Of a stretch of 64,000 bases of DNA, positions 1 to 64,000 are shown one piece after another; the stretch's first letter is position 1, and every line of letters begins with the position of its first letter. The notes under the pieces were generated by a model. That model was not told where the DNA came from, made no database searches, and worked only from the letters and a program-made list of their open reading frames with translations. Position numbers and translations under genes: made by a program. The stretch lies in contig NZ_BMEM01000001.1 in assembly GCF_014636495.1 (NCBI RefSeq), positions 186,001-250,000 on the forward strand, in the 5' to 3' direction. This stretch comes from Ornithinimicrobium tianjinense. Its GTDB lineage: Bacteria; Actinomycetota; Actinomycetes; Actinomycetales; Dermatophilaceae.

Positions 1-180
1 GACCGGGCCAAGGCCGGGCGCGGCGAGAAGTCGTCGTCCTCGTCCGCCTCCGACGAGACGGAGGACGGCGAGGACGAGAAGCCGGCCGCCAAGAAGGCCG
101 CGGCCAGGAAGACGACCGCCCGCAAGAGCGCCGCGAAGAAGCCGGCCGAGAAGAAGACCGCGGAGAAGAAGGCCGGCTGA
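1..180 (+). CDS. C-terminal tail of a Lys/Ala-rich (histone H1-like) protein, partial
   Basis: The first 59 codons read in frame 1 to a TGA at 178-180, so this is the 3' end of a gene starting left of the window. The visible part has a Ser/Glu/Asp-rich stretch (residues about 11-27) followed by a strongly basic tail of repeated AAKK, ARK and EKK units ending in KKAG. Such tails are known from actinobacterial nucleoid proteins (HupB-type) and from some other nucleic-acid-binding proteins, where they bind DNA or RNA non-specifically. No folded domain lies inside the window, so the family cannot be named. Lsr2 or HU near clpC would fit gene order in relatives, but that is inference only. Confidence 0.6.
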   Translation, partial: DRAKAGRGEKSSSSSASDETEDGEDEKPAAKKAAARKTTARKSAAKKPAEKKTAEKKAG

Positions 181-203
181 GCCCCGGCCGGCGCCCCGCG
201 CCG

Positions 204-236
204 GTCAGGTCAGTCAGGTCAGGTCAGTCAGGTCAG
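204..236. repeat. 14-bp tandem repeat, about 2.4 copies
   Basis: The unit GTCAGGTCAGTCAG occurs at 204-217 and 218-231, with a partial third copy to 236. It fills the gap between two convergent genes, and the stop codon of the reverse-strand lipoprotein gene (233-235) falls inside it. It looks like slippage-type microsatellite DNA. Confidence 0.8.
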
Positions 237-877
237 GGGGCGGTGGTGGCGGCCGCCTGGTCCTTGATGGCCTGCTTCGGCGCGCAGCCGAGGGACTTGT
301 CCAGGCTCTGCGCTGCGCCGGCGAGCGTTGCGCGCAGGTTGGCGGTCGTGGCCTCGTCGACCTCGCCCGAGAGCTGCTCGGCGACGAGGGTGTAGGGCGC
401 CTGGTCGGCGCGGTCGGTGGCGCCGGGCGCCATACAGCTGGTCAGGCCGGTGACCAGGCCGGGGGAGACGTAGGACAGGCCGAGGTACTCCGGCCCCGGG
501 CGGACGCCGTCGGCGGCCTCGGCGCGCTCGCGGGCCTCGGCGCGGGCCTCCTCGCCGATGAGGATGGACACCCGCATCACCGGCTCCTGCTCACCCTTGC
601 CGCCGTTGAGGACCTCGCAGGCCCAGCCGTCCTCGTCGTCCTGCACGACCAGCTCGCGCGGCGACTCCGCCGTCGTGCCCACCGCGGCGTCGATGGCCTT
701 CGGCGCGACGTACTGGCAGAACCAGCCGCTGTCGGGCGCGCTCCCCTCGAGGCCGTCGTCGGTGGTGACCACGGCGTCGTCGGTCGTGGGGGTCTCCCGG
801 GCGGGGTCCTCCGAGGTGCAGGCGGACAGGGCGAGGGCGGCCACGGCGGGCAGCGTGAGCAGGCGGAGCGTGCGCAT
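233..877 (-). CDS. Secreted lipoprotein of unknown function
   Basis: Predicted 214 residues. The N-terminus is a lipoprotein signal: a basic start (MRTLRLL), a hydrophobic core and a lipobox LSAC with the lipidated Cys at residue 20. A Thr/Asp-rich linker (about 22-45) leads to a domain with four Cys (FCQY, WACEV, SCMAP, GCAP) that could form two disulfides on the outer face of the membrane. The start at 877 was chosen because the signal peptide begins there; the reading frame upstream is open but has no signal character. The downstream neighbour is convergent, so it is probably a single-gene transcript. I do not recognise the domain. Confidence 0.8.
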   Translation of the reverse strand: MRTLRLLTLPAVAALALSACTSEDPARETPTTDDAVVTTDDGLEGSAPDSGWFCQYVAPKAIDAAVGTTAESPRELVVQDDEDGWACEVLNGGKGEQEPVMRVSILIGEEARAEARERAEAADGVRPGPEYLGLSYVSPGLVTGLTSCMAPGATDRADQAPYTLVAEQLSGEVDEATTANLRATLAGAAQSLDKSLGCAPKQAIKDQAAATTAP

Positions 878-915
878 GGGCCGACATGCTAAGCCGTGCG
901 GCTGGTGGCTCCCGT

Positions 916-1668
916 TCAGCCGCGCCCCAGCAGGGTCCCGCCGTTGACCTGCAGGATCTGCCCGGTCGTCCACCCGGCGTCCGGCGAGGCGAGGTAGGCG
1001 ACCGCGGCCGCCACCTCCTCCGGCGTGCCGGGACGCCCCGCCGGGATCGGCCGCACGCGGTCGTCCACGATCGTGGGGTCGTCGGCGATCCGCTGCTCCC
1101 AGAACTGCGTGTCGGGCACGAAGCCGGGCGCGACCGCGTTGACGGTGATCCCCTCGGGCGCCAGCCGGGTGGCGCGGTCGAGGACCCAGGCGTTGACCGC
1201 GGCCTTCGCGGCCCCGTAGGAGCCCGACCCCCGCAGCGCGGCGATCGAGCTCATCGCGACGATCCGGGCCCCCGGCCGGGTGAGGTGGTCGGTCAGCGCG
1301 TGCGCGAGCAGGACGGTGCTGAGCACGTTGCCGTCGAAGTCGGCCCGCCAGGCCTCGGCGATGTCGGCCAGCGAGCCCGTGGCGCCCACGCCGTAGTTGC
1401 CGCCCGCGTTGGCGACCAGCACGTCGATGGTGGGCCCCTGGCGCAGCGTCGCCGCCAGGCCCTCCACCGCCGCGGGGTCGGTGAGGTCGCATGAGTATGT
1501 CGTGACGTCCGCCTGCGGGTCGCTACGCCGCAGCTCGTCCGCGGCGTCGCCCAGGACCTGCTCGCGCCGGCCGACCAGGACCAGGGCGGGCCGCTCGGCC
1601 AGCAGCGTGCGGGCGACGGCCAGGCCGATGCCGGTGCCGCCGCCGGTGATGAGGATGCGTCGGGTCAT
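916..1668 (-). CDS. Short-chain dehydrogenase/reductase (SDR)
   Basis: A 250-residue classical SDR that should oxidise or reduce a small alcohol/ketone with NAD(P)H. The N-terminal cofactor motif TGGGTGIG is at residues 8-15, NAG of the central strand is present, and the catalytic set is Ser in AMSSIA and YGAAK (Tyr, Lys). The C-terminus has the usual VNGG. The start at 1668 places the Rossmann motif at the normal distance; an upstream in-frame Met at 1734 would add 22 residues unlike the family. It is divergent from clpC. The substrate cannot be read from sequence; FabG-like acyl reductases and sugar dehydrogenases share this layout. Confidence 0.85.
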   Translation of the reverse strand: MTRRILITGGGTGIGLAVARTLLAERPALVLVGRREQVLGDAADELRRSDPQADVTTYSCDLTDPAAVEGLAATLRQGPTIDVLVANAGGNYGVGATGSLADIAEAWRADFDGNVLSTVLLAHALTDHLTRPGARIVAMSSIAALRGSGSYGAAKAAVNAWVLDRATRLAPEGITVNAVAPGFVPDTQFWEQRIADDPTIVDDRVRPIPAGRPGTPEEVAAAVAYLASPDAGWTTGQILQVNGGTLLGRG

Positions 1669-1752
1669 CCCCGGGACGCTAGCGGAGGGCGCCCGGATTC
1701 CGCCGGGGGCGAACACGGCATACCGGAGGAACACCTGGGGGTGAACGGGACG

Positions 1753-1779
1753 TTGTGGCAGGCAGACGCGACGTAGAGT
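1753..1779 (+). promoter_or_regulatory. Possible clpC promoter
   Basis: TTGTGG at 1753-1758 and TAGAGT at 1774-1779 resemble -35/-10 hexamers, but the 15-nt spacer is short. They lie in the gap between the divergent SDR gene and clpC, about 67 nt before the clpC start. No convincing CtsR, HspR or ClgR box was seen. Confidence 0.3.
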
Positions 1780-1846
1780 GGATGCACGCCCGTGAGCGGG
1801 AGGACCGCCACCCGCCGCGTGCCACGACGGAACTCAAGGAGTGACG

Positions 1847-4420
<2,574 letters not shown>

Positions 4421-4444
4421 CGGTCGGCACCGCATACCCCACCA

Positions 4445-4482
4445 GCGACGGGGCGCTCCGCACACGCGGGGCGCCCCGTCGC
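4445..4482 (+). terminator. Hairpin after clpC
   Basis: Perfect 12-bp inverted repeat GCGACGGGGCGC (4445-4456) with GCGCCCCGTCGC (4471-4482) and a 14-nt loop, 25 bp past the clpC stop. No T-tract follows, as is common in high-GC actinobacteria. Confidence 0.7.
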
Positions 4483-4545
4483 CGTGTCATGCCCCGGCCC
4501 GCGCGCATGGTCCGGGGGCCTCGCGGGCCCGGTTAGGGTTGCGCC

Positions 4546-5598
4546 ATGACCCTGCGCGACGCGAACCCTGACGAGCTGGCCCGCTGGGACGACCTGGTGT
4601 GGGGCGCGCCAGGCGGCGTCGACCTCATGCAGCTGCCCCCCTACGCCGAGATCAAGTCCGGCTCGTGGTCGGCGCACCGCCAGGTGATCCACAGCGTGCC
4701 CGGGCACCCGGACGTGCCCGTCCTCTACCTGATCAAGAAGGTGCCCCCGTTCGGCCAGCTCTGGTACGCCCCGATGGGCCCGCGCGTCACCGACACCGCG
4801 CACTTCCGCGCGATCTGCGAGGACCTGCGCTCCTCGGGCGCGTTCGCGGTGATCATGGAGCCGTCGATCCCCGCCGAGGGGCCGCAGACGCGTGCGGAGC
4901 TGATCGCCTCCACCCCGGGGCTGGAGGACTTCATCTACCTCCAGCAGGGCAACCACACCGTCTTCATCGACCTGACCCCGTCGGAGGAGGAGCTGCTCGC
5001 GTCCTTCCGCCAGCGGGCCCGTCGCTCGATCCGCAAGGCCTCCGACGCCGTCATCGAGCACCGGACCGACGACGAGGCGCTCGAGGCCTTCTGGACGCTC
5101 TACGCGCCGACGGTGGAGCGCGCCGGACTGCCGCTGCGGCCCAAGGACTACTACCTCAAGGCCTGGCGCCTCTACCGCGACCTCGGCCAGGGCCACGTCG
5201 TCCTGGGCTACTCCTCGCCGGAGGTCACCGAGCCCGAGGCGGGCGCCTACATCTGGAAGCACCGCGACCACGGCTACTACCGCGATGGCGGCTCCGTCCG
5301 CACGCCGGCAGCCAACGGGCTGCAGTACCGCGTCCAGTGGGAGGCGATGCGCTGGTGCAAGGAGCACGGCGCCACGACCTACGACCTCTTCGGTATGCCG
5401 CCCAGCTGGCTCCTCGAGGACGAGTCCCACCAGCTGCACGGGCTCGTGCAGTTCAAGACCGCGTTCAGCACCGAGGTCAGCGATACGGTCGGCACGGTCC
5501 GCCTGGTGCTCGACCCTCTGCGCACGAAGGCGTGGGACCAGCTGGGGCTGCGCGTCTACAGCCGTCTCACGCGGCGCAGCAACCCGCTCTTCTACTGA
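4546..5598 (+). CDS. FemAB-type peptidoglycan aminoacyltransferase (copy 1)
   Basis: A 350-residue member of the FemABX family, which adds amino acids from aminoacyl-tRNA to the stem peptide of lipid II on the inner face of the membrane and so builds the interpeptide bridge. Family-like features are the DLMQLPPYAEIK start, KKVPPFGQLWYAPMGP in the first GNAT-like half, the RRSIRKA basic patch and the C-terminal YDLFGMPP core. There is no transmembrane segment. A -10-like TAGGGT at 4534-4539 lies 6 nt before the ATG, suggesting a leaderless mRNA. It is first of three related genes in a row; it is convergent with copy 2. Which residue is transferred cannot be told. Confidence 0.88.
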   Translation: MTLRDANPDELARWDDLVWGAPGGVDLMQLPPYAEIKSGSWSAHRQVIHSVPGHPDVPVLYLIKKVPPFGQLWYAPMGPRVTDTAHFRAICEDLRSSGAFAVIMEPSIPAEGPQTRAELIASTPGLEDFIYLQQGNHTVFIDLTPSEEELLASFRQRARRSIRKASDAVIEHRTDDEALEAFWTLYAPTVERAGLPLRPKDYYLKAWRLYRDLGQGHVVLGYSSPEVTEPEAGAYIWKHRDHGYYRDGGSVRTPAANGLQYRVQWEAMRWCKEHGATTYDLFGMPPSWLLEDESHQLHGLVQFKTAFSTEVSDTVGTVRLVLDPLRTKAWDQLGLRVYSRLTRRSNPLFY

Positions 5599-5613
5599 TC
5601 TCCCGGCGGCGGG

Positions 5614-6672
5614 TCACCAGAAGGCGTCGCCCGGTTCGCGGCGCTGCAGCCGGGTGACGACCCGCTGCCCGATCCGCTGCCACATGGCATACCGGCGAGG
5701 GCGCAGGACGAGGTCCCAGGCGCCGACCCAGTCGGTGACCTCCTTGGTGAAGCCGCGCTTGAAGACGCCCAGCCCGTGGCGCAGGTCGCTCTTGTCGTCG
5801 AGCCGCGTGCTGTGGGGGGTGCCGACGAGGTCGTAGGTGCGCGCGCCCTGCTCGATCGCCCAGCGCATCCCCTCGTACTGCACGAGTTGGCTGACGCCCG
5901 GCACCGGGCGGTCGCGCACGCTCGCACCCTCCTTGTAGGCCGCGACGTCGCCGATCACGGTCACCAGCGCCCAGGCGACCATCTCGCCGTCCACGCGGGC
6001 CACGATCGGCTGCGCCACGCCCGCGCGCACCATGGTCCGCCAGGACTCGACGAAGTAGTCCTTGCCGCGCACGCCGAGCCCCTGGTCGCGGACGACGCCC
6101 TCCCAGAGCGTCCACATCTGCTCGTAGGTCTCGTCGGTGTCTGCGGCGCGCTCGACCTCCACGCCGTCACGGATGGCCCGTCGGACCATGTTGCGCGTCT
6201 TGGACGGGTAGGTGCCCATCAGCTCGTCCTCGGACCCGGGCAGCGCGTGGACGACCGTGGAGGAGTGCGGCTGGACCGGATCGGTGCGCACCAGACCCAG
6301 GGCCTCCAGGGCGGCGACCGACTCCGGCGTCTCCCGGATCTCCGGCTCGACCTTCACGAACAGGACGCCCTCACGCTCGGCGGCCTCGCGCAGGTCCTCC
6401 AGGACCGGGCGCAGCGCCTCGACGGTGTCGACGCACGGGCCCTTGGGCAGGTACCACACCGTGCCGAACCCGGGAGCCTTCTTGCTGTGGATCGTCATCG
6501 CCAGGGGCGAGCCGTCGGGGAGCCGGCCCACGGCATACCGGGGCGTCCAGCGGGCCATCCGCTTGACCTGGCCGAGCGCATGGCTCTGGTAGACGTTGCC
6601 CCCGGTCGGGGTGGCGGCGATCTGCGCGTCCCAGTCGGTCGCCGACGGGGAGCTCACGAAGGTCAGGGGCAT
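5614..6672 (-). CDS. FemAB-type peptidoglycan aminoacyltransferase (copy 2)
   Basis: A 352-residue FemABX paralogue on the reverse strand. It shows the same plan: QSHALGQVKRMARW near the start, KKAPGFGTVWYLPKGP, the SKTRNMVRRAIRDGVEVE motif of the tRNA/lipid-binding region and YDLVGTPHS near the C-terminus. Its start is only 33 bp from that of copy 3, so the two share a divergent control region; its 3' end faces copy 1 with 15 bp between stops. Role in interpeptide bridge synthesis is from the family; substrate is unknown. Confidence 0.88.
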   Translation of the reverse strand: MPLTFVSSPSATDWDAQIAATPTGGNVYQSHALGQVKRMARWTPRYAVGRLPDGSPLAMTIHSKKAPGFGTVWYLPKGPCVDTVEALRPVLEDLREAAEREGVLFVKVEPEIRETPESVAALEALGLVRTDPVQPHSSTVVHALPGSEDELMGTYPSKTRNMVRRAIRDGVEVERAADTDETYEQMWTLWEGVVRDQGLGVRGKDYFVESWRTMVRAGVAQPIVARVDGEMVAWALVTVIGDVAAYKEGASVRDRPVPGVSQLVQYEGMRWAIEQGARTYDLVGTPHSTRLDDKSDLRHGLGVFKRGFTKEVTDWVGAWDLVLRPRRYAMWQRIGQRVVTRLQRREPGDAFW

Positions 6673-6705
6673 GGCGCCACCCTAACGGCCGGGTAGCGTG
6701 GGGGC

Positions 6706-7809
6706 GTGCCCGTCCTCGACCTCACCGACCCCGCCGCGACCGACCGCTACTCGGAGTTCGTGCGCTCCCACCCCCGGCGCTCGCTCACCCAGGACCTGCG
6801 GTGGGGGATCGTCAAGGACGACTGGGGCCAGGAGGCGGTCTACGTCGAGGAGGACGGCCGGATCGTCGCCGCGATGACCGTCCTGGTGCGTCGCCTGCCG
6901 GGTGGCTTCTCGGTGCTGTACGCCCCCCGCGGCCCCCTCGTGGACTGGGACGACAAGGAGATGGTGCGCCGGATCCTGGCCGAGGCCGACCCGCTCGTGC
7001 GCACGCACCGCGCGATCATGCTGCGCATCGACCCCGAGGTGCCCTTCAGCGAGGAGCTGGACACGTGGATGCGGGCCCAGCCGCGCTGGGTCGTCAAGAA
7101 CGTCGGTGCGGGCAAGGACGACATCATCCAGCCGCGCTACACGATGATCGTCTACCTGCGCGACGAGGACGGTCAGTCCCTCACCGAGGAGGCGCTGATG
7201 AAGAAGTACGACGGGAGCGCGCGCAACCGCGTCCGCACCGGGAAGAAAAAGGGTGTCTACACCGTCGACGGCGAGACCGACGCGGACCTGGCGACCTTCC
7301 ACGAGATCTACAGCCACATGGCGCGGCGCAACGAGATCACCGCCCGGGACCTGCCGTACTTCCACCGGATGCGCGAGGCGTTCGGGGAGCGGATGCGGGT
7401 GGTGCACGCGCGGCACGAGGACGACACGCTCGCCTCCTCCGTGACGATCGACTACTACGGCAAGCTCTACTACCTCTACGCGGGGTCCAACGACCTCAAG
7501 CGCAACCTGGGACCCAACCAGGTGATGAACCACGACCTCATGGCGTGGGGCCTGACCGTCGGCGCCGAGTCCTACGACATGGGCGGCGTGTTCGCCCTCG
7601 ACAGCTCCGACGGGCTCTACGTCTTCAAGAAGGCGTTCTGCAAGGGGGACGGCGGCGCGACGGAGTTCATCGGCGAGATCGACATCGTCCACCACCCCGT
7701 CCTGTATGCCGTGCTCGCCCACGCCCTCCCGCGCGTGCAGCACGCCCGCCGGGCCGTGTCGGCCCGCGTCTCCCAGGCCCGCAAGAAGCTCGCCGCTCCC
7801 CGCTCCTGA
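6706..7809 (+). CDS. FemAB-type peptidoglycan aminoacyltransferase (copy 3)
   Basis: Third FemABX protein in this cluster, 367 residues. Motifs parallel copies 1 and 2: LTQDLRWGIVKDDW, YAPRGPLVDW, a GSARNRVRTGKKKG basic segment and YDMGGVFALD near the C-terminus, followed by a basic tail. The GTG start at 6706 has TAGCGT at 6694-6699, 6 nt upstream, so a leaderless transcript is likely. Divergent from copy 2. The GKKKG stretch and longer Arg/Lys-rich tail (last about 30 residues) differ from the other two, which may mean a different step of the bridge. Confidence 0.87.
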   Translation: MPVLDLTDPAATDRYSEFVRSHPRRSLTQDLRWGIVKDDWGQEAVYVEEDGRIVAAMTVLVRRLPGGFSVLYAPRGPLVDWDDKEMVRRILAEADPLVRTHRAIMLRIDPEVPFSEELDTWMRAQPRWVVKNVGAGKDDIIQPRYTMIVYLRDEDGQSLTEEALMKKYDGSARNRVRTGKKKGVYTVDGETDADLATFHEIYSHMARRNEITARDLPYFHRMREAFGERMRVVHARHEDDTLASSVTIDYYGKLYYLYAGSNDLKRNLGPNQVMNHDLMAWGLTVGAESYDMGGVFALDSSDGLYVFKKAFCKGDGGATEFIGEIDIVHHPVLYAVLAHALPRVQHARRAVSARVSQARKKLAAPRS

Positions 7810-7852
7810 CCGCCCACCCCTCTCAGCGCCACCGAGCGCGTGGAGTGGTTGG

Positions 7853-8743
7853 TCACCCGGGGAGCCGGAACCGGTCTCCCTCCAGAGGCTCGACGAGGCC
7901 GTCGGCCACGAGGGCGTCCAGACAGCGGTCACGCTGCGCCTCGTCCTCCCACACCGCACGCAGCTGCGCGCCGCTGACCGGGCCGGGGCTGTCGCGCAGC
8001 AACTGCACCATCCGGCCACGACACTGTCGGTCGGTGCCCTCCCACCTCTGCCCGCGCCGGGGTGGGCCGTCGTAGGTCGGCGAGCCGGCCAGCCGCCAAC
8101 GGCACAGGTGGGCGACCGGGCACTCGGCGCACCGCGGAGCGCGTGCGGTGCACACCAGCGCACCCAGCTCCATCACGGCGACGTTCCAGGTCGCGGCGTC
8201 GGTGTCGTCGTCCGGCAGCAGCGCCGTGGCCAGGTCGACCTCCGCGCGCGTGAGCGCGGGCGCGGGGAGCGCGTCGCCGGTGACGGCCCGCGCGTGCACC
8301 CTGCGCACGTTGGTGTCCACCACCGTGGCGCGCGCACCGAAGGCGAAGGCGGCCACCGCGGCAGCCGTGTAGTCGCCGACCCCCGGGAGCGTCCGCAATG
8401 TCGCCTCGTCCCCGGGCACCGCACCGCCGTGCGCGTCGCGGATCGCCGCGGCCGCGGCGTGCAGCCGCAGGGCACGTCGCGGATAGCCGAGCCGGCCCCA
8501 CTCCCGCACGGCGTCTCCAGGAGTGGCGGCCGCGAGGTCGGAAGGGCTGGGCCACAACGACATCCAGCGCTCCCACACCGGCAGCACCCGGGCCACCGGC
8601 GTCTGCTGCAGCATCACCTCGGAGACCAGCACGCCCCAGGGCGAGCGCTGCGGGAGGCGCCAGGGCAGATCGCGCTGGTGCGCGGCATACCAGTCCAGGA
8701 CAGGGCGGTGCAGCCGCCGTCCGGCGGAGGTCGGGTGCGGCAC
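7853..8743 (-). CDS. mutY: A/G-specific adenine DNA glycosylase MutY
   Basis: Base-excision repair enzyme (296 aa) removing adenine opposite 8-oxoguanine. Visible: catalytic Glu42 in SEVMLQQT, the HhH hairpin LPGVGDYT, catalytic Asp143 in VVDTNVRRV, and the 4Fe-4S loop C-x6-C-x2-C-x5-C (CTARAPRC, AEC, PVAHLC). After the cluster there is only about 90 residues with a small winged-helix look, so the NUDIX-like 8-oxoG recognition domain of E. coli MutY is reduced or replaced. The GTG start shares one base with the disA stop (TAGTG), a sign of translational coupling. Confidence 0.93.
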   Translation of the reverse strand: MPHPTSAGRRLHRPVLDWYAAHQRDLPWRLPQRSPWGVLVSEVMLQQTPVARVLPVWERWMSLWPSPSDLAAATPGDAVREWGRLGYPRRALRLHAAAAAIRDAHGGAVPGDEATLRTLPGVGDYTAAAVAAFAFGARATVVDTNVRRVHARAVTGDALPAPALTRAEVDLATALLPDDDTDAATWNVAVMELGALVCTARAPRCAECPVAHLCRWRLAGSPTYDGPPRRGQRWEGTDRQCRGRMVQLLRDSPGPVSGAQLRAVWEDEAQRDRCLDALVADGLVEPLEGDRFRLPG

Positions 8744-9825
8744 TAGGAGTAGCGCTCGAGGATGGACGCCTCGGCCAGGCGCGACAGCCCCTCACGCACC
8801 GCGCGGGCCCGGGCCTCCCCGACGCCCTCGACCTCCATGAGGTCGTCCAGACCGGCGGACAGGAGGGCCTGGAAGGAGCCGAAGTGGTCGACCAGCCGGT
8901 CGACGATCGCCCCGGGCAGCCGCGGGATCCGGTGCAGGAGACGGTATCCGGACGGGGTCAGGCTGTGGTGGTCCATGCCGTCGCCGATAATCGTGATGCC
9001 CATGCAGCGGGCCACCGCGCCCAGGTCGAGCAGCTCGGTGCTGTCCAGCTCGCCGAGGGCGGCCATGACCTGAGCGGGATCCGGCTCGCCGTCCCCGCTG
9101 GTCGCGTAGTCGCGGATGACGAGCTCGCGGTCGCGGCCGATGCCTCCGGTCAGCTCCTCCAGCTGCAGCCCCACGAGGCGACCGTCGACGCCGAGCTCCA
9201 CGACGTACTGCTCGATCTCGGAGCTGATCCGGCTGACCATCTCCAGGCGTTGGAGGACGGCCGCGACCTCGCGGACGGTGACGAGATCCTCGATCTCCAG
9301 GGCGGAGAGGTTGGCGGTGACCTCGTCGAGGCGGGCGCGGTAGCGCTCGAGGGTCTGCAGCGCCTGGTTGGCCTGCGCGAGGATCTGCGTGCGCGCCTCC
9401 AGCACGTGGCGCAGCCCACCGACGTAGAGCGCCACGATGGACATCGACTTGCTCACCGAGATGACGGGCATGTGCGTCTGCTGGGCGACCCGCTCGGCGG
9501 TGCGATGACGAGTCCCGCTCTCGCGGGTCTCGATCGAAGGGTCCGGCACCAGCTGGCTCGCGGCCCGCAGGATGCGCGTGCCCTCTCGGTTGAGGATGAT
9601 GGCGCCGTCCATCTTGGCCAGCTCGCGCAGCCGGGTGGCGGAGAACTCGACGTCCAGCTCGAAGCCGCCGGTGCTGATCGACTCGACCACGCGGTCGTTG
9701 CCGAGCACGATGAGCGCGCCGGTGCGGCCGCGCAGGATCCTCTCCAGCCCGTCGCGCAGGTCGGTGCCGGGCGCGACGGCCGCGAGGGTGGCGCGCAGGA
9801 TGTCCTCGTCGGTGCGTTCTGCCAC
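8743..9825 (-). CDS. disA: DNA integrity scanning diadenylate cyclase DisA
   Basis: Makes c-di-AMP from two ATP while scanning DNA for branched structures; 360 residues, usual length. N-terminal DAC domain has DGA (73-75) and RHR (106-108) with GTRHRTAERVAQQT; a long helical spine follows, then the C-terminal RuvA-like HhH domain (MEVEGVGEARARAV). It sits between radA and mutY, the standard actinobacterial repair neighbourhood. Its product is very probably the ligand of the riboswitch at 62.06-62.18 kb in this same window. Translationally coupled to mutY by a 1-nt overlap. Confidence 0.97.
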   Translation of the reverse strand: MAERTDEDILRATLAAVAPGTDLRDGLERILRGRTGALIVLGNDRVVESISTGGFELDVEFSATRLRELAKMDGAIILNREGTRILRAASQLVPDPSIETRESGTRHRTAERVAQQTHMPVISVSKSMSIVALYVGGLRHVLEARTQILAQANQALQTLERYRARLDEVTANLSALEIEDLVTVREVAAVLQRLEMVSRISSEIEQYVVELGVDGRLVGLQLEELTGGIGRDRELVIRDYATSGDGEPDPAQVMAALGELDSTELLDLGAVARCMGITIIGDGMDHHSLTPSGYRLLHRIPRLPGAIVDRLVDHFGSFQALLSAGLDDLMEVEGVGEARARAVREGLSRLAEASILERYS

Positions 9826-9846
9826 GTGGGCGACCCTTCTTCTCAG

Positions 9847-9884
9847 GAGCGCCGGAGGCGCTCGGTCGGCGTCCCCCCGCCGAC
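9847..9884 (-). promoter_or_regulatory. Two tandem hairpins in the disA leader
   Basis: GAGCGCC (9847-9853)/GGCGCTC (9857-9863) with a 3-nt loop, and GTCGGCG (9865-9871)/CGCCGAC (9878-9884) with a 6-nt loop, lie 1 nt apart inside the 190-bp gap between radA and disA. Upstream on the same strand TAGTAT (complement of 9899-9904) could be a -10 box, in which case both hairpins are in the 5' leader. They could instead end the radA transcript. Confidence 0.45.
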
Positions 9885-10015
9885 TGCTCTTCGCACGGAT
9901 ACTAGGCCGTCAGGACCGCCCGCAGCGTGCTCGCGGACCGATCCTGACCGATTCGTGACCAAGATCGCGCTGATCAGGACGTCGGGTCCGTGGCCACGTG
10001 GCCGGCGCGGACCGC

Positions 10016-11428
10016 TCAGTCCAGCAGGGACGGGGCGCGTCGGTCGGTGCTCGCCTGGGCGGCGGACACGACCAGGGCGACGGCGTCCGCGAGCGTGGGG
10101 ACCTCATGGACGCGCATCCCCGCCGGGGGCTGGCCCTCCGCGAGCGACCCGGTGGGCACGACCGCCTCGGTGAAGCCGATGCGGGCGGCCTCGGCGAGGC
10201 GGCGGGGCAGCCCGGTGACGGGGCGCAGGTCGCCCGCGAGGCCCACCTCGCCGACCGCGATCGTCCCGACGGGCAGGGCCAGGTCGAGCAGGGCGCTGGT
10301 GAGCGCCAGCGACAGGGCCAGGTCGGCCGCCGGCTCGCCCAGCCGGACGCCGCCCACCGTCGCGGCGTAGCAGTCGTGCCTGGCCAGCGGCACGCCCGCG
10401 CGCTGGCCCAGCACCGCCAGGACCATCGCCAACCGGGACGCGTCGAGCCCGCTGGTGGTGCGTCGCGGTGAGCCCGCCGACGCCTCGCTCACCAGCGCCT
10501 GCAGCTCGGCGACCAAAGGGCGTCGGCCCTCGAGCGTCACCGTGACGCAGGTGCCCGGCACCGGCCGGTCGCGAGAGGTCAGGAACAGCCCGCTGGGGTC
10601 GGGCAGCCCCACGATCCCCGAGTCGCCCAGGTCGAAGCAGCCCACCTCGTCGGTCGGGCCGAAGCGGTTCTTCACCGCGCGCACGAGCCGCAGCCGCGAG
10701 TGCCGCTCGCCCTCGAACTGCACGACCACGTCGACGAGGTGCTCCAGCACCCGCGGACCGGCGATCGAGCCGTCCTTGGTCACGTGGCCGATGAGGACGG
10801 CGGCGGTGCCCCGCCTCTTGGCGGCCTGGATGAGCGCGGAGGCGACCTCGCGCACCTGACCCACGTTGCCCGGCGCGCCGTCGACGTCGGCGGAGGCGAT
10901 GGTCTGCACGGAGTCGACGACGACGAGCGCGGGGTCGGCCTGCTCGATCTGGCCCAGCACCGTGCCGAGGTCGGTCTCGGAGGCGAGGTAGAGGGTGTCG
11001 GCCAGGGCGCCCACGCGCTCGGCGCGCAGCTTGACCTGGGCCGCCGACTCCTCGCCGGAGACGTAGAGCACGGACGCCCCCTCCCGCGCGGCCCGCGCGG
11101 CGACGTCCAGCGCCAGGGTGGACTTGCCGATCCCGGGCTCGCCGGCCATCAGCACGACCGCGCCGGGCACGATCCCGCCGCCCAGCACGCGGTCGAACTC
11201 GCCGACCCCCGTCGGCCGGGCCCGCGCCGTCTGCGCGTCGACCTCAGCGATGGGGACGGCCGGTCGCGCCGGGGCCACGGCACCGGTGCGGACCGCCGTC
11301 GGCGCGCCGTGCTCCACGACGGTGCCCCACGCCTGGCACTCGCCGCACCGACCCACCCACTTGACCGCCGTCCACCCGCACTCCGTGCACCGGTAGGACG
11401 GCTTGCTCCCGGACCTGCTGCTCGCCAC
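10016..11428 (-). CDS. radA: DNA repair protein RadA (Sms)
   Basis: RecA-like ATPase that drives branch migration during recombination (470 aa). Residues near 15-35 form a C4 zinc finger (CTEC...CGEC); Walker A is GEPGIGKST; the KNRFG motif typical of RadA is present; the C-terminal half is the Lon-protease-like domain. The GTG at 11428 was chosen because TACTGT (complement of 11436-11441) is a good -10 box 7 nt upstream, implying a leaderless mRNA; an upstream GTG at 11437 would overlap that box. Confidence 0.95.
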   Translation of the reverse strand: MASSRSGSKPSYRCTECGWTAVKWVGRCGECQAWGTVVEHGAPTAVRTGAVAPARPAVPIAEVDAQTARARPTGVGEFDRVLGGGIVPGAVVLMAGEPGIGKSTLALDVAARAAREGASVLYVSGEESAAQVKLRAERVGALADTLYLASETDLGTVLGQIEQADPALVVVDSVQTIASADVDGAPGNVGQVREVASALIQAAKRRGTAAVLIGHVTKDGSIAGPRVLEHLVDVVVQFEGERHSRLRLVRAVKNRFGPTDEVGCFDLGDSGIVGLPDPSGLFLTSRDRPVPGTCVTVTLEGRRPLVAELQALVSEASAGSPRRTTSGLDASRLAMVLAVLGQRAGVPLARHDCYAATVGGVRLGEPAADLALSLALTSALLDLALPVGTIAVGEVGLAGDLRPVTGLPRRLAEAARIGFTEAVVPTGSLAEGQPPAGMRVHEVPTLADAVALVVSAAQASTDRRAPSLLD

Positions 11429-11497
11429 GGACCCCACAGTAGGTGCCCCCGCCGACAGGGTGCGCCCTCGCGCTCCGCGCGCGCGGTATGGCGCGGC

Positions 11498-12307
11498 TCA
11501 GGTCGCCCGCGCCGTCGCCGTCGCGGGGTGGACGAGCAGCGGGAGGAGCGTCCGACCGTCCGGACCGACGATGGGCGGGCGCCCGGCGAGGGCCTCCGCC
11601 GCGGCGAGGTGGTCCTCGCAGAGGCGGGCGAGCACGGCATACCCCGCCTCTCCGACGAGCTCCACGAGCTCGGCGCGCAGGGACACATAGAGAGGCTCGG
11701 CACCCGTGTGCGCCGCGGGCTCGTTCGTGCAGTACCAGTCGAGGTCGTGCCCGCCGGGCCCCCACGCGCGCCGGTCGTACTCCGTGATGGTGACCTCCAG
11801 GTATGACGTGCCGTCCACCTCCTCCACCTCCCGGTAGGTGCGGCGCAGCGGCAGCTGCCAGCACACGTCCGGCTTGGTGGTGAGCGGCTCCAGACCCTCG
11901 GCGACCGCGTGCTGGTGCAGCGCGCACCCCGGCCCGGCGGGAAAGCCGGGGCGGTTGAGCAGGATGCACGCGCCGTCCAGGACCCGGGTGGCGACGGACC
12001 CCTCCTCGTCACGCACGGTCCAGCCCTCCTCGAGGCCGGCGTCGCGGAGCTCCCACTCGTCGGGTCCGAGCCGCTCCACGACCGCCCGGACCCGCGCGAG
12101 GTCGTCGGCGTCGGTGAAGTGCGCCCCCAGGGTGCAGCAGCCGGCGTCCGGCTCGCCCGCGTCGATGCCCGGACAGGCCCCCTCCCCGAACAGGCACCGC
12201 CACCTGGACGTCAGCCAGGTGAGGTCGAGACGGAGCCGCTGACCGGGGTCGGCGGGGTCGGTGAGCTCGGCCCAGGCGCGGGCCGTGTCGAGCGGGGTCG
12301 GGGCCAC
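11498..12307 (-). CDS. Cysteine-rich cytoplasmic protein of unknown function
   Basis: A 269-residue protein with no signal peptide or membrane segment. The N-terminal third is rich in Cys: [12 protein letters not shown] followed by GCCTLGAHF; later Cys occur in [22 protein letters not shown] and WYCTNE. This spacing recalls zinc- or iron-sulfur-binding proteins of the YkgJ/DUF3109 type, but I cannot assign the family firmly. The GTG start at 12307 follows TACGCT (complement of 12314-12319) by 6 nt, again a leaderless arrangement. Divergent from the phosphatase gene at 12338, with 30 bp between starts. Confidence 0.75.
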
Positions 12308-12337
12308 GGCGCCAGCGTAGGTGGGATACTGGCCGAT

Positions 12338-13279
12338 ATGCGCCTGGGTGTGATCGATGTCGGTTCCAACACGGTGCACCTCCTGGTGGTCGACGCCTAC
12401 CACCCCGGCGCGCACCCCATGCCGGACTACTCCCACAGCACCGTCCTGCGGCTGGCGGAGCACCTGACGCCCGAGGGCGACATCAGCACGGAGGGGGCGG
12501 CCACGCTGGCCCGCTTCGTCACGGAGTGCGTCGAGGTGGCCGAGGAGCGGGGCGTCCGGCGCCTGATGGGCTTCGCGACGAGCGCGATCCGCGACGCGGG
12601 CAACACCCAGCAGGTCCTCGACCAGGTCCGCGACAGCTCCGGTGTCGACCTGCAGGTCCTCGACGGCGACTCCGAGGCGCAGGTGACCTTCCTCGCGGCG
12701 CGGCGGTGGTTCGGCTGGTCTGCCGGGCGGCTGCTGCTCATCGACATCGGCGGAGGCTCCCTGGAGCTCGCGGCCGGCCTCGACGAGACGCCGGACGCAG
12801 CGGTCTCCCTGCCGCTCGGTGCCGGGCGTCTCACGCGGGAGCTGGCGGGCGACCCGCCCGACGCCGCGGAGCTGAAGGCGCTGCGCAAGCGGGTCCGCTC
12901 CGAGATCGCGAGCGTGCAGCCGCGCCTCGCCCGCGTCGGCGAGCGCCATCTCGCCGTCGGCACGAGCAAGACGATCCGGTCGTTGGCCCGGGCGTGCGGG
13001 GCCGCACCCCGCGCGGAGGGGCCCTACGTGCAGCGCACCCTCTCGCTGGCGGACCTCAGCGAGCTGGTGCCCCGGATCGCCGGCATGACCGCGGCCCAGC
13101 GCGCCGAGCTGCCGGGCGTCTCCGGCGCCCGCGCGCCCCAGCTCCTCGCCGGCGCGGTCGTCGTGGAGGCCGCCATGGACCTCTTCGGCGTCGAGTCTCT
13201 CGCCGTGTGCCCCTGGGCGCTGCGGGAGGGGCTCATCCTGCAGTTCCTCGACAGCCTGACAGGACGGCAGAACCCATGA
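12338..13279 (+). CDS. ppx: Ppx/GppA-family exopolyphosphatase
   Basis: A 313-residue ASKHA-fold phosphatase of the Ppx/GppA family, which hydrolyses inorganic polyphosphate and/or pppGpp. The N-terminal phosphate-1 loop is [18 protein letters not shown]; the central acidic motif is [12 protein letters not shown]; the second phosphate loop is [23 protein letters not shown] follows. It lacks the extra C-terminal HD-like domain of E. coli GppA, as usual for the short actinobacterial forms (Ppx1-type). Its TGA overlaps the next ATG (ATGA), so it is co-translated with the isomerase-like gene. Confidence 0.9.
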
Positions 13280-14091
13280 GCGACCACATCCCGGTCCACC
13301 TCTCTTCGTCCTCGGTCTACCCCGAGAACGCCGCCTACTGCTTCGACCTGGCCCAGCGCCTCGGCTACGACGGCGTCGAGATCATGGTCTGGACCGATCC
13401 CGTGACCCAGGAGGCCGGCGCGCTGCGCGCGCTCGCCGACCTGCACGAGCTGCAGATCGGGGCGATCCACGCGCCGACCCTGCTCCTCGCGCAGCGGCTC
13501 TGGGGCTGGGAGCCGTGGGGCAAGATCGAGCGGGCGCTCGACCTCGCGGCCGAGGTGGGGGCCCAGTGCGTCGTCGTCCACCCGCCCTTCCGCTGGCAGC
13601 GGGGGTATGCCGAGGGCTTCGTCGAGGGCGTGGCCGAGCGGCAGGCGCGCTGGGGTGTCCCGATCGCCGTGGAGAACATGTTCCCGTGGCGCTCCGGCGC
13701 CCGGGCGATGCAGGCCTACCTGCCGGGCCCCGATCCGCGGGACTTCCCCTACGGGGCGGTCACCCTCGACATCTCGCACGCGGCCACGGCGGGCATGGAC
13801 GCGCTGGAGATGGCCCAGGACCTCGGCGACCGGATCCGCCACGTCCACCTCGGCGACTCCTTCGGCTCGTTCAAGGACGAGCACCTGGTGCCCGGTCGGG
13901 GCAACCAGAAGTGCGCCGCGGTGCTGCAGCACCTGACCGACACGCACTTCACCGGGGTGGTGTCGCTGGAGGTGGGCACCCGCCGGCTGAAGACCCCGGC
14001 GCGGGAGGCGGCGCTCGCGGAGTCGTTGGCCTTCGCACGCCAGCACCTGGGCCAGCACGACCTGCCCGGGGCGGTGCTCCGGCAGCCGTGA
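13276..14091 (+). CDS. Sugar phosphate isomerase/epimerase (AP endonuclease 2-type TIM barrel)
   Basis: A 271-residue xylose-isomerase-like TIM barrel. Motifs with the metal ligands are visible: [43 protein letters not shown] and HVHLGDSFG. Members bind a divalent metal and isomerise sugars or act on inositol-type compounds; the substrate here is unknown. Overlaps the phosphatase gene by 4 bp. In related genomes such a gene is commonly paired with ppx, so a shared transcript is plausible. Confidence 0.83.
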
Positions 14092-14123
14092 GCGCGGCCG
14101 GGACAGGCCTTAGCCTTGTGCCC

Positions 14124-15089
14124 ATGGACCTCGCCGATCTCAACCCCGCCGTCCTCCTGCGACAGACCATCCTCGGGATGAGCCGCAACGACCAGCTGCG
14201 CGACGTCATCGAGAAGGCCCCGGTGAGCCGCGACGTCGTGCGCCGCTTCGTGGGCGGAGTGACCAACCAGGAGGTCCTGGGTGTCGCCTCCGAGCTGGTC
14301 GACACGCACCGCCTGGTCACCATCGACTACCTCGGCGAGGACACCGTCGACCCGGCGATGGCCACGCACACGCGGGACTCCTACGTCACCCTGCTCGACG
14401 CGCTCTCGGAGGCCGGGATGACCCAGGGCGGCACGGTCGAGGTGAGCCTGAAGCTGAGCGCTCTCGGCCAGGCGCTGGGCAAGGACGGCAACGCCATCGC
14501 GCTGGAGAACGCCCGGGTGATCTGCCAGGCCGCGGCCAACGCCGGCACCACGGTGACCCTCGACATGGAGGACCACACCACGACCGACAAGACCCTGTCG
14601 GTGCTGCGCGACCTGCGCCAGGACTGGCCCTGGGTCGGCGCCGTGCTGCAGAGCTACCTCTACCGCACCGAGCAGGACTGCCGCGACCTCGCGCACGAGG
14701 GCTCGCGCGTGCGGCTGTGCAAGGGCACCTACAAGGAGCCCGAGAGCGTGGCCTTCCAGAGCAAGGCCGACGTCGACCTGTCCTACGTCCGGTGCCTGAG
14801 GATCCTCATGGAGGGTCAGGGCTACCCGATGATCGCCTCCCACGACCCCAGGCTCGTCGAGATCGCGACCGTCCTCGCCGAGAAGGCCCAGCGGGGCGCC
14901 GACTCCTTCGAGTACCAGATGCTGCTCGGCATCCGTCCCGAGGAGCAGCTGCGCCTGGCCGCCAGCGGTGCGCGGATGCGCGTCTACGTCCCCTACGGCG
15001 AGGAGTGGTACGGCTACCTCATGCGTCGGATGGCCGAGCGCCCGGCCAACCTGGCCTTCTTCCTGCGTGGCCTCGCGACCAAGGGCTGA
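14124..15089 (+). CDS. Proline dehydrogenase
   Basis: FAD enzyme (321 aa) oxidising L-proline to pyrroline-5-carboxylate, feeding electrons to the membrane quinone pool. Features of the monofunctional ProDH barrel are seen: VEVSLKLSALG, VTLDMEDHTTTD, RVRLCKGTYKEP, SHDPRLVEIA, FEYQMLLGI and the C-terminal YVPYGEEWYGYLMRRMAER that grips proline and FAD. A TAGCCT box at 14111-14116 sits 7 nt before the ATG (leaderless). proC follows after 13 bp, pairing oxidation and reduction of the proline/P5C couple in one transcript. Confidence 0.92.
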   Translation: MDLADLNPAVLLRQTILGMSRNDQLRDVIEKAPVSRDVVRRFVGGVTNQEVLGVASELVDTHRLVTIDYLGEDTVDPAMATHTRDSYVTLLDALSEAGMTQGGTVEVSLKLSALGQALGKDGNAIALENARVICQAAANAGTTVTLDMEDHTTTDKTLSVLRDLRQDWPWVGAVLQSYLYRTEQDCRDLAHEGSRVRLCKGTYKEPESVAFQSKADVDLSYVRCLRILMEGQGYPMIASHDPRLVEIATVLAEKAQRGADSFEYQMLLGIRPEEQLRLAASGARMRVYVPYGEEWYGYLMRRMAERPANLAFFLRGLATKG

Positions 15090-15102
15090 GGTGGGTCCTG
15101 GT

Positions 15103-15906
15103 ATGACGATCGCCGTCCTGGGTGCGGGGGTGATGGGCAGCACGCTCCTGGCCGCCCTGGTCCGCTCCGGCCACGACCCGGCCCAGCTGGTCGTCAGCGA
15201 CAAGTCCCCGGGACGGGCGGAGGAGATCGCGGCGCAGCACGGGGTGCGGGCCGCGAGCTCGACGGCCGCGGTGGAGCAGGGCGACGTGGTCGTGCTCGCG
15301 GTCAAGCCGCAGGACATGGAGGCCCTCATCGAGGAGATCCACGACCACGTGCGGCCGCACACCCTGGTCGTCTCGATCGCGGCGGCGATCAGCACCGACT
15401 TCCTCGAGCGACGCCTGCCCGAGGGCACCTCGGTGGTGCGCGTCATGCCCAACACGCCGGCGCTGGTGGACCAGGGCATGTCGGGGATGAGCCCGGGCCG
15501 GCACTGCACCGCGGTGCAGCTGGACCAGGCCCGGGCCCTCATGGAGAGCGTCGGCCGGGTCATCGTGCTTGACGAGGCGCACCAGGACGCGGTCACGGCG
15601 ATCAGCGGCAGCGGGCCGGCCTACATCTTCTACGTCGTCGAGGCGATGATCGAGGCCGGCGTGCTGCTGGGCCTGCCCCGCGACACCTCCACCGAGCTCG
15701 TCGTGCAGACGCTCTACGGCGCCGCGACCATGCTCCGCGAGACCGGGACCCACCCGACGGTGCTGCGCGAACGGGTCTCCAGCCCGGGCGGGACCAGCGT
15801 CGCGGCCCTGCGGGCCCTGGAGGACCACAAGGTCCGCGCCGCCTTCCTCACCGCCATGGAGGCGGCCGCGCGCCGCTCCCGCGAGCTCTCGCCGCCGGCG
15901 GGGTGA
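15103..15906 (+). CDS. proC: Pyrroline-5-carboxylate reductase ProC
   Basis: NAD(P)H-dependent last step of proline biosynthesis (267 aa). N-terminal Rossmann motif GAGVMGSTLL, VMPNTPALVDQGMSG, the ISGSGPAY signature and the C-terminal SPGGTSVAALRALE that forms the decamer active site are all intact. Located 13 bp after proline dehydrogenase, so the two enzymes are likely co-expressed. Confidence 0.95.
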   Translation: MTIAVLGAGVMGSTLLAALVRSGHDPAQLVVSDKSPGRAEEIAAQHGVRAASSTAAVEQGDVVVLAVKPQDMEALIEEIHDHVRPHTLVVSIAAAISTDFLERRLPEGTSVVRVMPNTPALVDQGMSGMSPGRHCTAVQLDQARALMESVGRVIVLDEAHQDAVTAISGSGPAYIFYVVEAMIEAGVLLGLPRDTSTELVVQTLYGAATMLRETGTHPTVLRERVSSPGGTSVAALRALEDHKVRAAFLTAMEAAARRSRELSPPAG

Positions 15907-15951
15907 CGCCATCCTGCGGTGTCACCTGGTGTGCACGGAGGCCTGCGCAAC

Positions 15952-15971
15952 GTGTCACGGGCGTATGACAC
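15952..15971. promoter_or_regulatory. GTGTCA-N8-TGACAC dyad before the acetyltransferase gene
   Basis: Inverted repeat GTGTCA (15952-15957) and TGACAC (15966-15971), ending 9 nt before the ATG at 15981; another TGTCAC lies at 15920-15925. The position suggests an operator, but no regulator can be named. Confidence 0.4.
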
Positions 15972-15980
15972 AGTAAGGCC

Positions 15981-16520
15981 ATGACTGAGATCCGTGTGCG
16001 CCTCCTCGGCGAGGACGAGTGGCCTGCCTACCGGGATGTGCGCCTCCGGGCGCTCCGAGAGTCACCCGAGGCCTTCGTCGCGTCCGCGGACGAGGAGGCG
16101 GCCTTCGACGACACGGTCTGGCAGCAGCGCATGGAGCGGTCCCGTCGACTCCTGGCCGAGGCCGGTGAGGACGTCGTGGGCGTCGTCAGCGTCGGCACCG
16201 GCCACCGCACCAACATCCCGGGCGCGGGCGAGCTCTTCGGCCTGTGGGTCGAGGCGGCGCGTCGTGGCACCGGCGTCGCGCGCAAGCTGATGGAGGAGGC
16301 GGCCAAGGTCGGCCGCGACGAGGGTCTGCGCCAGCTCGTCTACTGGGTGGGCACCGACAACGGTCGCGCCGTGGCCTTCGCCTCCAGCTTCGGCTTCCGC
16401 CCGACCGACGACCGCCGCCCGATGCGGATCCGCGGCGTCGACGACGAGGACGCCGAGTCCGAGGAGATGATGATGGTCTACCCCCTCGGCGATCACGGGG
16501 GCGTTCCCACCTCGCTCTGA
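15981..16520 (+). CDS. GNAT-family N-acetyltransferase
   Basis: A 179-residue acetyl-CoA-dependent transferase. The N-terminus EIRVRLLGEDEWPAYRDVRL and the acetyl-CoA loop motif LWVEAARRGTGVARKLMEEA are typical of the GNAT fold, followed by VYWVGTDNGRAVAFASSFGF. The substrate is unknown. The acidic DDEDAESEEM loop near the end is unusual. Preceded by a short dyad that may bind a regulator. Confidence 0.85.
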   Translation: MTEIRVRLLGEDEWPAYRDVRLRALRESPEAFVASADEEAAFDDTVWQQRMERSRRLLAEAGEDVVGVVSVGTGHRTNIPGAGELFGLWVEAARRGTGVARKLMEEAAKVGRDEGLRQLVYWVGTDNGRAVAFASSFGFRPTDDRRPMRIRGVDDEDAESEEMMMVYPLGDHGGVPTSL

Positions 16521-16542
16521 GCCGAGCGCGTACCGTGAGCCC

Positions 16543-17733
16543 ATGACCGGCTCCTTGGTGATGTGGGACGACCGCTACACCGCGTACGACTTCGGCCCGG
16601 GGCACCCCATGCACCCGAGCCGGCTCGACCTGACCTATCGGCTGGCCCGTGGTCTCGGCCTCCTGGACCACGATGACGTGGAGGTCCGCGCGGTCGTCCC
16701 CGCGACCGACGAGCAGCTGCTGACCGTGCACGACCCGGAGTTCGTCGCGGCGGTCAAGGAAGCCTCTGCCGACCCGTCCGCCGCGACCGGCCAGTTCGGG
16801 TTCGGCACCGAGGACACCCCCGCGTTCGCCGGGATGCACGAGGCGACCGCGCTCGCCGTGGGCGCCACCCTCGGCGCCTGCGAGGCGGTCTGGTCCGGCG
16901 AGGTCAGGCACGCGGTCAACATCGCCGGCGGTCTGCACCACGCGATGCCCGGCGCGTCGAGCGGCTTCTGCGTCTACAACGACATCGCGGTCGGCATCCG
17001 ACGGCTCCAGGAGCTGGGCGCCGCGCGCGTCCTCTACCTCGACCTGGACGCGCACCACGGTGACGGCGTCGAGCGGATCTTCTGGAACGACGACAGGGTC
17101 CTCACCGTGTCCCTTCACGAGACGGGTCGGGCGCTCTTCCCCGGCACCGGTTTCCCGGGTGACACCGGCGGCCCGCAGGCGCGGGACAGCGCGGTCAACG
17201 TCGCGCTCCCGCCCGGCACGGGCGACGAGGGGTGGCTGCGGGCCTTCCAGGCGGTGGTGCCGCAGCTGGCCCGCGCCTTCCGGCCGGACGTCGTCGTCAG
17301 CCAGCACGGCTGCGACTGCCACTACTCCGACCCCCTGGCGCACCTGTCGGTCTCCGTGGACGGCATGGCGACGGCGACCCGCTGGGTGCGTGAGCTGGCC
17401 GAGGACAGCACGGCCGGCGGCCGGTGGGTCGCCCTGGGCGGAGGAGGCTACGAGCTCGTGGGTGTGGTGCCGCGCGCCTGGACTCACGTCATCGGCGTCG
17501 CCACGGGGCGGCCGGTCGACCCCGCCACCCCCACCCCGCAGGAGTGGCGCGACCACGTCTACGACGTCTACGACCGCGAGGCGCCCGAGCTCATGGGGGA
17601 CCGCGACGGCCGGCCGATCAGCTACGGCGACTGGCACCAGGGCTACCACCCCGAGGACCCCGTCGACTCCGCCATCATGGCCACCCGTCGGGCCGTCTTC
17701 CCCGGCTGGGGTTTGGACCCCTACCTCGACTGA
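16543..17733 (+). CDS. acuC: Histone-deacetylase-fold enzyme, AcuC-like
   Basis: Class I deacetylase-fold amidohydrolase (396 aa). The zinc/active-site motifs are present: GGLHHAM (His pair), DLDAHHGDGVE (zinc Asp and His), QHGCDCH and the Gly-rich LGGGGYE. In bacilli AcuC deacetylates acetyl-CoA synthetase; in actinobacteria the family reverses lysine acetylation, so pairing with the GNAT gene 22 bp upstream is suggestive. TACCGT at 16531-16536 lies 6 nt before the ATG (leaderless). The last 16 nt including the stop are duplicated just downstream. Confidence 0.88.
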   Translation: MTGSLVMWDDRYTAYDFGPGHPMHPSRLDLTYRLARGLGLLDHDDVEVRAVVPATDEQLLTVHDPEFVAAVKEASADPSAATGQFGFGTEDTPAFAGMHEATALAVGATLGACEAVWSGEVRHAVNIAGGLHHAMPGASSGFCVYNDIAVGIRRLQELGAARVLYLDLDAHHGDGVERIFWNDDRVLTVSLHETGRALFPGTGFPGDTGGPQARDSAVNVALPPGTGDEGWLRAFQAVVPQLARAFRPDVVVSQHGCDCHYSDPLAHLSVSVDGMATATRWVRELAEDSTAGGRWVALGGGGYELVGVVPRAWTHVIGVATGRPVDPATPTPQEWRDHVYDVYDREAPELMGDRDGRPISYGDWHQGYHPEDPVDSAIMATRRAVFPGWGLDPYLD

Positions 17734-17748
17734 CCCCTACCTCGACTG
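17717..17748. repeat. 16-bp tandem duplication at the acuC stop
   Basis: ACCCCTACCTCGACTG occurs at 17717-17732 and again directly at 17733-17748. The first copy encodes the last residues (DPYLD) and holds the stop; the second lies outside the gene. Confidence 0.9.
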
Positions 17749-17820
17749 ACCCGCCCTCGCGAGCGACCGGCGCAGGCACCGCATACCCCAAGGGAACCAC
17801 TGCGCACCAGAGGCCTCACG

Positions 17821-17903
17821 GGTTGCGTCTGTCACACTCTGCGTGTCGCGCTGGACAAATCTTCTGTCACGACTTTCGCAACCACCACATCTGCCCCTAG
17901 TGT
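17821..17903 (+). promoter_or_regulatory. Promoter region of the bldC-like gene
   Basis: TTTCGC (17874-17879) and TAGTGT (17898-17903) with an 18-nt spacer resemble -35/-10 hexamers. A dyad GGTTGCG (17821-17827)/CGCAACC (17877-17883) overlaps the -35, and two TGTCAC elements lie between its arms. The leader would be about 75 nt, with GGGAAG as ribosome site. This stretch is clearly less GC-rich than its surroundings. Confidence 0.45.
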
Positions 17904-17985
17904 TGGCCCGACAACACACACGGTGGTGGCGGTCCGGAGGGGAAGCCGAGCCCGCTCCACACCTTTGAGAGACGGGAAGCGTCCA

Positions 17986-18186
17986 ATGGCAGATGAGCGT
18001 CAGCTCGCCGAGATGACCTTCATGACCGTGGCCGAGGTGGCCGCCGTCATGCGCGTGTCCAAGATGACGGTGTACCGGCTGGTGCACTCGGGCGAGCTCC
18101 CCGCGGTCAGGGTCGGCCGTTCCTTCCGCGTCCCGGAGAAGGCCGTGCACGCCTACCTCGAGGAGTCCTATCACGGGACGGCCTGA
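17986..18186 (+). CDS. bldC: BldC-like helix-turn-helix transcriptional regulator
   Basis: A 66-residue protein made of one MerR-type/excisionase winged helix-turn-helix: FMTVAEVAAVMRVSKMTVYR, then LVHSGELPAVRVGRSFRVPE. Size and sequence style fit BldC of Streptomyces, which binds direct repeats as head-to-tail oligomers and controls development. In a non-sporulating organism its targets are unknown. The ATG at 17986 is chosen for RBS GGGAAG 6 nt upstream; the open frame upstream (from 17923) does not resemble the family. bS22 follows on its own promoter. Confidence 0.88.
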   Translation: MADERQLAEMTFMTVAEVAAVMRVSKMTVYRLVHSGELPAVRVGRSFRVPEKAVHAYLEESYHGTA

Positions 18187-18222
18187 GACCGACCCGGCGT
18201 CGCCGGGCGCCGTTCCTCGAGT

Positions 18223-18252
18223 TTGGGGCGGCCGGTGCGCGCGCGCTATCCT
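18223..18252 (+). promoter_or_regulatory. Promoter of the bS22 gene
   Basis: TTGGGG (18223-18228) and TATCCT (18247-18252) with an 18-nt spacer; start of transcription would be near 18259, giving a leader of about 90 nt before the bS22 ATG. Confidence 0.55.
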
Positions 18253-18347
18253 GACCCGCATCCGTCGTGCGGGCTGAGACGTGGCAGTCGCCGCCACTGC
18301 GCGCGACACGCTGGCATGACCCCGACCGACAAGAAGAAGGACAGCCC

Positions 18348-18446
18348 ATGGGCTCTGTGATCAAGAAGCGCCGCAAGCGGATGGCGAAGAAGAAGCACCG
18401 CAAGCTGCTGCGCAAGACGCGTCACCAGCGTCGCAACAAGAAGTGA
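18348..18446 (+). CDS. Small ribosomal protein bS22 (AURKAIP1/COX24 family)
   Basis: A 32-residue protein starting MGSVIKKRRKRMAKKK and ending RRNKK, almost entirely Lys/Arg/His. This is the actinobacterial bS22 protein seen bound near the decoding centre of the 30S subunit in mycobacteria, related to the mitochondrial AURKAIP1/COX24 domain. The start follows AAGAAGAAGG 8 nt upstream. It has its own promoter and a strong hairpin 24 bp behind the stop, so it is a separate short transcript. Very high confidence despite the length because the sequence is so conserved. Confidence 0.95.
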   Translation: MGSVIKKRRKRMAKKKHRKLLRKTRHQRRNKK

Positions 18447-18470
18447 CCGGCTGACGCCGCACGAACGTCA

Positions 18471-18504
18471 CGAGGGCGCCACCCCGCACGGGGTGGCGCC
18501 CTCG
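18471..18504 (+). terminator. Terminator hairpin after bS22
   Basis: Perfect 15-bp stem CGAGGGCGCCACCCC (18471-18485) with GGGGTGGCGCCCTCG (18490-18504) and a GCAC tetraloop. No T-run, but the stem is very strong. Confidence 0.85.
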
Positions 18505-18533
18505 TCGTGCGTGGGGGCTGGCAGGATCCCGGT

Positions 18534-18824
18534 ATGACCTGGTGGCGGCGCTCCCCGAGGCGGCTGGTGATCTGGTCGCGGGCCGGCTGTCACCTGTGCG
18601 ACGACATGGAGCGGACGGTGCGCGGCCTGATGGGGACGCGCGGTGTGCCGCCGCTGGAGCTGGAGGTCCGGGACCTGGACGAGGCAGGCCGCGAGGACCC
18701 CGAGCTCCTCGCGCGCTGGACCACCAAGGTCCCCGTGCTCACCGTCGACGGCGTGGAGGCCGCTCACTGGGCGGTGGACGAGACGGACGTGCGCCGGCTC
18801 GTGCGCCGTCGGCCCCCACGGTGA
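18534..18824 (+). CDS. Glutaredoxin-family protein
   Basis: A 96-residue thioredoxin-fold protein of the DUF836/YruB-like glutaredoxin type. The redox motif is CHLC in WSRAGCHLCDDME; the cis-Pro loop is TTKVPVLTVDG. It probably exchanges disulfides in the cytoplasm. It precedes rex and the heme genes, as in many actinobacteria, but a 240-bp gap with promoters separates it from rex. Confidence 0.88.
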   Translation: MTWWRRSPRRLVIWSRAGCHLCDDMERTVRGLMGTRGVPPLELEVRDLDEAGREDPELLARWTTKVPVLTVDGVEAAHWAVDETDVRRLVRRRPPR

Positions 18825-18954
18825 GCAGAGCCGGGGCGCCCGTATTTGACGGAAAACGGGGTTTCTCTTGACGTGGCGGCACTCCGGGCGACGTCGCAGG
18901 TGGGGAGCGGTGTGCGGGCTACCGGAGGGTAATCTGTGCCGGTCGCCGCCTGTT

Positions 18955-19024
18955 TTGGTCGAATCGGGATCAACGCCTACAGTGAAGGGGTACGTGCCGA
19001 CCGGGTCTGCAGGTCTGATATAAG
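18955..19024 (+). promoter_or_regulatory. Promoter region of the rex-hem operon
   Basis: Best match: TTGGTC (18955-18960), 17-nt spacer, TACAGT (18978-18983). A second candidate is an extended -10, TGATATAAG, whose TATAAG is at 19019-19024. Two TTGACG elements also lie upstream (18845-18850 and 18868-18873). No clear Rex operator (TTGTG-type dyad) was seen in 18825-19068. Confidence 0.6.
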
Positions 19025-19068
19025 CCTCCCCGCGGTCGGTACTCCCACCTGAGAGGAGCCGGTGCGCC

Positions 19069-19740
19069 GTGATGGCCGAGTCCCCCCGACGAGGTGTGCC
19101 GGAGGCCACCGTCGGACGACTCCCGGGCTACCTGCGTGCGCTGACCGAGCTCTCCGAGACCGGCCGTGACTCGGTGTCCAGCGACGAGCTGGCGGAGAAG
19201 ACCGGTGTCCGCGGGGCCCAGGTGCGCAAGGATCTCTCGATCCTCGGCTCCTACGGCGTGCGGGGCGTCGGCTACGACGTGACGCGCCTCTCCGACCAGA
19301 TCGCCGCCGAGCTGGGCCTGAGCCAGGTGCGGCCCGTGGTCATCGTCGGGATCGGCAACCTCGGCCGAGCCCTGGCCTCCTACTCCGGGCTGGCCACCCG
19401 AGGCTTCCGTGTCGTGGGGCTGGTCGACAACGACCCGGCCGTCATCGGCAGCGTGGTGGACGGGCTCGTCGTCCGACCCGTCTCCGCGCTCGACACCTTC
19501 ACCGAGCTGCCCGACCCGGTCGCGGTCGGCGTCATCGCCACGCCCACCGCGGCCGCCCAGGAGGTCGCGGACCTCCTCGTGCGGCACGGGGTGCGCTCCA
19601 TCCTCAGCTTCGCGCCCGGCGTCCTGCGGGTGCCCGCCGACGTCCACGTGCGGGCGGTCGACCTGGCCACCGAGCTGCAGATCCTCGCCTTCCACGAGCA
19701 CCAGCGCGAGCTCGCCGACGAGGGGCAGGACGCCGGATGA
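19069..19740 (+). CDS. rex: Redox-sensing transcriptional repressor Rex
   Basis: NADH/NAD+ ratio sensor (223 aa). N-terminal winged helix with the recognition segment LAEKTGVRGAQVRKDLS and SYGVRGVGYDV; C-terminal Rossmann domain with IVGIGNLGRAL and LVDNDPAVIG. Rex releases DNA when NADH is high and typically controls respiratory and heme genes in actinobacteria. It is first gene of a run with hemA, hemC, hemD, hemB joined by 4-bp overlaps (its TGA overlaps the hemA ATG). Start: GTG 19069 with GAGAGGAG upstream; the ATG directly after it (19072) is equally possible. Confidence 0.95.
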   Translation: MMAESPRRGVPEATVGRLPGYLRALTELSETGRDSVSSDELAEKTGVRGAQVRKDLSILGSYGVRGVGYDVTRLSDQIAAELGLSQVRPVVIVGIGNLGRALASYSGLATRGFRVVGLVDNDPAVIGSVVDGLVVRPVSALDTFTELPDPVAVGVIATPTAAAQEVADLLVRHGVRSILSFAPGVLRVPADVHVRAVDLATELQILAFHEHQRELADEGQDAG

Positions 19741-21071
19741 GCGTGCTCGTGGTCGGGCTGAGCCACCGCTCCGCGCCGATGGACCTGCTCGAGCGCGCCG
19801 CGCTGGGCGACGCCGGTGCCGAGGCCCTGGCGGGCCGTCTCCACGCCGCCGACCACGTCAGCGAGTCGCTCGTGCTCTCCACCTGCAACCGCCTCGAGGT
19901 GGTCGTCGACGCGGGGACCTTCCACGGCGCCGTCACCCAGGTCGGGGAGGCGCTCTGCTCCGTGACGGGCCTGACGCAGGAGGAGCTGACGCCGCACCTC
20001 TACGTCCACTACGACGAGCGCGCGGTCTCCCACCTCTTCTCCGTCGCCTGCGGCCTGGACTCGATGGCCGTCGGGGAGAGCCAGATCCTGGGCCAGCTGC
20101 GTGCCGCCCTCGCCGAGGGGCAGCGCACCGGGCGGATCGGCTCGGCGCTCAACCCCCTCCTGCAGCAGGCGCTGCGGGTCGGCAAGCGCGCGCACGCCGA
20201 GACCTCGATCGACCAGGTGTCGCGCTCCCTCGTGGGCACCGGCCTGGAGCGCGCGCAGTCGGTCCTCGGCGATCTCACCGGGTCCAGGGTGGTCGTCGTC
20301 GGGGCGGGGGCGATGTCCGGCCTGGCCATCGCCTCCCTGGTGCGCGAGGGGATCACCGACGTCACCGTCGTCAACCGCACGCGCCGCCGGGCCGACCGGC
20401 TCGCCGAGCTGCACGGCGTCCGGGCCGCCGACTGGGACGACCTCGCCCACCTCGTCGGTGCGGCCGACCTGGTCCTGACCTGCACCGGAGCCCTCGGGTA
20501 TGTCGTCCGGCCAGACCGTCTGGCCCAGGCCCGTGTCGACGGCGGACGGTCCGGGGCCCCCCTGGTCCTCCTCGACCTGGCCCTGCCGCGCGACGTGGAC
20601 CCGGGGGTCACCACGCTGGCCGGCGTGCACCTGTGGGGTCTGGCCGAGCTGCAGGACGAGCTGGCCTCGCAGGCCGCGCGCGAGCTGGACGGACCCGTGG
20701 AGGCCGTCCGCGAGCTGGTGACCGGCGAGGTCGCCGCCTACCTGACCGAGCTGCGCGCCGCGCGCCTGGGCCCCACGCTCGCCGCGCTGCGTGAGCAGGC
20801 CAGCCGCGTCGTCGACGCCGAGATGACGCGCCTCGACCAGCGTCTGCCGCACCTGCCCGACGACGAGCGCGCCGAGGTCCGCCAGGCCGTGCAGCGCGTC
20901 GTGGACAAGCTGCTGCACACCCCCACGGTGCGCGCCAAGCAGCTGCACAGCGCCGACGCCACCAGCCCCGGTGACTACGGACAGGCCCTCCGCGAGCTCT
21001 TCGGCCTCGACCCGCACGAGGTCGCCGTCGTGTCGACACCTCCCGCCGCCGGACCCGGAGGTGCGGCATGA
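19737..21071 (+). CDS. hemA: Glutamyl-tRNA reductase HemA
   Basis: NADPH-dependent first step of C5-pathway tetrapyrrole synthesis: glutamyl-tRNA to glutamate-1-semialdehyde (444 aa). Catalytic Cys50 in [31 protein letters not shown] motif VVGAGAMSG and the C-terminal helical dimer domain are all present. Begins inside the rex stop (ATGA) and ends inside the hemC start. Confidence 0.97.
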
Positions 21072-22066
21072 CCCGCGCCCTGCGCCTCGGGACCCGCGCC
21101 AGCGCGCTCGCGACCAGCCAGTCGGGCTGGGTCGCCGACCAGCTCCGGGCCGCCGGTCACGAGGTCGAGCTCGTGCACGTGCGGACCGAGGGTGACGTCT
21201 CGCGGGCCAGCCTCAGCGAGATCGGCGGCACGGGCGTGTTCGCCTCCGCCCTGCGTGACGCGCTGCGTGCGGGCCGGATCGACCTGGCGGTGCACTCGCT
21301 GAAGGACCTGCCCACCGCGCCGGAGCCGGGCCTGGTCGTGGCCGCGGTGCCCGAGCGTGAGGACCCCCGTGACGTCCTCGTCGCGCGCGACGGCCTCACC
21401 CTCGAGGGGCTGCCGGCCGGGAGCGTCGTCGGCACCGGCTCGCCGCGCCGGGCCGCCCAGCTCGCCGAGGCCCGCCCCGACCTGGTCGTCCAGGACATCC
21501 GCGGCAACGTGGACACCCGCATCGGCCTGGTCCGCTCCGGCGAGCTGGACGCGGTCGTGCTGGCCCGCGCCGGCCTGGCCCGGCTGGGCCGGCTCGAGGA
21601 GGCCACCGACGTGCTGCCACTGGAGACCATGCTCCCCGCGCCCGGCCAGGGCGCGCTCGCGGTCGAGTGCGCCGAGGCGGACACCGAGCTGCGCACCCTG
21701 CTGGCGGACTGCCTCGAGCACGCCCCCACGCGGGCCGCGGTCGAGGCCGAGCGGGCCGTGCTGGCCAGGCTCGAGGCCGGCTGCACCGCACCCGTGGCCG
21801 CGCTGGCCACCACCGCGATGACTACCACCCCTGGCACCCCCTCCACCCACCGTGAGCCCGTTCGGGACGACGAGCTCACCCTCACCGTGTTCGTGGCACT
21901 TCCTGCCCTGCAGGGCCGCCACGTCGCGACCGGGAGCTCAGCCTTCCCGGTCTCGCTCGGACGCGCTGCGGCCGAGCACCTGCTGTCCCGACTCGACCCC
22001 GTCGACGCGGCCTCCGGATGTCCCGCCGGAGACCCCTCGCGTGGATCACTAGCCCACGGAGCATGA
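21068..22066 (+). CDS. hemC: Porphobilinogen deaminase HemC
   Basis: Polymerises four porphobilinogens to hydroxymethylbilane (332 aa). Motifs: [46 protein letters not shown], and Cys239 in [11 protein letters not shown] that holds the dipyrromethane cofactor. A Thr/Pro-rich insert follows that Cys. Overlaps neighbours by 4 bp on both sides. Confidence 0.96.
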
Positions 22067-23733
22067 CCATGAGCACCGACGCCGCCGCACTCACCACCGC
22101 ACCCCTGCCCGAGCAGGCCCACGCCGCGAGGGTGGCGTTCGTCGGCGCCGGCCCGGGAGACCCCGGCCTCCTCACCGTCCGGGCGCGCGACTATCTCGCG
22201 GCCGCGGACGTCGTGGTGCTCGACACGCTGCACCGGGCCGACCAGCTCGCCCCCTGGGTCCGCGAGGACGCGGAGTTCGTGCTGGCCGCGCCGCAGGTCG
22301 CCGGCGGCAAGGCGCTGACCGAGGCTGCGCGCGCCAAGCTCCTGGTCAAGACGGCCAAGCGCTTCGCCGCGCCGAGCCACCTGGTGGTCCGGCTCATGGA
22401 CGGCGACCCGAGCGCCTTCAGCGGGCTGGCCGCCGAGGCCCTCGCCTGCCGCCAGGCCGGCGTGGCCTTCGAGATCGTCCCGGGCGTCAGCACCGCGTGG
22501 TCGGTCCCGGTGTACGCCGGGGTCCCGCTCAGCGCGCACGAGGGCAGCGGAGAGCTGCACATGGTCACGGCCGGGGACAGCTCGATCGACTGGAGCCTGT
22601 CGGTCCGCGAGGAGATCACCGTCGTCGTCCTCGGTGGCGGCAAGGCGCTGCTCGACGCCCTGCGCGGCCTGGTCGCCGCAGGTCGCCCGGGCAGCACGCC
22701 GGTCGCCCTCACCGAGCACGGCACCACCGTCACCCAGCACACCAGCGTGCTCACCCTGGACGAGGCCGTCGCCGCCATGAGCAGCGGCACCAGCGAGGTC
22801 CCGGACGCCTCGGTCGCGGTGGTCGGGCCGCAGGTCCAGCTGCGCGCCGAGCTGAGCTGGTACGAGACCAAGCCGCTCTTCGGCTGGTCGATCCTGGTCC
22901 CCCGGACCAAGGAGCAGTCGGGCCCGATGACCGACCGCATCGCCGCCTACGGCGCGACCGCGTCGGTGGTCCCCACCATCAGCGTCGAGCCCCCGCGGAC
23001 GCCACAGCAGATGGACCGGGCGATCCGTGGCATGGTCACCGGCCGCTACGAGTGGATCGGCTTCACCTCGGTCAACGCCGTCCGCGCCGTCCGTGAGAAG
23101 TTCGAGGCGCTCGGCCTGGACGCCCGCGCCTTCGCCGGGCTGAAGATCGCGGCCGTGGGCGGGGTCACCGCCGACGCGCTGCGCGAGTGGGGCCTGCAGC
23201 CCGACCTCGTGCCCTCCGTCGAGCAGTCGGCCCTGGGCCTGCTGCAGGAGTGGCCGCCCTACGACGAGGTCCTCGACCCGATCAACCGCGTCTTCCTCCC
23301 GCGGGCCGACATCGCCACCGACACGCTCGTGGCGGGTCTGCAGGAGATGGGCTGGGAGGTCGACGACGTCACCGCCTACCGCACCGTGCGCGCGGCCCCG
23401 CCGGCCGCCCCGGTCCGTGAGGCGATCAAGACCGGCGCCTTCGACGCGGTCTGCTTCACCAGCTCCTCCACGGTGCGCAACCTCGTCGGCATCGCCGGCA
23501 AGCCCAGCCCGAGCACGGTCGTGGCCTGCATCGGCCCGGCGACCGCCAGGACCGCCGAGGAGCACGGCCTGCGCGTCGACGTCATCGCCCCGGAGGCCTC
23601 GGCCGAGGCACTCGTGGACGCCCTGGCCCAGCACGCCCGCGTGCTGGCCGCCCAGGCGGAGGCCGACGGCGAGCCGGTGCGCCGCCCGAGCCAGCGCCGC
23701 GGCACGCCCCGACGCACCCGCGCCAAGCGGTGA
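22063..23733 (+). CDS. hemD: Uroporphyrinogen-III synthase fused to a C-methyltransferase-like domain
   Basis: A 556-residue two-domain protein. N-terminal half (about 20-265) is a SAM-dependent tetrapyrrole methylase fold ([28 protein letters not shown]); C-terminal half (about 275-530) is the HemD fold that closes hydroxymethylbilane to uroporphyrinogen III ([33 protein letters not shown]). The usual methylase GGDP loop reads MDGDPSAF here, so uroporphyrinogen methylation is uncertain. The tail is basic. Start by overlap with hemC (ATGA at 22063); a second Met is two codons on. Confidence 0.92.
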
Positions 23734-24728
23734 CGGCATACCCCGTCCCCGCGGAGCGACCGCGGCGGCTGCGCACGACACCGGCGCTGCGCCGGCTCGT
23801 GGCGCAGACCCGTCTGCACCCCGCGGACCTCGTGCTCCCGGTCTTCGTCCGCGACGGCATCGACGAGCCCCAGCCGGTGTCCTCGATGCCCGGCGTCCTG
23901 CAGCACACGCCGGACAGCCTGGTGGCGGCGGCGCGTGAGGCCGTCGATCTCGGCGTCGGCGGGATCATGGTCTTCGGCGTGCCCCGCGAGGCGGACAAGG
24001 ACGGCACCGGCTCCTGCGGGCTGCGGCCCGACGGCGTCCTCAACACGGCGCTGCGGCACCTGCGCGACGAGCTCGGGGACGAGACGGTCCTGATGAGCGA
24101 CCTGTGCCTCGACGAGTTCACCGACCACGGGCACTGCGGCGTCCTCGACGACCGGGGGCGGGTCGACAACGACGCCACCCTCGAGGTGTATGCCGAGATG
24201 GCCGTCGCGCAGGCCCGCGCCGGTGCCCACGTGGTCGGGCCGAGCGGGATGATGGACGGCCAGGTGCGCGTGGTGCGTGAGGCGCTCGACGCCGCCGGGC
24301 ACCTGGACGTCTCCGTGCTCGCCTACACCGCCAAGTACGCCTCTGCGGCCTACGGCCCGTTCCGCGAGGCCGTCGCCTCCACCCTGCAGGGCGACCGCAA
24401 GACCTACCAGCAGGACCCGGCCAACCGGGCCGAGAGCCTCCGCGAGCTGCGCCTCGACCTGGAGGAGGGCGCCGACATGGTGATGGTCAAGCCGGCGCTG
24501 CCCTACCTCGACGTGCTCTCGGACGTGGCTGCGGTCGCGGACGTGCCCGTGGCGGCCTACCAGGTCAGCGGGGAGTACGCCATGATCGAGGCGGCGGCCG
24601 CCCAGGGCTGGGTCGACCGCGACCGGATGGTGCTGGAGACGCTGACCTCCATCCGCCGGGCGGGCGCGCAGATCGTGCTGACCTACTACGCCACGCACGT
24701 GGCGCGGATGCTCGGAGGGGGACGATGA
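23730..24728 (+). CDS. hemB: Delta-aminolevulinic acid dehydratase HemB
   Basis: Condenses two 5-aminolevulinates to porphobilinogen (332 aa). Schiff-base lysines lie in [14 protein letters not shown] and [12 protein letters not shown]. The metal site reads [12 protein letters not shown]: the second Cys of the zinc-type CxC is Asp, as in other actinobacterial enzymes that rely on magnesium or a partial zinc site. GTG start overlaps the hemD stop (GTGA). Confidence 0.96.
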
Positions 24729-25213
24729 CCGGCGCCGTGGAGCCGCGCTGGCTGGACGAGGAGGAGCAGCACGCCTGGCGGGCCGTCCTCCGTGCCGGGC
24801 ACCTGGTGCGCCTCGCGATGGAGGCCGCGCTCGACGCGCACGACGTCAGCCTGGGCGAGTACGAGCTGATGTCGATGGTGTCCGAGGCGCCCGGCATGCG
24901 GATGCGGATGGCCGCCCTGGCCGAGCTCGTCGTGCAGTCGCGCTCGCGGGTGAGCCACACCGCCAGCCGGCTGGAGCGGCGCGGCTGGGTGCAGCGGGTG
25001 CCGTCCGTGGAGGACGGGCGCGGTGTCGTGCTGGTGCTGACGCCAGAGGGTCGCGAGGTCCTCGAGGCGCTGGCGCCGGTCCACGTGGAGAGCGTGCGCG
25101 CCGCGCTGCTGGACCACCTGACCCGCGAGGAGTTCCTGGCCTACGGCGAGCTCATGAAGCGCGTGGTCCTGGCCAACCGCACGAGCGACGAGCAGGCGAC
25201 CGACGCCGTCTGA
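24725..25213 (+). CDS. MarR-family transcriptional regulator (heme operon)
   Basis: A 162-residue winged-helix protein: [40 protein letters not shown], then the wing [19 protein letters not shown]. It overlaps the hemB stop by 4 bp and so is the last gene of the rex-hem operon; its role in heme control is inferred from position only. hemL lies convergently 12 bp further on. Confidence 0.88.
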
Positions 25214-25225
25214 GGCGCGCCGGCC

Positions 25226-26557
25226 TCAGGCGATCTCCGCCGCGCTCTCCGCGATCGCCTGCACGGTGTGCTCGACGGCCTCGTCGTCGTGCGCGGCCGA
25301 CAGGAACCAGGCCTCGAAGCTGCTCGGCGGGAGGTGGACGCCCCGGCGCAGCATCGCGTGGAAGAACCGACCGAAGCGCTCGAAGTGCTGATCGCGCGCG
25401 TCGTCGTAGTTGACGACCTCGCCCTCGCGGAAGAACACGCTGAACATCGAGCCCGCACGCTGGATCCGGTGGGGGATGCCGTGGCGCGTGAACGACTCCT
25501 CGACCGCGGCGGTGAGCGTGTCGGAGACGGCCGCGAGACGGGCATACACCTCGTCGGTGCACTTCTGCAGGGTCGTCAGACCGGCTGCCGCGGCGACCGG
25601 GTTGCCCGAGAGGGTGCCCGCCTGGTAGACCGGCCCCTCCGGTGCGAGCATCGCCATGACGTCGGCGCGACCGCCGAAGGCCGCCGCCGGGAAGCCGCCG
25701 CCCATCACCTTGCCGAAGGTGAACAGGTCGGGAGCCCCGCCCGCCGGGATCCCCTCGAGCCCCAGCCAGCCGGTCGACGAGCAGCGGAAGCCGGTCATCA
25801 CCTCGTCGCTGATGAGCAGGGCGCCGTGGGCGGAGGTGATCCGGCGCAGCGCGTCCGTGAAGCCGGGCGCGGGCGGGACGACACCCATGTTGCCCGCCGC
25901 CGCCTCGGTGATGACGGCCGCGATCTGCTGGCCGCGCTCGGCGAAGACCGCCTCGACCGCGGGGACGTCGTTGTAGGGCAGCACGATCGTCTCGCCGGCC
26001 GCGCTCGCCGGGACGCCGGGGGAGTCGGGCAGCCCGAAGGTCGCCACGCCCGAGCCCGCCGAGGCCAGGAGCGCGTCGACGTGCCCGTGGTAGCAGCCGG
26101 CGAACTTCACCACGACCGAGCGGCCCGTGAAGCCACGGGCCAGCCGGATCGCGCTCATCGTGGCCTCGGTGCCGGAGCTGACCAGCCGCACCCGGTCGAG
26201 GGGGCCGATGCGCCGCACGAGCTCCTCGGCGAGCAGCACCTCGCGCTCGGTCGGGGTGCCGAAGGAGAAGCCCGAGGACGCGGCCTCGATGACCGCCCGC
26301 AGCACGTCGGGGTCCGCGTGGCCGAGGATCATCGGTCCCCATGAGCAGACGAGATCGACATACCGCGTGCCGTCGGCGTCCCACATCCACGGCCCCTGCC
26401 CGCGCACCATGAAGCGCGGCGTGCCGCCGACCGACCGGAACGCCCGGACCGGGGAGTTGACCCCGCCGGGGATCACCTCGCGGGCGCGCTCGAGCAGCGC
26501 TGCGGAGGCGGGCGCGTCCGCGCCCTGGAGGTATGCCGTGTCGGTGCCGGTCGTCAT
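25226..26557 (-). CDS. hemL: Glutamate-1-semialdehyde 2,1-aminomutase HemL
   Basis: PLP enzyme giving 5-aminolevulinate from glutamate-1-semialdehyde, the step after HemA (443 aa). Motifs: [41 protein letters not shown], and PLP lysine in [12 protein letters not shown]. The Met at 26557 matches the usual N-terminus; the frame stays open 19 codons upstream without family likeness. AGGAG sits very close to the start (1 nt), so a leaderless mRNA is possible. Convergent with the hem operon. Confidence 0.95.
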
Positions 26558-26661
26558 GCTCCTAGCGTCGCACGCGGCGCCCGGCGCCCCTGCCGCAGGC
26601 CGGACCGGTCGCACTCCCGGCAGTCAGGAGGCGCACAGGATGGCGTGGGAGAATCCCGCGC

Positions 26662-27399
26662 ATGCCCCAGCCCGACCGTGAGCCCAGCGAGCCCGCGGCC
26701 CCGCCGTCTGCCGCCGAACCGCGGCGGCTGCCCGACGGACGCGCGGTGACGGTCGTCCACGTCGTCCGGCACGGCGAGGTCCACAACCCCGGCGGCGTGC
26801 TCTACGGCAGGCTGGCCGGCTACCCGCTGTCCGGCCGCGGCCAGGAGATGGCGCGGGCCACCGCGGCCGCGCTGGCCGAGAAGGACATCACCTTCGTCGT
26901 CGCCTCGCCCCTGGAGCGCGCGCAGGAGACCGCCGCCCCGATCGCGGCCGCGCACGGGCTGACCGTCCACGCGGACGAGCGCCTCACGGAGTCGGCGAAC
27001 ACCTTCGAGGGGCTGACCCCGGGCCGTGGCGAGGGCGCGTTCTGGCGGCCGCGGCACTGGCGCGCCTACACCAACCCGCTCACCCCCTCCTGGGGCGAGC
27101 CCTACACCGAGATCGCGGCCCGGATGCGCCTCGGCGTCGAGGCCGCCCGGCAGGAGGCCGCCGGTCACGAGGCCGTGGTGGTCAGCCACCAGCTGCCGAT
27201 CTGGACGCTGCGCCGCTTCATCGAGGGCCGTCGCCTCTGGCACCACCCGCGCCGCCGCCAGTGCACCCTCGCCTCGGTCACGAGCATCCTCTTCCACGGC
27301 AGCGACCCCGTGGGAATCACCTACACCGAGCCGGCCGCGCACCTGCTGGCGGGCGCCCTGGACGTCACGGGCACGTCGACCGAGGTGATCGGCGAATGA
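26662..27399 (+). CDS. Histidine phosphatase (phosphoglycerate mutase-like) family protein
   Basis: A 245-residue histidine phosphatase with the catalytic VVRHGEVHN, LYGRLAGYPLSGRGQE, ASPLERAQETA and a second His in VVSHQLPIW. It begins a run with the TlpA, CcdA, ResB and CcsB genes joined by overlaps, a linkage common in actinobacteria though the substrate is unknown. GAGAAT at 26649-26654 is 7 nt before the ATG (leaderless). Confidence 0.87.
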   Translation: MPQPDREPSEPAAPPSAAEPRRLPDGRAVTVVHVVRHGEVHNPGGVLYGRLAGYPLSGRGQEMARATAAALAEKDITFVVASPLERAQETAAPIAAAHGLTVHADERLTESANTFEGLTPGRGEGAFWRPRHWRAYTNPLTPSWGEPYTEIAARMRLGVEAARQEAAGHEAVVVSHQLPIWTLRRFIEGRRLWHHPRRRQCTLASVTSILFHGSDPVGITYTEPAAHLLAGALDVTGTSTEVIGE

Positions 27400-27995
27400 G
27401 GGTGCGGCACGGCATACCGGCGCTCGGGATGGCGCTCGCCCTCGCCCTGGCAGGCTGCTCCGACGACGGCACGAGCATCAACGCCCAGATGCGCCAGGGC
27501 GACGAGAAGGGCTACGTCGCCGGCGACGGCACCATCCAGCAGCTGACCCCGGACCAGCGCGACACCGTGATCGAGCTGACCGGCACCACCCTCGACGACG
27601 AGCCGTGGGCCGCGACCGACCACCGCGGCGAGGTCGTCGTCATCAACGTCTGGGGATCCTGGTGCGGGCCGTGCGTCGCGGAGACGCCCGCGCTGGTCGA
27701 GGTGTCCACGGCCTTCGCGGAGGCCGGCGAGCCGGTGCGCTTCATCGGGATCAACTCCCGCGACACGGTCGCCAACGCGCTCGCCTTCCAGCGCGCCCAC
27801 GACATCCCGTACGACTCCCTCCAGGACGACGGCGGCCGGACCCGGGCGCAGCTGGGCGGCCTGGGCATCGCCACCCCGTCCACCGTGGTGCTCGACGGCC
27901 AGGGTCGGGTGGCGGCGCGCGTCAGCGGCGAGGTCGACGCCGCGACGCTGCGGGGGCTCGTCGAGGACGTGCTCGCGGACGAGGCCGCCGGGTGA
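27396..27995 (+). CDS. TlpA/ResA-like membrane-anchored thioredoxin lipoprotein
   Basis: Predicted to keep apocytochrome c cysteines reduced on the outer face of the membrane. Lipobox LALAGC with lipid Cys21; a thioredoxin domain with redox motif WGSWCGPC (CGPC at 90-93) and GIATPSTVVL as the cis-Pro loop; 199 aa in all. Overlaps the phosphatase gene (ATGA) and the ccdA start (GTGA), placing it in the cytochrome c maturation operon. Confidence 0.92.
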   Translation: MRVRHGIPALGMALALALAGCSDDGTSINAQMRQGDEKGYVAGDGTIQQLTPDQRDTVIELTGTTLDDEPWAATDHRGEVVVINVWGSWCGPCVAETPALVEVSTAFAEAGEPVRFIGINSRDTVANALAFQRAHDIPYDSLQDDGGRTRAQLGGLGIATPSTVVLDGQGRVAARVSGEVDAATLRGLVEDVLADEAAG

Positions 27996-28726
27996 ACGAG
28001 CTCGTCCTCAGCGGCCCCCTGCTCCTCGCCGCCGTCGTCGCCGCCCTGGCCGGGCTGGTGAGCTTCGCCTCTCCGTGCGTGCTGCCCCTCGTCCCGGGCT
28101 TCCTCGGCTACGTCGGGGGTATGGCGTCGCCCACCCCCTCCTCGCGCCGTCGGCTGCTCCTCGGCGCGGCCCTGTTCGTGCTCGGCTTCACGGCGGTCTT
28201 CCTGCTCATGAGCGTGGTGATCTCCGGCCTCGGGCTGGCCCTCGTGCAGCACCAGGGGGTGCTGCTCCGGGTCGCCGGCGTCGTGGTGGTCGCGCTCGGG
28301 ATCTTCATGCTGGTGCGGCCCGACGTGTCCTGGCAGGTGCGCTGGCGCCCGGCGGCCGGGCTGGCGGGTGCTCCGCTGCTCGGGGTCGCCTTCGGCCTGG
28401 GCTTCAGCGCCTGCACCGGCCCTGCCCTCGTGGCGATCCAGACGCTCGGCACCTCGATCCTCCCCGGCGACGACCAGGTGGGGCGCGCCCTGGTGCTGGG
28501 CACGGCATACTCCCTGGGCCTCGGGGTGCCCTTCCTCCTCATCGCGGCCGGGCTGGGCTGGGTCAGCCGCGCCTCGCGGGCGGTGCGCGACCATCACGTG
28601 CTCATCCAGCGGGTCGGCGGCGGGCTGCTCGTCGTCCTCGGCCTGCTCATGGTCAGCGGCGTGTGGGCCGGCCTGACCGCGTGGATCCAGGCGAGCCTGG
28701 TCAGCGGCTTCGAGACGGTGCTCTGA
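27992..28726 (+). CDS. ccdA: Cytochrome c biogenesis protein CcdA
   Basis: Integral membrane protein (244 aa, about six helices) that passes electrons from cytoplasmic thioredoxin to the TlpA-type protein outside. The redox Cys pair is in FASPCVLPLVPG and GFSACTGPA. GTG start overlaps the tlpA-like stop by 4 bp; resB begins 2 nt after its stop. Confidence 0.93.
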   Translation: MNELVLSGPLLLAAVVAALAGLVSFASPCVLPLVPGFLGYVGGMASPTPSSRRRLLLGAALFVLGFTAVFLLMSVVISGLGLALVQHQGVLLRVAGVVVVALGIFMLVRPDVSWQVRWRPAAGLAGAPLLGVAFGLGFSACTGPALVAIQTLGTSILPGDDQVGRALVLGTAYSLGLGVPFLLIAAGLGWVSRASRAVRDHHVLIQRVGGGLLVVLGLLMVSGVWAGLTAWIQASLVSGFETVL

Positions 28727-28727
28727 G

Positions 28728-30383
28728 ATGACGACGGACCAGCAGGCGGACCTGCAGCCCGAGGGCAGCGAGCGGATCGAGCCCGACTACCCCAAGGACC
28801 GCACGACGATCGGCGGGCCGCGGCTCGGGCTCGTGGGCTGGGTCCGCTGGGTCTGGCGCCAGCTGACCAGCATGCGCACCGCGCTCGCGCTGCTCCTGCT
28901 CCTGGCGGTCGCGGCCCTGCCCGGCTCGGTGTTCCCGCAGCGCGGCGTCGACGCCGCCCGCGTGCGCCGCTACCTCGAGGACCATCCCGACGCCGGCCCG
29001 TGGCTGGACCGCCTCGGGATGTTCGACGTCTACTCCTCGCCCTGGTTCGCCTCGATCTACCTGCTGCTGATGATCAGCCTGGTCGGCTGCATCATCCCGC
29101 GCATCCGGCAGCAGGTCCGCTCCCTGGGCGCGCCCCCGCCCCGCACCCCGCGCAACCTCGAGCGCCTGCCGGTGCACCGTCATACCCTCCTCGAGGCGAC
29201 ACCGGCCGAGGCCGTCGCTGCGGCCCGGGCGGCGCTGGCAGGTCGCCGCTTCCGCCTGCGGGCCGAGGAGCCGGGCGCGCTCGTCGTCTCCGCGGAGAAG
29301 GGCTACCTCAAGGAGACGGGCAACATCCTCTTCCACCTCGCGATCCTCGGGGTGATCGTCTCGGTGGCGGTCGGGCACCTGTTCGGCTGGCGCGGGGAGA
29401 TCATCGTCAAGGAGCGGGAGACGTTCACCTCCGGCGCCGGGGCCTTCGACACCCTCCAGCTCGGCCCGCTCGTCGACGAGGAGGACCTGCCTGTCTTCTC
29501 GCTGCGGCTGGACGATCTCGACGTGCAGTTCGAGGCGGAGGCGCAGGGGGCGCAGTTCGGCCAGCCGCGCGTCTTCCGCGGGGTCGCGACGGTCCAGCAG
29601 GGGGACGAGCCGGCGCTCGGCGAGGAGTTCGCGGTCAACCACCCGCTGCACGTCGACGGCACCTCCGTCTACCTCCTCGGCAACGGGTATGCCCCGGTCG
29701 TCACCGTGCGCGACGCGGACGGCCAGGTGGTCTACCAGGACGCGGTGACCTTCCTGCCGCAGGACAACACCTACTCCTCCTCCGGGGCGATCAAGGTCAC
29801 CGGGCTGGAGCCCAACCTCGGCTTCGTCGGCGGTTTCTTCCCGACCTTCGCCGCGGACCCGACGCTGGGGATGGTCTCCTCCTTCCCCGACCTCGTCGAC
29901 CCCGCGCTCGTGCTCACCGCCTTCGAGGGCGACCTCTTCCCCGAGGGGCGGGCCCAGTCGGTCTTCTCGATCGACACCGAGGGCATGACGCAGCTGATGA
30001 AGGACGAGGACCCGCAGACACCGTTCAGCGTGGCCCTGCGGCCGGGGGAGAGCGTCGAGCTGCCCGGCGGGCGGGGCACGATCGAGATGGAGTCGGTGAT
30101 CCGGTGGGGCGGGCTGCTCATGCGGCACGACCCCGGGCGGCTGCCGGCGCTGCTGTTCGCCGGGCTGGCGCTCGTGGGCCTGGTCCTCATGCTCGGCGTG
30201 AAGCGGCGGCGCGTGTTCGTGCGGGTCGGGGCCGGCACGCATACTGAGGTGACGGTCGCGGGCCTGCCCAAGGGCACCGACCCGGGCCTGGAGGAGCTGG
30301 TCGAGCGGATCCTCGCCCAGACCGTGACAGCGGCGGGCGGCCGTGCCGTGCCCGCCGACGACGTGACGAAGGACGACAGATGA
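28728..30383 (+). CDS. resB: Cytochrome c biogenesis protein ResB (Ccs1)
   Basis: System II cytochrome c maturation factor that works with CcsB to deliver heme and apocytochrome (551 aa). N-terminal membrane helices (LTSMRTALALLLLLAVAALP; WFASIYLLLMISLVGCIIPR; NILFHLAILGVIVSVAVGH), a large outer domain from about 220 to 475, and a last helix LLFAGLALVGLVLMLGV with a cytoplasmic tail. Overlaps ccsB by 4 bp. Confidence 0.94.
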   Translation: MTTDQQADLQPEGSERIEPDYPKDRTTIGGPRLGLVGWVRWVWRQLTSMRTALALLLLLAVAALPGSVFPQRGVDAARVRRYLEDHPDAGPWLDRLGMFDVYSSPWFASIYLLLMISLVGCIIPRIRQQVRSLGAPPPRTPRNLERLPVHRHTLLEATPAEAVAAARAALAGRRFRLRAEEPGALVVSAEKGYLKETGNILFHLAILGVIVSVAVGHLFGWRGEIIVKERETFTSGAGAFDTLQLGPLVDEEDLPVFSLRLDDLDVQFEAEAQGAQFGQPRVFRGVATVQQGDEPALGEEFAVNHPLHVDGTSVYLLGNGYAPVVTVRDADGQVVYQDAVTFLPQDNTYSSSGAIKVTGLEPNLGFVGGFFPTFAADPTLGMVSSFPDLVDPALVLTAFEGDLFPEGRAQSVFSIDTEGMTQLMKDEDPQTPFSVALRPGESVELPGGRGTIEMESVIRWGGLLMRHDPGRLPALLFAGLALVGLVLMLGVKRRRVFVRVGAGTHTEVTVAGLPKGTDPGLEELVERILAQTVTAAGGRAVPADDVTKDDR

Positions 30384-31288
30384 CCGACCCCACCCTGGCG
30401 ATGGCCTCGGACTACGCCGTCTGGGCCTCGACCGCCGTGCTCGCCCTGGCGCTGCTGGCCTTCTGCGCGCACCTGGCCGTGACCGGTGCCGCGCCCGCCA
30501 CTGCCGCGGGCGCGCCCGTCACTGCCGCGGCCGCCCCGTCGCGGCGCTGGGGCGTCGTCGGGCTGCAGCTGACCTGGCTGGCCACCTTCCTCGTCGTCGG
30601 GGGCACCGCGCTGCGGGCGCTCGCGGTGACCCGCGCCCCGCTGGGCAACATGTACGAGTTCGCGCTGATGACCGCCTCGTTCGCGCTCGTCATCTACTCC
30701 GTGTGGAGCCTGCGCAAGGAGCGCCTCTGGCTGGGTGCCTTCGTCGTCCTGCCGGTCCTGCTCATCGTCGGCGCGGCGCGGCTGGGCTGGTACACCGAGG
30801 CCTCCCAGCTCATGCCGGCGCTGAAGAACGTCTGGCTCGTCATCCACGTCACGATCGCGACCCTCTCGGTCGGCCTGTTCACGATCGGGGCGGCGCTGGC
30901 CACGGCATACCTGCTCCGGGACCGGGCCGAGGGGCGCGGCGAGGTGCGCGGCTGGCTCGCGGCACTGCCCGGTGCCCAGGCGCTGGAGCGGATGACCTAC
31001 GGCATCCATGTCTTCGCCTTCCCGCTGTGGACCTTCGCGGTGATCTCTGGCGCGATCTGGGCCGAGCAGGCCTGGGGGCGCTACTGGGGCTGGGACCCCA
31101 AGGAGACCTGGAGCTTCGTGATCTGGGTCGTGTATGCCGCGTACCTGCACGCGCGCGCGACCACCGGCTGGACCACCCGCCGCTCGACGTGGATCGCGAT
31201 CGCCGGCTTCGTCTGCGTCGTCCTCAACTTCACGGCCGTCAACCTGCTGATGACCGGTCTGCACAGCTACTCAGGAGTGAGCACGTGA
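30380..31288 (+). CDS. ccsB: Cytochrome c biogenesis protein CcsB (CcsA type)
   Basis: Polytopic heme-handling protein of system II (302 aa, about eight helices). The tryptophan-rich heme motif GRYWGWDPKETW is near residue 240, flanked by His in GIHVFAFP and LHSYSG. Forms the functional pair with ResB. GTGA overlap with the DUF4229 gene. Confidence 0.95.
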   Translation: MTDPTLAMASDYAVWASTAVLALALLAFCAHLAVTGAAPATAAGAPVTAAAAPSRRWGVVGLQLTWLATFLVVGGTALRALAVTRAPLGNMYEFALMTASFALVIYSVWSLRKERLWLGAFVVLPVLLIVGAARLGWYTEASQLMPALKNVWLVIHVTIATLSVGLFTIGAALATAYLLRDRAEGRGEVRGWLAALPGAQALERMTYGIHVFAFPLWTFAVISGAIWAEQAWGRYWGWDPKETWSFVIWVVYAAYLHARATTGWTTRRSTWIAIAGFVCVVLNFTAVNLLMTGLHSYSGVST

Positions 31289-31560
31289 TCGCGTTCCGTT
31301 ACACCGTCATGCGGCTGATGGTCTTCGCGGGGTTCCTCGCGCTGCTGACGCTGCTCAAGGTGCCGATGCTGTGGGCCGCCATCGGTGCGGCGCTGCTGTC
31401 GGCCCTCGCCTCCTTCTTCCTGCTCGCCCGCGACCGGGAGGTCCTGGCCGCGGGGATCGAGCGCCGCGTGGAGGACCGGGTGGCCCGTCGGCAGGCCAAG
31501 GTGGACGCGGGTCGGACCGCCGAGGACGACGAGGACGACGAGGTCGAGGGCCGCGCGTAG
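31285..31560 (+). CDS. DUF4229 small membrane protein
   Basis: A 91-residue protein with two hydrophobic helices (VMRLMVFAGFLALLTLLKVP; AAIGAALLSALASFFLLA) and an acidic tail with EDDEDDE. Fits the actinobacterial DUF4229 family, regularly found between ccsB and menA. Function unknown. GTG start chosen because CAGGAG lies 7 nt upstream and the start overlaps the ccsB stop. Confidence 0.82.
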   Translation: MIAFRYTVMRLMVFAGFLALLTLLKVPMLWAAIGAALLSALASFFLLARDREVLAAGIERRVEDRVARRQAKVDAGRTAEDDEDDEVEGRA

Positions 31561-31628
31561 CGGCTGGCTCTGCGCGGCCTTCGGCGTGGACCGCCAGGCG
31601 CGCCGCGGGCTCGCCGCGGGCTGGCGAG

Positions 31629-31693
31629 AGAGACAAGATGATGCACCTGATGCGCCGTCGTCGACGCTGCACCAGGTGCAGAATCTTGTCTCT
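31629..31693. terminator. 65-bp palindrome between convergent genes
   Basis: Outer arms AGAGACAAGAT (31629-31639) and ATCTTGTCTCT (31683-31693), a symmetric GA/GA 2x2 internal loop, inner arms TGCACCTG (31642-31649) and CAGGTGCA (31673-31680), and a 23-nt loop. Lies between the stops of the DUF4229 gene (+) and menA (-). A bidirectional terminator is the simple reading; the arms are much richer in A/T than the region around. Confidence 0.6.
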
Positions 31694-31710
31694 GCCGCGC
31701 GGGTGTGCGC

Positions 31711-32598
31711 TCAGCCCAGCAGCAGCGGTGCCAGCACGAGGCCGAGGCTGAGGGCCACGGCATACCCGAGCTGGAGGACGCCCGTCTGGGCGAGGGCGGG
31801 CAGCAGGTCGCGGCCGTAGGTCTCGCCGCGGACCACCCGCACCGGCCGCACCGCGAGCGGCGCGGCCAGCAGGCCCAGCAGCGCGGTGGGGTGCGAGAGG
31901 GCGGCCACGCCCAGCATGAGGAAGGCGATGACGATCAGCCAGGTGTAGAGGCTGCGCGTCCGGCGGAAGCCCAGCCGCACCGCCACGGTGCGCTTGTCGA
32001 CGGCGCGGTCGCCCTCGAGGTCGCGCAGGTTGTTGGTGACCAGGATCGCGCAGGCCAGCGCGCCGCAGCCCACGGCGCCCCCGAGCGTGGCCCAGTCCAG
32101 CCGCTGGGCCTGCGTCCAGGTGGTGCCGAGCACGGCGAACAGCCCGAAGAAGATGAAGACCATGACCTCGCCCAGGCCGCGGTAGCCGTAGGGGTTGGAC
32201 CCGCCGGTGTAGTTCCAGGCCGCCCAGATGGCCGCGGCGCCCAGGACCAGCAGGACCCACGAGCTGGACAGCGCGACCAGCGCGAGGCCGAGGACCGAGG
32301 CGCCGAAGAAGCACGCGAACGCGGCCGCCTTGACGTTGGCCGGGTCCGCGAGCCGCTGCCCGACGAGCCGCACCGGCCCGACGCGGTCCTCGTCGGTGCC
32401 GCGCACGCCGTCGGAGTAGTCGTTGGCGTAGTTGACGCCCACCTGGAAGCCGACGGCGACGAGCAGCGCCAGCAGCGCGAACGTCGCGTCCGCCGCGCCG
32501 AGGGCGTAGGCGGAGGCGGTGCCCACCATGACGGGGGCGACGGCGGCCGGGAGCGTGCGGGGGCGCGCTCCCTCGATCCACTGGGCGAGGGTTGCCAC
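31711..32598 (-). CDS. menA: 1,4-dihydroxy-2-naphthoate polyprenyltransferase MenA
   Basis: Membrane prenyltransferase that attaches the isoprenoid tail in menaquinone synthesis (295 aa, about eight helices). Asp-rich motifs NYANDYSDGVRGTDEDR and NNLRDLEGDRAVDKRT bind Mg-diphosphate. The GTG start at 32598 has weak ribosome-site support (GGAAA). Nearby menE, menB and menC complete a partial menaquinone set. Confidence 0.94.
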   Translation of the reverse strand: MATLAQWIEGARPRTLPAAVAPVMVGTASAYALGAADATFALLALLVAVGFQVGVNYANDYSDGVRGTDEDRVGPVRLVGQRLADPANVKAAAFACFFGASVLGLALVALSSSWVLLVLGAAAIWAAWNYTGGSNPYGYRGLGEVMVFIFFGLFAVLGTTWTQAQRLDWATLGGAVGCGALACAILVTNNLRDLEGDRAVDKRTVAVRLGFRRTRSLYTWLIVIAFLMLGVAALSHPTALLGLLAAPLAVRPVRVVRGETYGRDLLPALAQTGVLQLGYAVALSLGLVLAPLLLG

Positions 32599-32611
32599 GT
32601 ATCTGTTTCCT

Positions 32612-32887
32612 TTACAGGCCCTTGAGGAAGGTCGGGTCGTCGTCAGGACCGATCGGTCCCTGCGGCGGCCCGCCCTTGCGCCGCCCGTCCAGCAGTGTGT
32701 CGAGGATGCTGGTCGGCCGCCCGGCGATGAGCCAGGCGCTGCCCCCCACCAGCGGGAACAGCAGGATCATCAGCAGCCACAGCGGCTTGGGCAGCCCCCG
32801 CACCCGCTCGTCCTCGGTCTGCACCGCGTCGACGACGCAGTAGATCGTGAAGGCGAGCAGCGCGACCGCCGCGATGACGCGGAGCAC
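32612..32887 (-). CDS. PLD nuclease N-terminal domain-containing membrane protein
   Basis: A 91-residue protein with two hydrophobic helices around PLWLLMILLFPLVGGSAWLI, the PLDc_N pattern, and a polar C-terminal tail. GTG start with GGAGG 6-8 nt upstream. Lies in the same direction between menE and menA, 13 bp before menA. Function unknown; likely co-transcribed with menA. Confidence 0.8.
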   Translation of the reverse strand: MLRVIAAVALLAFTIYCVVDAVQTEDERVRGLPKPLWLLMILLFPLVGGSAWLIAGRPTSILDTLLDGRRKGGPPQGPIGPDDDPTFLKGL

Positions 32888-32921
32888 GTGGACACCTCCT
32901 GCCGGCCGGGGACTGAGCCCC

Positions 32922-34055
32922 CTATTCTGCCACCGCTTCCTGAGGGGCTCCTGCGGCGAGGTCCTCGCGCGCCGTCGCCCGGTCCGGCTTGCCCGGCCCG
33001 AGTTGGGGTATGGCGTCGCGCCAGGCGACCTGTCGCGGCAGGGCGTGCGGGGGCAGGGTGGGGGAGAGGGCGATGCGCAGCTCGTTGAGGGTAGTGGGGG
33101 TGCGGGCGCTGTCGGCCACGAGGAGGGCGGCGACCCGCTGGCCCCACTCGGGGTCGGGCAGGCCGACGACGAGGGCGTCGCGCACCTGGGGCAGTCGCCG
33201 CAGCGCGGCCTCCACGTCGCGCGGTTCCACCTTGTGGCCCCCGGTGACGATGACGTCGTCGAGGCGGCCCAGGACGGTCAGCCGGCCCTCGGCCTCGTCC
33301 CACCTGCCGCGGTCGTCGGTAACGAACCATCGGGTGCCCTCGGCGTCGACGAGGAACCGCTCGGCCGTGAGGCCGGGCCGGTCGAGGTAGCCGCCGGCGA
33401 CCACCGGTCCACCGAGGTGGACCCGCTCGTCGGCCGGGTCGATCCGGACCCGGACGCCGGGCAGCGGCACGCCGTCGTAGACGCAGCCGCCGCAGGTCTC
33501 GCTCATCCCGTAGGTGGTGTGCACGCGCGCACCCGCCGCGCGTGCCCCAGCGAGCAGGCCCGGGTCGGCCGCCGCGCCCCCGAGCAGGACGGTCACCCGC
33601 TGCAGCGCGGCGACGCCGACCGGGTCGTCGAGCAGCCGGGCGAGCTGGGTCGGCACCAGCGAGGTCAGCACGGGGCGTGCGTGGTCCGTGCGTGTCCCCT
33701 GCCCGGCGTGAGCCTCCGCCACCGCCGCGGCGAAGGGGGCGGGGCGGAACGGCATACCCGGGTCCAGGGCGACGGGGACAGGACTCGTGCCGGCCAGGAC
33801 GGACCGGGCCAGCACCTGCAGGCCGGCGACGTGGTGGGTCGGGAGCGCGAGCACCCAGCGGCCGTGGCCGACGAGCCGGGCGGTGGCCTCGCCGGAGGCG
33901 CGCAGGGCGGGCCCGGGCAGGCGGACCCGCTTGGGCTCGCCGGAGGAGCCCGAGGTCTGCACCACGACCGCGTCGTCGGCCGAGTCGAGGACGCGGCGCA
34001 GCAGCGGCGCGAGCTCGGCCCAGGTGGCGCCCTGGGCGATGAGGTGGTCGGTCAC
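32922..34055 (-). CDS. menE: o-Succinylbenzoate-CoA ligase MenE
   Basis: Adenylate-forming enzyme activating o-succinylbenzoate with CoA in menaquinone synthesis (377 aa, short form). P-loop QTSGSSGEPKRV, TTYGMSETCGG, RGRWDEAEGRL and the hinge/C-terminal ITGGHKVEP-like segment IVTGGHKVEPRDVEA are visible. It lacks about 80 N-terminal residues found in Bacillus MenE, as usual for actinobacterial forms. GTG start overlaps the upstream lipoprotein stop (GTGA), so the two are coupled. Confidence 0.9.
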   Translation of the reverse strand: MTDHLIAQGATWAELAPLLRRVLDSADDAVVVQTSGSSGEPKRVRLPGPALRASGEATARLVGHGRWVLALPTHHVAGLQVLARSVLAGTSPVPVALDPGMPFRPAPFAAAVAEAHAGQGTRTDHARPVLTSLVPTQLARLLDDPVGVAALQRVTVLLGGAAADPGLLAGARAAGARVHTTYGMSETCGGCVYDGVPLPGVRVRIDPADERVHLGGPVVAGGYLDRPGLTAERFLVDAEGTRWFVTDDRGRWDEAEGRLTVLGRLDDVIVTGGHKVEPRDVEAALRRLPQVRDALVVGLPDPEWGQRVAALLVADSARTPTTLNELRIALSPTLPPHALPRQVAWRDAIPQLGPGKPDRATAREDLAAGAPQEAVAE

Positions 34056-34714
34056 GGTGCGGTCGTCTGGAAGGAGCGGTCGAGGTCGACGTACCAGGTG
34101 CCGTCCACCTTGCGCAGGGCGATCACCTCGTCGCCGAGGACGTCCTGGAGCAGCTCGGAGAGGTTGTCCCTGTCGACGACCGCGGAGTCGCCGTCGACCG
34201 CGGCGCCCCGGATCTGCGTGGCCTCGAGGATCTCGGCCTGCTCCTGGGCGTCCACCTGCTGGGCGTCGACCTCCCCGCTCACCGCGGCCGGCAGGACCTC
34301 CCGGCACACCTCCAGGTCGTCCTCGGCGTCGGCCATCGGCACCGACGGGTCGGAGAAGGACAGCAGGAGGTCGCAGGCGTCGGGGTCGGCCTGGATGTAG
34401 GCCACGAAGAACGCCTGGGCCACGTCCGCCGCCGCCTGACCCTCCTCGCCGCCCTCGGCCTCGCCGCCCTCGCCGTCGGAGGGTGCCGCGGTGCTCGCTG
34501 TGGCGTCGCCGGTGGGTCCGCCGGTGGCGGCGGTGTCGTCGGCGGTCTGCGTCGCCCCGTCGGTGCTCGGGGGATCGACGGTGACAGCGGTCCCGTCGCT
34601 CGTGGAGCTCGTCGAGCTTGCCGGGGGTGGCGTCGTGCCGCCGTCGTCGCCGTCGCTGCAGGCGGCGAGGAGCAGGGTCGGCACGGTCAGGGCGGTGGCG
34701 ATGGCTCGGCGCAT
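34052..34714 (-). CDS. Lipoprotein with NTF2-like appearance
   Basis: A 220-residue lipoprotein: signal MRRAIATALTVPTLLLAAC with lipobox LLAAC, then a low-complexity Thr/Ser/Gly/Asp linker (about 21-90) and a C-terminal domain (AAADVAQAFFVAYIQADPDACDL... VDGTWYVDLDRSF) that resembles small NTF2-like lumazine-binding or DUF4878-type domains. Start at 34714 by the signal peptide and AGGAG upstream; the frame is open beyond but not signal-like. Overlaps menE by 4 bp. Function unknown. Confidence 0.78.
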   Translation of the reverse strand: MRRAIATALTVPTLLLAACSDGDDGGTTPPPASSTSSTSDGTAVTVDPPSTDGATQTADDTAATGGPTGDATASTAAPSDGEGGEAEGGEEGQAAADVAQAFFVAYIQADPDACDLLLSFSDPSVPMADAEDDLEVCREVLPAAVSGEVDAQQVDAQEQAEILEATQIRGAAVDGDSAVVDRDNLSELLQDVLGDEVIALRKVDGTWYVDLDRSFQTTAP

Positions 34715-34884
34715 GGTCCCCTCCTGAGCAGGTCGGTCGAGGCTCCGGCCAGTGTCGCACGGCCGGTCGGGCGGGCCCTCCGGACGCGAGGGCTCGTGTG
34801 GGGCCTCTCTCGCAGTCGTCTCTCTTGCCGTCGTCTGCGTCGCGTAGTCCCCCGCGCGCGCCTGGCACCGGGCCATCCCATGCT

Positions 34885-34948
34885 TGTGCATTTCTGTGGT
34901 GTCACATCGGTTGCTCTGGCGATGAATGTGACACGACAGCGGTGCACA
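34885..34948 (-). terminator. Long imperfect palindrome after the aldo/keto reductase gene
   Basis: TGTGCA (34885-34890), 8 nt, GTGTCACAT (34899-34907), 18 nt, ATGTGACAC (34926-34934), 8 nt, TGCACA (34943-34948): the two 8-nt gaps also pair in part. It lies 30 bp past the reverse-strand stop at 34979, so it may end that transcript; the rest of 34715-34978 holds no gene. Confidence 0.5.
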
Positions 34949-34978
34949 TCCATGCTCCGCCGGGCTGTGCCGCGTGGC

Positions 34979-36022
34979 TCAGGCCTGGGACGAGCGGCGC
35001 CAGAGGTCGATGCCGGACTCGACCGCGTGCTCCTCGATGCGCGCCAGCTCCTCGGCGGAGAAGTCGAGGTGCTGCAGCGCGCCGAGCGAGTCCTCCAGCT
35101 GGCGCACCGAGCTGGCCCCGACGAGGACCGAGGTGACCCGCTCGTCCTTCAGCAGCCAGGCCAGCGCCATCTGGGCCAGGGACTGGCCGCGCTCGCGCGC
35201 CATACCGTCAAGAGCGCGCACGTGGGCGAGCGACTGCTCGGTGAGCAGCGCCGGGTCCAGCGACTTGCCCTGCGCGGCGCGGGAACCCTCGGGGACGCCG
35301 TGGAGGTACCTGTCCGTGAGCATCCCCTGCGCGAGCGGGGAGAAGGCGATGCACCCGGTGCCCGTCTCGCCGAGGACGTCGAGCAGCCCGTCCTCGACCC
35401 AGCGGTTGAGCATCGAGTAGGACGGCTGGTGGATGAACAGGGGCGTGCCGAGCTCGCGCAGGATCTCGTAGGCCTCACGCGTGTGCGCGGGGCCGTAGGA
35501 GGAGATGCCCACGTAGCGCGCCTTGCCCTGGCGGACGGCGGTGTCCAGGGCGCCCATCGTCTCCTCGAGCGGGGTGTCCGGGTCGTAGCGGTGGCTGTAG
35601 AAGATGTCCACGTGGTCCAGCCCCATGCGGGTGAGCGACTGCTCGAGGGAGTCCAGGACGTACTTGCGGCCGCCGCCGCCCTGGCCGTAGGGGCCCGGCC
35701 ACATGTCGTAGCCGGCCTTGGTGGAGATGACCAGCTCGTCCCGGTAGGGGGCCAGGTCCTCGCGGAAGAGGATCCCGAAGTTGCGCTCGGCCGCTCCGTA
35801 GGGCGGGCCGTAGTTGTTGGCCAGGTCGAAGTGGGTCACGCCGAGGTCGAAGGCGCGGCGCACCGTCGCGCGCTGGCGCTCCAGCGGCACGTCGTCGCCG
35901 AAGTTGTGCCACAGCCCGAGGCTGATCGCAGGCAGCGCCGTGCCGCTGCGACCCACCCGCCGGTAGGTCATCGAGTCGTAGCGGTCGGCGGCGGGGGTCC
36001 AGGGCTCGGAGTAGACGTGCAT
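34979..36022 (-). CDS. Aldo/keto reductase, YghZ-like
   Basis: NADPH-dependent oxidoreductase (347 aa) of the AKR14/voltage-gated-K-channel-beta group. Catalytic tetrad residues appear as DLANNYGPPYGAAE (Asp, Tyr), TKAGYDMWPGPYG (Lys) and FYSHRYDPDTP (His); the cofactor segment near the C-terminus is SVLVGASSVRQLEDSL. E. coli YghZ reduces L-glyceraldehyde 3-phosphate and methylglyoxal; a detoxification role is inferred. Confidence 0.9.
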   Translation of the reverse strand: MHVYSEPWTPAADRYDSMTYRRVGRSGTALPAISLGLWHNFGDDVPLERQRATVRRAFDLGVTHFDLANNYGPPYGAAERNFGILFREDLAPYRDELVISTKAGYDMWPGPYGQGGGGRKYVLDSLEQSLTRMGLDHVDIFYSHRYDPDTPLEETMGALDTAVRQGKARYVGISSYGPAHTREAYEILRELGTPLFIHQPSYSMLNRWVEDGLLDVLGETGTGCIAFSPLAQGMLTDRYLHGVPEGSRAAQGKSLDPALLTEQSLAHVRALDGMARERGQSLAQMALAWLLKDERVTSVLVGASSVRQLEDSLGALQHLDFSAEELARIEEHAVESGIDLWRRSSQA

Positions 36023-36089
36023 GGACCCATCGTGCCGGACGGCCCTGCGGGCCGGTCTCCGCCTCAGCGGGCAGGGAGCGTCGGCGGAC

Positions 36090-37031
36090 TCAGAAGTACC
36101 AGGGGAACGGCGACCAGTCCGGCGCCCGCTTCTCCAGGAAGGACTCCTTGCCCTCGACGGCCTCGTCGGTCATGTAGGCCAGGCGGGTCGCCTCGCCGGC
36201 GAAGACCTGCTGGCCCATGAGCCCGTCGTCGGTGAGGTTGAACGCGAACTTCAGCATCCGCTGCGCGGTCGGGCTCTTGCCGAGGATCTCGCGGGCCACC
36301 TGGATCGACTCCGTCTCCAGCTCGGCGTGGTCGGCGACGATGTTGACTGCGCCCATCCGCTGCATCGTCTCGGCGTCGTAGGCGCGGCCGAGGAAGAAGA
36401 TCTCGCGCGCGAACTTCTGCCCGACCTGCTTGGCGAGGTAGGCCGAGCCGTAGCCGGCGTCGAAGCTGCCGACGTCGGCGTCGGTCTGCTTGAAGCGCGC
36501 GTGCTCGCGGGAGGCGATCGTCAGGTCGCAGACGACGTGCAGGCTGTGCCCGCCGCCGGCCGCCCAGCCGTTGACGACCGCGATGACGACCTTGGGCATC
36601 GTGCGGATGAGCCGCTGGACCTCCAGGATGTGCAGGCGCCCGCCCTCGGCCTTGACCCGCGCCTCGTCCACGCCCGACGCGGTGTCGTCGGCGGTCCCCT
36701 CGGCGGCGTACTGGTAGCCGCTGCGCCCGCGGATCCGCTGGTCGCCGCCGGAGCAGAACGCCCATCCGCCGTCCTTCGGGGAGGGGCCGTTGCCGGTGAG
36801 CAGCACGACGCCCACGTCGGGCGTCATCCGCGCGTGGTCGAGCGCGCGGTAGAGCTCGTCGACGGTCCCGGGCCGGAAGGCGTTGCGCACCTCGGGCCGG
36901 TCGAAGGCGATGCGCACGCAGCCGAGCTCGACATGGCGGTGGTAGGTGATGTCGACGAGCTCCTCGAAGCCCGGGACGACGCTCCACTGCGTCGGGTCGA
37001 ACGGGTCCTGCGTCTGGGGTGTGTCGGTCAC
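36090..37031 (-). CDS. menB: 1,4-dihydroxy-2-naphthoyl-CoA synthase MenB
   Basis: Crotonase-fold enzyme that cyclises o-succinylbenzoyl-CoA (313 aa). Motifs FDRPEVRNAFRP, FCSGGDQRIRG, VVNGWAAGGGHSLH, DVGSFDAGYGS and C-terminal DWSPFPWYF mark MenB of actinobacteria. GTG at 37031 is preferred over a Met at 37073 because TAGTGT (complement of 37039-37044) lies 7 nt upstream, a leaderless start. Confidence 0.95.
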   Translation of the reverse strand: MTDTPQTQDPFDPTQWSVVPGFEELVDITYHRHVELGCVRIAFDRPEVRNAFRPGTVDELYRALDHARMTPDVGVVLLTGNGPSPKDGGWAFCSGGDQRIRGRSGYQYAAEGTADDTASGVDEARVKAEGGRLHILEVQRLIRTMPKVVIAVVNGWAAGGGHSLHVVCDLTIASREHARFKQTDADVGSFDAGYGSAYLAKQVGQKFAREIFFLGRAYDAETMQRMGAVNIVADHAELETESIQVAREILGKSPTAQRMLKFAFNLTDDGLMGQQVFAGEATRLAYMTDEAVEGKESFLEKRAPDWSPFPWYF

Positions 37032-37057
37032 GCCGACCACACTATCCAGCAGTCCGC

Positions 37058-37079
37058 GGATAGGTTTGGACACCTATCC
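37058..37079. promoter_or_regulatory. Palindromic operator candidate between menB and the ATPase gene
   Basis: Perfect dyad GGATAGGT (37058-37065), 6 nt, ACCTATCC (37072-37079), 50 bp before the ATPase start and 27 bp from the menB start. A related half-site CTATCCAG lies at 37042-37049. Symmetry and spacing suit a TetR/MarR-size dimer. Confidence 0.55.
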
Positions 37080-37108
37080 AGAAGTATGCGAAGCCAGAAG
37101 TATGCGAA
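37078..37108 (+). repeat. 15-bp direct repeats before the ATPase gene
   Basis: CCAGAAGTATGCGAA occurs at 37078-37092 and 37094-37108, 16 bp apart, ending 20 bp before the ATG. The first copy overlaps the right arm of the dyad at 37058-37079. Confidence 0.75.
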
Positions 37109-37128
37109 ACCGCTCGGGAGGAGCCGCC

Positions 37129-38289
37129 ATGGAGCCGAACCCCTACACGCCGGGCGACATCCCGCGCTACCTGGCCGGGCGCGACAACGAGCTCGCCCGC
37201 GTGGAGGTCGTTCTGGACCGCGTCGCCGAGGGCGGCCCCGCCGGTGCCCCGCTCGTCTTCGTGGCGCCGCGCGGTCTCGGCAAGACCTCGCTCCTGCGCG
37301 CCTCGGAGGACCTCGCCCTGCCCAAGGGGTATGCCGTCGCCTGGGTCCCGTGCGTCAAGGGCCAGCCGGTCCTCGCCGACCTCGTCTCCGCGGTCGAGCG
37401 AGGTCTGGAGCAGGTCGGCATCACCCCCGGTATGACGTCGCCCCGGTGGGAGTCCCTGCGCGTCGAGGTCGGTGGTCGGGGGCTGAAGGCGACGGGTGAG
37501 TGGGTGCGTCCGCCCCAGGAGGAGAGCTCGCCCGGCCGGGTGCTCGCCACCGAGGAGGTGCTGCGCTCGGCGGCGCGCACGGTGCGCGAGCGCGGGGGAG
37601 CCGGCCTGTTGCTCTGCCTCGACGAGCTGCACGCCCCGGCCCTCGACGAGACCGGCGTGCTCCTCAACGCACTGCAGGCCCTGGCCAACGAGCGCGACGT
37701 GAACCCGCTCGTCGTCCTAGGGGCCGGCCTCCCGTCCACCCCGGGACACCTGACCTCGGCGGCGACCTTCGCCGAGCGCTGGGACTATGCCGTCCTGCCC
37801 GCCCTCGACGCCGGGGCGTCCGCGCGGGCCCTCGTGCAGCCGGCCGCCGAGGCCGGTGTCCGGTGGGCGGCGTCAGCCCTCTCGCTCGCCGAGGGCTACG
37901 CCAACGGCTACCCGTACCTGCTGCAGCTGGTCGGCGCCGCGACCTGGGACGTCGCGAGACCCGACGCGGGAGGCTCGATCGGGCCACGGCATACCGAGGA
38001 GGGGTGGGAGGTGGCGCGGGAGCGGCTGCGCACGCTCTTCCAGGGACGCTGGGACGCCGCGACCGCGGCGGAGCAGGCCTTCCTCACCGCGATGGCCACC
38101 GCCGGCGTCTCGCCCGTGCCGCGCTCGACGGTGGCTGCGGCGCTGGGCGTGCCGACGAGCTCGATCAGCCAGACGCGCGCGAGCCTGATCAACAAGGGCA
38201 TCATCGCCCGCGTCAGCCACGGGCATCTGGAGTTCACGATGCCCGGCTTCGCCGAGCACGTGCGTGAGGTGTCCGGGAACGGGGGCTAG
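37129..38289 (+). CDS. Orc1-like AAA ATP-binding protein
   Basis: A 386-residue single-P-loop ATPase: Walker A APRGLGKTSLL near residue 42, Walker B LLLCLDELHAP near 160, then a sensor region (VVLGAGLPSTPG) and a C-terminal winged-helix stretch (VSPVPRSTVAAALGVPTSSISQTRASL). This plan is that of Orc1/Cdc6-like or MalT-like STAND-related ATPases found singly in actinobacteria. GGAGGAG lies 5-6 nt before the ATG. The dyad and direct repeats just upstream suggest regulated, possibly self-regulated, expression. Function unknown. Confidence 0.8.
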   Translation: MEPNPYTPGDIPRYLAGRDNELARVEVVLDRVAEGGPAGAPLVFVAPRGLGKTSLLRASEDLALPKGYAVAWVPCVKGQPVLADLVSAVERGLEQVGITPGMTSPRWESLRVEVGGRGLKATGEWVRPPQEESSPGRVLATEEVLRSAARTVRERGGAGLLLCLDELHAPALDETGVLLNALQALANERDVNPLVVLGAGLPSTPGHLTSAATFAERWDYAVLPALDAGASARALVQPAAEAGVRWAASALSLAEGYANGYPYLLQLVGAATWDVARPDAGGSIGPRHTEEGWEVARERLRTLFQGRWDAATAAEQAFLTAMATAGVSPVPRSTVAAALGVPTSSISQTRASLINKGIIARVSHGHLEFTMPGFAEHVREVSGNGG

Positions 38290-38326
38290 AAGCCTCCCAG
38301 CCCTCATCGCCCGGCCGTGCCGGCGG

Positions 38327-38746
38327 TCACTGGTCGCGGCTGGACAGCACGCAGAACTCGTTGCCCTCCGGGTCGGCGAGGACCGTCCAGCTGACCTTGT
38401 CGACGTCCTGGCCGACGTCCACCTTGGTGGCGCCGAGCTCAAGCAGCCGCTGGATCTCCGCGTCGCGGTCCTGGGACGTGTGCGGCGCCAGGTCGATGTG
38501 CAGGCGGTTCTTGAGCGTCTTGCCCTCGGGGACCGGCACGAAGACCAGGCCCTGGCCCCGCCGCATCCACGTGTCGAGGTGGGTGACCGGCCCCTGCTCG
38601 TGCTCCTCCAAGGCGTGCCGGGGGACGATGACCGCCTCGTCGGGGGTGTCGTAGACCGTGGTCCAGTCGAGGACCTGCGCCCACCACCGAGCCTGGGCCT
38701 GAGGGTCGAGGGAGTCGACGACGATCGTGTACCACTTGAGTGCCAT
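38327..38746 (-). CDS. VOC-family (glyoxalase-like) protein
   Basis: A 139-residue protein with the paired beta-alpha-beta-beta-beta units of the vicinal oxygen chelate fold (YTIVVDSLDPQAQARWWAQV; RLHIDLAPHTSQDRDAEIQR; TVLADPEGNEFCVLS). Similar proteins act as dioxygenases, drug-binding or glyoxalase-type enzymes; the substrate is unknown. Last gene of the core block left of the island. Confidence 0.85.
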   Translation of the reverse strand: MALKWYTIVVDSLDPQAQARWWAQVLDWTTVYDTPDEAVIVPRHALEEHEQGPVTHLDTWMRRGQGLVFVPVPEGKTLKNRLHIDLAPHTSQDRDAEIQRLLELGATKVDVGQDVDKVSWTVLADPEGNEFCVLSSRDQ

Positions 38747-39204
38747 GCGCTCAGCCTGCCCTGCGATGCGGACAGCAGGTGTCCGCCACGTGCGCGGCCC
38801 GTCGCTCTCGATGCTTCTTGTGCCCTCGGGCGCGAGGGCGGCTATCCGTGCCAGCGCCCCTGCGTTTCTCTTGAGGCCGAGGCCATGAAAGTCACGCGCT
38901 CCGCGTCAGCGCTTGGCCAGGTGACGAGGACACCCGCGGGAGGGTCGTGACAGACCGGATCCGCCGAGAGTCGGATGCTTCGGCAAGGGCCTGACCACGG
39001 CCGGCCACGCCGAGTAGCGGACGCTTCTGTTGAGCCCTGGATGCAGTTTCCGGCAGGGCAGTCGGTTCATAGACGAGCTAGTCCTACGTGATGTCGTAAT
39101 TATCACACCCCATGACGGTTCGATGCCCTATCGCACCGCCCAAGAGGGGAGGATCGTTGGAAGTGACCGGATTCCAGAGGTCTGGTCACAGCCAAGGAGC
39201 AGTC
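38747..39204. other. Gene-free left junction of the island
   Basis: 458 bp with no reading frame I can support. The first 250 bp are GC-rich; 39040-39120 is visibly richer in A/T (for example GTAATTATCAC around 39095-39105). The ribosome site of the next gene (AAGGAG, 39194-39199) lies at its right end. No tRNA remnant or clear attachment repeat found. Confidence 0.6.
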
Positions 39205-39783
39205 ATGAGAACCCCCACCCTCCCGCGGACCTGCGTTGCGCTCGCTGCGGCGATCATGAGCGTCTCAGGCGCCACTCCCGTGGTCGCCGTCCAGGCCGAC
39301 CTTCCGGTCGCGGAGGCGTTCGCACCGGGGCCGCACCATCCCGACTCTGGCCTCGTGGAGGGACTGCACATCGGACAGGGATCCTGTGCCGACAGTCTCG
39401 TGGACTACGAGCGGCGTCACGTTGAGATGTTGGAAAGGGACGGCGGCGGGAGCACCGACTCTCCGGTGTGGCACCACCTCGACGCTGACCTCGTCGAGGG
39501 ACTGCATATCGGACAGGGATTCTGTGCCGACAGTCGCCTGGACCACGAGCAGCGTCACGTTGAGATGGCCGAAACGCAGGGCCGCGGCATGGCCGACGCT
39601 CCCGTGTGGCACCACGACGGCGCGCCAGCCCCTCAACGCGACGACGCTCCAGCGTGGCACCACGAAGACGCGCCAGACCGCCAACGCGACGACGCTCCGG
39701 CGTGGCACCCCGACGGGGCTCCGGGCGCGGGTCACGACGAAAGGCCCGCTGACCACCACGGCGCCACCGGACGTCACGGCTGA
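39205..39783 (+). CDS. Secreted His-rich tandem-repeat protein, candidate metal-binding
   Basis: 192 residues of no family I recognise. A signal peptide (about 1-31, ending VVAVQA) is followed by two 42-residue repeats starting at 50 and 96 (period 46), each LVEGLHIGQG-x-CADS ... RHVEM ... PVWHH, then three 16-residue repeats at 131-146, 147-162 and 163-178, each starting DAP(V/A)WH. The mature part has 18 His, many Asp/Glu, and one Cys per long repeat (61, 107). The composition suggests binding of Zn, Cu, Ni or similar ions outside the cell. RBS AAGGAG sits 5 nt before the ATG. The next gene block is a metal-efflux operon on the other strand. Function is inference. Confidence 0.8.
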   Translation: MRTPTLPRTCVALAAAIMSVSGATPVVAVQADLPVAEAFAPGPHHPDSGLVEGLHIGQGSCADSLVDYERRHVEMLERDGGGSTDSPVWHHLDADLVEGLHIGQGFCADSRLDHEQRHVEMAETQGRGMADAPVWHHDGAPAPQRDDAPAWHHEDAPDRQRDDAPAWHPDGAPGAGHDERPADHHGATGRHG

Positions 39784-40198
39784 CCTCGCCTCCCGCCCTG
39801 ACACGCTGCGCAGCGGTCAGCGCGCGCAGACGGTTCATCGCGACCGCGCCGGGGCCGCCGACCGCCGGACCCGTCATCCTCCCGCAGGGGTCAGGTTCAG
39901 GTGGTCGTGTTCCTCCGGATCACAATCCGCAGGTAGGGCCGCCACCCTGTTGGGACCAGTTCGGCGGGGCTCTGCTTCACGCAGCGCCCTTTGTGGCGCA
40001 AGCCATGGGGGGTAGGTCTGGTGTGCCGGCAGCCTCCCACGCGGTAGAAGAGCCACTACAAGACTGTGGGGCAAGATGTGACTGGCCGTCGGGGGCGGGC
40101 AACACGGAGCGCGTCCCGTCCGCCGGTCGAAGGTAGCGCGAAGTGTTCGGGGCCCATGAGAAGGACCGTAGTGAGCGTCACGGACTGCTCTCGCAGGG
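39784..40198. other. Gene-free stretch between the His-rich protein and CDF genes
   Basis: 415 bp between convergent genes with no supported reading frame. A reverse-strand frame at 39874-40074 lacks a ribosome site and any recognisable motif. A small hairpin CGGAT-CACA-ATCCG (39918-39931) is present. Confidence 0.5.
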
Positions 40199-41113
40199 TC
40201 AGGCGTGGGCGGTGTGTTCGCGATCGGCGTGGCCGGGTGGTTCGAGCTGGAAGGTGGAGTGCTCGATGCTGACCTCGAAGTGGTCAGCCACGCAGTCCTG
40301 CAGACGGGCCAGCATCTCGGCGGCGTGACCGTCCGTGAAGCACTCCTCGTCCAGGACGACGTGAGCCGTCAGCACGGGTAGGCCGGTGGCGATGGTGGAG
40401 GCATGCAGGTCGTGCACGTCCTGCACGTGCGGGACCGCCAGTACGTGAGCGCGGACGTCGTCGAGGTCCAGCCCCTTGGGGGTGGACTCCAGCAGGATGT
40501 GGCCCGCCTCGCGCAGGATGGTGACGGCGCGGGGCACGATGAGGGCGGCGATGAGCATGCCGGCGATGGCGTCGATGCGGACCCACCCGGTGGTGGTGAT
40601 GACGATGGCGCTGATGATGACGGCCACCGACCCCAGGGCGTCGTTGACGACCTCCAGGAACGCGGCGCGCATGTTGAGGTTGGCGCCGCGTCCGGAGCTG
40701 AGGACCAGCACGGAGGCGATGTTTCCGGCAAGGCCGACGATGCCGAAGATCAGCAGGCCGGTGGAGCTGACCTCATGCGGCTCGTACAGGCGGCGGACGC
40801 CCTCGACGAAGGCATAGATCCCGACACCCAGGAGCACGGCCGCCTGCGCGCCGGCGGCGAGGACCTCCGCCCGGCGGAACCCCCAGGTCCGCTCGGCGGT
40901 CGGTGGGCGCAGCGCCACCGACGCGGCGACCAGCGCCATGCCCAGCCCGGCAGCGTCGGTGAGCATGTGCCCGGCGTCCACCAGCAGGGCCAGGGAGCCC
41001 GTCCACAACGCTCCGATGACCTCGGCGACCAGGATGGTCGCGGTGATCGCGAACGCGACCGCCAGCCGGCCCCGGTGGGTGGTGACGGTCCCGTGGTCGT
41101 GACCTGCGCTCAT
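40199..41113 (-). CDS. Cation diffusion facilitator (CDF/CzcD-type) transporter
   Basis: Proton-coupled exporter of divalent metals (304 aa, six helices). Metal-site helices II and V are visible: VDAGHMLTDAAGL (His/Asp) and EVVNDALGSVAVII (Asp). His-rich ends (SAGHDHG at the start; HADREHTAHA at the end) and the cytoplasmic C-terminal domain (VRAHVLAVPHVQDVHDLH) match zinc/cadmium/cobalt CDFs. Its ATG overlaps the ctpG stop (ATGA), so it is the third gene of the cmtR-ctpG-CDF operon. Confidence 0.92.
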   Translation of the reverse strand: MSAGHDHGTVTTHRGRLAVAFAITATILVAEVIGALWTGSLALLVDAGHMLTDAAGLGMALVAASVALRPPTAERTWGFRRAEVLAAGAQAAVLLGVGIYAFVEGVRRLYEPHEVSSTGLLIFGIVGLAGNIASVLVLSSGRGANLNMRAAFLEVVNDALGSVAVIISAIVITTTGWVRIDAIAGMLIAALIVPRAVTILREAGHILLESTPKGLDLDDVRAHVLAVPHVQDVHDLHASTIATGLPVLTAHVVLDEECFTDGHAAEMLARLQDCVADHFEVSIEHSTFQLEPPGHADREHTAHA

Positions 41114-43098
41114 GCGTGAGCTCCTTCCAGGTGGGCGCGGTCCTGCGCCGCGCCGGGGGCGACCAGGTGTCTGCTGCGGCCGGCACGGACGCCGTTGGCG
41201 ATGACCAGGACCTCGGCCAGCTCGTGGACGAGGACGACCGCGGCCAGACCCAGCACGCCGAGCAGGGCCAACGGGATCAGGACCGCGATCAGGACCAGGG
41301 AGACCACGACGTTCTGCAGCATGATGGCGCGGGTGCGGCGGGCGTGCTCGAACGCATACGGCAGCAGCCGCAGGTCATCACCCATGAGGGCGACGTCGGC
41401 GGTCTCGATCGCGACGTCGGTGCCCATCGCGCCCATCGCCACGCCGACGTCCGCGGTGGCCAGCGCGGGCGCGTCGTTGACACCGTCACCGACCATCGCG
41501 GTCGGCCCCTGGGCGCGCAGGCAGGTGACCACCTGCGACTTGTCCTCCGGGCGCAGGTCGGCGTGCACCTGCTCGATGCCGGCCTCGGCGGCCAGGGCCC
41601 GTGCGGTGACCTGGTTGTCCCCGGTCAGCATCGCCACGGTGTAGCCGTGGTCGACGAAGCGGGCGATGACCTCGGCGGCCTCGGGCCGCAGCTCGTCCCG
41701 GACGGCGATGGCACCGACCGGCTGACCGTCGACCTCGACCACGACCGCGGTCGCGCCGGCCTGCTGCATCCGCCGCACGTCACCCGCCAGGTCACCAGGG
41801 TCGACCCAGCCCGGTCTGCCGAGCCGGACCCGCGCACCGTCGACCGTGCCGACCAGGCCGGCGCCGACCACGGCCCGCACGTCCTGCGCGGCGGGCACCG
41901 TGGCGGAGGCGGCCAGGATAGCTGCCGCCAGCGGGTGCTCGCTGCGGGCCTCCAGCGCGGCCGCCCACCCCAGCACCTGGTCCCGGTCGCTCACCGGTGC
42001 GGTAGCGACGTCGACCACGGCCGGCCGGTTGCGCGTGAGTGTGCCGGTCTTGTCCAGGGCCACGGTGCGGACCCTGCCCAGGGCCTCCATCGCCGCACCG
42101 CCCTTGATCAGGATCCCGCGGCGGCTCGCCGCGCCGATCGAGGCCACCGCGGTGACCGGCACCGAGATCGCCAGCGCGCACGGGGAGGCGGCCACGACCA
42201 TGACCAGGGCCCGGTGCACCCAGACCGACGGGTCACCGAGGAGCGCGCCGAGCAGCGCGGTCAGGAGCGCGGCGACCAGGATGCCGGGCACCAGCGGGCG
42301 GGCGATCCGGTCCGCGAGCCGCTGCGTGGCGCCGCGCCGGGACTGCTCGGTCTCCACGACGTGCACGATGCGGGCCAGGGAGTTGTCCTGCGCGGTGGAG
42401 GTCACCGTGACCTCCAGGGCGCCGGTGCCGTTGATCGAGCCGGCGAAGACCTCCTGACCGGGGCCTGTCTCCACCGGCATCGACTCCCCGGTGATGGCCG
42501 AGGTGTCCATGCTGCTGCGCCCGCTGCGCACGGTACCGTCGGTCGCCAGCCGCTCCCCGGGCCGGACGACCATCACGTCCCCGATCGCCAGCCGGGCGGG
42601 GTCGAGGACGACCTCGCGGCCCCCGCGCAGCACCGTCGCCTCCTTGGGCACGAGGTCCAGCAGCGCCCGCAGGCCGTGCCGGGTCCGGGCCAGGGAGTAC
42701 TCCTCCAGGCCCTCGCTGAGGGAGAACAGGAACGCCAGCGCGGCGGCCTCCTCCACCTGCCCCAGCAGGGTGGCACCCACGGCACCGATGGTCATCAGCA
42801 GACCGACCCCGAGCTTGCCGCGCGCCAGCCTCCGCAGCGCCCCGGGCACGAACGTGGACCCGCCCACCAGCAGCGCCGCCGCGGCCAGCACCAGTTCCAC
42901 AGTCTCCCAGCCGCCGAGCCCGGCCAGGAACCCCGCTCCGAGCAGGGCGCCGGAGAGCAGGCCCAGCTGCACCTCCCGCACGTCCCACAGCCGGGTGACC
43001 GGCTCCTCGACATCCCCACCGCCGGTGGCTGGCGGCGGGATCTCGCACCCGCACGCGTCCACGACCACCTCCCGCTGCGGGGTCTCCTCGCGGCTCAC
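41110..43098 (-). CDS. ctpG: P1B-type metal-exporting ATPase, CtpG-like
   Basis: Heavy-metal P-type ATPase (662 aa). Order: short N-terminal Cys motif (VVVDACGCEIP) in place of a full HMA domain, membrane helices, actuator TGES, the membrane ion-site VVAASPCALAISVP (SPC rather than CPC), phosphorylation site DKTGTLT, MVGDGVNDAPAL, and VLVHELAEVLVIANGVR in the last helices. SPC plus HELAE points to the CtpG/CmtA group (Cd/Zn/Co-type substrates in mycobacteria) rather than CPC-type CadA. GTG start overlaps the cmtR stop (GTGA). The pairing with cmtR supports the name. Confidence 0.9.
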   Translation of the reverse strand: MSREETPQREVVVDACGCEIPPPATGGGDVEEPVTRLWDVREVQLGLLSGALLGAGFLAGLGGWETVELVLAAAALLVGGSTFVPGALRRLARGKLGVGLLMTIGAVGATLLGQVEEAAALAFLFSLSEGLEEYSLARTRHGLRALLDLVPKEATVLRGGREVVLDPARLAIGDVMVVRPGERLATDGTVRSGRSSMDTSAITGESMPVETGPGQEVFAGSINGTGALEVTVTSTAQDNSLARIVHVVETEQSRRGATQRLADRIARPLVPGILVAALLTALLGALLGDPSVWVHRALVMVVAASPCALAISVPVTAVASIGAASRRGILIKGGAAMEALGRVRTVALDKTGTLTRNRPAVVDVATAPVSDRDQVLGWAAALEARSEHPLAAAILAASATVPAAQDVRAVVGAGLVGTVDGARVRLGRPGWVDPGDLAGDVRRMQQAGATAVVVEVDGQPVGAIAVRDELRPEAAEVIARFVDHGYTVAMLTGDNQVTARALAAEAGIEQVHADLRPEDKSQVVTCLRAQGPTAMVGDGVNDAPALATADVGVAMGAMGTDVAIETADVALMGDDLRLLPYAFEHARRTRAIMLQNVVVSLVLIAVLIPLALLGVLGLAAVVLVHELAEVLVIANGVRAGRSRHLVAPGAAQDRAHLEGAHA

Positions 43099-43523
43099 GC
43101 GCCCTCCCCCTGCCCCGTGTGCGTGCGCAGCTGCTCCGGGGCGGGGTTGCCCTCGGTGCCGATGCCGTAGTTCGGGCACAGCGCCACGGCGGACCCCGTG
43201 GAGGCGAGCAGCCGCTCCGCCGCGTCCAGCACGCCCAGCAATTCGGGGGCACTGGTCAGCGAGAACATCGAGGCCCGGCCCTGCGGCCGGGACACCACCA
43301 GGCCGCAGTCGCGAAGGCACGCCAGGTGGGCGCTCACGGTCGACTGCGCCAGCCCAAGGTGTTCCGTGAGGTCACGCACCCGGTGCTCGCCCAGGCTCAG
43401 GTGCTGCAGGATCGCCAACCGCGACGGGTCCGACAGGCCGTGGAACAGCGCAGCCGCCACGGGGAGCCCTGCATCGCGCTCCGGACCTTCATGGCCGATC
43501 GGGACCTTCGCTGTCATCGTCAT
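43095..43523 (-). CDS. cmtR: ArsR/SmtB-family metal sensor, CmtR-like
   Basis: A 142-residue winged-helix repressor that leaves DNA when it binds metal. HTH segment LTEHLGLAQSTVSAHLACLRDCG contains the Cys pair C69/C73 of the alpha-4C site, and C116 in VALCPNYG is the third ligand, the set that binds Cd(II)/Pb(II) in mycobacterial CmtR. First gene of the three-gene efflux operon. TAACAT (complement of 43530-43535) is 6 nt before the start: a leaderless start, with any operator overlapping the promoter. A second in-frame ATG lies two codons on (43517). Confidence 0.92.
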   Translation of the reverse strand: MTMTAKVPIGHEGPERDAGLPVAAALFHGLSDPSRLAILQHLSLGEHRVRDLTEHLGLAQSTVSAHLACLRDCGLVVSRPQGRASMFSLTSAPELLGVLDAAERLLASTGSAVALCPNYGIGTEGNPAPEQLRTHTGQGEGA

Positions 43524-43751
43524 AGAGCGATGTTAGCGCACTGCCGCGTGCCGTGCGTCACGGGGGGCCAGGTGGACTGGCGTACCGCGGCGGGCCGCGA
43601 CAGACCGGCCCCCTGTGGATGCACACTCACCTGCTGCGCCCGCGCCATCGGCCATGCTGGTGCTGCAGTGGGCGGACGGGACAGCCCGCCTTGTTCCGGC
43701 GTGTTATGGCTGGCGCGCGAGGTCGGGGTCCGGGTCGTGCCTGGGCGAAGA

Positions 43752-44153
43752 CTACTGCGACGGGGACAGGATGTGGCAGATGTCCTGGTCTGCACAGTCG
43801 CCGGGGTCTAGCAGTCGGCTGCGCTGGAGCAGGGTCTCGAGCTCTGTCTGCAGCGTGAGGAGGTCGCGGATCCGTCTCCGGACGTCGGCGAGTCTGGTGT
43901 CCAGGAGTGTGGTGACGTGCTGGCAGGGGGTGGTCCCTTGGTCACGCAGGTCCAGGATGCTGCGGATCTGGGACAGCGTGAGCCCGGCGGCCTGCGCCAT
44001 GGCGATGAAGCGCAGCCGTGTGGCTGCGGACTCCTCGTAGACGCGGTAGCCGTTCGCCCCGCGCGCGGGCTCGGCCAGCAGGCCCTGGCGCTCGTAGAAG
44101 CGGATGGTCTGACTGCTCACTCCGGCCGACTCGGCCAGCTCTCCGATCCGCAT
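43752..44153 (-). CDS. MerR-family metal-responsive activator
   Basis: A 133-residue MerR-type regulator: MRIGELAESAGVSSQTIRFY winged helix, GYRVYEESAATRLRFI, a dimer coiled coil from about 82 to 110, and Cys at 77, 119 and 125. The Cys pattern is like ZntR/CadR/PbrR or MerR itself, so it senses a thiophilic metal; which one cannot be told. Divergent from the thioredoxin-like/flavoprotein pair, with the classic MerR promoter between them at 44176-44207. Confidence 0.88.
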   Translation of the reverse strand: MRIGELAESAGVSSQTIRFYERQGLLAEPARGANGYRVYEESAATRLRFIAMAQAAGLTLSQIRSILDLRDQGTTPCQHVTTLLDTRLADVRRRIRDLLTLQTELETLLQRSRLLDPGDCADQDICHILSPSQ

Positions 44154-44175
44154 TCGCGCTGTCCTACTCTCACGC

Positions 44176-44207
44176 TTGACCTTGTACCAGGGTACAAGGT
44201 CTAGCGT
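44176..44207 (+). promoter_or_regulatory. MerR-type promoter with overlong spacer and central dyad
   Basis: TTGACC (-35, 44176-44181) and TAGCGT (-10, 44202-44207) are 20 bp apart. The spacer carries a perfect dyad ACCTTGTACC (44179-44188), AG, GGTACAAGGT (44191-44200). MerR activators bind such dyads and untwist the overlong spacer. The ATG at 44215 is 7 nt after the -10, so the mRNA is leaderless. Confidence 0.92.
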
Positions 44208-44214
44208 CGCGGGT

Positions 44215-44529
44215 ATGGACGTCTGCCTGCTCTACTTCGAGGACTGCCCCAACTGGAAGGTGACTGACCGCAGGTTGGTCGCGATCGCGGCCGAGCACCC
44301 GGAAGTCAGGATCCGGCGTCAGCGCGTCGAGACCCTCGAGCAGGCCCAACAGGTGGGCTTTCGCGGCTCACCCACAGTGCTGGTCGACGATACCGACGCG
44401 TTCTGCGCCCCAGACTCAGCAGGGGGCCTGTCGTGCCGGGTCTACCACACGGCGGACGGCCTGGCTGGGGCACCGACCACGGGACAGCTGTACGCAGCGC
44501 TGGGGCTGGCCCAGGAGGCCACGCGATGA
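44215..44529 (+). CDS. Small thioredoxin-fold protein of the DF-family type, metal-induced
   Basis: A 104-residue protein starting MDVCLLYFEDCPNW (C4 and C11), with GFRGSPTVLVDD as the cis-Pro loop and two further Cys (AFCAPDS, LSCRVY). Small thioredoxin-like proteins of this look accompany MerR-controlled loci in actinobacteria and have been loosely annotated as alkylmercury lyase-like. A CxxC motif is absent; the two N-terminal Cys are 6 apart. It is directly driven by the MerR-type promoter and overlaps the flavoprotein gene by 4 bp (ATGA). Thiol or metal chemistry is inferred. Confidence 0.78.
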   Translation: MDVCLLYFEDCPNWKVTDRRLVAIAAEHPEVRIRRQRVETLEQAQQVGFRGSPTVLVDDTDAFCAPDSAGGLSCRVYHTADGLAGAPTTGQLYAALGLAQEATR

Positions 44530-45878
44530 CCTACGACTACGACCTGATCGTCATCGGTGCCGGCATGGCCGGCGTCACGGCGGCGAACAAGTGCGCCTCC
44601 GCGGGGTGGAAAGTCGCGATCGTCGACGCCCTGCCCTACGGCGGCACGTGTGCCCTGCGCGGGTGCGACCCCAAGAAGATCCTGCGCCGCGGTGCGGAGG
44701 TCATCGACAGCGCCCGCCTGATGCGCGGCAAGGGCATCGACGACGACGGCCTGTCGATCAACTGGGCCGACCTCATGGCGCACAAGCACGGCTTCACCGA
44801 CCCCGTCCCCGCGCAGATGGAGGAAGGGCTGTCAGGCAACGGGGTCACCACCTTCCACGGGACGGCGCGGTTCACCGGTCCCAACACCGTGGCCATCGAC
44901 GACGCCCCCTACACCGGCCGACACTTCCTCATCGCCACCGGTGCCCGCCCGCGCCCGCTGGACCTGCCCGGGCACGAGCACCTGGTAGACAGCACCGGGT
45001 TCCTGGACTTGCCCGAGCTGCCGCGACGGATCCTGTTCGTCGGCGGTGGCTTCATCTCCTTCGAGTTCGCCCACATCGCCGCCCGGGCCGGCAGCACCCC
45101 GGTCATCCTGGACCGCAAACCTCGACCGCTGAAGGCCTTCGACCCCGACCTCGTCGACCTCCTCATCGACCGCAGCGCCCAGGTCGGGATCCAGACCTGG
45201 CGCTCTGCGACGCTCACCGCGGTGGAGACGACCGCCACCGGCTATCAGGTAAGCGTGGATGAATCAGGGCGGTCAAGGACAGCCGAGTTCGACCTGGTCG
45301 TCCACGGCGCAGGCCGGACCCCCGAGCTGACGACCCTGGACCTGGACGCCGCCGGCGTCCAGTCGGACGAGGACGGGGTCCGCGTAGCAGCCCACCTGCA
45401 GAGCACCAGCAACCCGGCGGTCTACGCCGCCGGCGACGCGGCCAGCACCCCCGGCATGCCACTGACCCCGGTCGCCGTGTTCGAGGGCAAGGTCGCCGCG
45501 TCGAACATGCTCAAGGGCACCACGACCGCCCCGGACTACACCGGCGTGCCCACCGCGGTGTTCACGATCCCCGAACTCACCCGGGTCGGCCTGCTCGAAG
45601 ACGAAGCCCTCGCCCGGGGCATCGACATCAACGTCCGCTACTCCGACACCAGCAGCTGGTACTCCAACTACCGGATCGGGGAGACGACCGCCGCGGCCAA
45701 GATCCTGATCGACCGCTCCACCGACACCATCGTGGGAGCCCACCTGCTCGGCCCCGAATACGCCGAACTCGTCAACACCCTGGCCCTCGCCATGAAGCTG
45801 GGACTCACCACCCGCCAGCTGAAGTCGATGACCGCCGCCTACCCCACCGTCGGATCAGACCTAGGCTCCATGCTCTGA
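44526..45878 (+). CDS. Pyridine nucleotide-disulfide oxidoreductase, MerA-like but without Hg ligands
   Basis: FAD/NAD(P)H flavoprotein (450 aa). FAD motif VIGAGMAGVTAA, redox disulfide GGTCALRGCDPKK (C42, C47), NAD(P) motif FVGGGFISFEFA, second FAD motif VYAAGDAA, and a C-terminal dimer domain. Mercuric reductases end in a Cys pair and have HPT...E as catalytic acid; here the C-terminus is AYPTVGSD (Tyr439 for His) and DLGSML, with no C-terminal Cys. It thus belongs to a MerA-like side branch of unknown substrate. Co-expressed with the thioredoxin-like protein under the MerR-type promoter. Confidence 0.88.
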   Translation: MTYDYDLIVIGAGMAGVTAANKCASAGWKVAIVDALPYGGTCALRGCDPKKILRRGAEVIDSARLMRGKGIDDDGLSINWADLMAHKHGFTDPVPAQMEEGLSGNGVTTFHGTARFTGPNTVAIDDAPYTGRHFLIATGARPRPLDLPGHEHLVDSTGFLDLPELPRRILFVGGGFISFEFAHIAARAGSTPVILDRKPRPLKAFDPDLVDLLIDRSAQVGIQTWRSATLTAVETTATGYQVSVDESGRSRTAEFDLVVHGAGRTPELTTLDLDAAGVQSDEDGVRVAAHLQSTSNPAVYAAGDAASTPGMPLTPVAVFEGKVAASNMLKGTTTAPDYTGVPTAVFTIPELTRVGLLEDEALARGIDINVRYSDTSSWYSNYRIGETTAAAKILIDRSTDTIVGAHLLGPEYAELVNTLALAMKLGLTTRQLKSMTAAYPTVGSDLGSML

Positions 45879-46084
45879 ACCAGGACCAACCAGCGACCCC
45901 CAGATCGCGGACCAGGGGACAAAGGCCAGTCGGACCGGTCTTGCCCGCCCGCTTCGCGATTACCGGATCTGCCGCAGGTCGCTCGAGGTCGGAGGTGTCA
46001 GTCCCAGCACGGGACCGGCGCCGCCGTCTCAGGGTCGCTGTTAATGCACGTGCTTGGCCATCGCGCTCCCGCCAGACTGGGCAG

Positions 46085-46495
46085 GTGAGCATTGACATGA
46101 ACGCCCTCCTTCTGAGGGTCGCTGGAGACGTCTTCGGCGACCGCGTCTCGATTGAAGCAGAGGGCAACAGCCCGTCGATGCCGCACGCGTATGTCGTGCG
46201 CCGGCGCGAGGGCGGCCGAAATGCTGTCCTGGTCGCCAGTCACGAGTGGTCCGAAGCACACATCGTGGACTTCAGGGTCACTTGCACGGTCTTCCACTAC
46301 GGCGATGACGAGATGGAGAAGGAGTCTGCCCTCAGGGCGCTGGCAGTGGTCCTGCGCGCCTACATGGCCGGGCAGGGCCAGGTTGAGCACCGTCCTAGCC
46401 TCCTATGGTGGCGACCCGACGTGCCGCGATACACGGTGACGATCGACGGCTTCGAGTGGCGGCTCGGTCGTCACGGCTGGGTCACGCCCATCTAG
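46085..46495 (+). CDS. Hypothetical protein
   Basis: About 136 residues, no family recognised. It looks like a soluble alpha/beta protein: MNALLLRVAGDVFGDRVSIE, a central stretch HIVDFRVTCTVFHYGDDEME and an end rich in Trp/Arg (SLLWWRPDVP ... FEWRLGRHGW). GTG at 46085 is a guess; ATG at 46097 is the alternative, and the frame is open upstream to 45941. The 206-bp gap before it (45879-46084) shows no other gene. Confidence 0.55.
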   Translation: MSIDMNALLLRVAGDVFGDRVSIEAEGNSPSMPHAYVVRRREGGRNAVLVASHEWSEAHIVDFRVTCTVFHYGDDEMEKESALRALAVVLRAYMAGQGQVEHRPSLLWWRPDVPRYTVTIDGFEWRLGRHGWVTPI

Positions 46496-46616
46496 AGGAC
46501 TACAAACTTGTCAGCTGGCGAAGACGACCACCTGCTCGGCCGAGGTCCGCGAATCACTGGCGCTCACCCAAGCCGGCGTCGACCCATCCGCTCATGCCGC
46601 GAGCCGATCACCGGCA

Positions 46617-46976
46617 CTAGTGCCACTTGGCCAAGTGGCGAGCTGCCACCTGGTGATCGGCCGTGCCGCTGGCGACAGCGATGACCAGGTCGTAGGCGTC
46701 GTCGTCAGGCGCCTCGAGATCGACGCCGTTGATGCCGTAGAACACGACTACCGCGAGCCACCCCAGCCGCTTGTTGCCATCAACCAGCGGGTGGTTGACG
46801 ACGATGGATTCCAGCAGCGCACCCGCCTTTGCGTCGATGCCGGGGTAGGCGTCACGACCGAAGACGCTGGCGCGGGGACGGTGGGCGGCGGAGTCCAAGA
46901 GGCCAAGGTCCTGGATCGGGCCTACGCGCAGGTCCGATGCCAGGGCGAGCAGGTCCTCCGTAGTCAGGTACTCCAA
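46617..46976 (-). CDS. Doc/Fic-family toxin (death-on-curing)
   Basis: A 119-residue Fic-fold protein with NHPLVDGNKRLGWLA, matching the Doc form of the Fic motif (Doc phosphorylates EF-Tu in phage P1). The start appears to be TTG at 46976, 3 bp after the antitoxin stop. Length is normal for Doc. Partner is the ribbon-helix-helix protein just upstream. Toxicity is inferred from the family. Confidence 0.88.
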   Translation of the reverse strand: MEYLTTEDLLALASDLRVGPIQDLGLLDSAAHRPRASVFGRDAYPGIDAKAGALLESIVVNHPLVDGNKRLGWLAVVVFYGINGVDLEAPDDDAYDLVIAVASGTADHQVAARHLAKWH

Positions 46977-46979
46977 GGG

Positions 46980-47183
46980 TCAGCCCCCGAGACGCTCGAG
47001 CAGATCGGCGTACCGCTCTCGCCCACGTGCGGACAACTCGCGCACACGCTCCTCGTGCCCACGTCGCGCGGCCGCTTCACGGATCGCCCGCACCGTCGCC
47101 TCCTGCTTGCTCACACCCTCGGCCTCGGCCAGCGCCGCCAAGGCTCGCTCGTCCTCCGGAGACAGCCGCAGAGTCATCGCCAT
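46980..47183 (-). CDS. Ribbon-helix-helix antitoxin (partner of Doc)
   Basis: A 67-residue protein with a short beta strand MTLRLSPEDERALAALAEAE, then helices (VSKQEATVRAIREAAARRG) and a charged C-terminal tail that would wrap the toxin. CopG/Phd-like size and order (antitoxin first). Upstream direct repeats are its likely operator. Start at 47183; an internal Met at 47177 is possible. Confidence 0.82.
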   Translation of the reverse strand: MAMTLRLSPEDERALAALAEAEGVSKQEATVRAIREAAARRGHEERVRELSARGRERYADLLERLGG

Positions 47184-47191
47184 CCCCTGAC

Positions 47192-47208
47192 GGTATCACT
47201 CTGGTATC
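47192..47208. promoter_or_regulatory. Direct repeats before the toxin-antitoxin pair
   Basis: GGTATC at 47192-47197 and 47203-47208, 11 bp apart (one helical turn), between the antitoxin start and the divergent gene at 47242. Spacing suits head-to-tail binding by an RHH protein. Confidence 0.5.
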
Positions 47209-47241
47209 TAACGCTCATGCCGCCGTGCGCAAAGATGTGGC

Positions 47242-47526
47242 ATGGCTCGAGTGGTCCGGTTCATGTTCGACCACGGACACGTCTGGCCGCTTTGGGAGGA
47301 CGGCACCGACAAGTACGCCATGGAACCCGCCGATTACGGATTGTCACCCGAACTCACGGAGCGGTTGCACTCCTGTTACGCGTACTGGGAGGCCCACCGC
47401 AACCTTGACGGGCAGTGGGATGCACCCGAGAACCGTCACCTGTGGCACGCTGAGGCGGACCAAGCCATCGCCATCCTGCGGTGGGAGGTCTCCGACCTCG
47501 CAGACGTCCGAGACGAACGCGACTGA
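47242..47526 (+). CDS. Hypothetical protein
   Basis: 94 residues, acidic and rich in Trp/Tyr/His (FMFDHGHVWPLWEDGTDKYA; YAYWEAHRNLDGQWDAPE). No signal peptide or membrane helix. No family recognised. Divergent from the antitoxin, with 58 bp between starts, so both may share control at the 47192-47208 repeats. No ribosome site is evident upstream. Confidence 0.6.
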   Translation: MARVVRFMFDHGHVWPLWEDGTDKYAMEPADYGLSPELTERLHSCYAYWEAHRNLDGQWDAPENRHLWHAEADQAIAILRWEVSDLADVRDERD

Positions 47527-47540
47527 ACATTCCGTACCCA

Positions 47541-48395
47541 TCCGACTTTGCCGCTTGGAGGGCGTTAGGTCTTCGGGGCGTCCGCCTGGCCGAACACGTG
47601 CTTGGCCCGGCACGGACAGCGCTTGCCGGGGACCCAAGAAAGGTTCTTGACCCGATCGGGGGGTGCTGGCCGTGGGAACCCGTCGCCGGACGGTAGCGTC
47701 CGACCTGGGCCGAGTTGAACCTTGGCACTCATCGAGGAGGTGGGCCTGATGCATACGACCATGTGGCGGCCGCTGTGGGCAGGCGCCAACGGATCGGGCC
47801 CGGCCATGGATGCTGACGTGCAGTTCGATCCGGGGGTGTCTCTCGACCCTATTGCTGGACCGGGCGAGGGGTTGTTCTCCGCAATGCCGGTGCTCATGGG
47901 CATCTTCTTCATCATCTTCGTAATCGTGGTCGTCGTGAAGCTGGTCCAAGCCGGGCAGACCTTCGCCAACAATTCCGCGTTGCCCGAGCAGACCGTCGCC
48001 GCACGGGTGGTCGGAAAGCGGACCCACACCGAGGGTGGAGCGGGCGACAGCGCGGTGCAGACCGCTTACTTCGCCACGTTCGAGGTTGGGAATGGTGAAC
48101 GCATCGAGGTCAAGATCCCACCACGCGAGTACGGCCAGTTCGCGGAGGGGGATCAGGGGCAACTTACCCATCAGGGCACGTGGTATCGCGGGTTCGAGCG
48201 CAGGCGCGTCATCCCAACGGACGGCTCGTGGGAAGCGCCCGGCGGCCCCTCCCTCCGGCCGCCGAACACAACCTGAGGCCAACCGCAACGTTTCCCTGAA
48301 CCACTCCGAGCGGCCAGCCTCGCGCCGTCAGCTCTTGCCGCGTGGAGGACGGCTACGCTCGTCCGACTCTGCCGCGTGGAGCCTGCCGCTTGGGG
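47541..48395. repeat. Direct repeats around the DUF2500-like gene
   Basis: A 20-bp element occurs at 47541-47560 and, with 18 of 20 bases equal, at 48362-48381 (core TGCCGCKTGGAG). The 12-bp core is also at 48336-48347 and, with two changes, at 48384-48395. The copies lie in the gene-free stretches on either side of 47749-48276. Confidence 0.6.
47749..48276 (+). CDS. DUF2500-like membrane-anchored protein
   Basis: A 175-residue protein with one membrane helix (PVLMGIFFIIFVIVVVVKLV, about 53-72) and a cytosolic or outer beta-rich domain: AARVVGKRTH, YFATFEVGNGERIEVKIP, EYGQFAEGDQGQLTHQGTWY, the DUF2500 pattern seen in YhhM-like proteins. ATG 47749 has GAGGAGG 8 nt upstream. TAGCGT at 47694-47699 may be the -10. 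Function unknown; flanked by short direct repeats. Confidence 0.72.
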   Translation: MHTTMWRPLWAGANGSGPAMDADVQFDPGVSLDPIAGPGEGLFSAMPVLMGIFFIIFVIVVVVKLVQAGQTFANNSALPEQTVAARVVGKRTHTEGGAGDSAVQTAYFATFEVGNGERIEVKIPPREYGQFAEGDQGQLTHQGTWYRGFERRRVIPTDGSWEAPGGPSLRPPNTT

Positions 48396-48435
48396 TACGT
48401 CGTTGGACCAGCGGCCGAGCAGTCGGTAAACCACT

Positions 48436-48469
48436 CGGGCCTTCCCTCAGGGGGTAAGAGAAGGGCCCG
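48436..48469. terminator. Hairpin in a gene-free stretch
   Basis: CGGGCC(C)TTC-type arms: CGGGCCTTCCCTC (48436-48448) against GAGAAGGGCCCG (48458-48469), with one bulged base. Lies between the DUF2500-like gene and the reverse-strand gene ending at 48524; the rest of 48277-48523 shows only short repeats. Confidence 0.45.
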
Positions 48470-48523
48470 CAGTAGACCCCGGTGGTGCGCCGCTCCACAT
48501 TCACATGCCGCTGCCCGAGTAGG

Positions 48524-48766
48524 TTAATTTCCCCCGAATCGTTGCTGGGCTGCCTGTCGGGTGATGTTCAGAGCGGCGCCAATGATGGTCCAGGAGTCAC
48601 CTGCGTCGCGGGCGGCCTGGACGGCTTCGCGCAGGTCGTCCTCGGCGGCGCTCAGGTTGGCGCGGGCGGTCTGGATGCGGCGGAAGTGGACGGCGTCGCG
48701 GGCGGGGTTCATGCCCGGGTCCAGCTCGTCCAGACCGGTCTCCTCGGGGCGGGTCCTTGTGCTCAT
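48524..48766 (-). CDS. Small HTH-like protein, partner of the recombinase-linked module
   Basis: 80 residues. N-terminal TGLDELDPGMNPARDAVHFR, a helical middle, and a C-terminal segment DSWTIIGAALNITRQAAQQRFG that reads as a helix-turn-helix. Proteins of this look are common in actinobacteria next to a small partner like the one at 48780. ATG 48766 has AGGTGA 8 nt upstream; a GTG at 48778 is the alternative. Gene order is partner first, 13 bp apart. Function not established; antitoxin or repressor is a guess. Confidence 0.65.
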   Translation of the reverse strand: MSTRTRPEETGLDELDPGMNPARDAVHFRRIQTARANLSAAEDDLREAVQAARDAGDSWTIIGAALNITRQAAQQRFGGN

Positions 48767-48779
48767 GTGCTGCTTCACC

Positions 48780-49022
48780 TCATCTCAGGTAGTCGTAAAA
48801 CTTGGGTCGTAGTCGGTCGGCGTGGATGATGCGGACCGGTGCATGAGCGGGCACAGCGACCAGCTCCAGCAGCCGGCCGTGACGGTCAGGGCCGATCACC
48901 AGGAGGCGGTCCTCACCCAGGTACTCGTACTCGACCAGGCGCATGGCGTTCCTCCAGGCGTGCTGGATGTCCGCGTCCTCGACCTCGGTTTGCGAGCCGA
49001 CGGCGTGACCTCCACCCGTCAA
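48780..49022 (-). CDS. Small conserved-looking protein, toxin-like
   Basis: About 80 residues: [38 protein letters not shown], then [17 protein letters not shown]. The alternation of strand and basic motifs recalls BrnT/RelE-type RNase toxins, but this is only a look. The only plausible full-length start is a TTG at 49022; a shorter form could start at ATG 48944. The TTG lies inside the palindrome at 49016-49036. Followed by the HTH-like gene, giving a toxin-antitoxin-like pair. Confidence 0.6.
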
Positions 49023-49065
49023 GTGTCTCTTGACGGCAGGCGGGGCGTCAAGCCCTCCTTGACGG
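49016..49065. repeat. Twin palindromes before the recombinase gene
   Basis: Palindrome 1: CCGTCAAG (49016-49023), 5 nt, CTTGACGG (49029-49036). Palindrome 2: GCGTCAAG (49045-49052), 5 nt, CTTGACGG (49058-49065). Centres are 29 bp apart. They fill the gap between the recombinase gene (+, from 49095) and the small reverse-strand gene. Could be recombinase core sites or operators. Confidence 0.85.
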
Positions 49066-49094
49066 CCGGAGATGCGGTGGCGGCACGATGGTTC

Positions 49095-50024
49095 ATGACC
49101 ACAACCCAGCCCTCCTCCGCCCTCGTCCCCGTGAGCGTCATCGACCCCGCAGATGCCGCGCTGCGCCAGGCCGTTGCCGCCCACCTGGCCCGCTACACCG
49201 GCCAGACGCGCACCCACACCGAGTCCGACCTACGTGCCTTCCTGAACTGGTGCGCCCAACGGGGCCTGGACCCGCTGGCCGCCCATCGGGTGCACGTCGA
49301 GCTGTACGTGCGGTGGATGCAGGAGACCCGCCGGTACAAGCCGTCCACGATCTCGCGGCGGCTGTCGGTGGTGATCGGTTTCTACCGCACGGCCGTCATC
49401 GACGGCGTCCTGACCGCCTCCCCGGCCGACCACATCCGCCGCCCGCACGTGCCACCCGAATCACCTACCTTGGGCCTGTCCCACCTGCAGTTCGAGGCGA
49501 TGCTGCAGGCCGGCCGGGCCAGCGTCAACGTCAACGACTTCGCCCTCGTCACCATGCTCGGCCTGCTTGGACTGCGGATCTTCGAGGCGTGCGGCGCGAA
49601 CGTCCAGGACCTTCGCGAAGAGCACGGCCACCGGGTGCTGAAGGTCCGCGGCAAGGGAGGCAAGGTCGTCCTGACGCCCCTGCCGCCTGCGGTGCAGCGC
49701 GCGATCGAACGCGCCGTCGACAACCGTGAGGAAGGGCCGATCCTGCGCAACCGGCAGGGAGGCCGGATGGACCGGCACGCCGCGACCCGGCGGCTGCATC
49801 ACCTGGCCGACGACGCCGGGATCACCATGCCGCGGATGCATCCACACATGCTCCGGCACACGTTCGTCACCACGATGCTCGACGCCGGCGTGGACCTGCG
49901 CGACGTCCAGATTGCCGCTCGTCACGCCGACCCCCGCACCACCATGCGCTACGACCGAGCACGCAAGAACCTTGACCGTCACCCCAACTACATCCTCGCC
50001 GCCTACATGGCCTCCGGCACCTGA
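49095..50024 (+). CDS. Tyrosine recombinase/site-specific integrase
   Basis: A 309-residue XerC/D-size recombinase. N-terminal SAM-like core-binding domain ([20 protein letters not shown]) and C-terminal catalytic domain with R151 ([11 protein letters not shown]), a Lys in RGKGGK, H251 and R254 (HMLRHTF), H277 (AARHADP) and nucleophile Y286 (TMRYDRAR): all six catalytic positions are filled. It acts by cutting and rejoining DNA at specific sites; the twin palindromes 30-80 bp upstream are candidates. It is the rightmost island gene. Confidence 0.93.
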
Positions 50025-50129
50025 CCAACGGCCGGTCCGTGCGCCGGCGAGCCGGGTTCCGGCCGGGACCCTTGCCTGCGTACCACCTCGTCAGGGAGCC
50101 CGGCCGACCACGTCCGACGGCCTACCTGC

Positions 50130-51062
50130 CTAGATCTGGTCGCCCACGGTGATGGCGAGCTTGCCGCGCACGTGTCCCTCCATGCTCCTGCGGAAGGCGT
50201 CGCTCGCGCGCTCCAGCGGGAAGGTGTCGGCGAGGATCGGCTTCACCCGCCCGGCCTCCACGAGCTCGGTGAGCGCAAGCAGGTGGACAGGGTTGGGACG
50301 GACGAACACGTAACGACCACCGTGCTCCTTCACCGTGTTGTCGGCCACGGACGCAACGCGCTCGGGTGTCTTCAGGTGCGGTAGGGAGGCCCTCCAGTCG
50401 TCGCCTCCGACAAGGTCGACGACGGCGTCAAGGCCCTCGGGTGCCGCCTCGACGATGCGCTCCCCGAGCCCCTCGCCGTACGTCAGCGGTTCGGCGCCCA
50501 GCGAGCGCAGGAAGTCGTGGTTCTTCCCGGACGCAGTGGCCAGGACGCGCGCCCCCCGCGCCGCGGCGATCTGGATGGCGTAGGTCCCCACGCCGCCGGC
50601 TCCGTTGTGCACCAGGACGGTGTCACCCTCGGTCGCGCCCACCGCCTCGAGTGTCTGGTATGCCGTCAGTCCCGCCAGGGGAATGGTGGCTGCCTCGGCC
50701 CAGGACACGTTGCGCGGCTTCCTGGCAAGGCCCCGCACCGGAGCCGCGACCCGCTCGGCGAACGTACCCAACCCCACCGTGTCCATCCGGGCGTAGCCGA
50801 TGACCTCGTCACCGGCCTGGAACTCGGTCACCGACGCTCCAGGCTTGACGACGACCCCAGCCAGGTCCCACCCCGGGATCACCGGGAAGTAGGTCGGCAG
50901 GGCCGCGTCCAGGTACCCGGCGGTGATCTTCCAGTCGACCGGGTTGACCGAGGACGCCCGCACCTCGACGAGCACGCTGTCCGGCCCCACCTTCGGCTCA
51001 GACTGGTCGCCGTACTGCAGGACCTCAGGGCCCCCGTACACGTCGTAAAACACGGCCTTCAT
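50130..51062 (-). CDS. NADP-dependent quinone-oxidoreductase-like MDR protein
   Basis: Medium-chain dehydrogenase/reductase without zinc (310 aa): MKAVFYDVYGGPEVLQYG, VRASSVNPVDWKI, the nucleotide motif NGAGGVGTYAIQIA and GLDAVVDLVGGDDW. Such enzymes reduce quinones, enones or acryloyl compounds with NADPH. The gene has one GGTATGCC octamer, suggesting it belongs to the core DNA right of the island. Divergent from menC. Confidence 0.9.
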   Translation of the reverse strand: MKAVFYDVYGGPEVLQYGDQSEPKVGPDSVLVEVRASSVNPVDWKITAGYLDAALPTYFPVIPGWDLAGVVVKPGASVTEFQAGDEVIGYARMDTVGLGTFAERVAAPVRGLARKPRNVSWAEAATIPLAGLTAYQTLEAVGATEGDTVLVHNGAGGVGTYAIQIAAARGARVLATASGKNHDFLRSLGAEPLTYGEGLGERIVEAAPEGLDAVVDLVGGDDWRASLPHLKTPERVASVADNTVKEHGGRYVFVRPNPVHLLALTELVEAGRVKPILADTFPLERASDAFRRSMEGHVRGKLAITVGDQI

Positions 51063-51208
51063 CGTTCTCCCTCTCTGAAAAATGTGCCCTTGACCGGGCT
51101 CCTGATTCTTCCGGCGGCAGCAACCGACACTTCCCGGTGCGCATTCCCGGCGACGGCCCGCTCACGACGGCCCGGCTCGTCACCACCCGACCCGCCTACC
51201 CTGATCGG

Positions 51209-52219
51209 GTGCTGCCCGACCTCGCCGACCTCCTCGCCGCCGCCCACGTCGTGACCCTGCCGATGCGGGTGCGCTTCCGCGGGGTGACCGAGCGCGAGGC
51301 GGTGCTGCTGCGCGGGCCGCGCGGCTGGGCGGAGTGGGCGCCGTTCCCGGAGTATGACGATCACGACGCCTCGCGCTGGCTCGAGGCCGCCGTGGAGCTG
51401 GGCTGGGGCGAGGTCCCGCCACCGGTGCGCACCGAGGTCGGGGTCAACGCCACGGTGCCGGCGCTCGCGGCCGACCAGGTCGAGGGCGTGCTCGCCCGCT
51501 ACGACCTCGCGGCGGACCCGGCCCGCCGCACGGCCAAGGTCAAGGTGGCCGAGAGGGGCCAGACTCTCGACGACGACGTGGCGCGCGTCACCGAGGTCCG
51601 CCGCGTCCTCGGCCAGGAGGCCCGCATCCGCGTCGACGCCAACGGCGCCTGGTCGGTCGACGACGCGCTCGCGGCGCTCGCCCGTCTCGCCCCGCTGCAC
51701 CTCGAGTACGCCGAGCAGCCCTGCGCCACCGTCGAGGAGCTCGCGGAGCTGCGCGTGCGGCTCGCCCGCACAGGCGTCGACGTGCCGGTCGCCGCCGACG
51801 AGTCGATCCGCCGCGCCGAGGACCCGCTGCGCGTCGCCCGCGAGCACGCCGCCGACCTCGTCGTCGTCAAGGCGGCCCCCCTCGGCGGGGTCGCGCGGGC
51901 ACTGGAGATCGTCGACGCCTGCGGCCTGCCGGCCGTGGTCTCCTCGGCGCTGGACACCTCCGTCGGCCTGGCCGCCGGCGTCCGGCTCGCCGCGGCGCTC
52001 CCGCGGCTGGACCACGACTGCGGCCTGGGCACGGCCGCGCTGCTGGCCGCGGACGTCGTGCCCGACCCCCTGCTCCCGCACGCGGGGACGCTCACGACGG
52101 ACCGGGCCGACGCGGCCCGGGACGGGGTCGACCCCGCCAGCCTCGCGGCATACCGGAGCAGCGCGGAGCGCGAGACCTGGTGGCGGGACCGGCTCACCCG
52201 CGCCCACGCCCTTCTCTGA
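51209..52219 (+). CDS. menC: o-Succinylbenzoate synthase MenC
   Basis: Enolase-superfamily enzyme dehydrating SHCHC to o-succinylbenzoate (336 aa). Catalytic set visible: KVK in AKVKVAE, metal ligands in RVDANGAW, LEYAEQPC and VAADESI, second Lys in VVVKAAPLGG. GTG 51209 has TACCCT (51197-51202) 6 nt upstream, a leaderless start; an in-frame ATG at 51137 would add 24 residues not seen in MenC. Belongs functionally with menA, menE, menB, now about 14 kb away. Confidence 0.93.
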   Translation: MLPDLADLLAAAHVVTLPMRVRFRGVTEREAVLLRGPRGWAEWAPFPEYDDHDASRWLEAAVELGWGEVPPPVRTEVGVNATVPALAADQVEGVLARYDLAADPARRTAKVKVAERGQTLDDDVARVTEVRRVLGQEARIRVDANGAWSVDDALAALARLAPLHLEYAEQPCATVEELAELRVRLARTGVDVPVAADESIRRAEDPLRVAREHAADLVVVKAAPLGGVARALEIVDACGLPAVVSSALDTSVGLAAGVRLAAALPRLDHDCGLGTAALLAADVVPDPLLPHAGTLTTDRADAARDGVDPASLAAYRSSAERETWWRDRLTRAHALL

Positions 52220-52224
52220 GAGGT

Positions 52225-52240
52225 TTTACGCGCTCGAAAC
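52225..52240 (+). promoter_or_regulatory. Possible GlnR-type half-box before amt
   Basis: TTTAC (52225-52229), 6 nt, GAAAC (52236-52240) fits one half of the actinobacterial GlnR operator (gTnAC-n6-GaAAC). Further TTTAC (52256-52260) and GAAAC (52279-52283) copies are not at the canonical spacing. Confidence 0.4.
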
Positions 52241-52336
52241 GTGCGCAACGCAACGTTTACACGCAGGGGGCGGCCACCGAAACATCTCTCACCTTGACTG
52301 GGGCGATCACGCACCACCCCCGTGAAGGAGACAGAG

Positions 52337-53608
52337 ATGGAACTCACCGCAGGCGATGTCTGGGTCATGGTGTCGGCGGCGCTCGTGCTGCTGATGACGC
52401 CCGGGCTGGCGTTCTTCTACGGCGGCATGGCCCGCGCCAAGGCCGCCCTCAACATGATCATGATGAGCTTCGTCAGCGTCGGGGTCGTCGGCGTCGTCTG
52501 GGTGCTGTGGGGCTACGGCATGACCTCGGCCCCCGGCATCCTCGGCGGCCTCGTCGGCAACCCGGTCGCGGACCTCGGGCTGGCCGCCCACGTCGGGACG
52601 GGCGAGCTGATCGGCATCGGGTATGCCGCCACGTTCGCGATCATCACCGTCGCCCTGATCTCGGGCGCGGTCGCGGACCGGACGCGGTTCGGGTCGTGGT
52701 CGCTCTTCGTGCCGGTGTGGGTCACGCTGGTCTACTGCCCGCTGGCGTTCATGGTCTGGGGCGGCGGGCTGCTGTCCGCGGACGGTCTGATCGGGCGGAC
52801 GTTCGGCGAGGCGATCGACTTCGCCGGCGGCACCGTGGTGCACATCAACGCCGGCCTGGCCGCGCTCGTGCTGGTGATGATCATCGGCTCGCGCGCCGAC
52901 TTCGGTCAGACCAAGGGCTACCACCGGCCGCACAACGTCCCGCTCGTGATGATCGGCACCGCGATGCTGTGGTTCGGCTGGTTCGGCTTCAACGGCGGCG
53001 CCGCGGGGACCGCCGAGGAGGCCGGGCTGATCTGGGTCAACACGATGGTCGCCCCGGCCGCGGCGATGCTCGCCTGGCTGCTGACCGAGCGGGTCCGCGA
53101 CGGACGGCCCACCTCGATCGGCGCCGCCTCCGGCGTGGTGGCCGGGCTGGTCGCGATCACGCCCGCCTGCGCGTCCGTGTCACCGCTCGGGGCCGTGGTG
53201 ATCGGCGCCCTCGCGGGGGTCGGTTCGGCGCTCGCGGTCGGCTGGAAGTACCGGTTCGGGTATGACGACGCTCTCGACGTCGTCGGCGTGCACCTGGTCT
53301 CCGGTGTGATCGGCACCCTCGCCATCGGCTTCCTCGCCCTGCCGGTGGACGGCGAGGGTGGCGGCCTCTTCTACGGCGGCGGAGCTGGGCAGCTGGTCGC
53401 GCAGGTCGCGGCGACCGTGTTCACGCTGGTCTTCACCGGCGTGATGACCGCGGTGATCGGCCTGGCGATCGCCCGGACGCTGGGCTTCCGGGTCAGCGCC
53501 GAGGACGAGGCGCGGGGCGTGGACCTGTCGGAGCACGCCGAGTCGGCCTACAGCTTCGGTGAGGAGTCGGCCTCCTACGAGCCGCTCGTCGAGGACGCCC
53601 GCGCCTGA
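52337..53608 (+). CDS. amt: Ammonium transporter Amt
   Basis: Eleven-helix ammonium channel (423 aa): FFYGGMARAKAALNMIMMSF at the first helices, twin pore His in TVVHINAG and VVGVHLVSG, FGWFGFNGG, and a cytoplasmic tail with many acidic residues. ATG 52337 has AAGGAGA 5 nt upstream; the GTG at 52322 overlaps no ribosome site. No glnK or glnD follows; instead there is a large hairpin. Confidence 0.95.
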   Translation: MELTAGDVWVMVSAALVLLMTPGLAFFYGGMARAKAALNMIMMSFVSVGVVGVVWVLWGYGMTSAPGILGGLVGNPVADLGLAAHVGTGELIGIGYAATFAIITVALISGAVADRTRFGSWSLFVPVWVTLVYCPLAFMVWGGGLLSADGLIGRTFGEAIDFAGGTVVHINAGLAALVLVMIIGSRADFGQTKGYHRPHNVPLVMIGTAMLWFGWFGFNGGAAGTAEEAGLIWVNTMVAPAAAMLAWLLTERVRDGRPTSIGAASGVVAGLVAITPACASVSPLGAVVIGALAGVGSALAVGWKYRFGYDDALDVVGVHLVSGVIGTLAIGFLALPVDGEGGGLFYGGGAGQLVAQVAATVFTLVFTGVMTAVIGLAIARTLGFRVSAEDEARGVDLSEHAESAYSFGEESASYEPLVEDARA

Positions 53609-53657
53609 GGAGGATGTGCGGGTGGGGGACGGTGGCGCACCGCAGGGGGGGCGTGGC

Positions 53658-53725
53658 GTCCCGCGGAGACCGTCACGCGAGAGTCGGGAGGGGTCCTGAC
53701 TTCCGCGTGACGGTCTTTGCGGGAC
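53658..53725 (+). terminator. Large hairpin after amt
   Basis: Arms GTCCCGC (53658-53664), gg, AGACCGTCACGCG (53667-53679) and CGCGTGACGGTCT (53704-53716), tt, GCGGGAC (53719-53725): 20 bp with one 2x2 internal loop and a 24-nt loop. Lies 50 bp past the amt stop. Confidence 0.65.
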
Positions 53726-53753
53726 GTCGGCAGGAGCGTGGTGGACTGGTCGC

Positions 53754-54554
53754 ATGATGATCCGGCCGGCCGAGCTCGCGGCGATCAAGAAGGGTGAGAT
53801 CGACCTGGCGTTCCGGCGCTGGGACCGGCCGCGGGTCAAGGTCGGCACGAGGATGCGGACGGCGGTCGGGGTCGTCGAGGTGACCGACGTCCAGCAGGTC
53901 ACGCTCTCCTCGCTGCGCGCCGAGGACGCGCGGCGCGCGGGCGCCTCCTCCCTCTCGGCGCTCAAGGAGGGGCTCAGCGCGAAGGCCGACCGGCCGGTCT
54001 TCCGCGTCCAGCTCAGGTATGCCGGGGCCGACCCTCGCGAGGCGCTCCGCGAGAAGGTGCCGGACGAGGCGGAGATCGGCGAGATCCTCGCCTGGCTCGA
54101 CCGGCTGGACGCGGCGTCGAAGCACGGCCCGTGGACGCGGGCGACGCTGGCGATCATCGACCGCTCGCCCGAGGTCCGGGCTCCCGAGCTGGCGGCGGAG
54201 CTGGGCCGGGAGACCCTGGAGTGGAAGGCCGACGTCCGCAAGCTCAAGGAGAAGGGGCTGACCGAGTCCCTGGCGATCGGCTACCGGCTCTCCCCGCGCG
54301 GCGAGGCGGTCCTCGACCACGGCGGCCCGCGGCGCGAGCGGGCGCCCCGGCCCACGGGCACCCCGCTGCCGCGCACGATCGGCGCCCCGGCCACCCGGGC
54401 GCTGCGCGCCCAGGGCGTCACGACCCTCGAGCAGGTCGGGCAGTGGTCCCTCGAGGACCTGCGCGCCCTGCACGGCGTCGGACCCGTCGCGATCCAGCGC
54501 CTCGAGGAGGCGCTCGCCGAGCGCGGGCACGGCATACCTCACCGAACGCGTTAG
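53754..54554 (+). CDS. ASCH-like domain protein with C-terminal helix-hairpin-helix
   Basis: A 266-residue protein. N-terminal part (RPAELAAIKKGEIDLAFRRW; VGTRMRTAVGVVEVTDVQQV) looks like an ASCH domain, an RNA-binding PUA relative. The middle (about 105-185) resembles a winged helix (LAAELGRETLEWKADVRKLKEKG). The C-terminus ALRAQGVTTLEQVGQW...LHGVGPVAIQRLEEAL is a HhH like that of RNA polymerase alpha. Nucleic-acid binding is likely; role unknown. Two adjacent ATGs (53754, 53757). Confidence 0.72.
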   Translation: MMIRPAELAAIKKGEIDLAFRRWDRPRVKVGTRMRTAVGVVEVTDVQQVTLSSLRAEDARRAGASSLSALKEGLSAKADRPVFRVQLRYAGADPREALREKVPDEAEIGEILAWLDRLDAASKHGPWTRATLAIIDRSPEVRAPELAAELGRETLEWKADVRKLKEKGLTESLAIGYRLSPRGEAVLDHGGPRRERAPRPTGTPLPRTIGAPATRALRAQGVTTLEQVGQWSLEDLRALHGVGPVAIQRLEEALAERGHGIPHRTR

Positions 54555-54574
54555 GCAGGCTGGCACGGGGGCGA

Positions 54575-54580
54575 TATCCT
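54575..54580 (+). promoter_or_regulatory. -10 box candidate for the cold-shock gene
   Basis: TATCCT at 54575-54580, with TTAGGC (54551-54556) as a weak -35 at 18 nt. The leader to the GTG at 54624 would be about 37 nt. Confidence 0.4.
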
Positions 54581-54623
54581 CGGGTGACCCATTTTCCACC
54601 CCCACTACTTCGTGAGGTGCCCC

Positions 54624-55025
54624 GTGCCTAGCGGCAAGGTCAGGTTCTACGACGAGGAGAAGGGCTTCGGCTTCCTCTCCAGCGACGAGGGACAGGATGT
54701 CTACGTCCCTCGCTCCGCCCTGCCCCAGGGCGTCTCCGCCCTCCAGCGCGGTGCCCGGGTCGAGTTCGACATCGTCGCCGGCAAGCGCGGCGACCAGGCG
54801 CTGCACGTGCGACTGCTCGAGCCGGCCCCCTCGGTCGCGCGCGGTCTGACGCTGCGCGACCGCAAGCCGGCCGAGGACATGGTCGTCGTCGTCGAGGACC
54901 TCATCACGCTGCTCGACCAGGCCTCCAACAGCCTGCGCAGGGGCCACTACCCGGACCGCACGCACGGTTCCGCCATGGCCAAGGCCCTGCGTGCCGTCGC
55001 CGACCAGTTCGAGGCAGGCAGCTGA
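54624..55025 (+). CDS. Cold-shock-domain protein with C-terminal extension
   Basis: A 133-residue protein: one cold-shock domain with RNP1-like EKGFGFLSSD and RNP2-like QDVYVPRSAL, then about 65 extra residues (DMVVVVEDLITLLDQASNSL) of helical character. This longer form is typical next to DUF3027 in actinobacteria. Binds single-stranded RNA/DNA. GTG 54624 has GAGG 6 nt upstream. DUF3027 starts 2 nt after its stop, so they are co-transcribed. Confidence 0.9.
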   Translation: MPSGKVRFYDEEKGFGFLSSDEGQDVYVPRSALPQGVSALQRGARVEFDIVAGKRGDQALHVRLLEPAPSVARGLTLRDRKPAEDMVVVVEDLITLLDQASNSLRRGHYPDRTHGSAMAKALRAVADQFEAGS

Positions 55026-55027
55026 CC

Positions 55028-55774
55028 GTGGCCTCCGTCAAGCCCGACGCCGTGCTCACCTCCGCCGTGGAGATGGCGCGGGCCGCCGCCGAGGAGATCG
55101 CCGAGCCGGGGACGGTCGGCGAGCACCAGGGCGCGGTGATGGAGGGCGACCGCGTCGCGACGCACTCGTTCGCGTGCACGGCCGCCGCCTACCCGGGCTG
55201 GCACTGGGCGGTGACGCTCTCGCGCGTCCCGCGGGCACGCAAGGCGACCGTGAGCGAGGTGCACCTGCTGCCCGGCACCGGGGCGCTCCTCTCCCCGGCA
55301 TGGGTCCCGTATGCCGAGCGCCTCGCCCCGGGCGACATCGGCGCCGGCGACCGCACGCCCTACCTCGAGGACGACCCGCGGCTCGAGGCCGGGTGGGAGG
55401 CCACGGGCGAGGAGGACGTCGACCAGGTCGCCCTCTGGGAGCTCGGGCTCGGGCGTGAGCGCGTGCTGTCCGCCGAGGGTCGCGACGCGGCCGCCACCCG
55501 CTGGGTCTCCGGCGACCACGGCCCCGACAGCGAGACGGCGCGGAAGGCCCCCAAGCCGTGCTCCACCTGCGGCTACTTCGTGCCGATGGCAGGGGCGCTC
55601 CGGTCGGTCTTCGGGGTGTGCGCCAACGAGTGGTCGCCCGCCGACGGCACGGTCGTCGCCCTGGGTTTCGGCTGCGGTGCGCACAGCGAGGTCGACGAGG
55701 AGAAGCGTTCACCGGAGCGGATCGACCCGCCCGTCCTCGACGACTCCCGCGAGATCGAGTTCGTCGAGCGCTGA
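55028..55774 (+). CDS. DUF3027 domain-containing protein
   Basis: A 248-residue actinobacterial protein of unknown function. Recognised by its place after the cold-shock gene and by HSFACTAAAYPGWHWAVTL, WVPYAERLAPGDIG, RWVSGDHGPD and the Cys cluster KPCSTCGYFVP...GVCANEWSP...GFGCGAHSE, which may bind zinc. Translationally close to the cold-shock gene (2 nt). Confidence 0.87.
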   Translation: MASVKPDAVLTSAVEMARAAAEEIAEPGTVGEHQGAVMEGDRVATHSFACTAAAYPGWHWAVTLSRVPRARKATVSEVHLLPGTGALLSPAWVPYAERLAPGDIGAGDRTPYLEDDPRLEAGWEATGEEDVDQVALWELGLGRERVLSAEGRDAAATRWVSGDHGPDSETARKAPKPCSTCGYFVPMAGALRSVFGVCANEWSPADGTVVALGFGCGAHSEVDEEKRSPERIDPPVLDDSREIEFVER

Positions 55775-55802
55775 GGCGCAGTGTGCCGGGCGCGGGGGCG
55801 AC

Positions 55803-56048
55803 TCAGGCCATAGCGGCGTTGCCGCGGCCACGGCGTAGGTAGACGTAGCCGGCGGCGCCGAGCACAAGTCCCGCGACGGGGACCCACACCCACCAAGACC
55901 GCTCGCCCGTGCGCAGCGTGGGCACGACGAGGATGACCAGCAGGGCGACGGCCCAGGCGACCAGGCCCACCTTGGCGAGCGTGACCGTGCGCAGAGGCAC
56001 CTCCGGGGGAACGATGCCGGTCGCTGTCGGGGTCGTGCGCTCGTCCAC
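55803..56048 (-). CDS. DUF2530 small membrane protein
   Basis: About 81 residues with PPEVPLRTVTLAKVGLVAWA (first helix), a second helix VWVPVAGLVLGAAGYVYL and a basic end RRGRG. Fits DUF2530, a family regularly found beside DUF3027 and MarR genes. GTG 56048 is chosen because it keeps the family-like N-terminus; longer frames run into the tandem repeats. Function unknown. Confidence 0.75.
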   Translation of the reverse strand: MDERTTPTATGIVPPEVPLRTVTLAKVGLVAWAVALLVILVVPTLRTGERSWWVWVPVAGLVLGAAGYVYLRRGRGNAAMA

Positions 56049-56078
56049 GCAGCCCACGCTAGCGCCCACCGCTGCTGG

Positions 56079-56273
56079 GAGCGTGCGCAAGCCACTCCGG
56101 TGAGCGGGTCGTGCACGGCATGCGCACCCAGAGCGTGCGCAAGCCACTCCCGTGAGTGGGTCGTGCACGGCATGCGCATTCAGAGCGTGCCCAAGCCACT
56201 CCCGTGAGTGGGTCGTGCACGGCATACCCACCCAGAGCGTGCCCAAGCCACTCCCGTGAGCGGGTCGTGCACG
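56079..56273. repeat. 52-bp tandem repeat, 3.75 copies
   Basis: Copies at 56079-56130, 56131-56182, 56183-56234 and a partial one at 56235-56273, differing at a few bases. Each unit contains CCACTC-CNGT-GAGYGG, a small hairpin, and GTGCACGGCAT. 52 is not a multiple of 3, so it is not coding. Lies between DUF2530 (-) and marR (+) starts. Confidence 0.95.
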
Positions 56274-56304
56274 AGGACCAGCAGGTCGTTAGATCAAGTA
56301 ATGA

Positions 56305-56315
56305 GTTAGACTAAC
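56305..56315 (+). promoter_or_regulatory. Operator/-10 of the marR-MFS unit
   Basis: Palindrome GTTAG-A-CTAAC (56305-56315) contains TAGACT (56307-56312), a -10 box 8 nt before the GTG start. A further TTAG lies at 56289-56292. Self-repression by the MarR protein is the simple reading. Confidence 0.6.
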
Positions 56316-56320
56316 GAACT

Positions 56321-56749
56321 GTGCCGCCCGATCTCACCCCTGCCCCCGCCCTCGCCCACGACCTGCGGATCGCGTGCATGAGGGTGGCGCGGATGGTGCG
56401 TTTCGACGGCGACAACCTCATCGCACCGCACCTCTTCTCGGTCCTGGCGCGACTCGCGGACGGGCCTCGCACGGTCGGCGAGCTGGCCGCGGCCGAGCTG
56501 ATCACGGCTCCGAGCATGAGCCGCTCCTGCACCCAGCTGTGCGAGCTGGGGCTGGTCGAGCGGCACTCGGACGAGCACGACGGCCGCCTCGTCCGCCTGT
56601 CGCTCACCGACGCAGGCCGTGAGCTCGTGGCCGAGGAGCGGGCCCGGCGTGACGCGTGGATGGGCGAGCGCCTCGAGGGGCTCACCCAGGAGGAGCGTGA
56701 CGTCCTCGAGCGCGCCACCGTCATCCTCGGGGCGGTGATCGCCCGGTGA
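56321..56749 (+). CDS. MarR-family transcriptional regulator
   Basis: A 142-residue winged-helix regulator: RTVGELAAAELITAPSMSRS (HTH), then wing VERHSDEHDGRLVRLSLTDA. Such repressors usually respond to a small phenolic or lipophilic ligand that is also the substrate of the neighbouring pump. Overlaps the MFS gene by 4 bp (GTGA). A palindrome overlaps its own -10. Confidence 0.9.
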   Translation: MPPDLTPAPALAHDLRIACMRVARMVRFDGDNLIAPHLFSVLARLADGPRTVGELAAAELITAPSMSRSCTQLCELGLVERHSDEHDGRLVRLSLTDAGRELVAEERARRDAWMGERLEGLTQEERDVLERATVILGAVIAR

Positions 56750-58041
56750 GCGCGATGTTCAGCGCCCTGGGCGTGCGCAACTACCGGATCTACGCGACCG
56801 GCGCCCTCATCTCCAACACCGGCACCTGGATGGGCCGCGTCGCCCAGGACTGGGTGGTCCTCACCGAGCTCACCGACAGCTCGGCGACCGCCCTCGGCGT
56901 CGTCACCGGCCTGCAGTTCCTGCCGATCGTGCTCCTCACACCGGTCGCCGGTGCGCTGAGCGACGCCTTCCCCAAGCGCAAGGTGATGATCGCCAGCCAG
57001 TCCCTCATGGCGTTCTTCGCGCTGGTGATGGGGCTGTGGGTGATGCACGGCTCGATGGAGCTGTGGCACATGTACGTCCTGGCCTTCCTCTCCGGCTGCG
57101 CCGCCGCCATCGACGCCCCGGCCCGGCAGGCCTTCGTCTCCGAGATGGTGCCGCAGGACAAGCTCACCAACGCGGTCGGCCTCAACAGCGCGTCCTTCCA
57201 CTCCGGCCGGCTCATCGGGCCGGCCACCGCGGGGCTGCTCATCGCCTGGCTCGGCACCGGCCCCACGCTCGTGGTCAACGCGGCGACCTTCCTGGGCACG
57301 ATCCTGGCGCTGCTGCTCATGGACGTCCGCCGCCTCGCGCCACCCCCGGACCGCACCGGTCTGGGGCGCGCGCGGGTCCGTGACGGGGTGGCCTACGTCG
57401 CCCGCCGTCCGGACATCATCCTCATCATGATCGTGGCCTTCATGCACGGCACCTTCGGCATGAACTTCCAGATCACCAACGCCCTCATGGCCACCGAGAT
57501 CTACGGCAAGGGCGTGGAGGAGTATGGCGTGACCGGCTCGGTGATGGCCGTGGGCTCCCTCGCCGGGGCCCTGCTCGCCGCGCGTCGGGAGCGGCCGCGC
57601 TGGCGCCTGCTGCTGGGCTCGCTCGCGGCCTTCGCGGTCTTCACCTTCTTCCTCGCGATGGCGCCGAGCTCCACGGCCTACCTCATCCTGCTCGTGCCCA
57701 CCGGCCTGACCGCGCTGACCGTGATGGTGAGCGCCAACGCCATGGTGCAGCTGTCGGTCGACGCGGAGGTGCGGGGCCGGGTGATGGCGCTCTACATGGC
57801 GGTCTTCTTCGGCGGGACGCCGCTCGGCTCGCCGATCATCGGCTGGATCGGCGAGGTGCTCGGGGCGCGCTGGACCATCCTCGTGGCGACCATCGCGTGC
57901 GGTCTGACGGCGGTCGCTGCGATCATCTACGTGATGCAGCACGACAACCTGCGTCTGCGCCTGCGCGCCAGCTGGGTCCGCCCGCTCGTGCTCGAGCGGG
58001 GCGACGTCGTGCTCGAGCCCCTCCCGGAGAAGGTGACCTGA
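56746..58041 (+). CDS. MFS transporter (EntS/MFS_3 type)
   Basis: Twelve-helix efflux transporter (431 aa). MFS motifs GALSDAFPKRKVMIASQS and RGRVMALYMAVFFGGTPLG, PARQAFVSEMVPQDKLTNAV as in the enterobactin-exporter group. Substrate unknown; regulation by the adjacent MarR protein is inferred from the overlap and operator. Confidence 0.88.
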   Translation: MSAMFSALGVRNYRIYATGALISNTGTWMGRVAQDWVVLTELTDSSATALGVVTGLQFLPIVLLTPVAGALSDAFPKRKVMIASQSLMAFFALVMGLWVMHGSMELWHMYVLAFLSGCAAAIDAPARQAFVSEMVPQDKLTNAVGLNSASFHSGRLIGPATAGLLIAWLGTGPTLVVNAATFLGTILALLLMDVRRLAPPPDRTGLGRARVRDGVAYVARRPDIILIMIVAFMHGTFGMNFQITNALMATEIYGKGVEEYGVTGSVMAVGSLAGALLAARRERPRWRLLLGSLAAFAVFTFFLAMAPSSTAYLILLVPTGLTALTVMVSANAMVQLSVDAEVRGRVMALYMAVFFGGTPLGSPIIGWIGEVLGARWTILVATIACGLTAVAAIIYVMQHDNLRLRLRASWVRPLVLERGDVVLEPLPEKVT

Positions 58042-58044
58042 GCT

Positions 58045-58140
58045 GTGAACGCCCATACCCGACGGATCGTCGTCCTCCTCGCCCTGGCGGCCCTCATCCT
58101 GGTCCCGATGCTGGGGGCCATCGGCGGCGCGCTCCGCTGA
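58045..58140 (+). CDS. 31-residue single-helix membrane protein
   Basis: GTG start 3 nt after the MFS stop; the product is a short basic end (VNAHTRR), one hydrophobic helix (IVVLLALAALILVPMLGAIG) and GALR. Its TGA overlaps the ATG of the next gene (TGATG). Similar tiny proteins are known beside MFS pumps in actinobacteria; I do not claim homology. It may be a subunit or stabiliser of the transporter. Confidence 0.6.
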   Translation: MNAHTRRIVVLLALAALILVPMLGAIGGALR

Positions 58141-59921
58141 TGACGTTCACCACCAGGCCCACGCTGACCGGCACGTTCGGGATGGTGTCGAGCACCCACT
58201 GGCTGGCCTCGCAGGCCGCGATGCGGATGCTGGAGCTGGACGGCAACGCCGCCGACGCGGCGGTGGCCGCCGGGCTCGTGCTGCAGGTCGTCGAGCCGCA
58301 CCTCAACGGCCCCGGCGGCGACCTGCCGCTCATCGTCGCCTCGGCGGACGACCCGACGCCGCGCGTCCTCTGCGGCCAGGGGCCGGCGCCCGCCGGGGCC
58401 GCGCCCGAGCACTTCGCCGCCGTCGGGCTCGACCGCGTGCCGGGCTCCGGTCCCCTCGCGACCGCCGTGCCGGGTGCGTTCGACGCGTGGATGGTGCTGC
58501 TGCGCGACCGGGGCACGATGACCGCCCGTGAGGTGGCCGGCCCGGCGCTCCACTACGCCCGCCACGGCCACCCCTTCCTGGCCCGGGCCAGCGCCACGGT
58601 CGCCGCGGTGGCCGAGCTCTTCACGCAGGACTGGACGACCTCGGCCGACCAGTGGCTCGTCGACGGCCGGCCCCCGGCGCCCGGCTCGCTCGTCACCAAC
58701 ACCGCCTGGGCGGACACCCTGGACCGGCTGCTCGGCGAGGAGGACGCCGCGTCCGGCACCCGCGAGCAGGGCATCGACGCGCTCCGCCGCGCCTGGTCCC
58801 ACGGCTTCGTGGCCCAGGCCCTGGAGGACTTCCAGCGGCGGGACTTCCGGCACAGCGGCGGACAGGTGCTCCCCGGCGTGCTGACCGCCCAGGACCTCGC
58901 CGAGTTCGAGGCGACCTGGGAGGACGCCGTCACCCTCGACTGGCGCGGCCACACGATCGCCAAGACCGGACCGTGGGGTCAGGGCCCGGCCCTGCTGCAG
59001 GTGCACCAGACGCTCGACGTCCTCGCCCCGGACGGCCCGGACCTCGACACCGCCGACGGCGTCCACACGCTCGTCGAGACCTGGAAGCTGGCCATGGCCG
59101 ACCGCGAGGCGTGGTACGGCGACAGCGCCGAGGTGCCCCTCGACGAGCTCCTCGACCCGGGGTATGCCGCGCAACGCGCCTCGCTCGTCGGGCCGACCGC
59201 CAGCCGGGAGGTGCGGCCCGGCGCGCCGGGCGGACGCACGCCCCGGCTCGCGGCCCAGGCGCTGCGCGTCCACGGCGCCGCCGACCGCGACGCGACCGTC
59301 GGTGAGCCGACCGTGCAGCGGGACGGCCGGACGCGCGGCGACACCTGCCACGTCGACGTCGTCGACCGCTGGGGGATGCTCGTCTCGGCGACCCCGAGCG
59401 GCGGGTGGCTGCAGTCCTCGCCGTTCGTGCCCGAGGTGGGCTTCGCCCTGGGCAGCAGGCTGCAGATGGCCTGGCTGGAGCAGGGCCTGCCCGCCTCGCT
59501 CGTCCCGGGCCGCCGGCCACGGACCACCCTGACGCCCACGCTCGTCCTGCGTGACGGCATACCGGTCCTGGCGTGCGGGAGCCCCGGGGGCGACCAGCAG
59601 GACCAGTGGCAGAGCGTCTTCCTGCTCCGCCACCTCGTCGGTGGCGCCGGGCTGCAGGAAGCCATCGACGCCCCGTCCTTCCACACGACGAGCTTCCCCG
59701 GCAGCTTCCACCCGCGCGCGACCGAGCCGGGCGTCCTGGTCGCGGAGTCGCGGCTCGGCGAGGAGATCCTCGACAGCCTGCGCGAGCGCGGGCACGAGGT
59801 CGTCGTCGAGGGGCCCTGGTCCCTGGGCCGGCTCTGCGCCGTAGCGCGCGACCCCGGGACCGGCGTGCTGTCCGCCGCCGCGAACCCGCGGGGAATGCAG
59901 GGGTATGCCGTCGGGCGTTGA
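58140..59921 (+). CDS. Gamma-glutamyltransferase family protein
   Basis: Ntn-hydrolase (593 aa) that self-cleaves before a catalytic Thr, here T402 in RTRGDTCHVDVVD. LDGNAADAAVAAGLVLQVVEP, HLNGPGGDLPLIV and SGGWLQSSPFVPEVGF follow the family. No signal peptide is seen, so it probably works inside the cell, on gamma-glutamyl or acylated substrates; family members also act as cephalosporin acylases. Start overlaps the small gene's stop. Confidence 0.88.
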   Translation: MTFTTRPTLTGTFGMVSSTHWLASQAAMRMLELDGNAADAAVAAGLVLQVVEPHLNGPGGDLPLIVASADDPTPRVLCGQGPAPAGAAPEHFAAVGLDRVPGSGPLATAVPGAFDAWMVLLRDRGTMTAREVAGPALHYARHGHPFLARASATVAAVAELFTQDWTTSADQWLVDGRPPAPGSLVTNTAWADTLDRLLGEEDAASGTREQGIDALRRAWSHGFVAQALEDFQRRDFRHSGGQVLPGVLTAQDLAEFEATWEDAVTLDWRGHTIAKTGPWGQGPALLQVHQTLDVLAPDGPDLDTADGVHTLVETWKLAMADREAWYGDSAEVPLDELLDPGYAAQRASLVGPTASREVRPGAPGGRTPRLAAQALRVHGAADRDATVGEPTVQRDGRTRGDTCHVDVVDRWGMLVSATPSGGWLQSSPFVPEVGFALGSRLQMAWLEQGLPASLVPGRRPRTTLTPTLVLRDGIPVLACGSPGGDQQDQWQSVFLLRHLVGGAGLQEAIDAPSFHTTSFPGSFHPRATEPGVLVAESRLGEEILDSLRERGHEVVVEGPWSLGRLCAVARDPGTGVLSAAANPRGMQGYAVGR

Positions 59922-59975
59922 CCCTCTGCATCACCTAGCGTGGTGCTCGAGCACATCCCCCGAGCAGGAGAACCC

Positions 59976-60362
59976 GTGGCAGCCACGAACCTCGCCAAGC
60001 TGGCGCTGAAGTACGGCCCGATCGTCTACACCCTCGCCCAGAAGTACGGCCCCCAGGTGGCCGAGCAGCTGCTGAAGCAGCGGGAGCCTGCGCAGCGCCT
60101 CGTCGCCGCGCGGCGCGAGCGGGGCACCGCGCGCAAGCAGGCCCTCGCCCACGCCGACTCCGTCGTCGAGGGCACCGTCCAGCAGGTGTTCCACGGCGGG
60201 CAGGCCTACTGGGTCGTGTTCTCCCGCAACGAGCCTGTGGGCACGCACCCGCACACCAACATCCCGTTCGACGCCCTGCTGCTCAACGCCGACCCGGCGC
60301 GCCGCGCGCGGCCGGAGGAGCTGCGCCGGACGGTCCACCTGCCCAGGCGTCCTGGGCGCTGA
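59976..60362 (+). CDS. Hypothetical protein
   Basis: 128 residues. N-terminal LAKLALKYGPIVYTLAQKYG...AEQLLKQREP is an amphipathic helix region, later VVEGTVQQVFHGGQAYWVVF and a basic end (ARRARPEELRRTVHLPRRPG). Common in actinobacteria next to pdxH, function unknown. GTG 59976 has AGGAG 5 nt upstream; TAGCGT at 59937-59942 is a likely -10. Confidence 0.72.
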   Translation: MAATNLAKLALKYGPIVYTLAQKYGPQVAEQLLKQREPAQRLVAARRERGTARKQALAHADSVVEGTVQQVFHGGQAYWVVFSRNEPVGTHPHTNIPFDALLLNADPARRARPEELRRTVHLPRRPGR

Positions 60363-60381
60363 CGGTCGAGGGAGGTATGCC

Positions 60382-61065
60382 GTGCAGCTGAGGCACGTCC
60401 GCACCGAGTACGACGCTGAGGGGCTCGATGAGTCGGTGTGCCCCGAGGCCCCGCTCGAGATCCTCCGCGCGTGGGTCGAGGCCGCGATCCAGCGGCAGGC
60501 CGACCACGGCGACGTGCCTGAGCCCACCGCGATGGCGGTGGCCACCGTCGACGCTGCCGGAGCTCCCGACGTGCGCACGGTGCTCATGCGTGGGCTCGAC
60601 GCGCGCGGCGTGTGCTTCTACACCAACACCGCGTCCGCGAAGGGGGAGCAGCTGGCCGCGAACCCGGCCGTCGCGGCGACCCTGACGTGGGCCGGCCTGC
60701 ACCGCGCCGTGCGGCTGCGGGGCAGGGCCGAGCTGCTCTCCGAGGCCGAGGTCCACGACTACTTCGTCACCCGGCCGTGGGGCTCGCGGGTCGGCGCGCA
60801 CGCCTCGGCCCAGTCGCGACCGGTGCCGGACCGCGCGAGCCTGGAAGCGGCATACCGGGAGAGCGCGGAGCGCTTCCCCGACACGGGCAGCCCTGAGGAC
60901 GTGCCGGTGCCGCAGACCTGGGGCGGCTACCGCATCGTGCCGGAGCGCGTCGAGCTGTGGGCCGGGCGGCGCAGCCGGCTGCACGACCGGATCGTGTGGG
61001 AGCGCGTGGGCCCGGGCGGGCTCGACGACCCCACGGCCTGGAGACGCTCGCGGCTCGCGCCCTGA
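60382..61065 (+). CDS. pdxH: Pyridoxamine 5'-phosphate oxidase PdxH
   Basis: FMN enzyme converting pyridoxine/pyridoxamine phosphate to PLP (227 aa). PTAMAVATVDAAGAPDVRTV, GVCFYTNTASAKGEQLAANP (FMN), QSRPVPDRASLEAAY and C-terminal RLHDRIVWER (PLP binding) are intact. GTG 60382 follows GGAGG by 6-7 nt. PLP feeds HemL and other enzymes of this window. Confidence 0.94.
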   Translation: MQLRHVRTEYDAEGLDESVCPEAPLEILRAWVEAAIQRQADHGDVPEPTAMAVATVDAAGAPDVRTVLMRGLDARGVCFYTNTASAKGEQLAANPAVAATLTWAGLHRAVRLRGRAELLSEAEVHDYFVTRPWGSRVGAHASAQSRPVPDRASLEAAYRESAERFPDTGSPEDVPVPQTWGGYRIVPERVELWAGRRSRLHDRIVWERVGPGGLDDPTAWRRSRLAP

Positions 61066-61118
61066 CCCCTGGACGCTCGGGCGGGTCGGTGTCGGTGCCG
61101 CCTCCTAGAATGACGCGT

Positions 61119-61796
61119 GTGAGCGAGCTGATCGACACCACCGAGATGTACCTCAAGACCATCCTCGAGCTCGAGGAGGACGGGGTCGTCCCGATGCGTG
61201 CGCGGATCGCCGAGCGGCTCGCCCAGTCCGGCCCCACCGTGTCGCAGACCGTGGCCCGGATGGAGCGCGACGGGCTGCTGGAGCTCGCCGAGGACCGTCA
61301 GCTGCTGCTCACCGAGCGGGGGCGGCTGGCAGCCGTGCGTGTCATGCGCAAGCACCGGCTGGCCGAGCGGCTGCTGACCGACGTCATCGGGCTCGACCCT
61401 GCCCTCGTCCACGACGAGGCGTGCCGCTGGGAGCACGTCATGAGCGAGCAGGTCGAGGCCAAGATCCTGGTGCTGGTCTCGGACCCGACGACCTCTCCCT
61501 ACGGCAACCCGGTCCCCGGGCTCGAGGAGCTGGGCCACACGGCCGCCCCGGCCGCCCAGGGCCGTCCCAGCCACGAGCTCGCCGCTGCGGGCGGACGCGT
61601 CGAGGCGACGGTGTCCCGGATCGGTGAGCCCGTCCAGGTCGACCCCGAGGTGCTCGGCCTGCTGCTCGACTCCGGGATCCGGCCGGGCGCCCGGGTCGTG
61701 GTGTGGGCCGAGGACGAGCGCACGATCGTCGAGTCGCTGGACGGCGAGGCCGTCTCGCTGCCGACCGACGTGGCGGCGCACATCTTCTGCCTCTGA
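61119..61796 (+). CDS. DtxR/MntR-family metal-dependent regulator
   Basis: Fe(II)/Mn(II)-dependent repressor (225 aa). N-terminal SELIDTTEMYLKTILELEED and HTH PMRARIAERLAQSGPTVSQT; metal ligands in KHRLAERLL and DEACRWEHVMSEQVE; SH3-like C-terminus from about 150. Full-length like IdeR/DtxR. GTG 61119 has TAGAAT (61106-61111) 7 nt upstream: leaderless; an ATG at 61110 overlaps the -10. No iron box was found in the window. Confidence 0.92.
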   Translation: MSELIDTTEMYLKTILELEEDGVVPMRARIAERLAQSGPTVSQTVARMERDGLLELAEDRQLLLTERGRLAAVRVMRKHRLAERLLTDVIGLDPALVHDEACRWEHVMSEQVEAKILVLVSDPTTSPYGNPVPGLEELGHTAAPAAQGRPSHELAAAGGRVEATVSRIGEPVQVDPEVLGLLLDSGIRPGARVVVWAEDERTIVESLDGEAVSLPTDVAAHIFCL

Positions 61797-62057
61797 CGAC
61801 GCTGGTGCCGACAGTCTCCTGGGTCGGCGATCGAGTCTCGGGCGGATGTTTCCCAGCGGTAATGTGACATCTGTCACGTAGACGCGGAGCCGGGAATATG
61901 CCTGCGCGCGGCCCTTCCCCAAAGTCGCAGGTGGGCGGGCTGGGTCGCGGTCCGTCTCCACCTTTGGTCGTCCACAGGTCTCCGACCCCGGTATGACGCG
62001 GGGGGCCTCAGGTGTGTACGGTGGCGACTGCTCCTCTCCCCTGGAGGAGACCCCAAG
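61797..62057. other. Gene-free upstream region of the riboswitch
   Basis: No gene. Holds a perfect dyad GTGACA-TC-TGTCAC (61864-61877), a split inverted repeat CCAAAG...CCTTTGG between 61918 and 61968, and TACGGT (62017-62022) as a -10 candidate, which would start the riboswitch RNA near 62029. Confidence 0.5.
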
Positions 62058-62175
62058 CGCGTGCCGCCGAGTCCTGTCTGCGCGCATGGGACCTGCCCGA
62101 ACGACCCGCAGACAGGAGCGGGGGACCCACTCCCGGAGCCGTGAGGTTCCTCGGGGCTAACGGTCCGGCGCCCAC
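62058..62175 (+). ncRNA. c-di-AMP riboswitch (ydaO/yuaA type)
   Basis: Leader of the NlpC/P60 gene. CCGAGTCCTG (62067-62076), an 11-bp stem TCCTGTCTGCG (62072-62082)/CGCAGACAGGA (62107-62117), GCGGGGGACCCAC (62118-62130) and TCGGGGCTAACGG (62151-62163) match the conserved core of actinobacterial ydaO riboswitches known before rpf and NlpC/P60 genes. In actinobacteria ligand binding generally turns the gene off. Ends are approximate. DisA in this window makes the ligand. Confidence 0.9.
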
Positions 62176-62235
62176 CGGATCGGGGTTTCTCCACCCAGCC
62201 CGACAGCTGACCCCGCAGGCACTGGAGGATCCCAC

Positions 62236-63042
62236 GTGACCCATCGCCATGTCGCCCGGCACCGCAAGCCGGGACGCATCAGCACGGCCAGTACCACCCT
62301 GTCCCGCACCGCTGCCGTCGCTGCGACGTCGACCGGTCTCATCGCCGGCGCCGCCGCGTCCGCCACGGCAGCGCCCGCCCCCAGCGACCAGGCTCCCGGC
62401 CTGGCAGGCGGTTCGCAGGCCCTCCTCGATGTCGTCGACAAGGTCGTCGCCGCCGAGCGTCCTGCGGTCGCCGCGAAGGCTCCCGCCGAGGTTGACGCCG
62501 CTGTCGCCTTCGGCACCGCGGGCTTCACCGGCTCCGAGGTCGTCCAGCAGCAGGCCCAGACCGCGCTGGCCGACCGTGAGTCCGACGCCGCGAGCCGCAC
62601 CTCGCAGGAGCGCACCGCAGCCCCGGCCCCGGCCGCGACCCCCGCCGCCCCCGCTCCGGCCGCGACCCCCGCCGCCCCCGCTCCGGCCCCGGCTCCGGCG
62701 CCCGTCGGCGGGAGCGTCCTGGACGTCGCCGCCGCCTACACCGGCATCTACTACGTCTGGGGCGGCACCACCCCCGCAGGCTTCGACTGCTCCGGCTACA
62801 CCCAGTGGGTCTTCCGGGAGGCGCTCGGGATCGAGCTGCCGCGCACCGCCGCGCAGCAGCAGGCCTACGCCACCCCGGTGAGCAACCCGCAGCCCGGTGA
62901 CCTGGTGTTCTACGGCTACCCGGCCTACCACATCGGCATCTACGCCGGGAACGGCATGATGTACGACTCGGGCAAGCCCGGCATCCCGAGCCAGCTGCGC
63001 CCGATGTTCGACGGCGTCTCCGGCTTCGGCCGCGTGGGCTGA
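62236..63042 (+). CDS. Secreted NlpC/P60 cell-wall endopeptidase
   Basis: A 268-residue peptidoglycan hydrolase. Signal region about 14-46 (LIAGAAASATAAP), a linker with Ala/Pro repeats (129-156), and a C-terminal NlpC/P60 domain: catalytic C185 in AGFDCSGYTQWVF, H232 in YHIGIYAGNG. Cleaves stem-peptide bonds during growth. GTG with GGAGG 7 nt upstream. Controlled by the c-di-AMP riboswitch and followed by a terminator. High c-di-AMP should lower its expression. Confidence 0.93.
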   Translation: MTHRHVARHRKPGRISTASTTLSRTAAVAATSTGLIAGAAASATAAPAPSDQAPGLAGGSQALLDVVDKVVAAERPAVAAKAPAEVDAAVAFGTAGFTGSEVVQQQAQTALADRESDAASRTSQERTAAPAPAATPAAPAPAATPAAPAPAPAPAPVGGSVLDVAAAYTGIYYVWGGTTPAGFDCSGYTQWVFREALGIELPRTAAQQQAYATPVSNPQPGDLVFYGYPAYHIGIYAGNGMMYDSGKPGIPSQLRPMFDGVSGFGRVG

Positions 63043-63074
63043 CCGAGAGCAGACGCACCAGCAACGACGACCAC

Positions 63075-63108
63075 GCCCCGGCGGTCCTGGACCAGGACCG
63101 ACCGGGGC
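63075..63108 (+). terminator. Hairpin after the NlpC/P60 gene
   Basis: GCCCCGG (63075-63081), c, GGTCCTGG (63083-63090), one-base loop, CCAGGACC (63092-63099), ga, CCGGGGC (63102-63108): 15 bp with one small internal loop. Confidence 0.75.
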
Positions 63109-63146
63109 GGAGTCGTCTGCGCGCCCCTCAGGGCGCGACCGACGGG

Positions 63147-64000
63147 TCAGGCGGGGGAGTCCTCGGTCTCGACGGTGGCTTCGTCCGACTCGTCGTCGAA
63201 CTCGCCGAGGATCTGCTCGAGGATGTCCTCCATCGAGGTCATGCCGACGACCCGGCCGTTGTCGTCCCGCACGAGGGCCAGCTGCGCCCGCTGCTGGCGC
63301 AGGCTGGAGACGGCGTCGATCAGCGGGATCGTGGCCGGCAGCGAGGCCACGGGCTGGATGAAGTCGCCGACGCCACGGCGCAGGCCCGCCTCGCCGTCCG
63401 CGCTCGCCAGGATGGCGTCACGGACGTGGACGATGCCGCGGATGCGGCGGTGGCCCTCGCGACCGACCGGCTCGACCACGAAGAGCCGCGACCGTCCGCT
63501 CTCGCGGCTGATCCGCTCCACGTCGGCGGCCGTGGCCGTCCGGGGGATCGTCACCGCGGCCGTGGTCGGGAACATCACCGAGGCGACCGTCTCTTCCTCC
63601 AGGCGGAGCGCGCCCGTGAGGATCTGGTGGTCGGCGTCCTCCAGCACCCCGTGTTCGTGGGACTGGGCCAGGAGGAGCTGCAGCTCGGCGGGGGTCTGCG
63701 CGGTCCCGAGGGCGTCCACGGGGTCCACGCGCACGAGGCGCAGCAGCAGGTTGGCCAGCGCGTTCATGAGCCACAGGACGGGACGGACGATCCAGGCGAA
63801 GGCTCGGAACGGCAGGGCCAGCAGCATCGCCGAGCTCTCGGGGTGGGAGATGGCCCACGACTTCGGGGCCATCTCGCCCACCACCATGTGCAGGAAGACG
63901 ACGATCGACACGGCGATGACCACGGCGATCGCGTGCACCATGACGTCCGGGACGCGGAGCGCATGGATGAGCGGCTCGAGCAGCGTGGCGACGGCCGGCT
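63147..64000 (-). CDS. CNNM/DUF21 and CBS-domain membrane protein, partial
   Basis: Reverse-strand gene open to the window end, so the N-terminus is missing. Visible: the end of the CNNM membrane domain (VVFLHMVVGEMAPKSWAISH; helices around PFRAFAWIVRPVLWLMNALA), then a linker and a CBS pair (VMFPTTAAVTIPRTA; LIDAVSSLRQQRAQLALV) ending in an acidic tail. A CorC/HlyC C-terminal domain is absent. Such proteins transport or regulate Mg2+/Co2+ and may bind adenosine nucleotides in the CBS pair. Convergent with the NlpC/P60 gene. Confidence 0.9.
   Translation of the reverse strand, partial: PAVATLLEPLIHALRVPDVMVHAIAVVIAVSIVVFLHMVVGEMAPKSWAISHPESSAMLLALPFRAFAWIVRPVLWLMNALANLLLRLVRVDPVDALGTAQTPAELQLLLAQSHEHGVLEDADHQILTGALRLEEETVASVMFPTTAAVTIPRTATAADVERISRESGRSRLFVVEPVGREGHRRIRGIVHVRDAILASADGEAGLRRGVGDFIQPVASLPATIPLIDAVSSLRQQRAQLALVRDDNGRVVGMTSMEDILEQILGEFDDESDEATVETEDSPA

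Follow-up and report, generated by a model that had tools for sequence, protein, structure and literature searches.

A Lineage-Restricted, His-Rich Repeat Protein at the Edge of a Metal-Resistance Island in Ornithinimicrobium tianjinense as a Candidate Extracytoplasmic Metal Buffer

The 64,000-nucleotide stretch of Ornithinimicrobium tianjinense DNA analyzed here (hereafter "the window") carries, at one end of a metal-resistance island, a gene for a small His-rich protein built of tandem repeats (P0001), which is at present best described as an orphan protein with a plausible candidate role as a metal buffer. The reading we put forward, at a probability of roughly 0.5, is that of a young accessory extracytoplasmic metal buffer of an efflux island, similar to SilE in its action, not in its ancestry; the link to metal is drawn solely from the composition of the protein and from the identity of its neighbors. 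Of the 186 family genomes, that of the window and two more have close relatives of P0001 and no others do, the two further carriers being an uncultured Serinicoccus sp. (genome G133, locus L001) and Ornithinimicrobium sp. CNJ-824 (genome G119, locus L002).

The Metal-Resistance Island

In the original prediction, the gene opens an island with metal-sensor and metal-pump genes, and such an island is indeed present, enclosed by a 13-bp direct repeat. Its extent and the genes accompanying that of P0001 are as follows (window coordinates):

38954..45974 (no strand): metal-resistance island (~7 kb) within the 13-bp direct repeat ACCGGATCYGCCG (copies at 38954-38966 and 45962-45974)
40199..41113 (-): CDF cation efflux transporter (TIGR01297 above cut-off)
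41110..43098 (-): P1B-type heavy-metal ATPase, cadmium family (TIGR01512, 509.7 bits; cut-off 313.5)
43095..43523 (-): ArsR/SmtB metalloregulator similar to CmtR, scoring under the CmtR cut-off (profile matches)
43752..44153 (-): MerR-family regulator (every MerR subfamily model below its cut-off)
44215..44529 (+): 104-aa protein, possibly thioredoxin-like (Cys4 and Cys11; no Pfam match)
44526..45878 (+): FAD/NAD(P) disulfide oxidoreductase similar to MerA, scoring under the MerA cut-off (profile matches)

The start codon of the ATPase is our own choice, as the open frame extends to 43320; against the Cu subfamily model TIGR01511 this ATPase scored 382.3, below the cut-off of 397, and its best solved relative is 7qbz, a cadmium translocating P-type ATPase. 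MerA carries a C-terminal Cys pair, and the C-terminus of the island oxidoreductase has none. The neighbors point to the Zn/Cd/Pb metal class.

Compared with the window, the island is 97.7% identical in L001 and 99.2-99.5% identical in L002, the contig of which ends inside the island. Each of the three genomes has the island at a different location. The left flanks of the three islands all differ, apart from a short repeat element, and the right flank of L001 is unlike that of the window except for a 42-nt stretch, which in the window comes 2.4 kb later. This 42-nt element is palindromic. In L001 (14768-14809) it lies directly against the right-hand island boundary, while its 93% copy in the window (48336-48376) lies 2.4 kb to the right of the island, near a tyrosine recombinase gene (49095-50024) that is outside the stretch common to the islands; element and recombinase together are perhaps an unrecognised cassette-like system. 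At the left island end (38943-38983), there is an element longer than the 13-bp repeat that may be a recombination site moving the island. Its 22-bp core (at most two mismatches) has 15 sites spread over 12 of the 31 genomes searched within the genus, none with more than two, and gave no sites in the controls. Beside the island in L002 (3783-7630), a TrwC-type relaxase frame with an overlapping AAA/helicase frame is a hint of a conjugative carrier, and a Fic/DOC-family gene to the right of the window's island (46617-46976, -) would perhaps, with a small upstream ORF, make up a toxin-antitoxin pair. Within the non-coding DNA between the genes of P0001 and the CDF transporter, ~145 nt (39988-40129) have a 77% copy in another genome of the genus (L067, 6881-7025), where the 14 kb fetched gave no match to any island protein.

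The His-Rich Protein and Its Upstream Region

A secreted His-rich protein with repeats had been proposed at 39205-39783, and the translation of this frame (plus strand, 192 aa) agrees with the proposal. The features of the gene and of its upstream region are the following:

39163..39189 (+): palindrome, 27 nt, a potential 11-bp RNA hairpin before the ribosome-binding site (folding)
39194..39199 (+): AAGGAG, resembling a ribosome-binding site, with the ATG 5 nt downstream (read from the sequence)
39205..39783 (+): coding sequence of P0001, 192 aa, His-rich, with repeats (open frame; substitution pattern against L001)
39205..39297 (+): signal-peptide-like N-terminus, residues 1-31, MRTPTLPRT...VVAVQA (read by eye; crude hydropathy scan)
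39352..39477 (+): long unit 1, residues 50-91 (138-nt repeat, 81% identity)
39490..39615 (+): long unit 2, residues 96-137 (138-nt repeat, 81% identity)
39595..39738 (+): three 16-residue (48-nt) units, residues 131-178 (DNA repeat search; four copies in L002)

The putative Sec features of the N-terminus (positive n-region, hydrophobic core and AxA-type site) come from a by-eye reading and a crude hydropathy scan, in which the N-terminus, identical in L001 and L002, scored 2.5; this signal-peptide-like start suggests an export-type protein. If the protein is assumed to be cut after VQA31 (a site chosen by eye), the mature part comprises 161 aa with a net charge of -21 and contains 18 His, 21 Asp and 11 Glu (32 Asp+Glu), 11 Arg and no Lys, along with 2 Cys, 3 Met and 4 Trp. 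The totals of 18 His and of one Cys per long unit (Cys61 and Cys107) are just as originally reported, Cys10 falling within the signal region. His makes up 11.2% of the mature protein, compared with 1.7, 2.2 and 5.6% for three island neighbors, and the sequence contains the motif WH four times and HxxM at residues 72 and 118. An AlphaFold model computed from three sequences had a mean pLDDT of 38.6 and no confident fold, the long units perhaps forming two helices. Such a low-confidence model is compatible with a SilE-like disordered "sponge" (PMC5008109), although the three-row alignment, and not disorder, may be what makes it weak.

Upstream of the gene, the hairpin (76 nt folded, -28.5 kcal/mol, z -2.8, equalled by one of 200 shuffles) could by extension reach over the ribosome-binding site, and the palindrome might act as an operator or as a control element within the 5' UTR. 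Its pattern has an exact match in the genome solely at 39163-39189, and a palindrome regulon was rejected as chance, the five further genomic sites found at up to three mismatches being matched by five for a control pattern. The palindrome is identical in L001 and L002, and, because an unchanged palindrome offers no covariation, an RNA element and a DNA operator are not separable here. No control site common to P0001 and the metal genes was found in a comparison of one palindrome; Rfam returned one chance-level match, under its gathering score, and a promoter scan, uninformative in this DNA, found none.

Repeat Architecture and Divergence

The repeat words named in the original prediction are all in place: LVEGLHIGQG-x-CADS begins at residues 50 and 96 (a period of 46), RHVEM (71/117) and PVWHH (87/133) occur in both long units, and the three-fold 16-residue repeat starts with DAPVWH at 131 and DAPAWH at 147 and 163. 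At the DNA level, the long units are two adjacent 138-nt copies with 81% identity, and the short array consists of a 48-nt unit with a 24-nt sub-period; these repeats are not attributable to chance. One correction to the earlier description is that short unit 1 overlaps the tail (PVWHH) of long unit 2, and the short array therefore looks like an amplified version of that tail. Variation in repeat number, proposed as something to look for, does exist: L002 has one extra 48-nt copy (four short copies vs three), so the short array is still changing in number.

Long units 1 and 2 differ at 25 nucleotides, spread as 8/9/8 across the codon positions, and of 20 codons that differ, 15 encode another residue (dN 0.206, dS 0.211); the 15 changed residues compare with 17.3 expected under random placement (P 0.16). 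This unit-to-unit divergence looks neutral, and, as it shows no codon-position bias, the words common to both long units reflect a recent duplication and are not readable as conserved motifs, i.e., they are no evidence of function.

A Translated Gene or a By-Product of High GC?

Such divergence, lacking codon-position bias, is also what would be seen if the frame were an untranslated tandem-repeat stretch, open as a by-product of high GC, and codon usage leans the same way: the P0001 frame scores -0.265 bits/codon, under all ten neighboring genes (-0.056 to 0.40), and two of the five alternative frames of the same stretch score higher than it does (-0.028 and -0.221); its GC3 of 0.77 compares with 0.85-0.94 for the remaining six genes of the island. 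The comparison with L001 (protein 98% identical) argues the other way, as third codon positions hold 9 of the 11 substitutions and only 4 are nonsynonymous vs 8.6 expected (P 0.003-0.005 in three simulation runs; dN 0.009, dS 0.052), and the sole other frame with a matching substitution pattern carries six stops. The identical test gave P 0.24 for a non-coding control of 414 nt, strong depletion for the ATPase and the oxidoreductase, P 0.047 for ArsR, and no significance in either direction for CDF (0.14), MerR (0.10) and the 104-aa protein (0.34). Indels speak against an untranslated stretch as well: relative to L001, two 1-nt indels lie in the downstream flank and none in the frame, and relative to L002 the frame has a single one, of 48 nt. 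With a ribosome-binding-site-like sequence and a signal-peptide-like start present in addition, we consider the untranslated alternative highly improbable and take P0001 for a translated gene constrained at the protein level and of foreign or young composition, as judged from 11 changes in one pair of sequences. Four ORFs overlapping P0001 were rejected as alternatives, having no Pfam match at E <= 1 and substitutions that argue against them.

Search for Relatives

The original claim that no known family has this repeat was upheld, P0001 having no match in Pfam (E <= 10) or NCBIfam (E <= 1). Neither solved structures (E <= 10) nor plasmids, phages and viral contigs yielded a P0001 match, and the single PHROGs match (E 0.96) was taken as chance, as was the one Pfam match of P0002 (E 5.7). 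Two weak full-length matches in the family search, L006 and L007 (in genomes G169 and G020), which look like pieces of genes for a lysyl-tRNA synthetase and for an aldehyde dehydrogenase, were dismissed as chance, the alignments being short or gapped with no repeat pattern.

An alignment of the 46-residue unit (A1) was further searched in 396 genomes of the order, 394 of the class and 396 of the phylum (partly overlapping samples; E limits of 0.05, 0.05 and 0.01, respectively), with matches outside the own genome in 26, 19 and 6 of them (best E 0.0009). The five of these inspected, by one alignment each (L010-L013 and L125), were short or gapped, single and devoid of the repeat pattern, so that, on these five, the order, class and phylum samples offered no credible relative. 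The first pass of the A1 search scored at most 17 candidates per genome and the contig scan for P0001 required near-exact peptide matches, because of which distant relatives can have been missed. A DNA search with window positions 38943-40199 matched 47 of the 186 family genomes at E <= 0.001; the match covered nearly the whole query only in G000, G119 and G133, the others being short pieces, the left-end repeat included. No paper on P0001 was found in the literature covered, which excludes most subscription journals. By sequence, P0001 is lineage-restricted, with no known family in the libraries searched.

Association with the Pump Operon and the Proposed Role

Whether relatives of the protein keep metal genes as neighbors was among the checks proposed, and in all three carrier genomes P0001 is accompanied by the CDF, Cd-family ATPase, ArsR and MerR genes; the proteins encoded by these are 97.9-100% identical among the three islands. 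The pump itself is widespread: the island ATPase has matches at E <= 1e-150 in 53 of the 186 family genomes (69 places); setting the three islands aside leaves 66, of which 20 were fetched. An ArsR match stands beside the pump at 20/20 of these loci and a near-full-length adjoining CDF gene at 12/20. P0001 was absent from all 20, and in the 1.5 kb downstream of the 12 near-full-length CDF genes no match to P0001 had an E value below 1.5 (excluded from this last test were L118 and L123, with a broken CDF, L105, L107, L111, L116 and L120, where the pump lacks an adjoining CDF match, and L124, with a 37% CDF elsewhere). In the L118 pump operon it is the CDF that is broken, in L123 the CDF and ATPase matches both. 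The His-rich ORFs with a hydrophobic start at the 20 loci were read as CDF/ATPase pieces, shadow frames and unrelated ORFs; those taken for shadow frames reach ~10% His, and His-rich open frames arise easily in high-GC DNA. As P0001 is absent from all 20 other loci fetched, the pump does not need it: the operon is widespread, and P0001 is an optional extra.

This absence also fits a young secreted repeat protein that merely rides on the island, with a surface, biofilm or other role and no metal handling, and so do the position of the gene, outermost next to the island boundary in a transcription unit of its own convergent with the CDF gene, and its low GC3. Such a passenger would nevertheless have to be reconciled with retention in 3/3 island copies, with protein-level constraint and with a composition that suits metal binding, and we regard it as a possible but rather unlikely explanation.

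The metal-buffer reading, with the even odds given at the outset, draws on the same constraint and three-for-three co-occurrence, on the His-rich acidic composition, and on a CDF transporter and a Cd-family ATPase that both score above curated cut-offs. Weighing against it are the absence at 20/20 pump loci, the near-neutral divergence of the units, a constraint estimated from 11 changes in one pair, the poor codon usage, the lack of a common control site in the search made, and the ~10% His of shadow frames. Under the metal-buffer reading, P0001 would be an export-type, acidic, probably disordered, His-rich "sponge" serving its efflux island: its His and acidic side chains and the one Cys per long unit would bind metal outside the membrane, which would lower the re-entry of metal expelled by the ATPase and the CDF transporter, and more short repeats would mean more metal sites. 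A bolder version, in which P0001 is the founder of a recently born Gram-positive metal-buffer family, with capacity set by repeat number, translation perhaps gated by the hairpin, and the gene carried as mobile-island cargo, seems to us doubtful.

Comparison with Known Systems

To our knowledge, extracytoplasmic metal sponges are known mainly from Gram-negative periplasms (SilE and its copper relative PcoE). P0001 resembles these two in being a small, export-type, His-rich protein of a metal-efflux cluster. SilE is a periplasmic "molecular sponge" of silver resistance that is disordered when free (PMC5008109, PMC10080550) and has HxxM as a silver-binding motif (PMC10080550). It has ten His, compared with 18 in P0001, and ten Met, compared with 3 in mature P0001, and folds when it binds Ag; the pLDDT of the P0001 model fits either disorder or too shallow an alignment. 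HxxM occurs once per long unit (HVEM at 72-75 and 118-121; the second is HAEM in L001, still HxxM), and the two copies, lying in duplicated DNA, are one event. P0001 differs from SilE/PcoE in matching no family (Pfam, NCBIfam and solved-structure searches), in its tandem units, in its Gram-positive host, and in its neighbors, which are CDF, Cd-family ATPase, ArsR, MerR and oxidoreductase genes instead of a sil/pco/cus-type Ag/Cu cluster.

PacL proteins, which accompany P1B-ATPases in actinobacteria, offer a different model, in which P0001 would be a membrane-held disordered scaffold gathering metal for the pump or stabilizing it, the hydrophobic start serving as an uncleaved anchor. PacL has a TM domain, its Glu/Ala repeats are cytoplasmic and its gene accompanies that of its P1B-ATPase (PMC9374683), and the acidic-His metal-binding stretch of PacL1 is DLHDHDH. 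PacL1-3 (DUF1490) and P0001 are alike in being actinobacterial, partly disordered (probably so in P0001) and P1B-ATPase-linked and in having an acidic-His stretch. P0001, however, has no DUF1490 match (Pfam), and its gene, read from the other strand, is separated from that of the ATPase by the CDF gene and forms a separate, convergent transcription unit. The single hydrophobic stretch of P0001 is N-terminal and no Glu/Ala repeat was seen by eye; an export-type start would put the repeats of P0001 on the outer side, in contrast to the cytoplasmic Glu/Ala repeats in PacL. Partnership with the ATPase in the manner of PacL thus seems very unlikely.

Polyhistidine-triad proteins (PhtD, streptococci) are surface proteins with a proposed role in zinc homeostasis, phtD being in an operon with the zinc-import protein gene adcAII (PMC3842936). 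The likeness to the metal-buffer reading of P0001 is that of surface proteins with a proposed metal role; P0001 has no sequence match to them and belongs to an export island, in contrast to the operon of phtD.

Should the metal-buffer reading hold, the role of P0001 would be of a known kind, while its sequence family would be new to the libraries searched, and a Gram-positive "sponge" on a mobile island, with a repeat number that varies between strains, would make a simple test case for how tandem duplication gives rise to metal-binding capacity.
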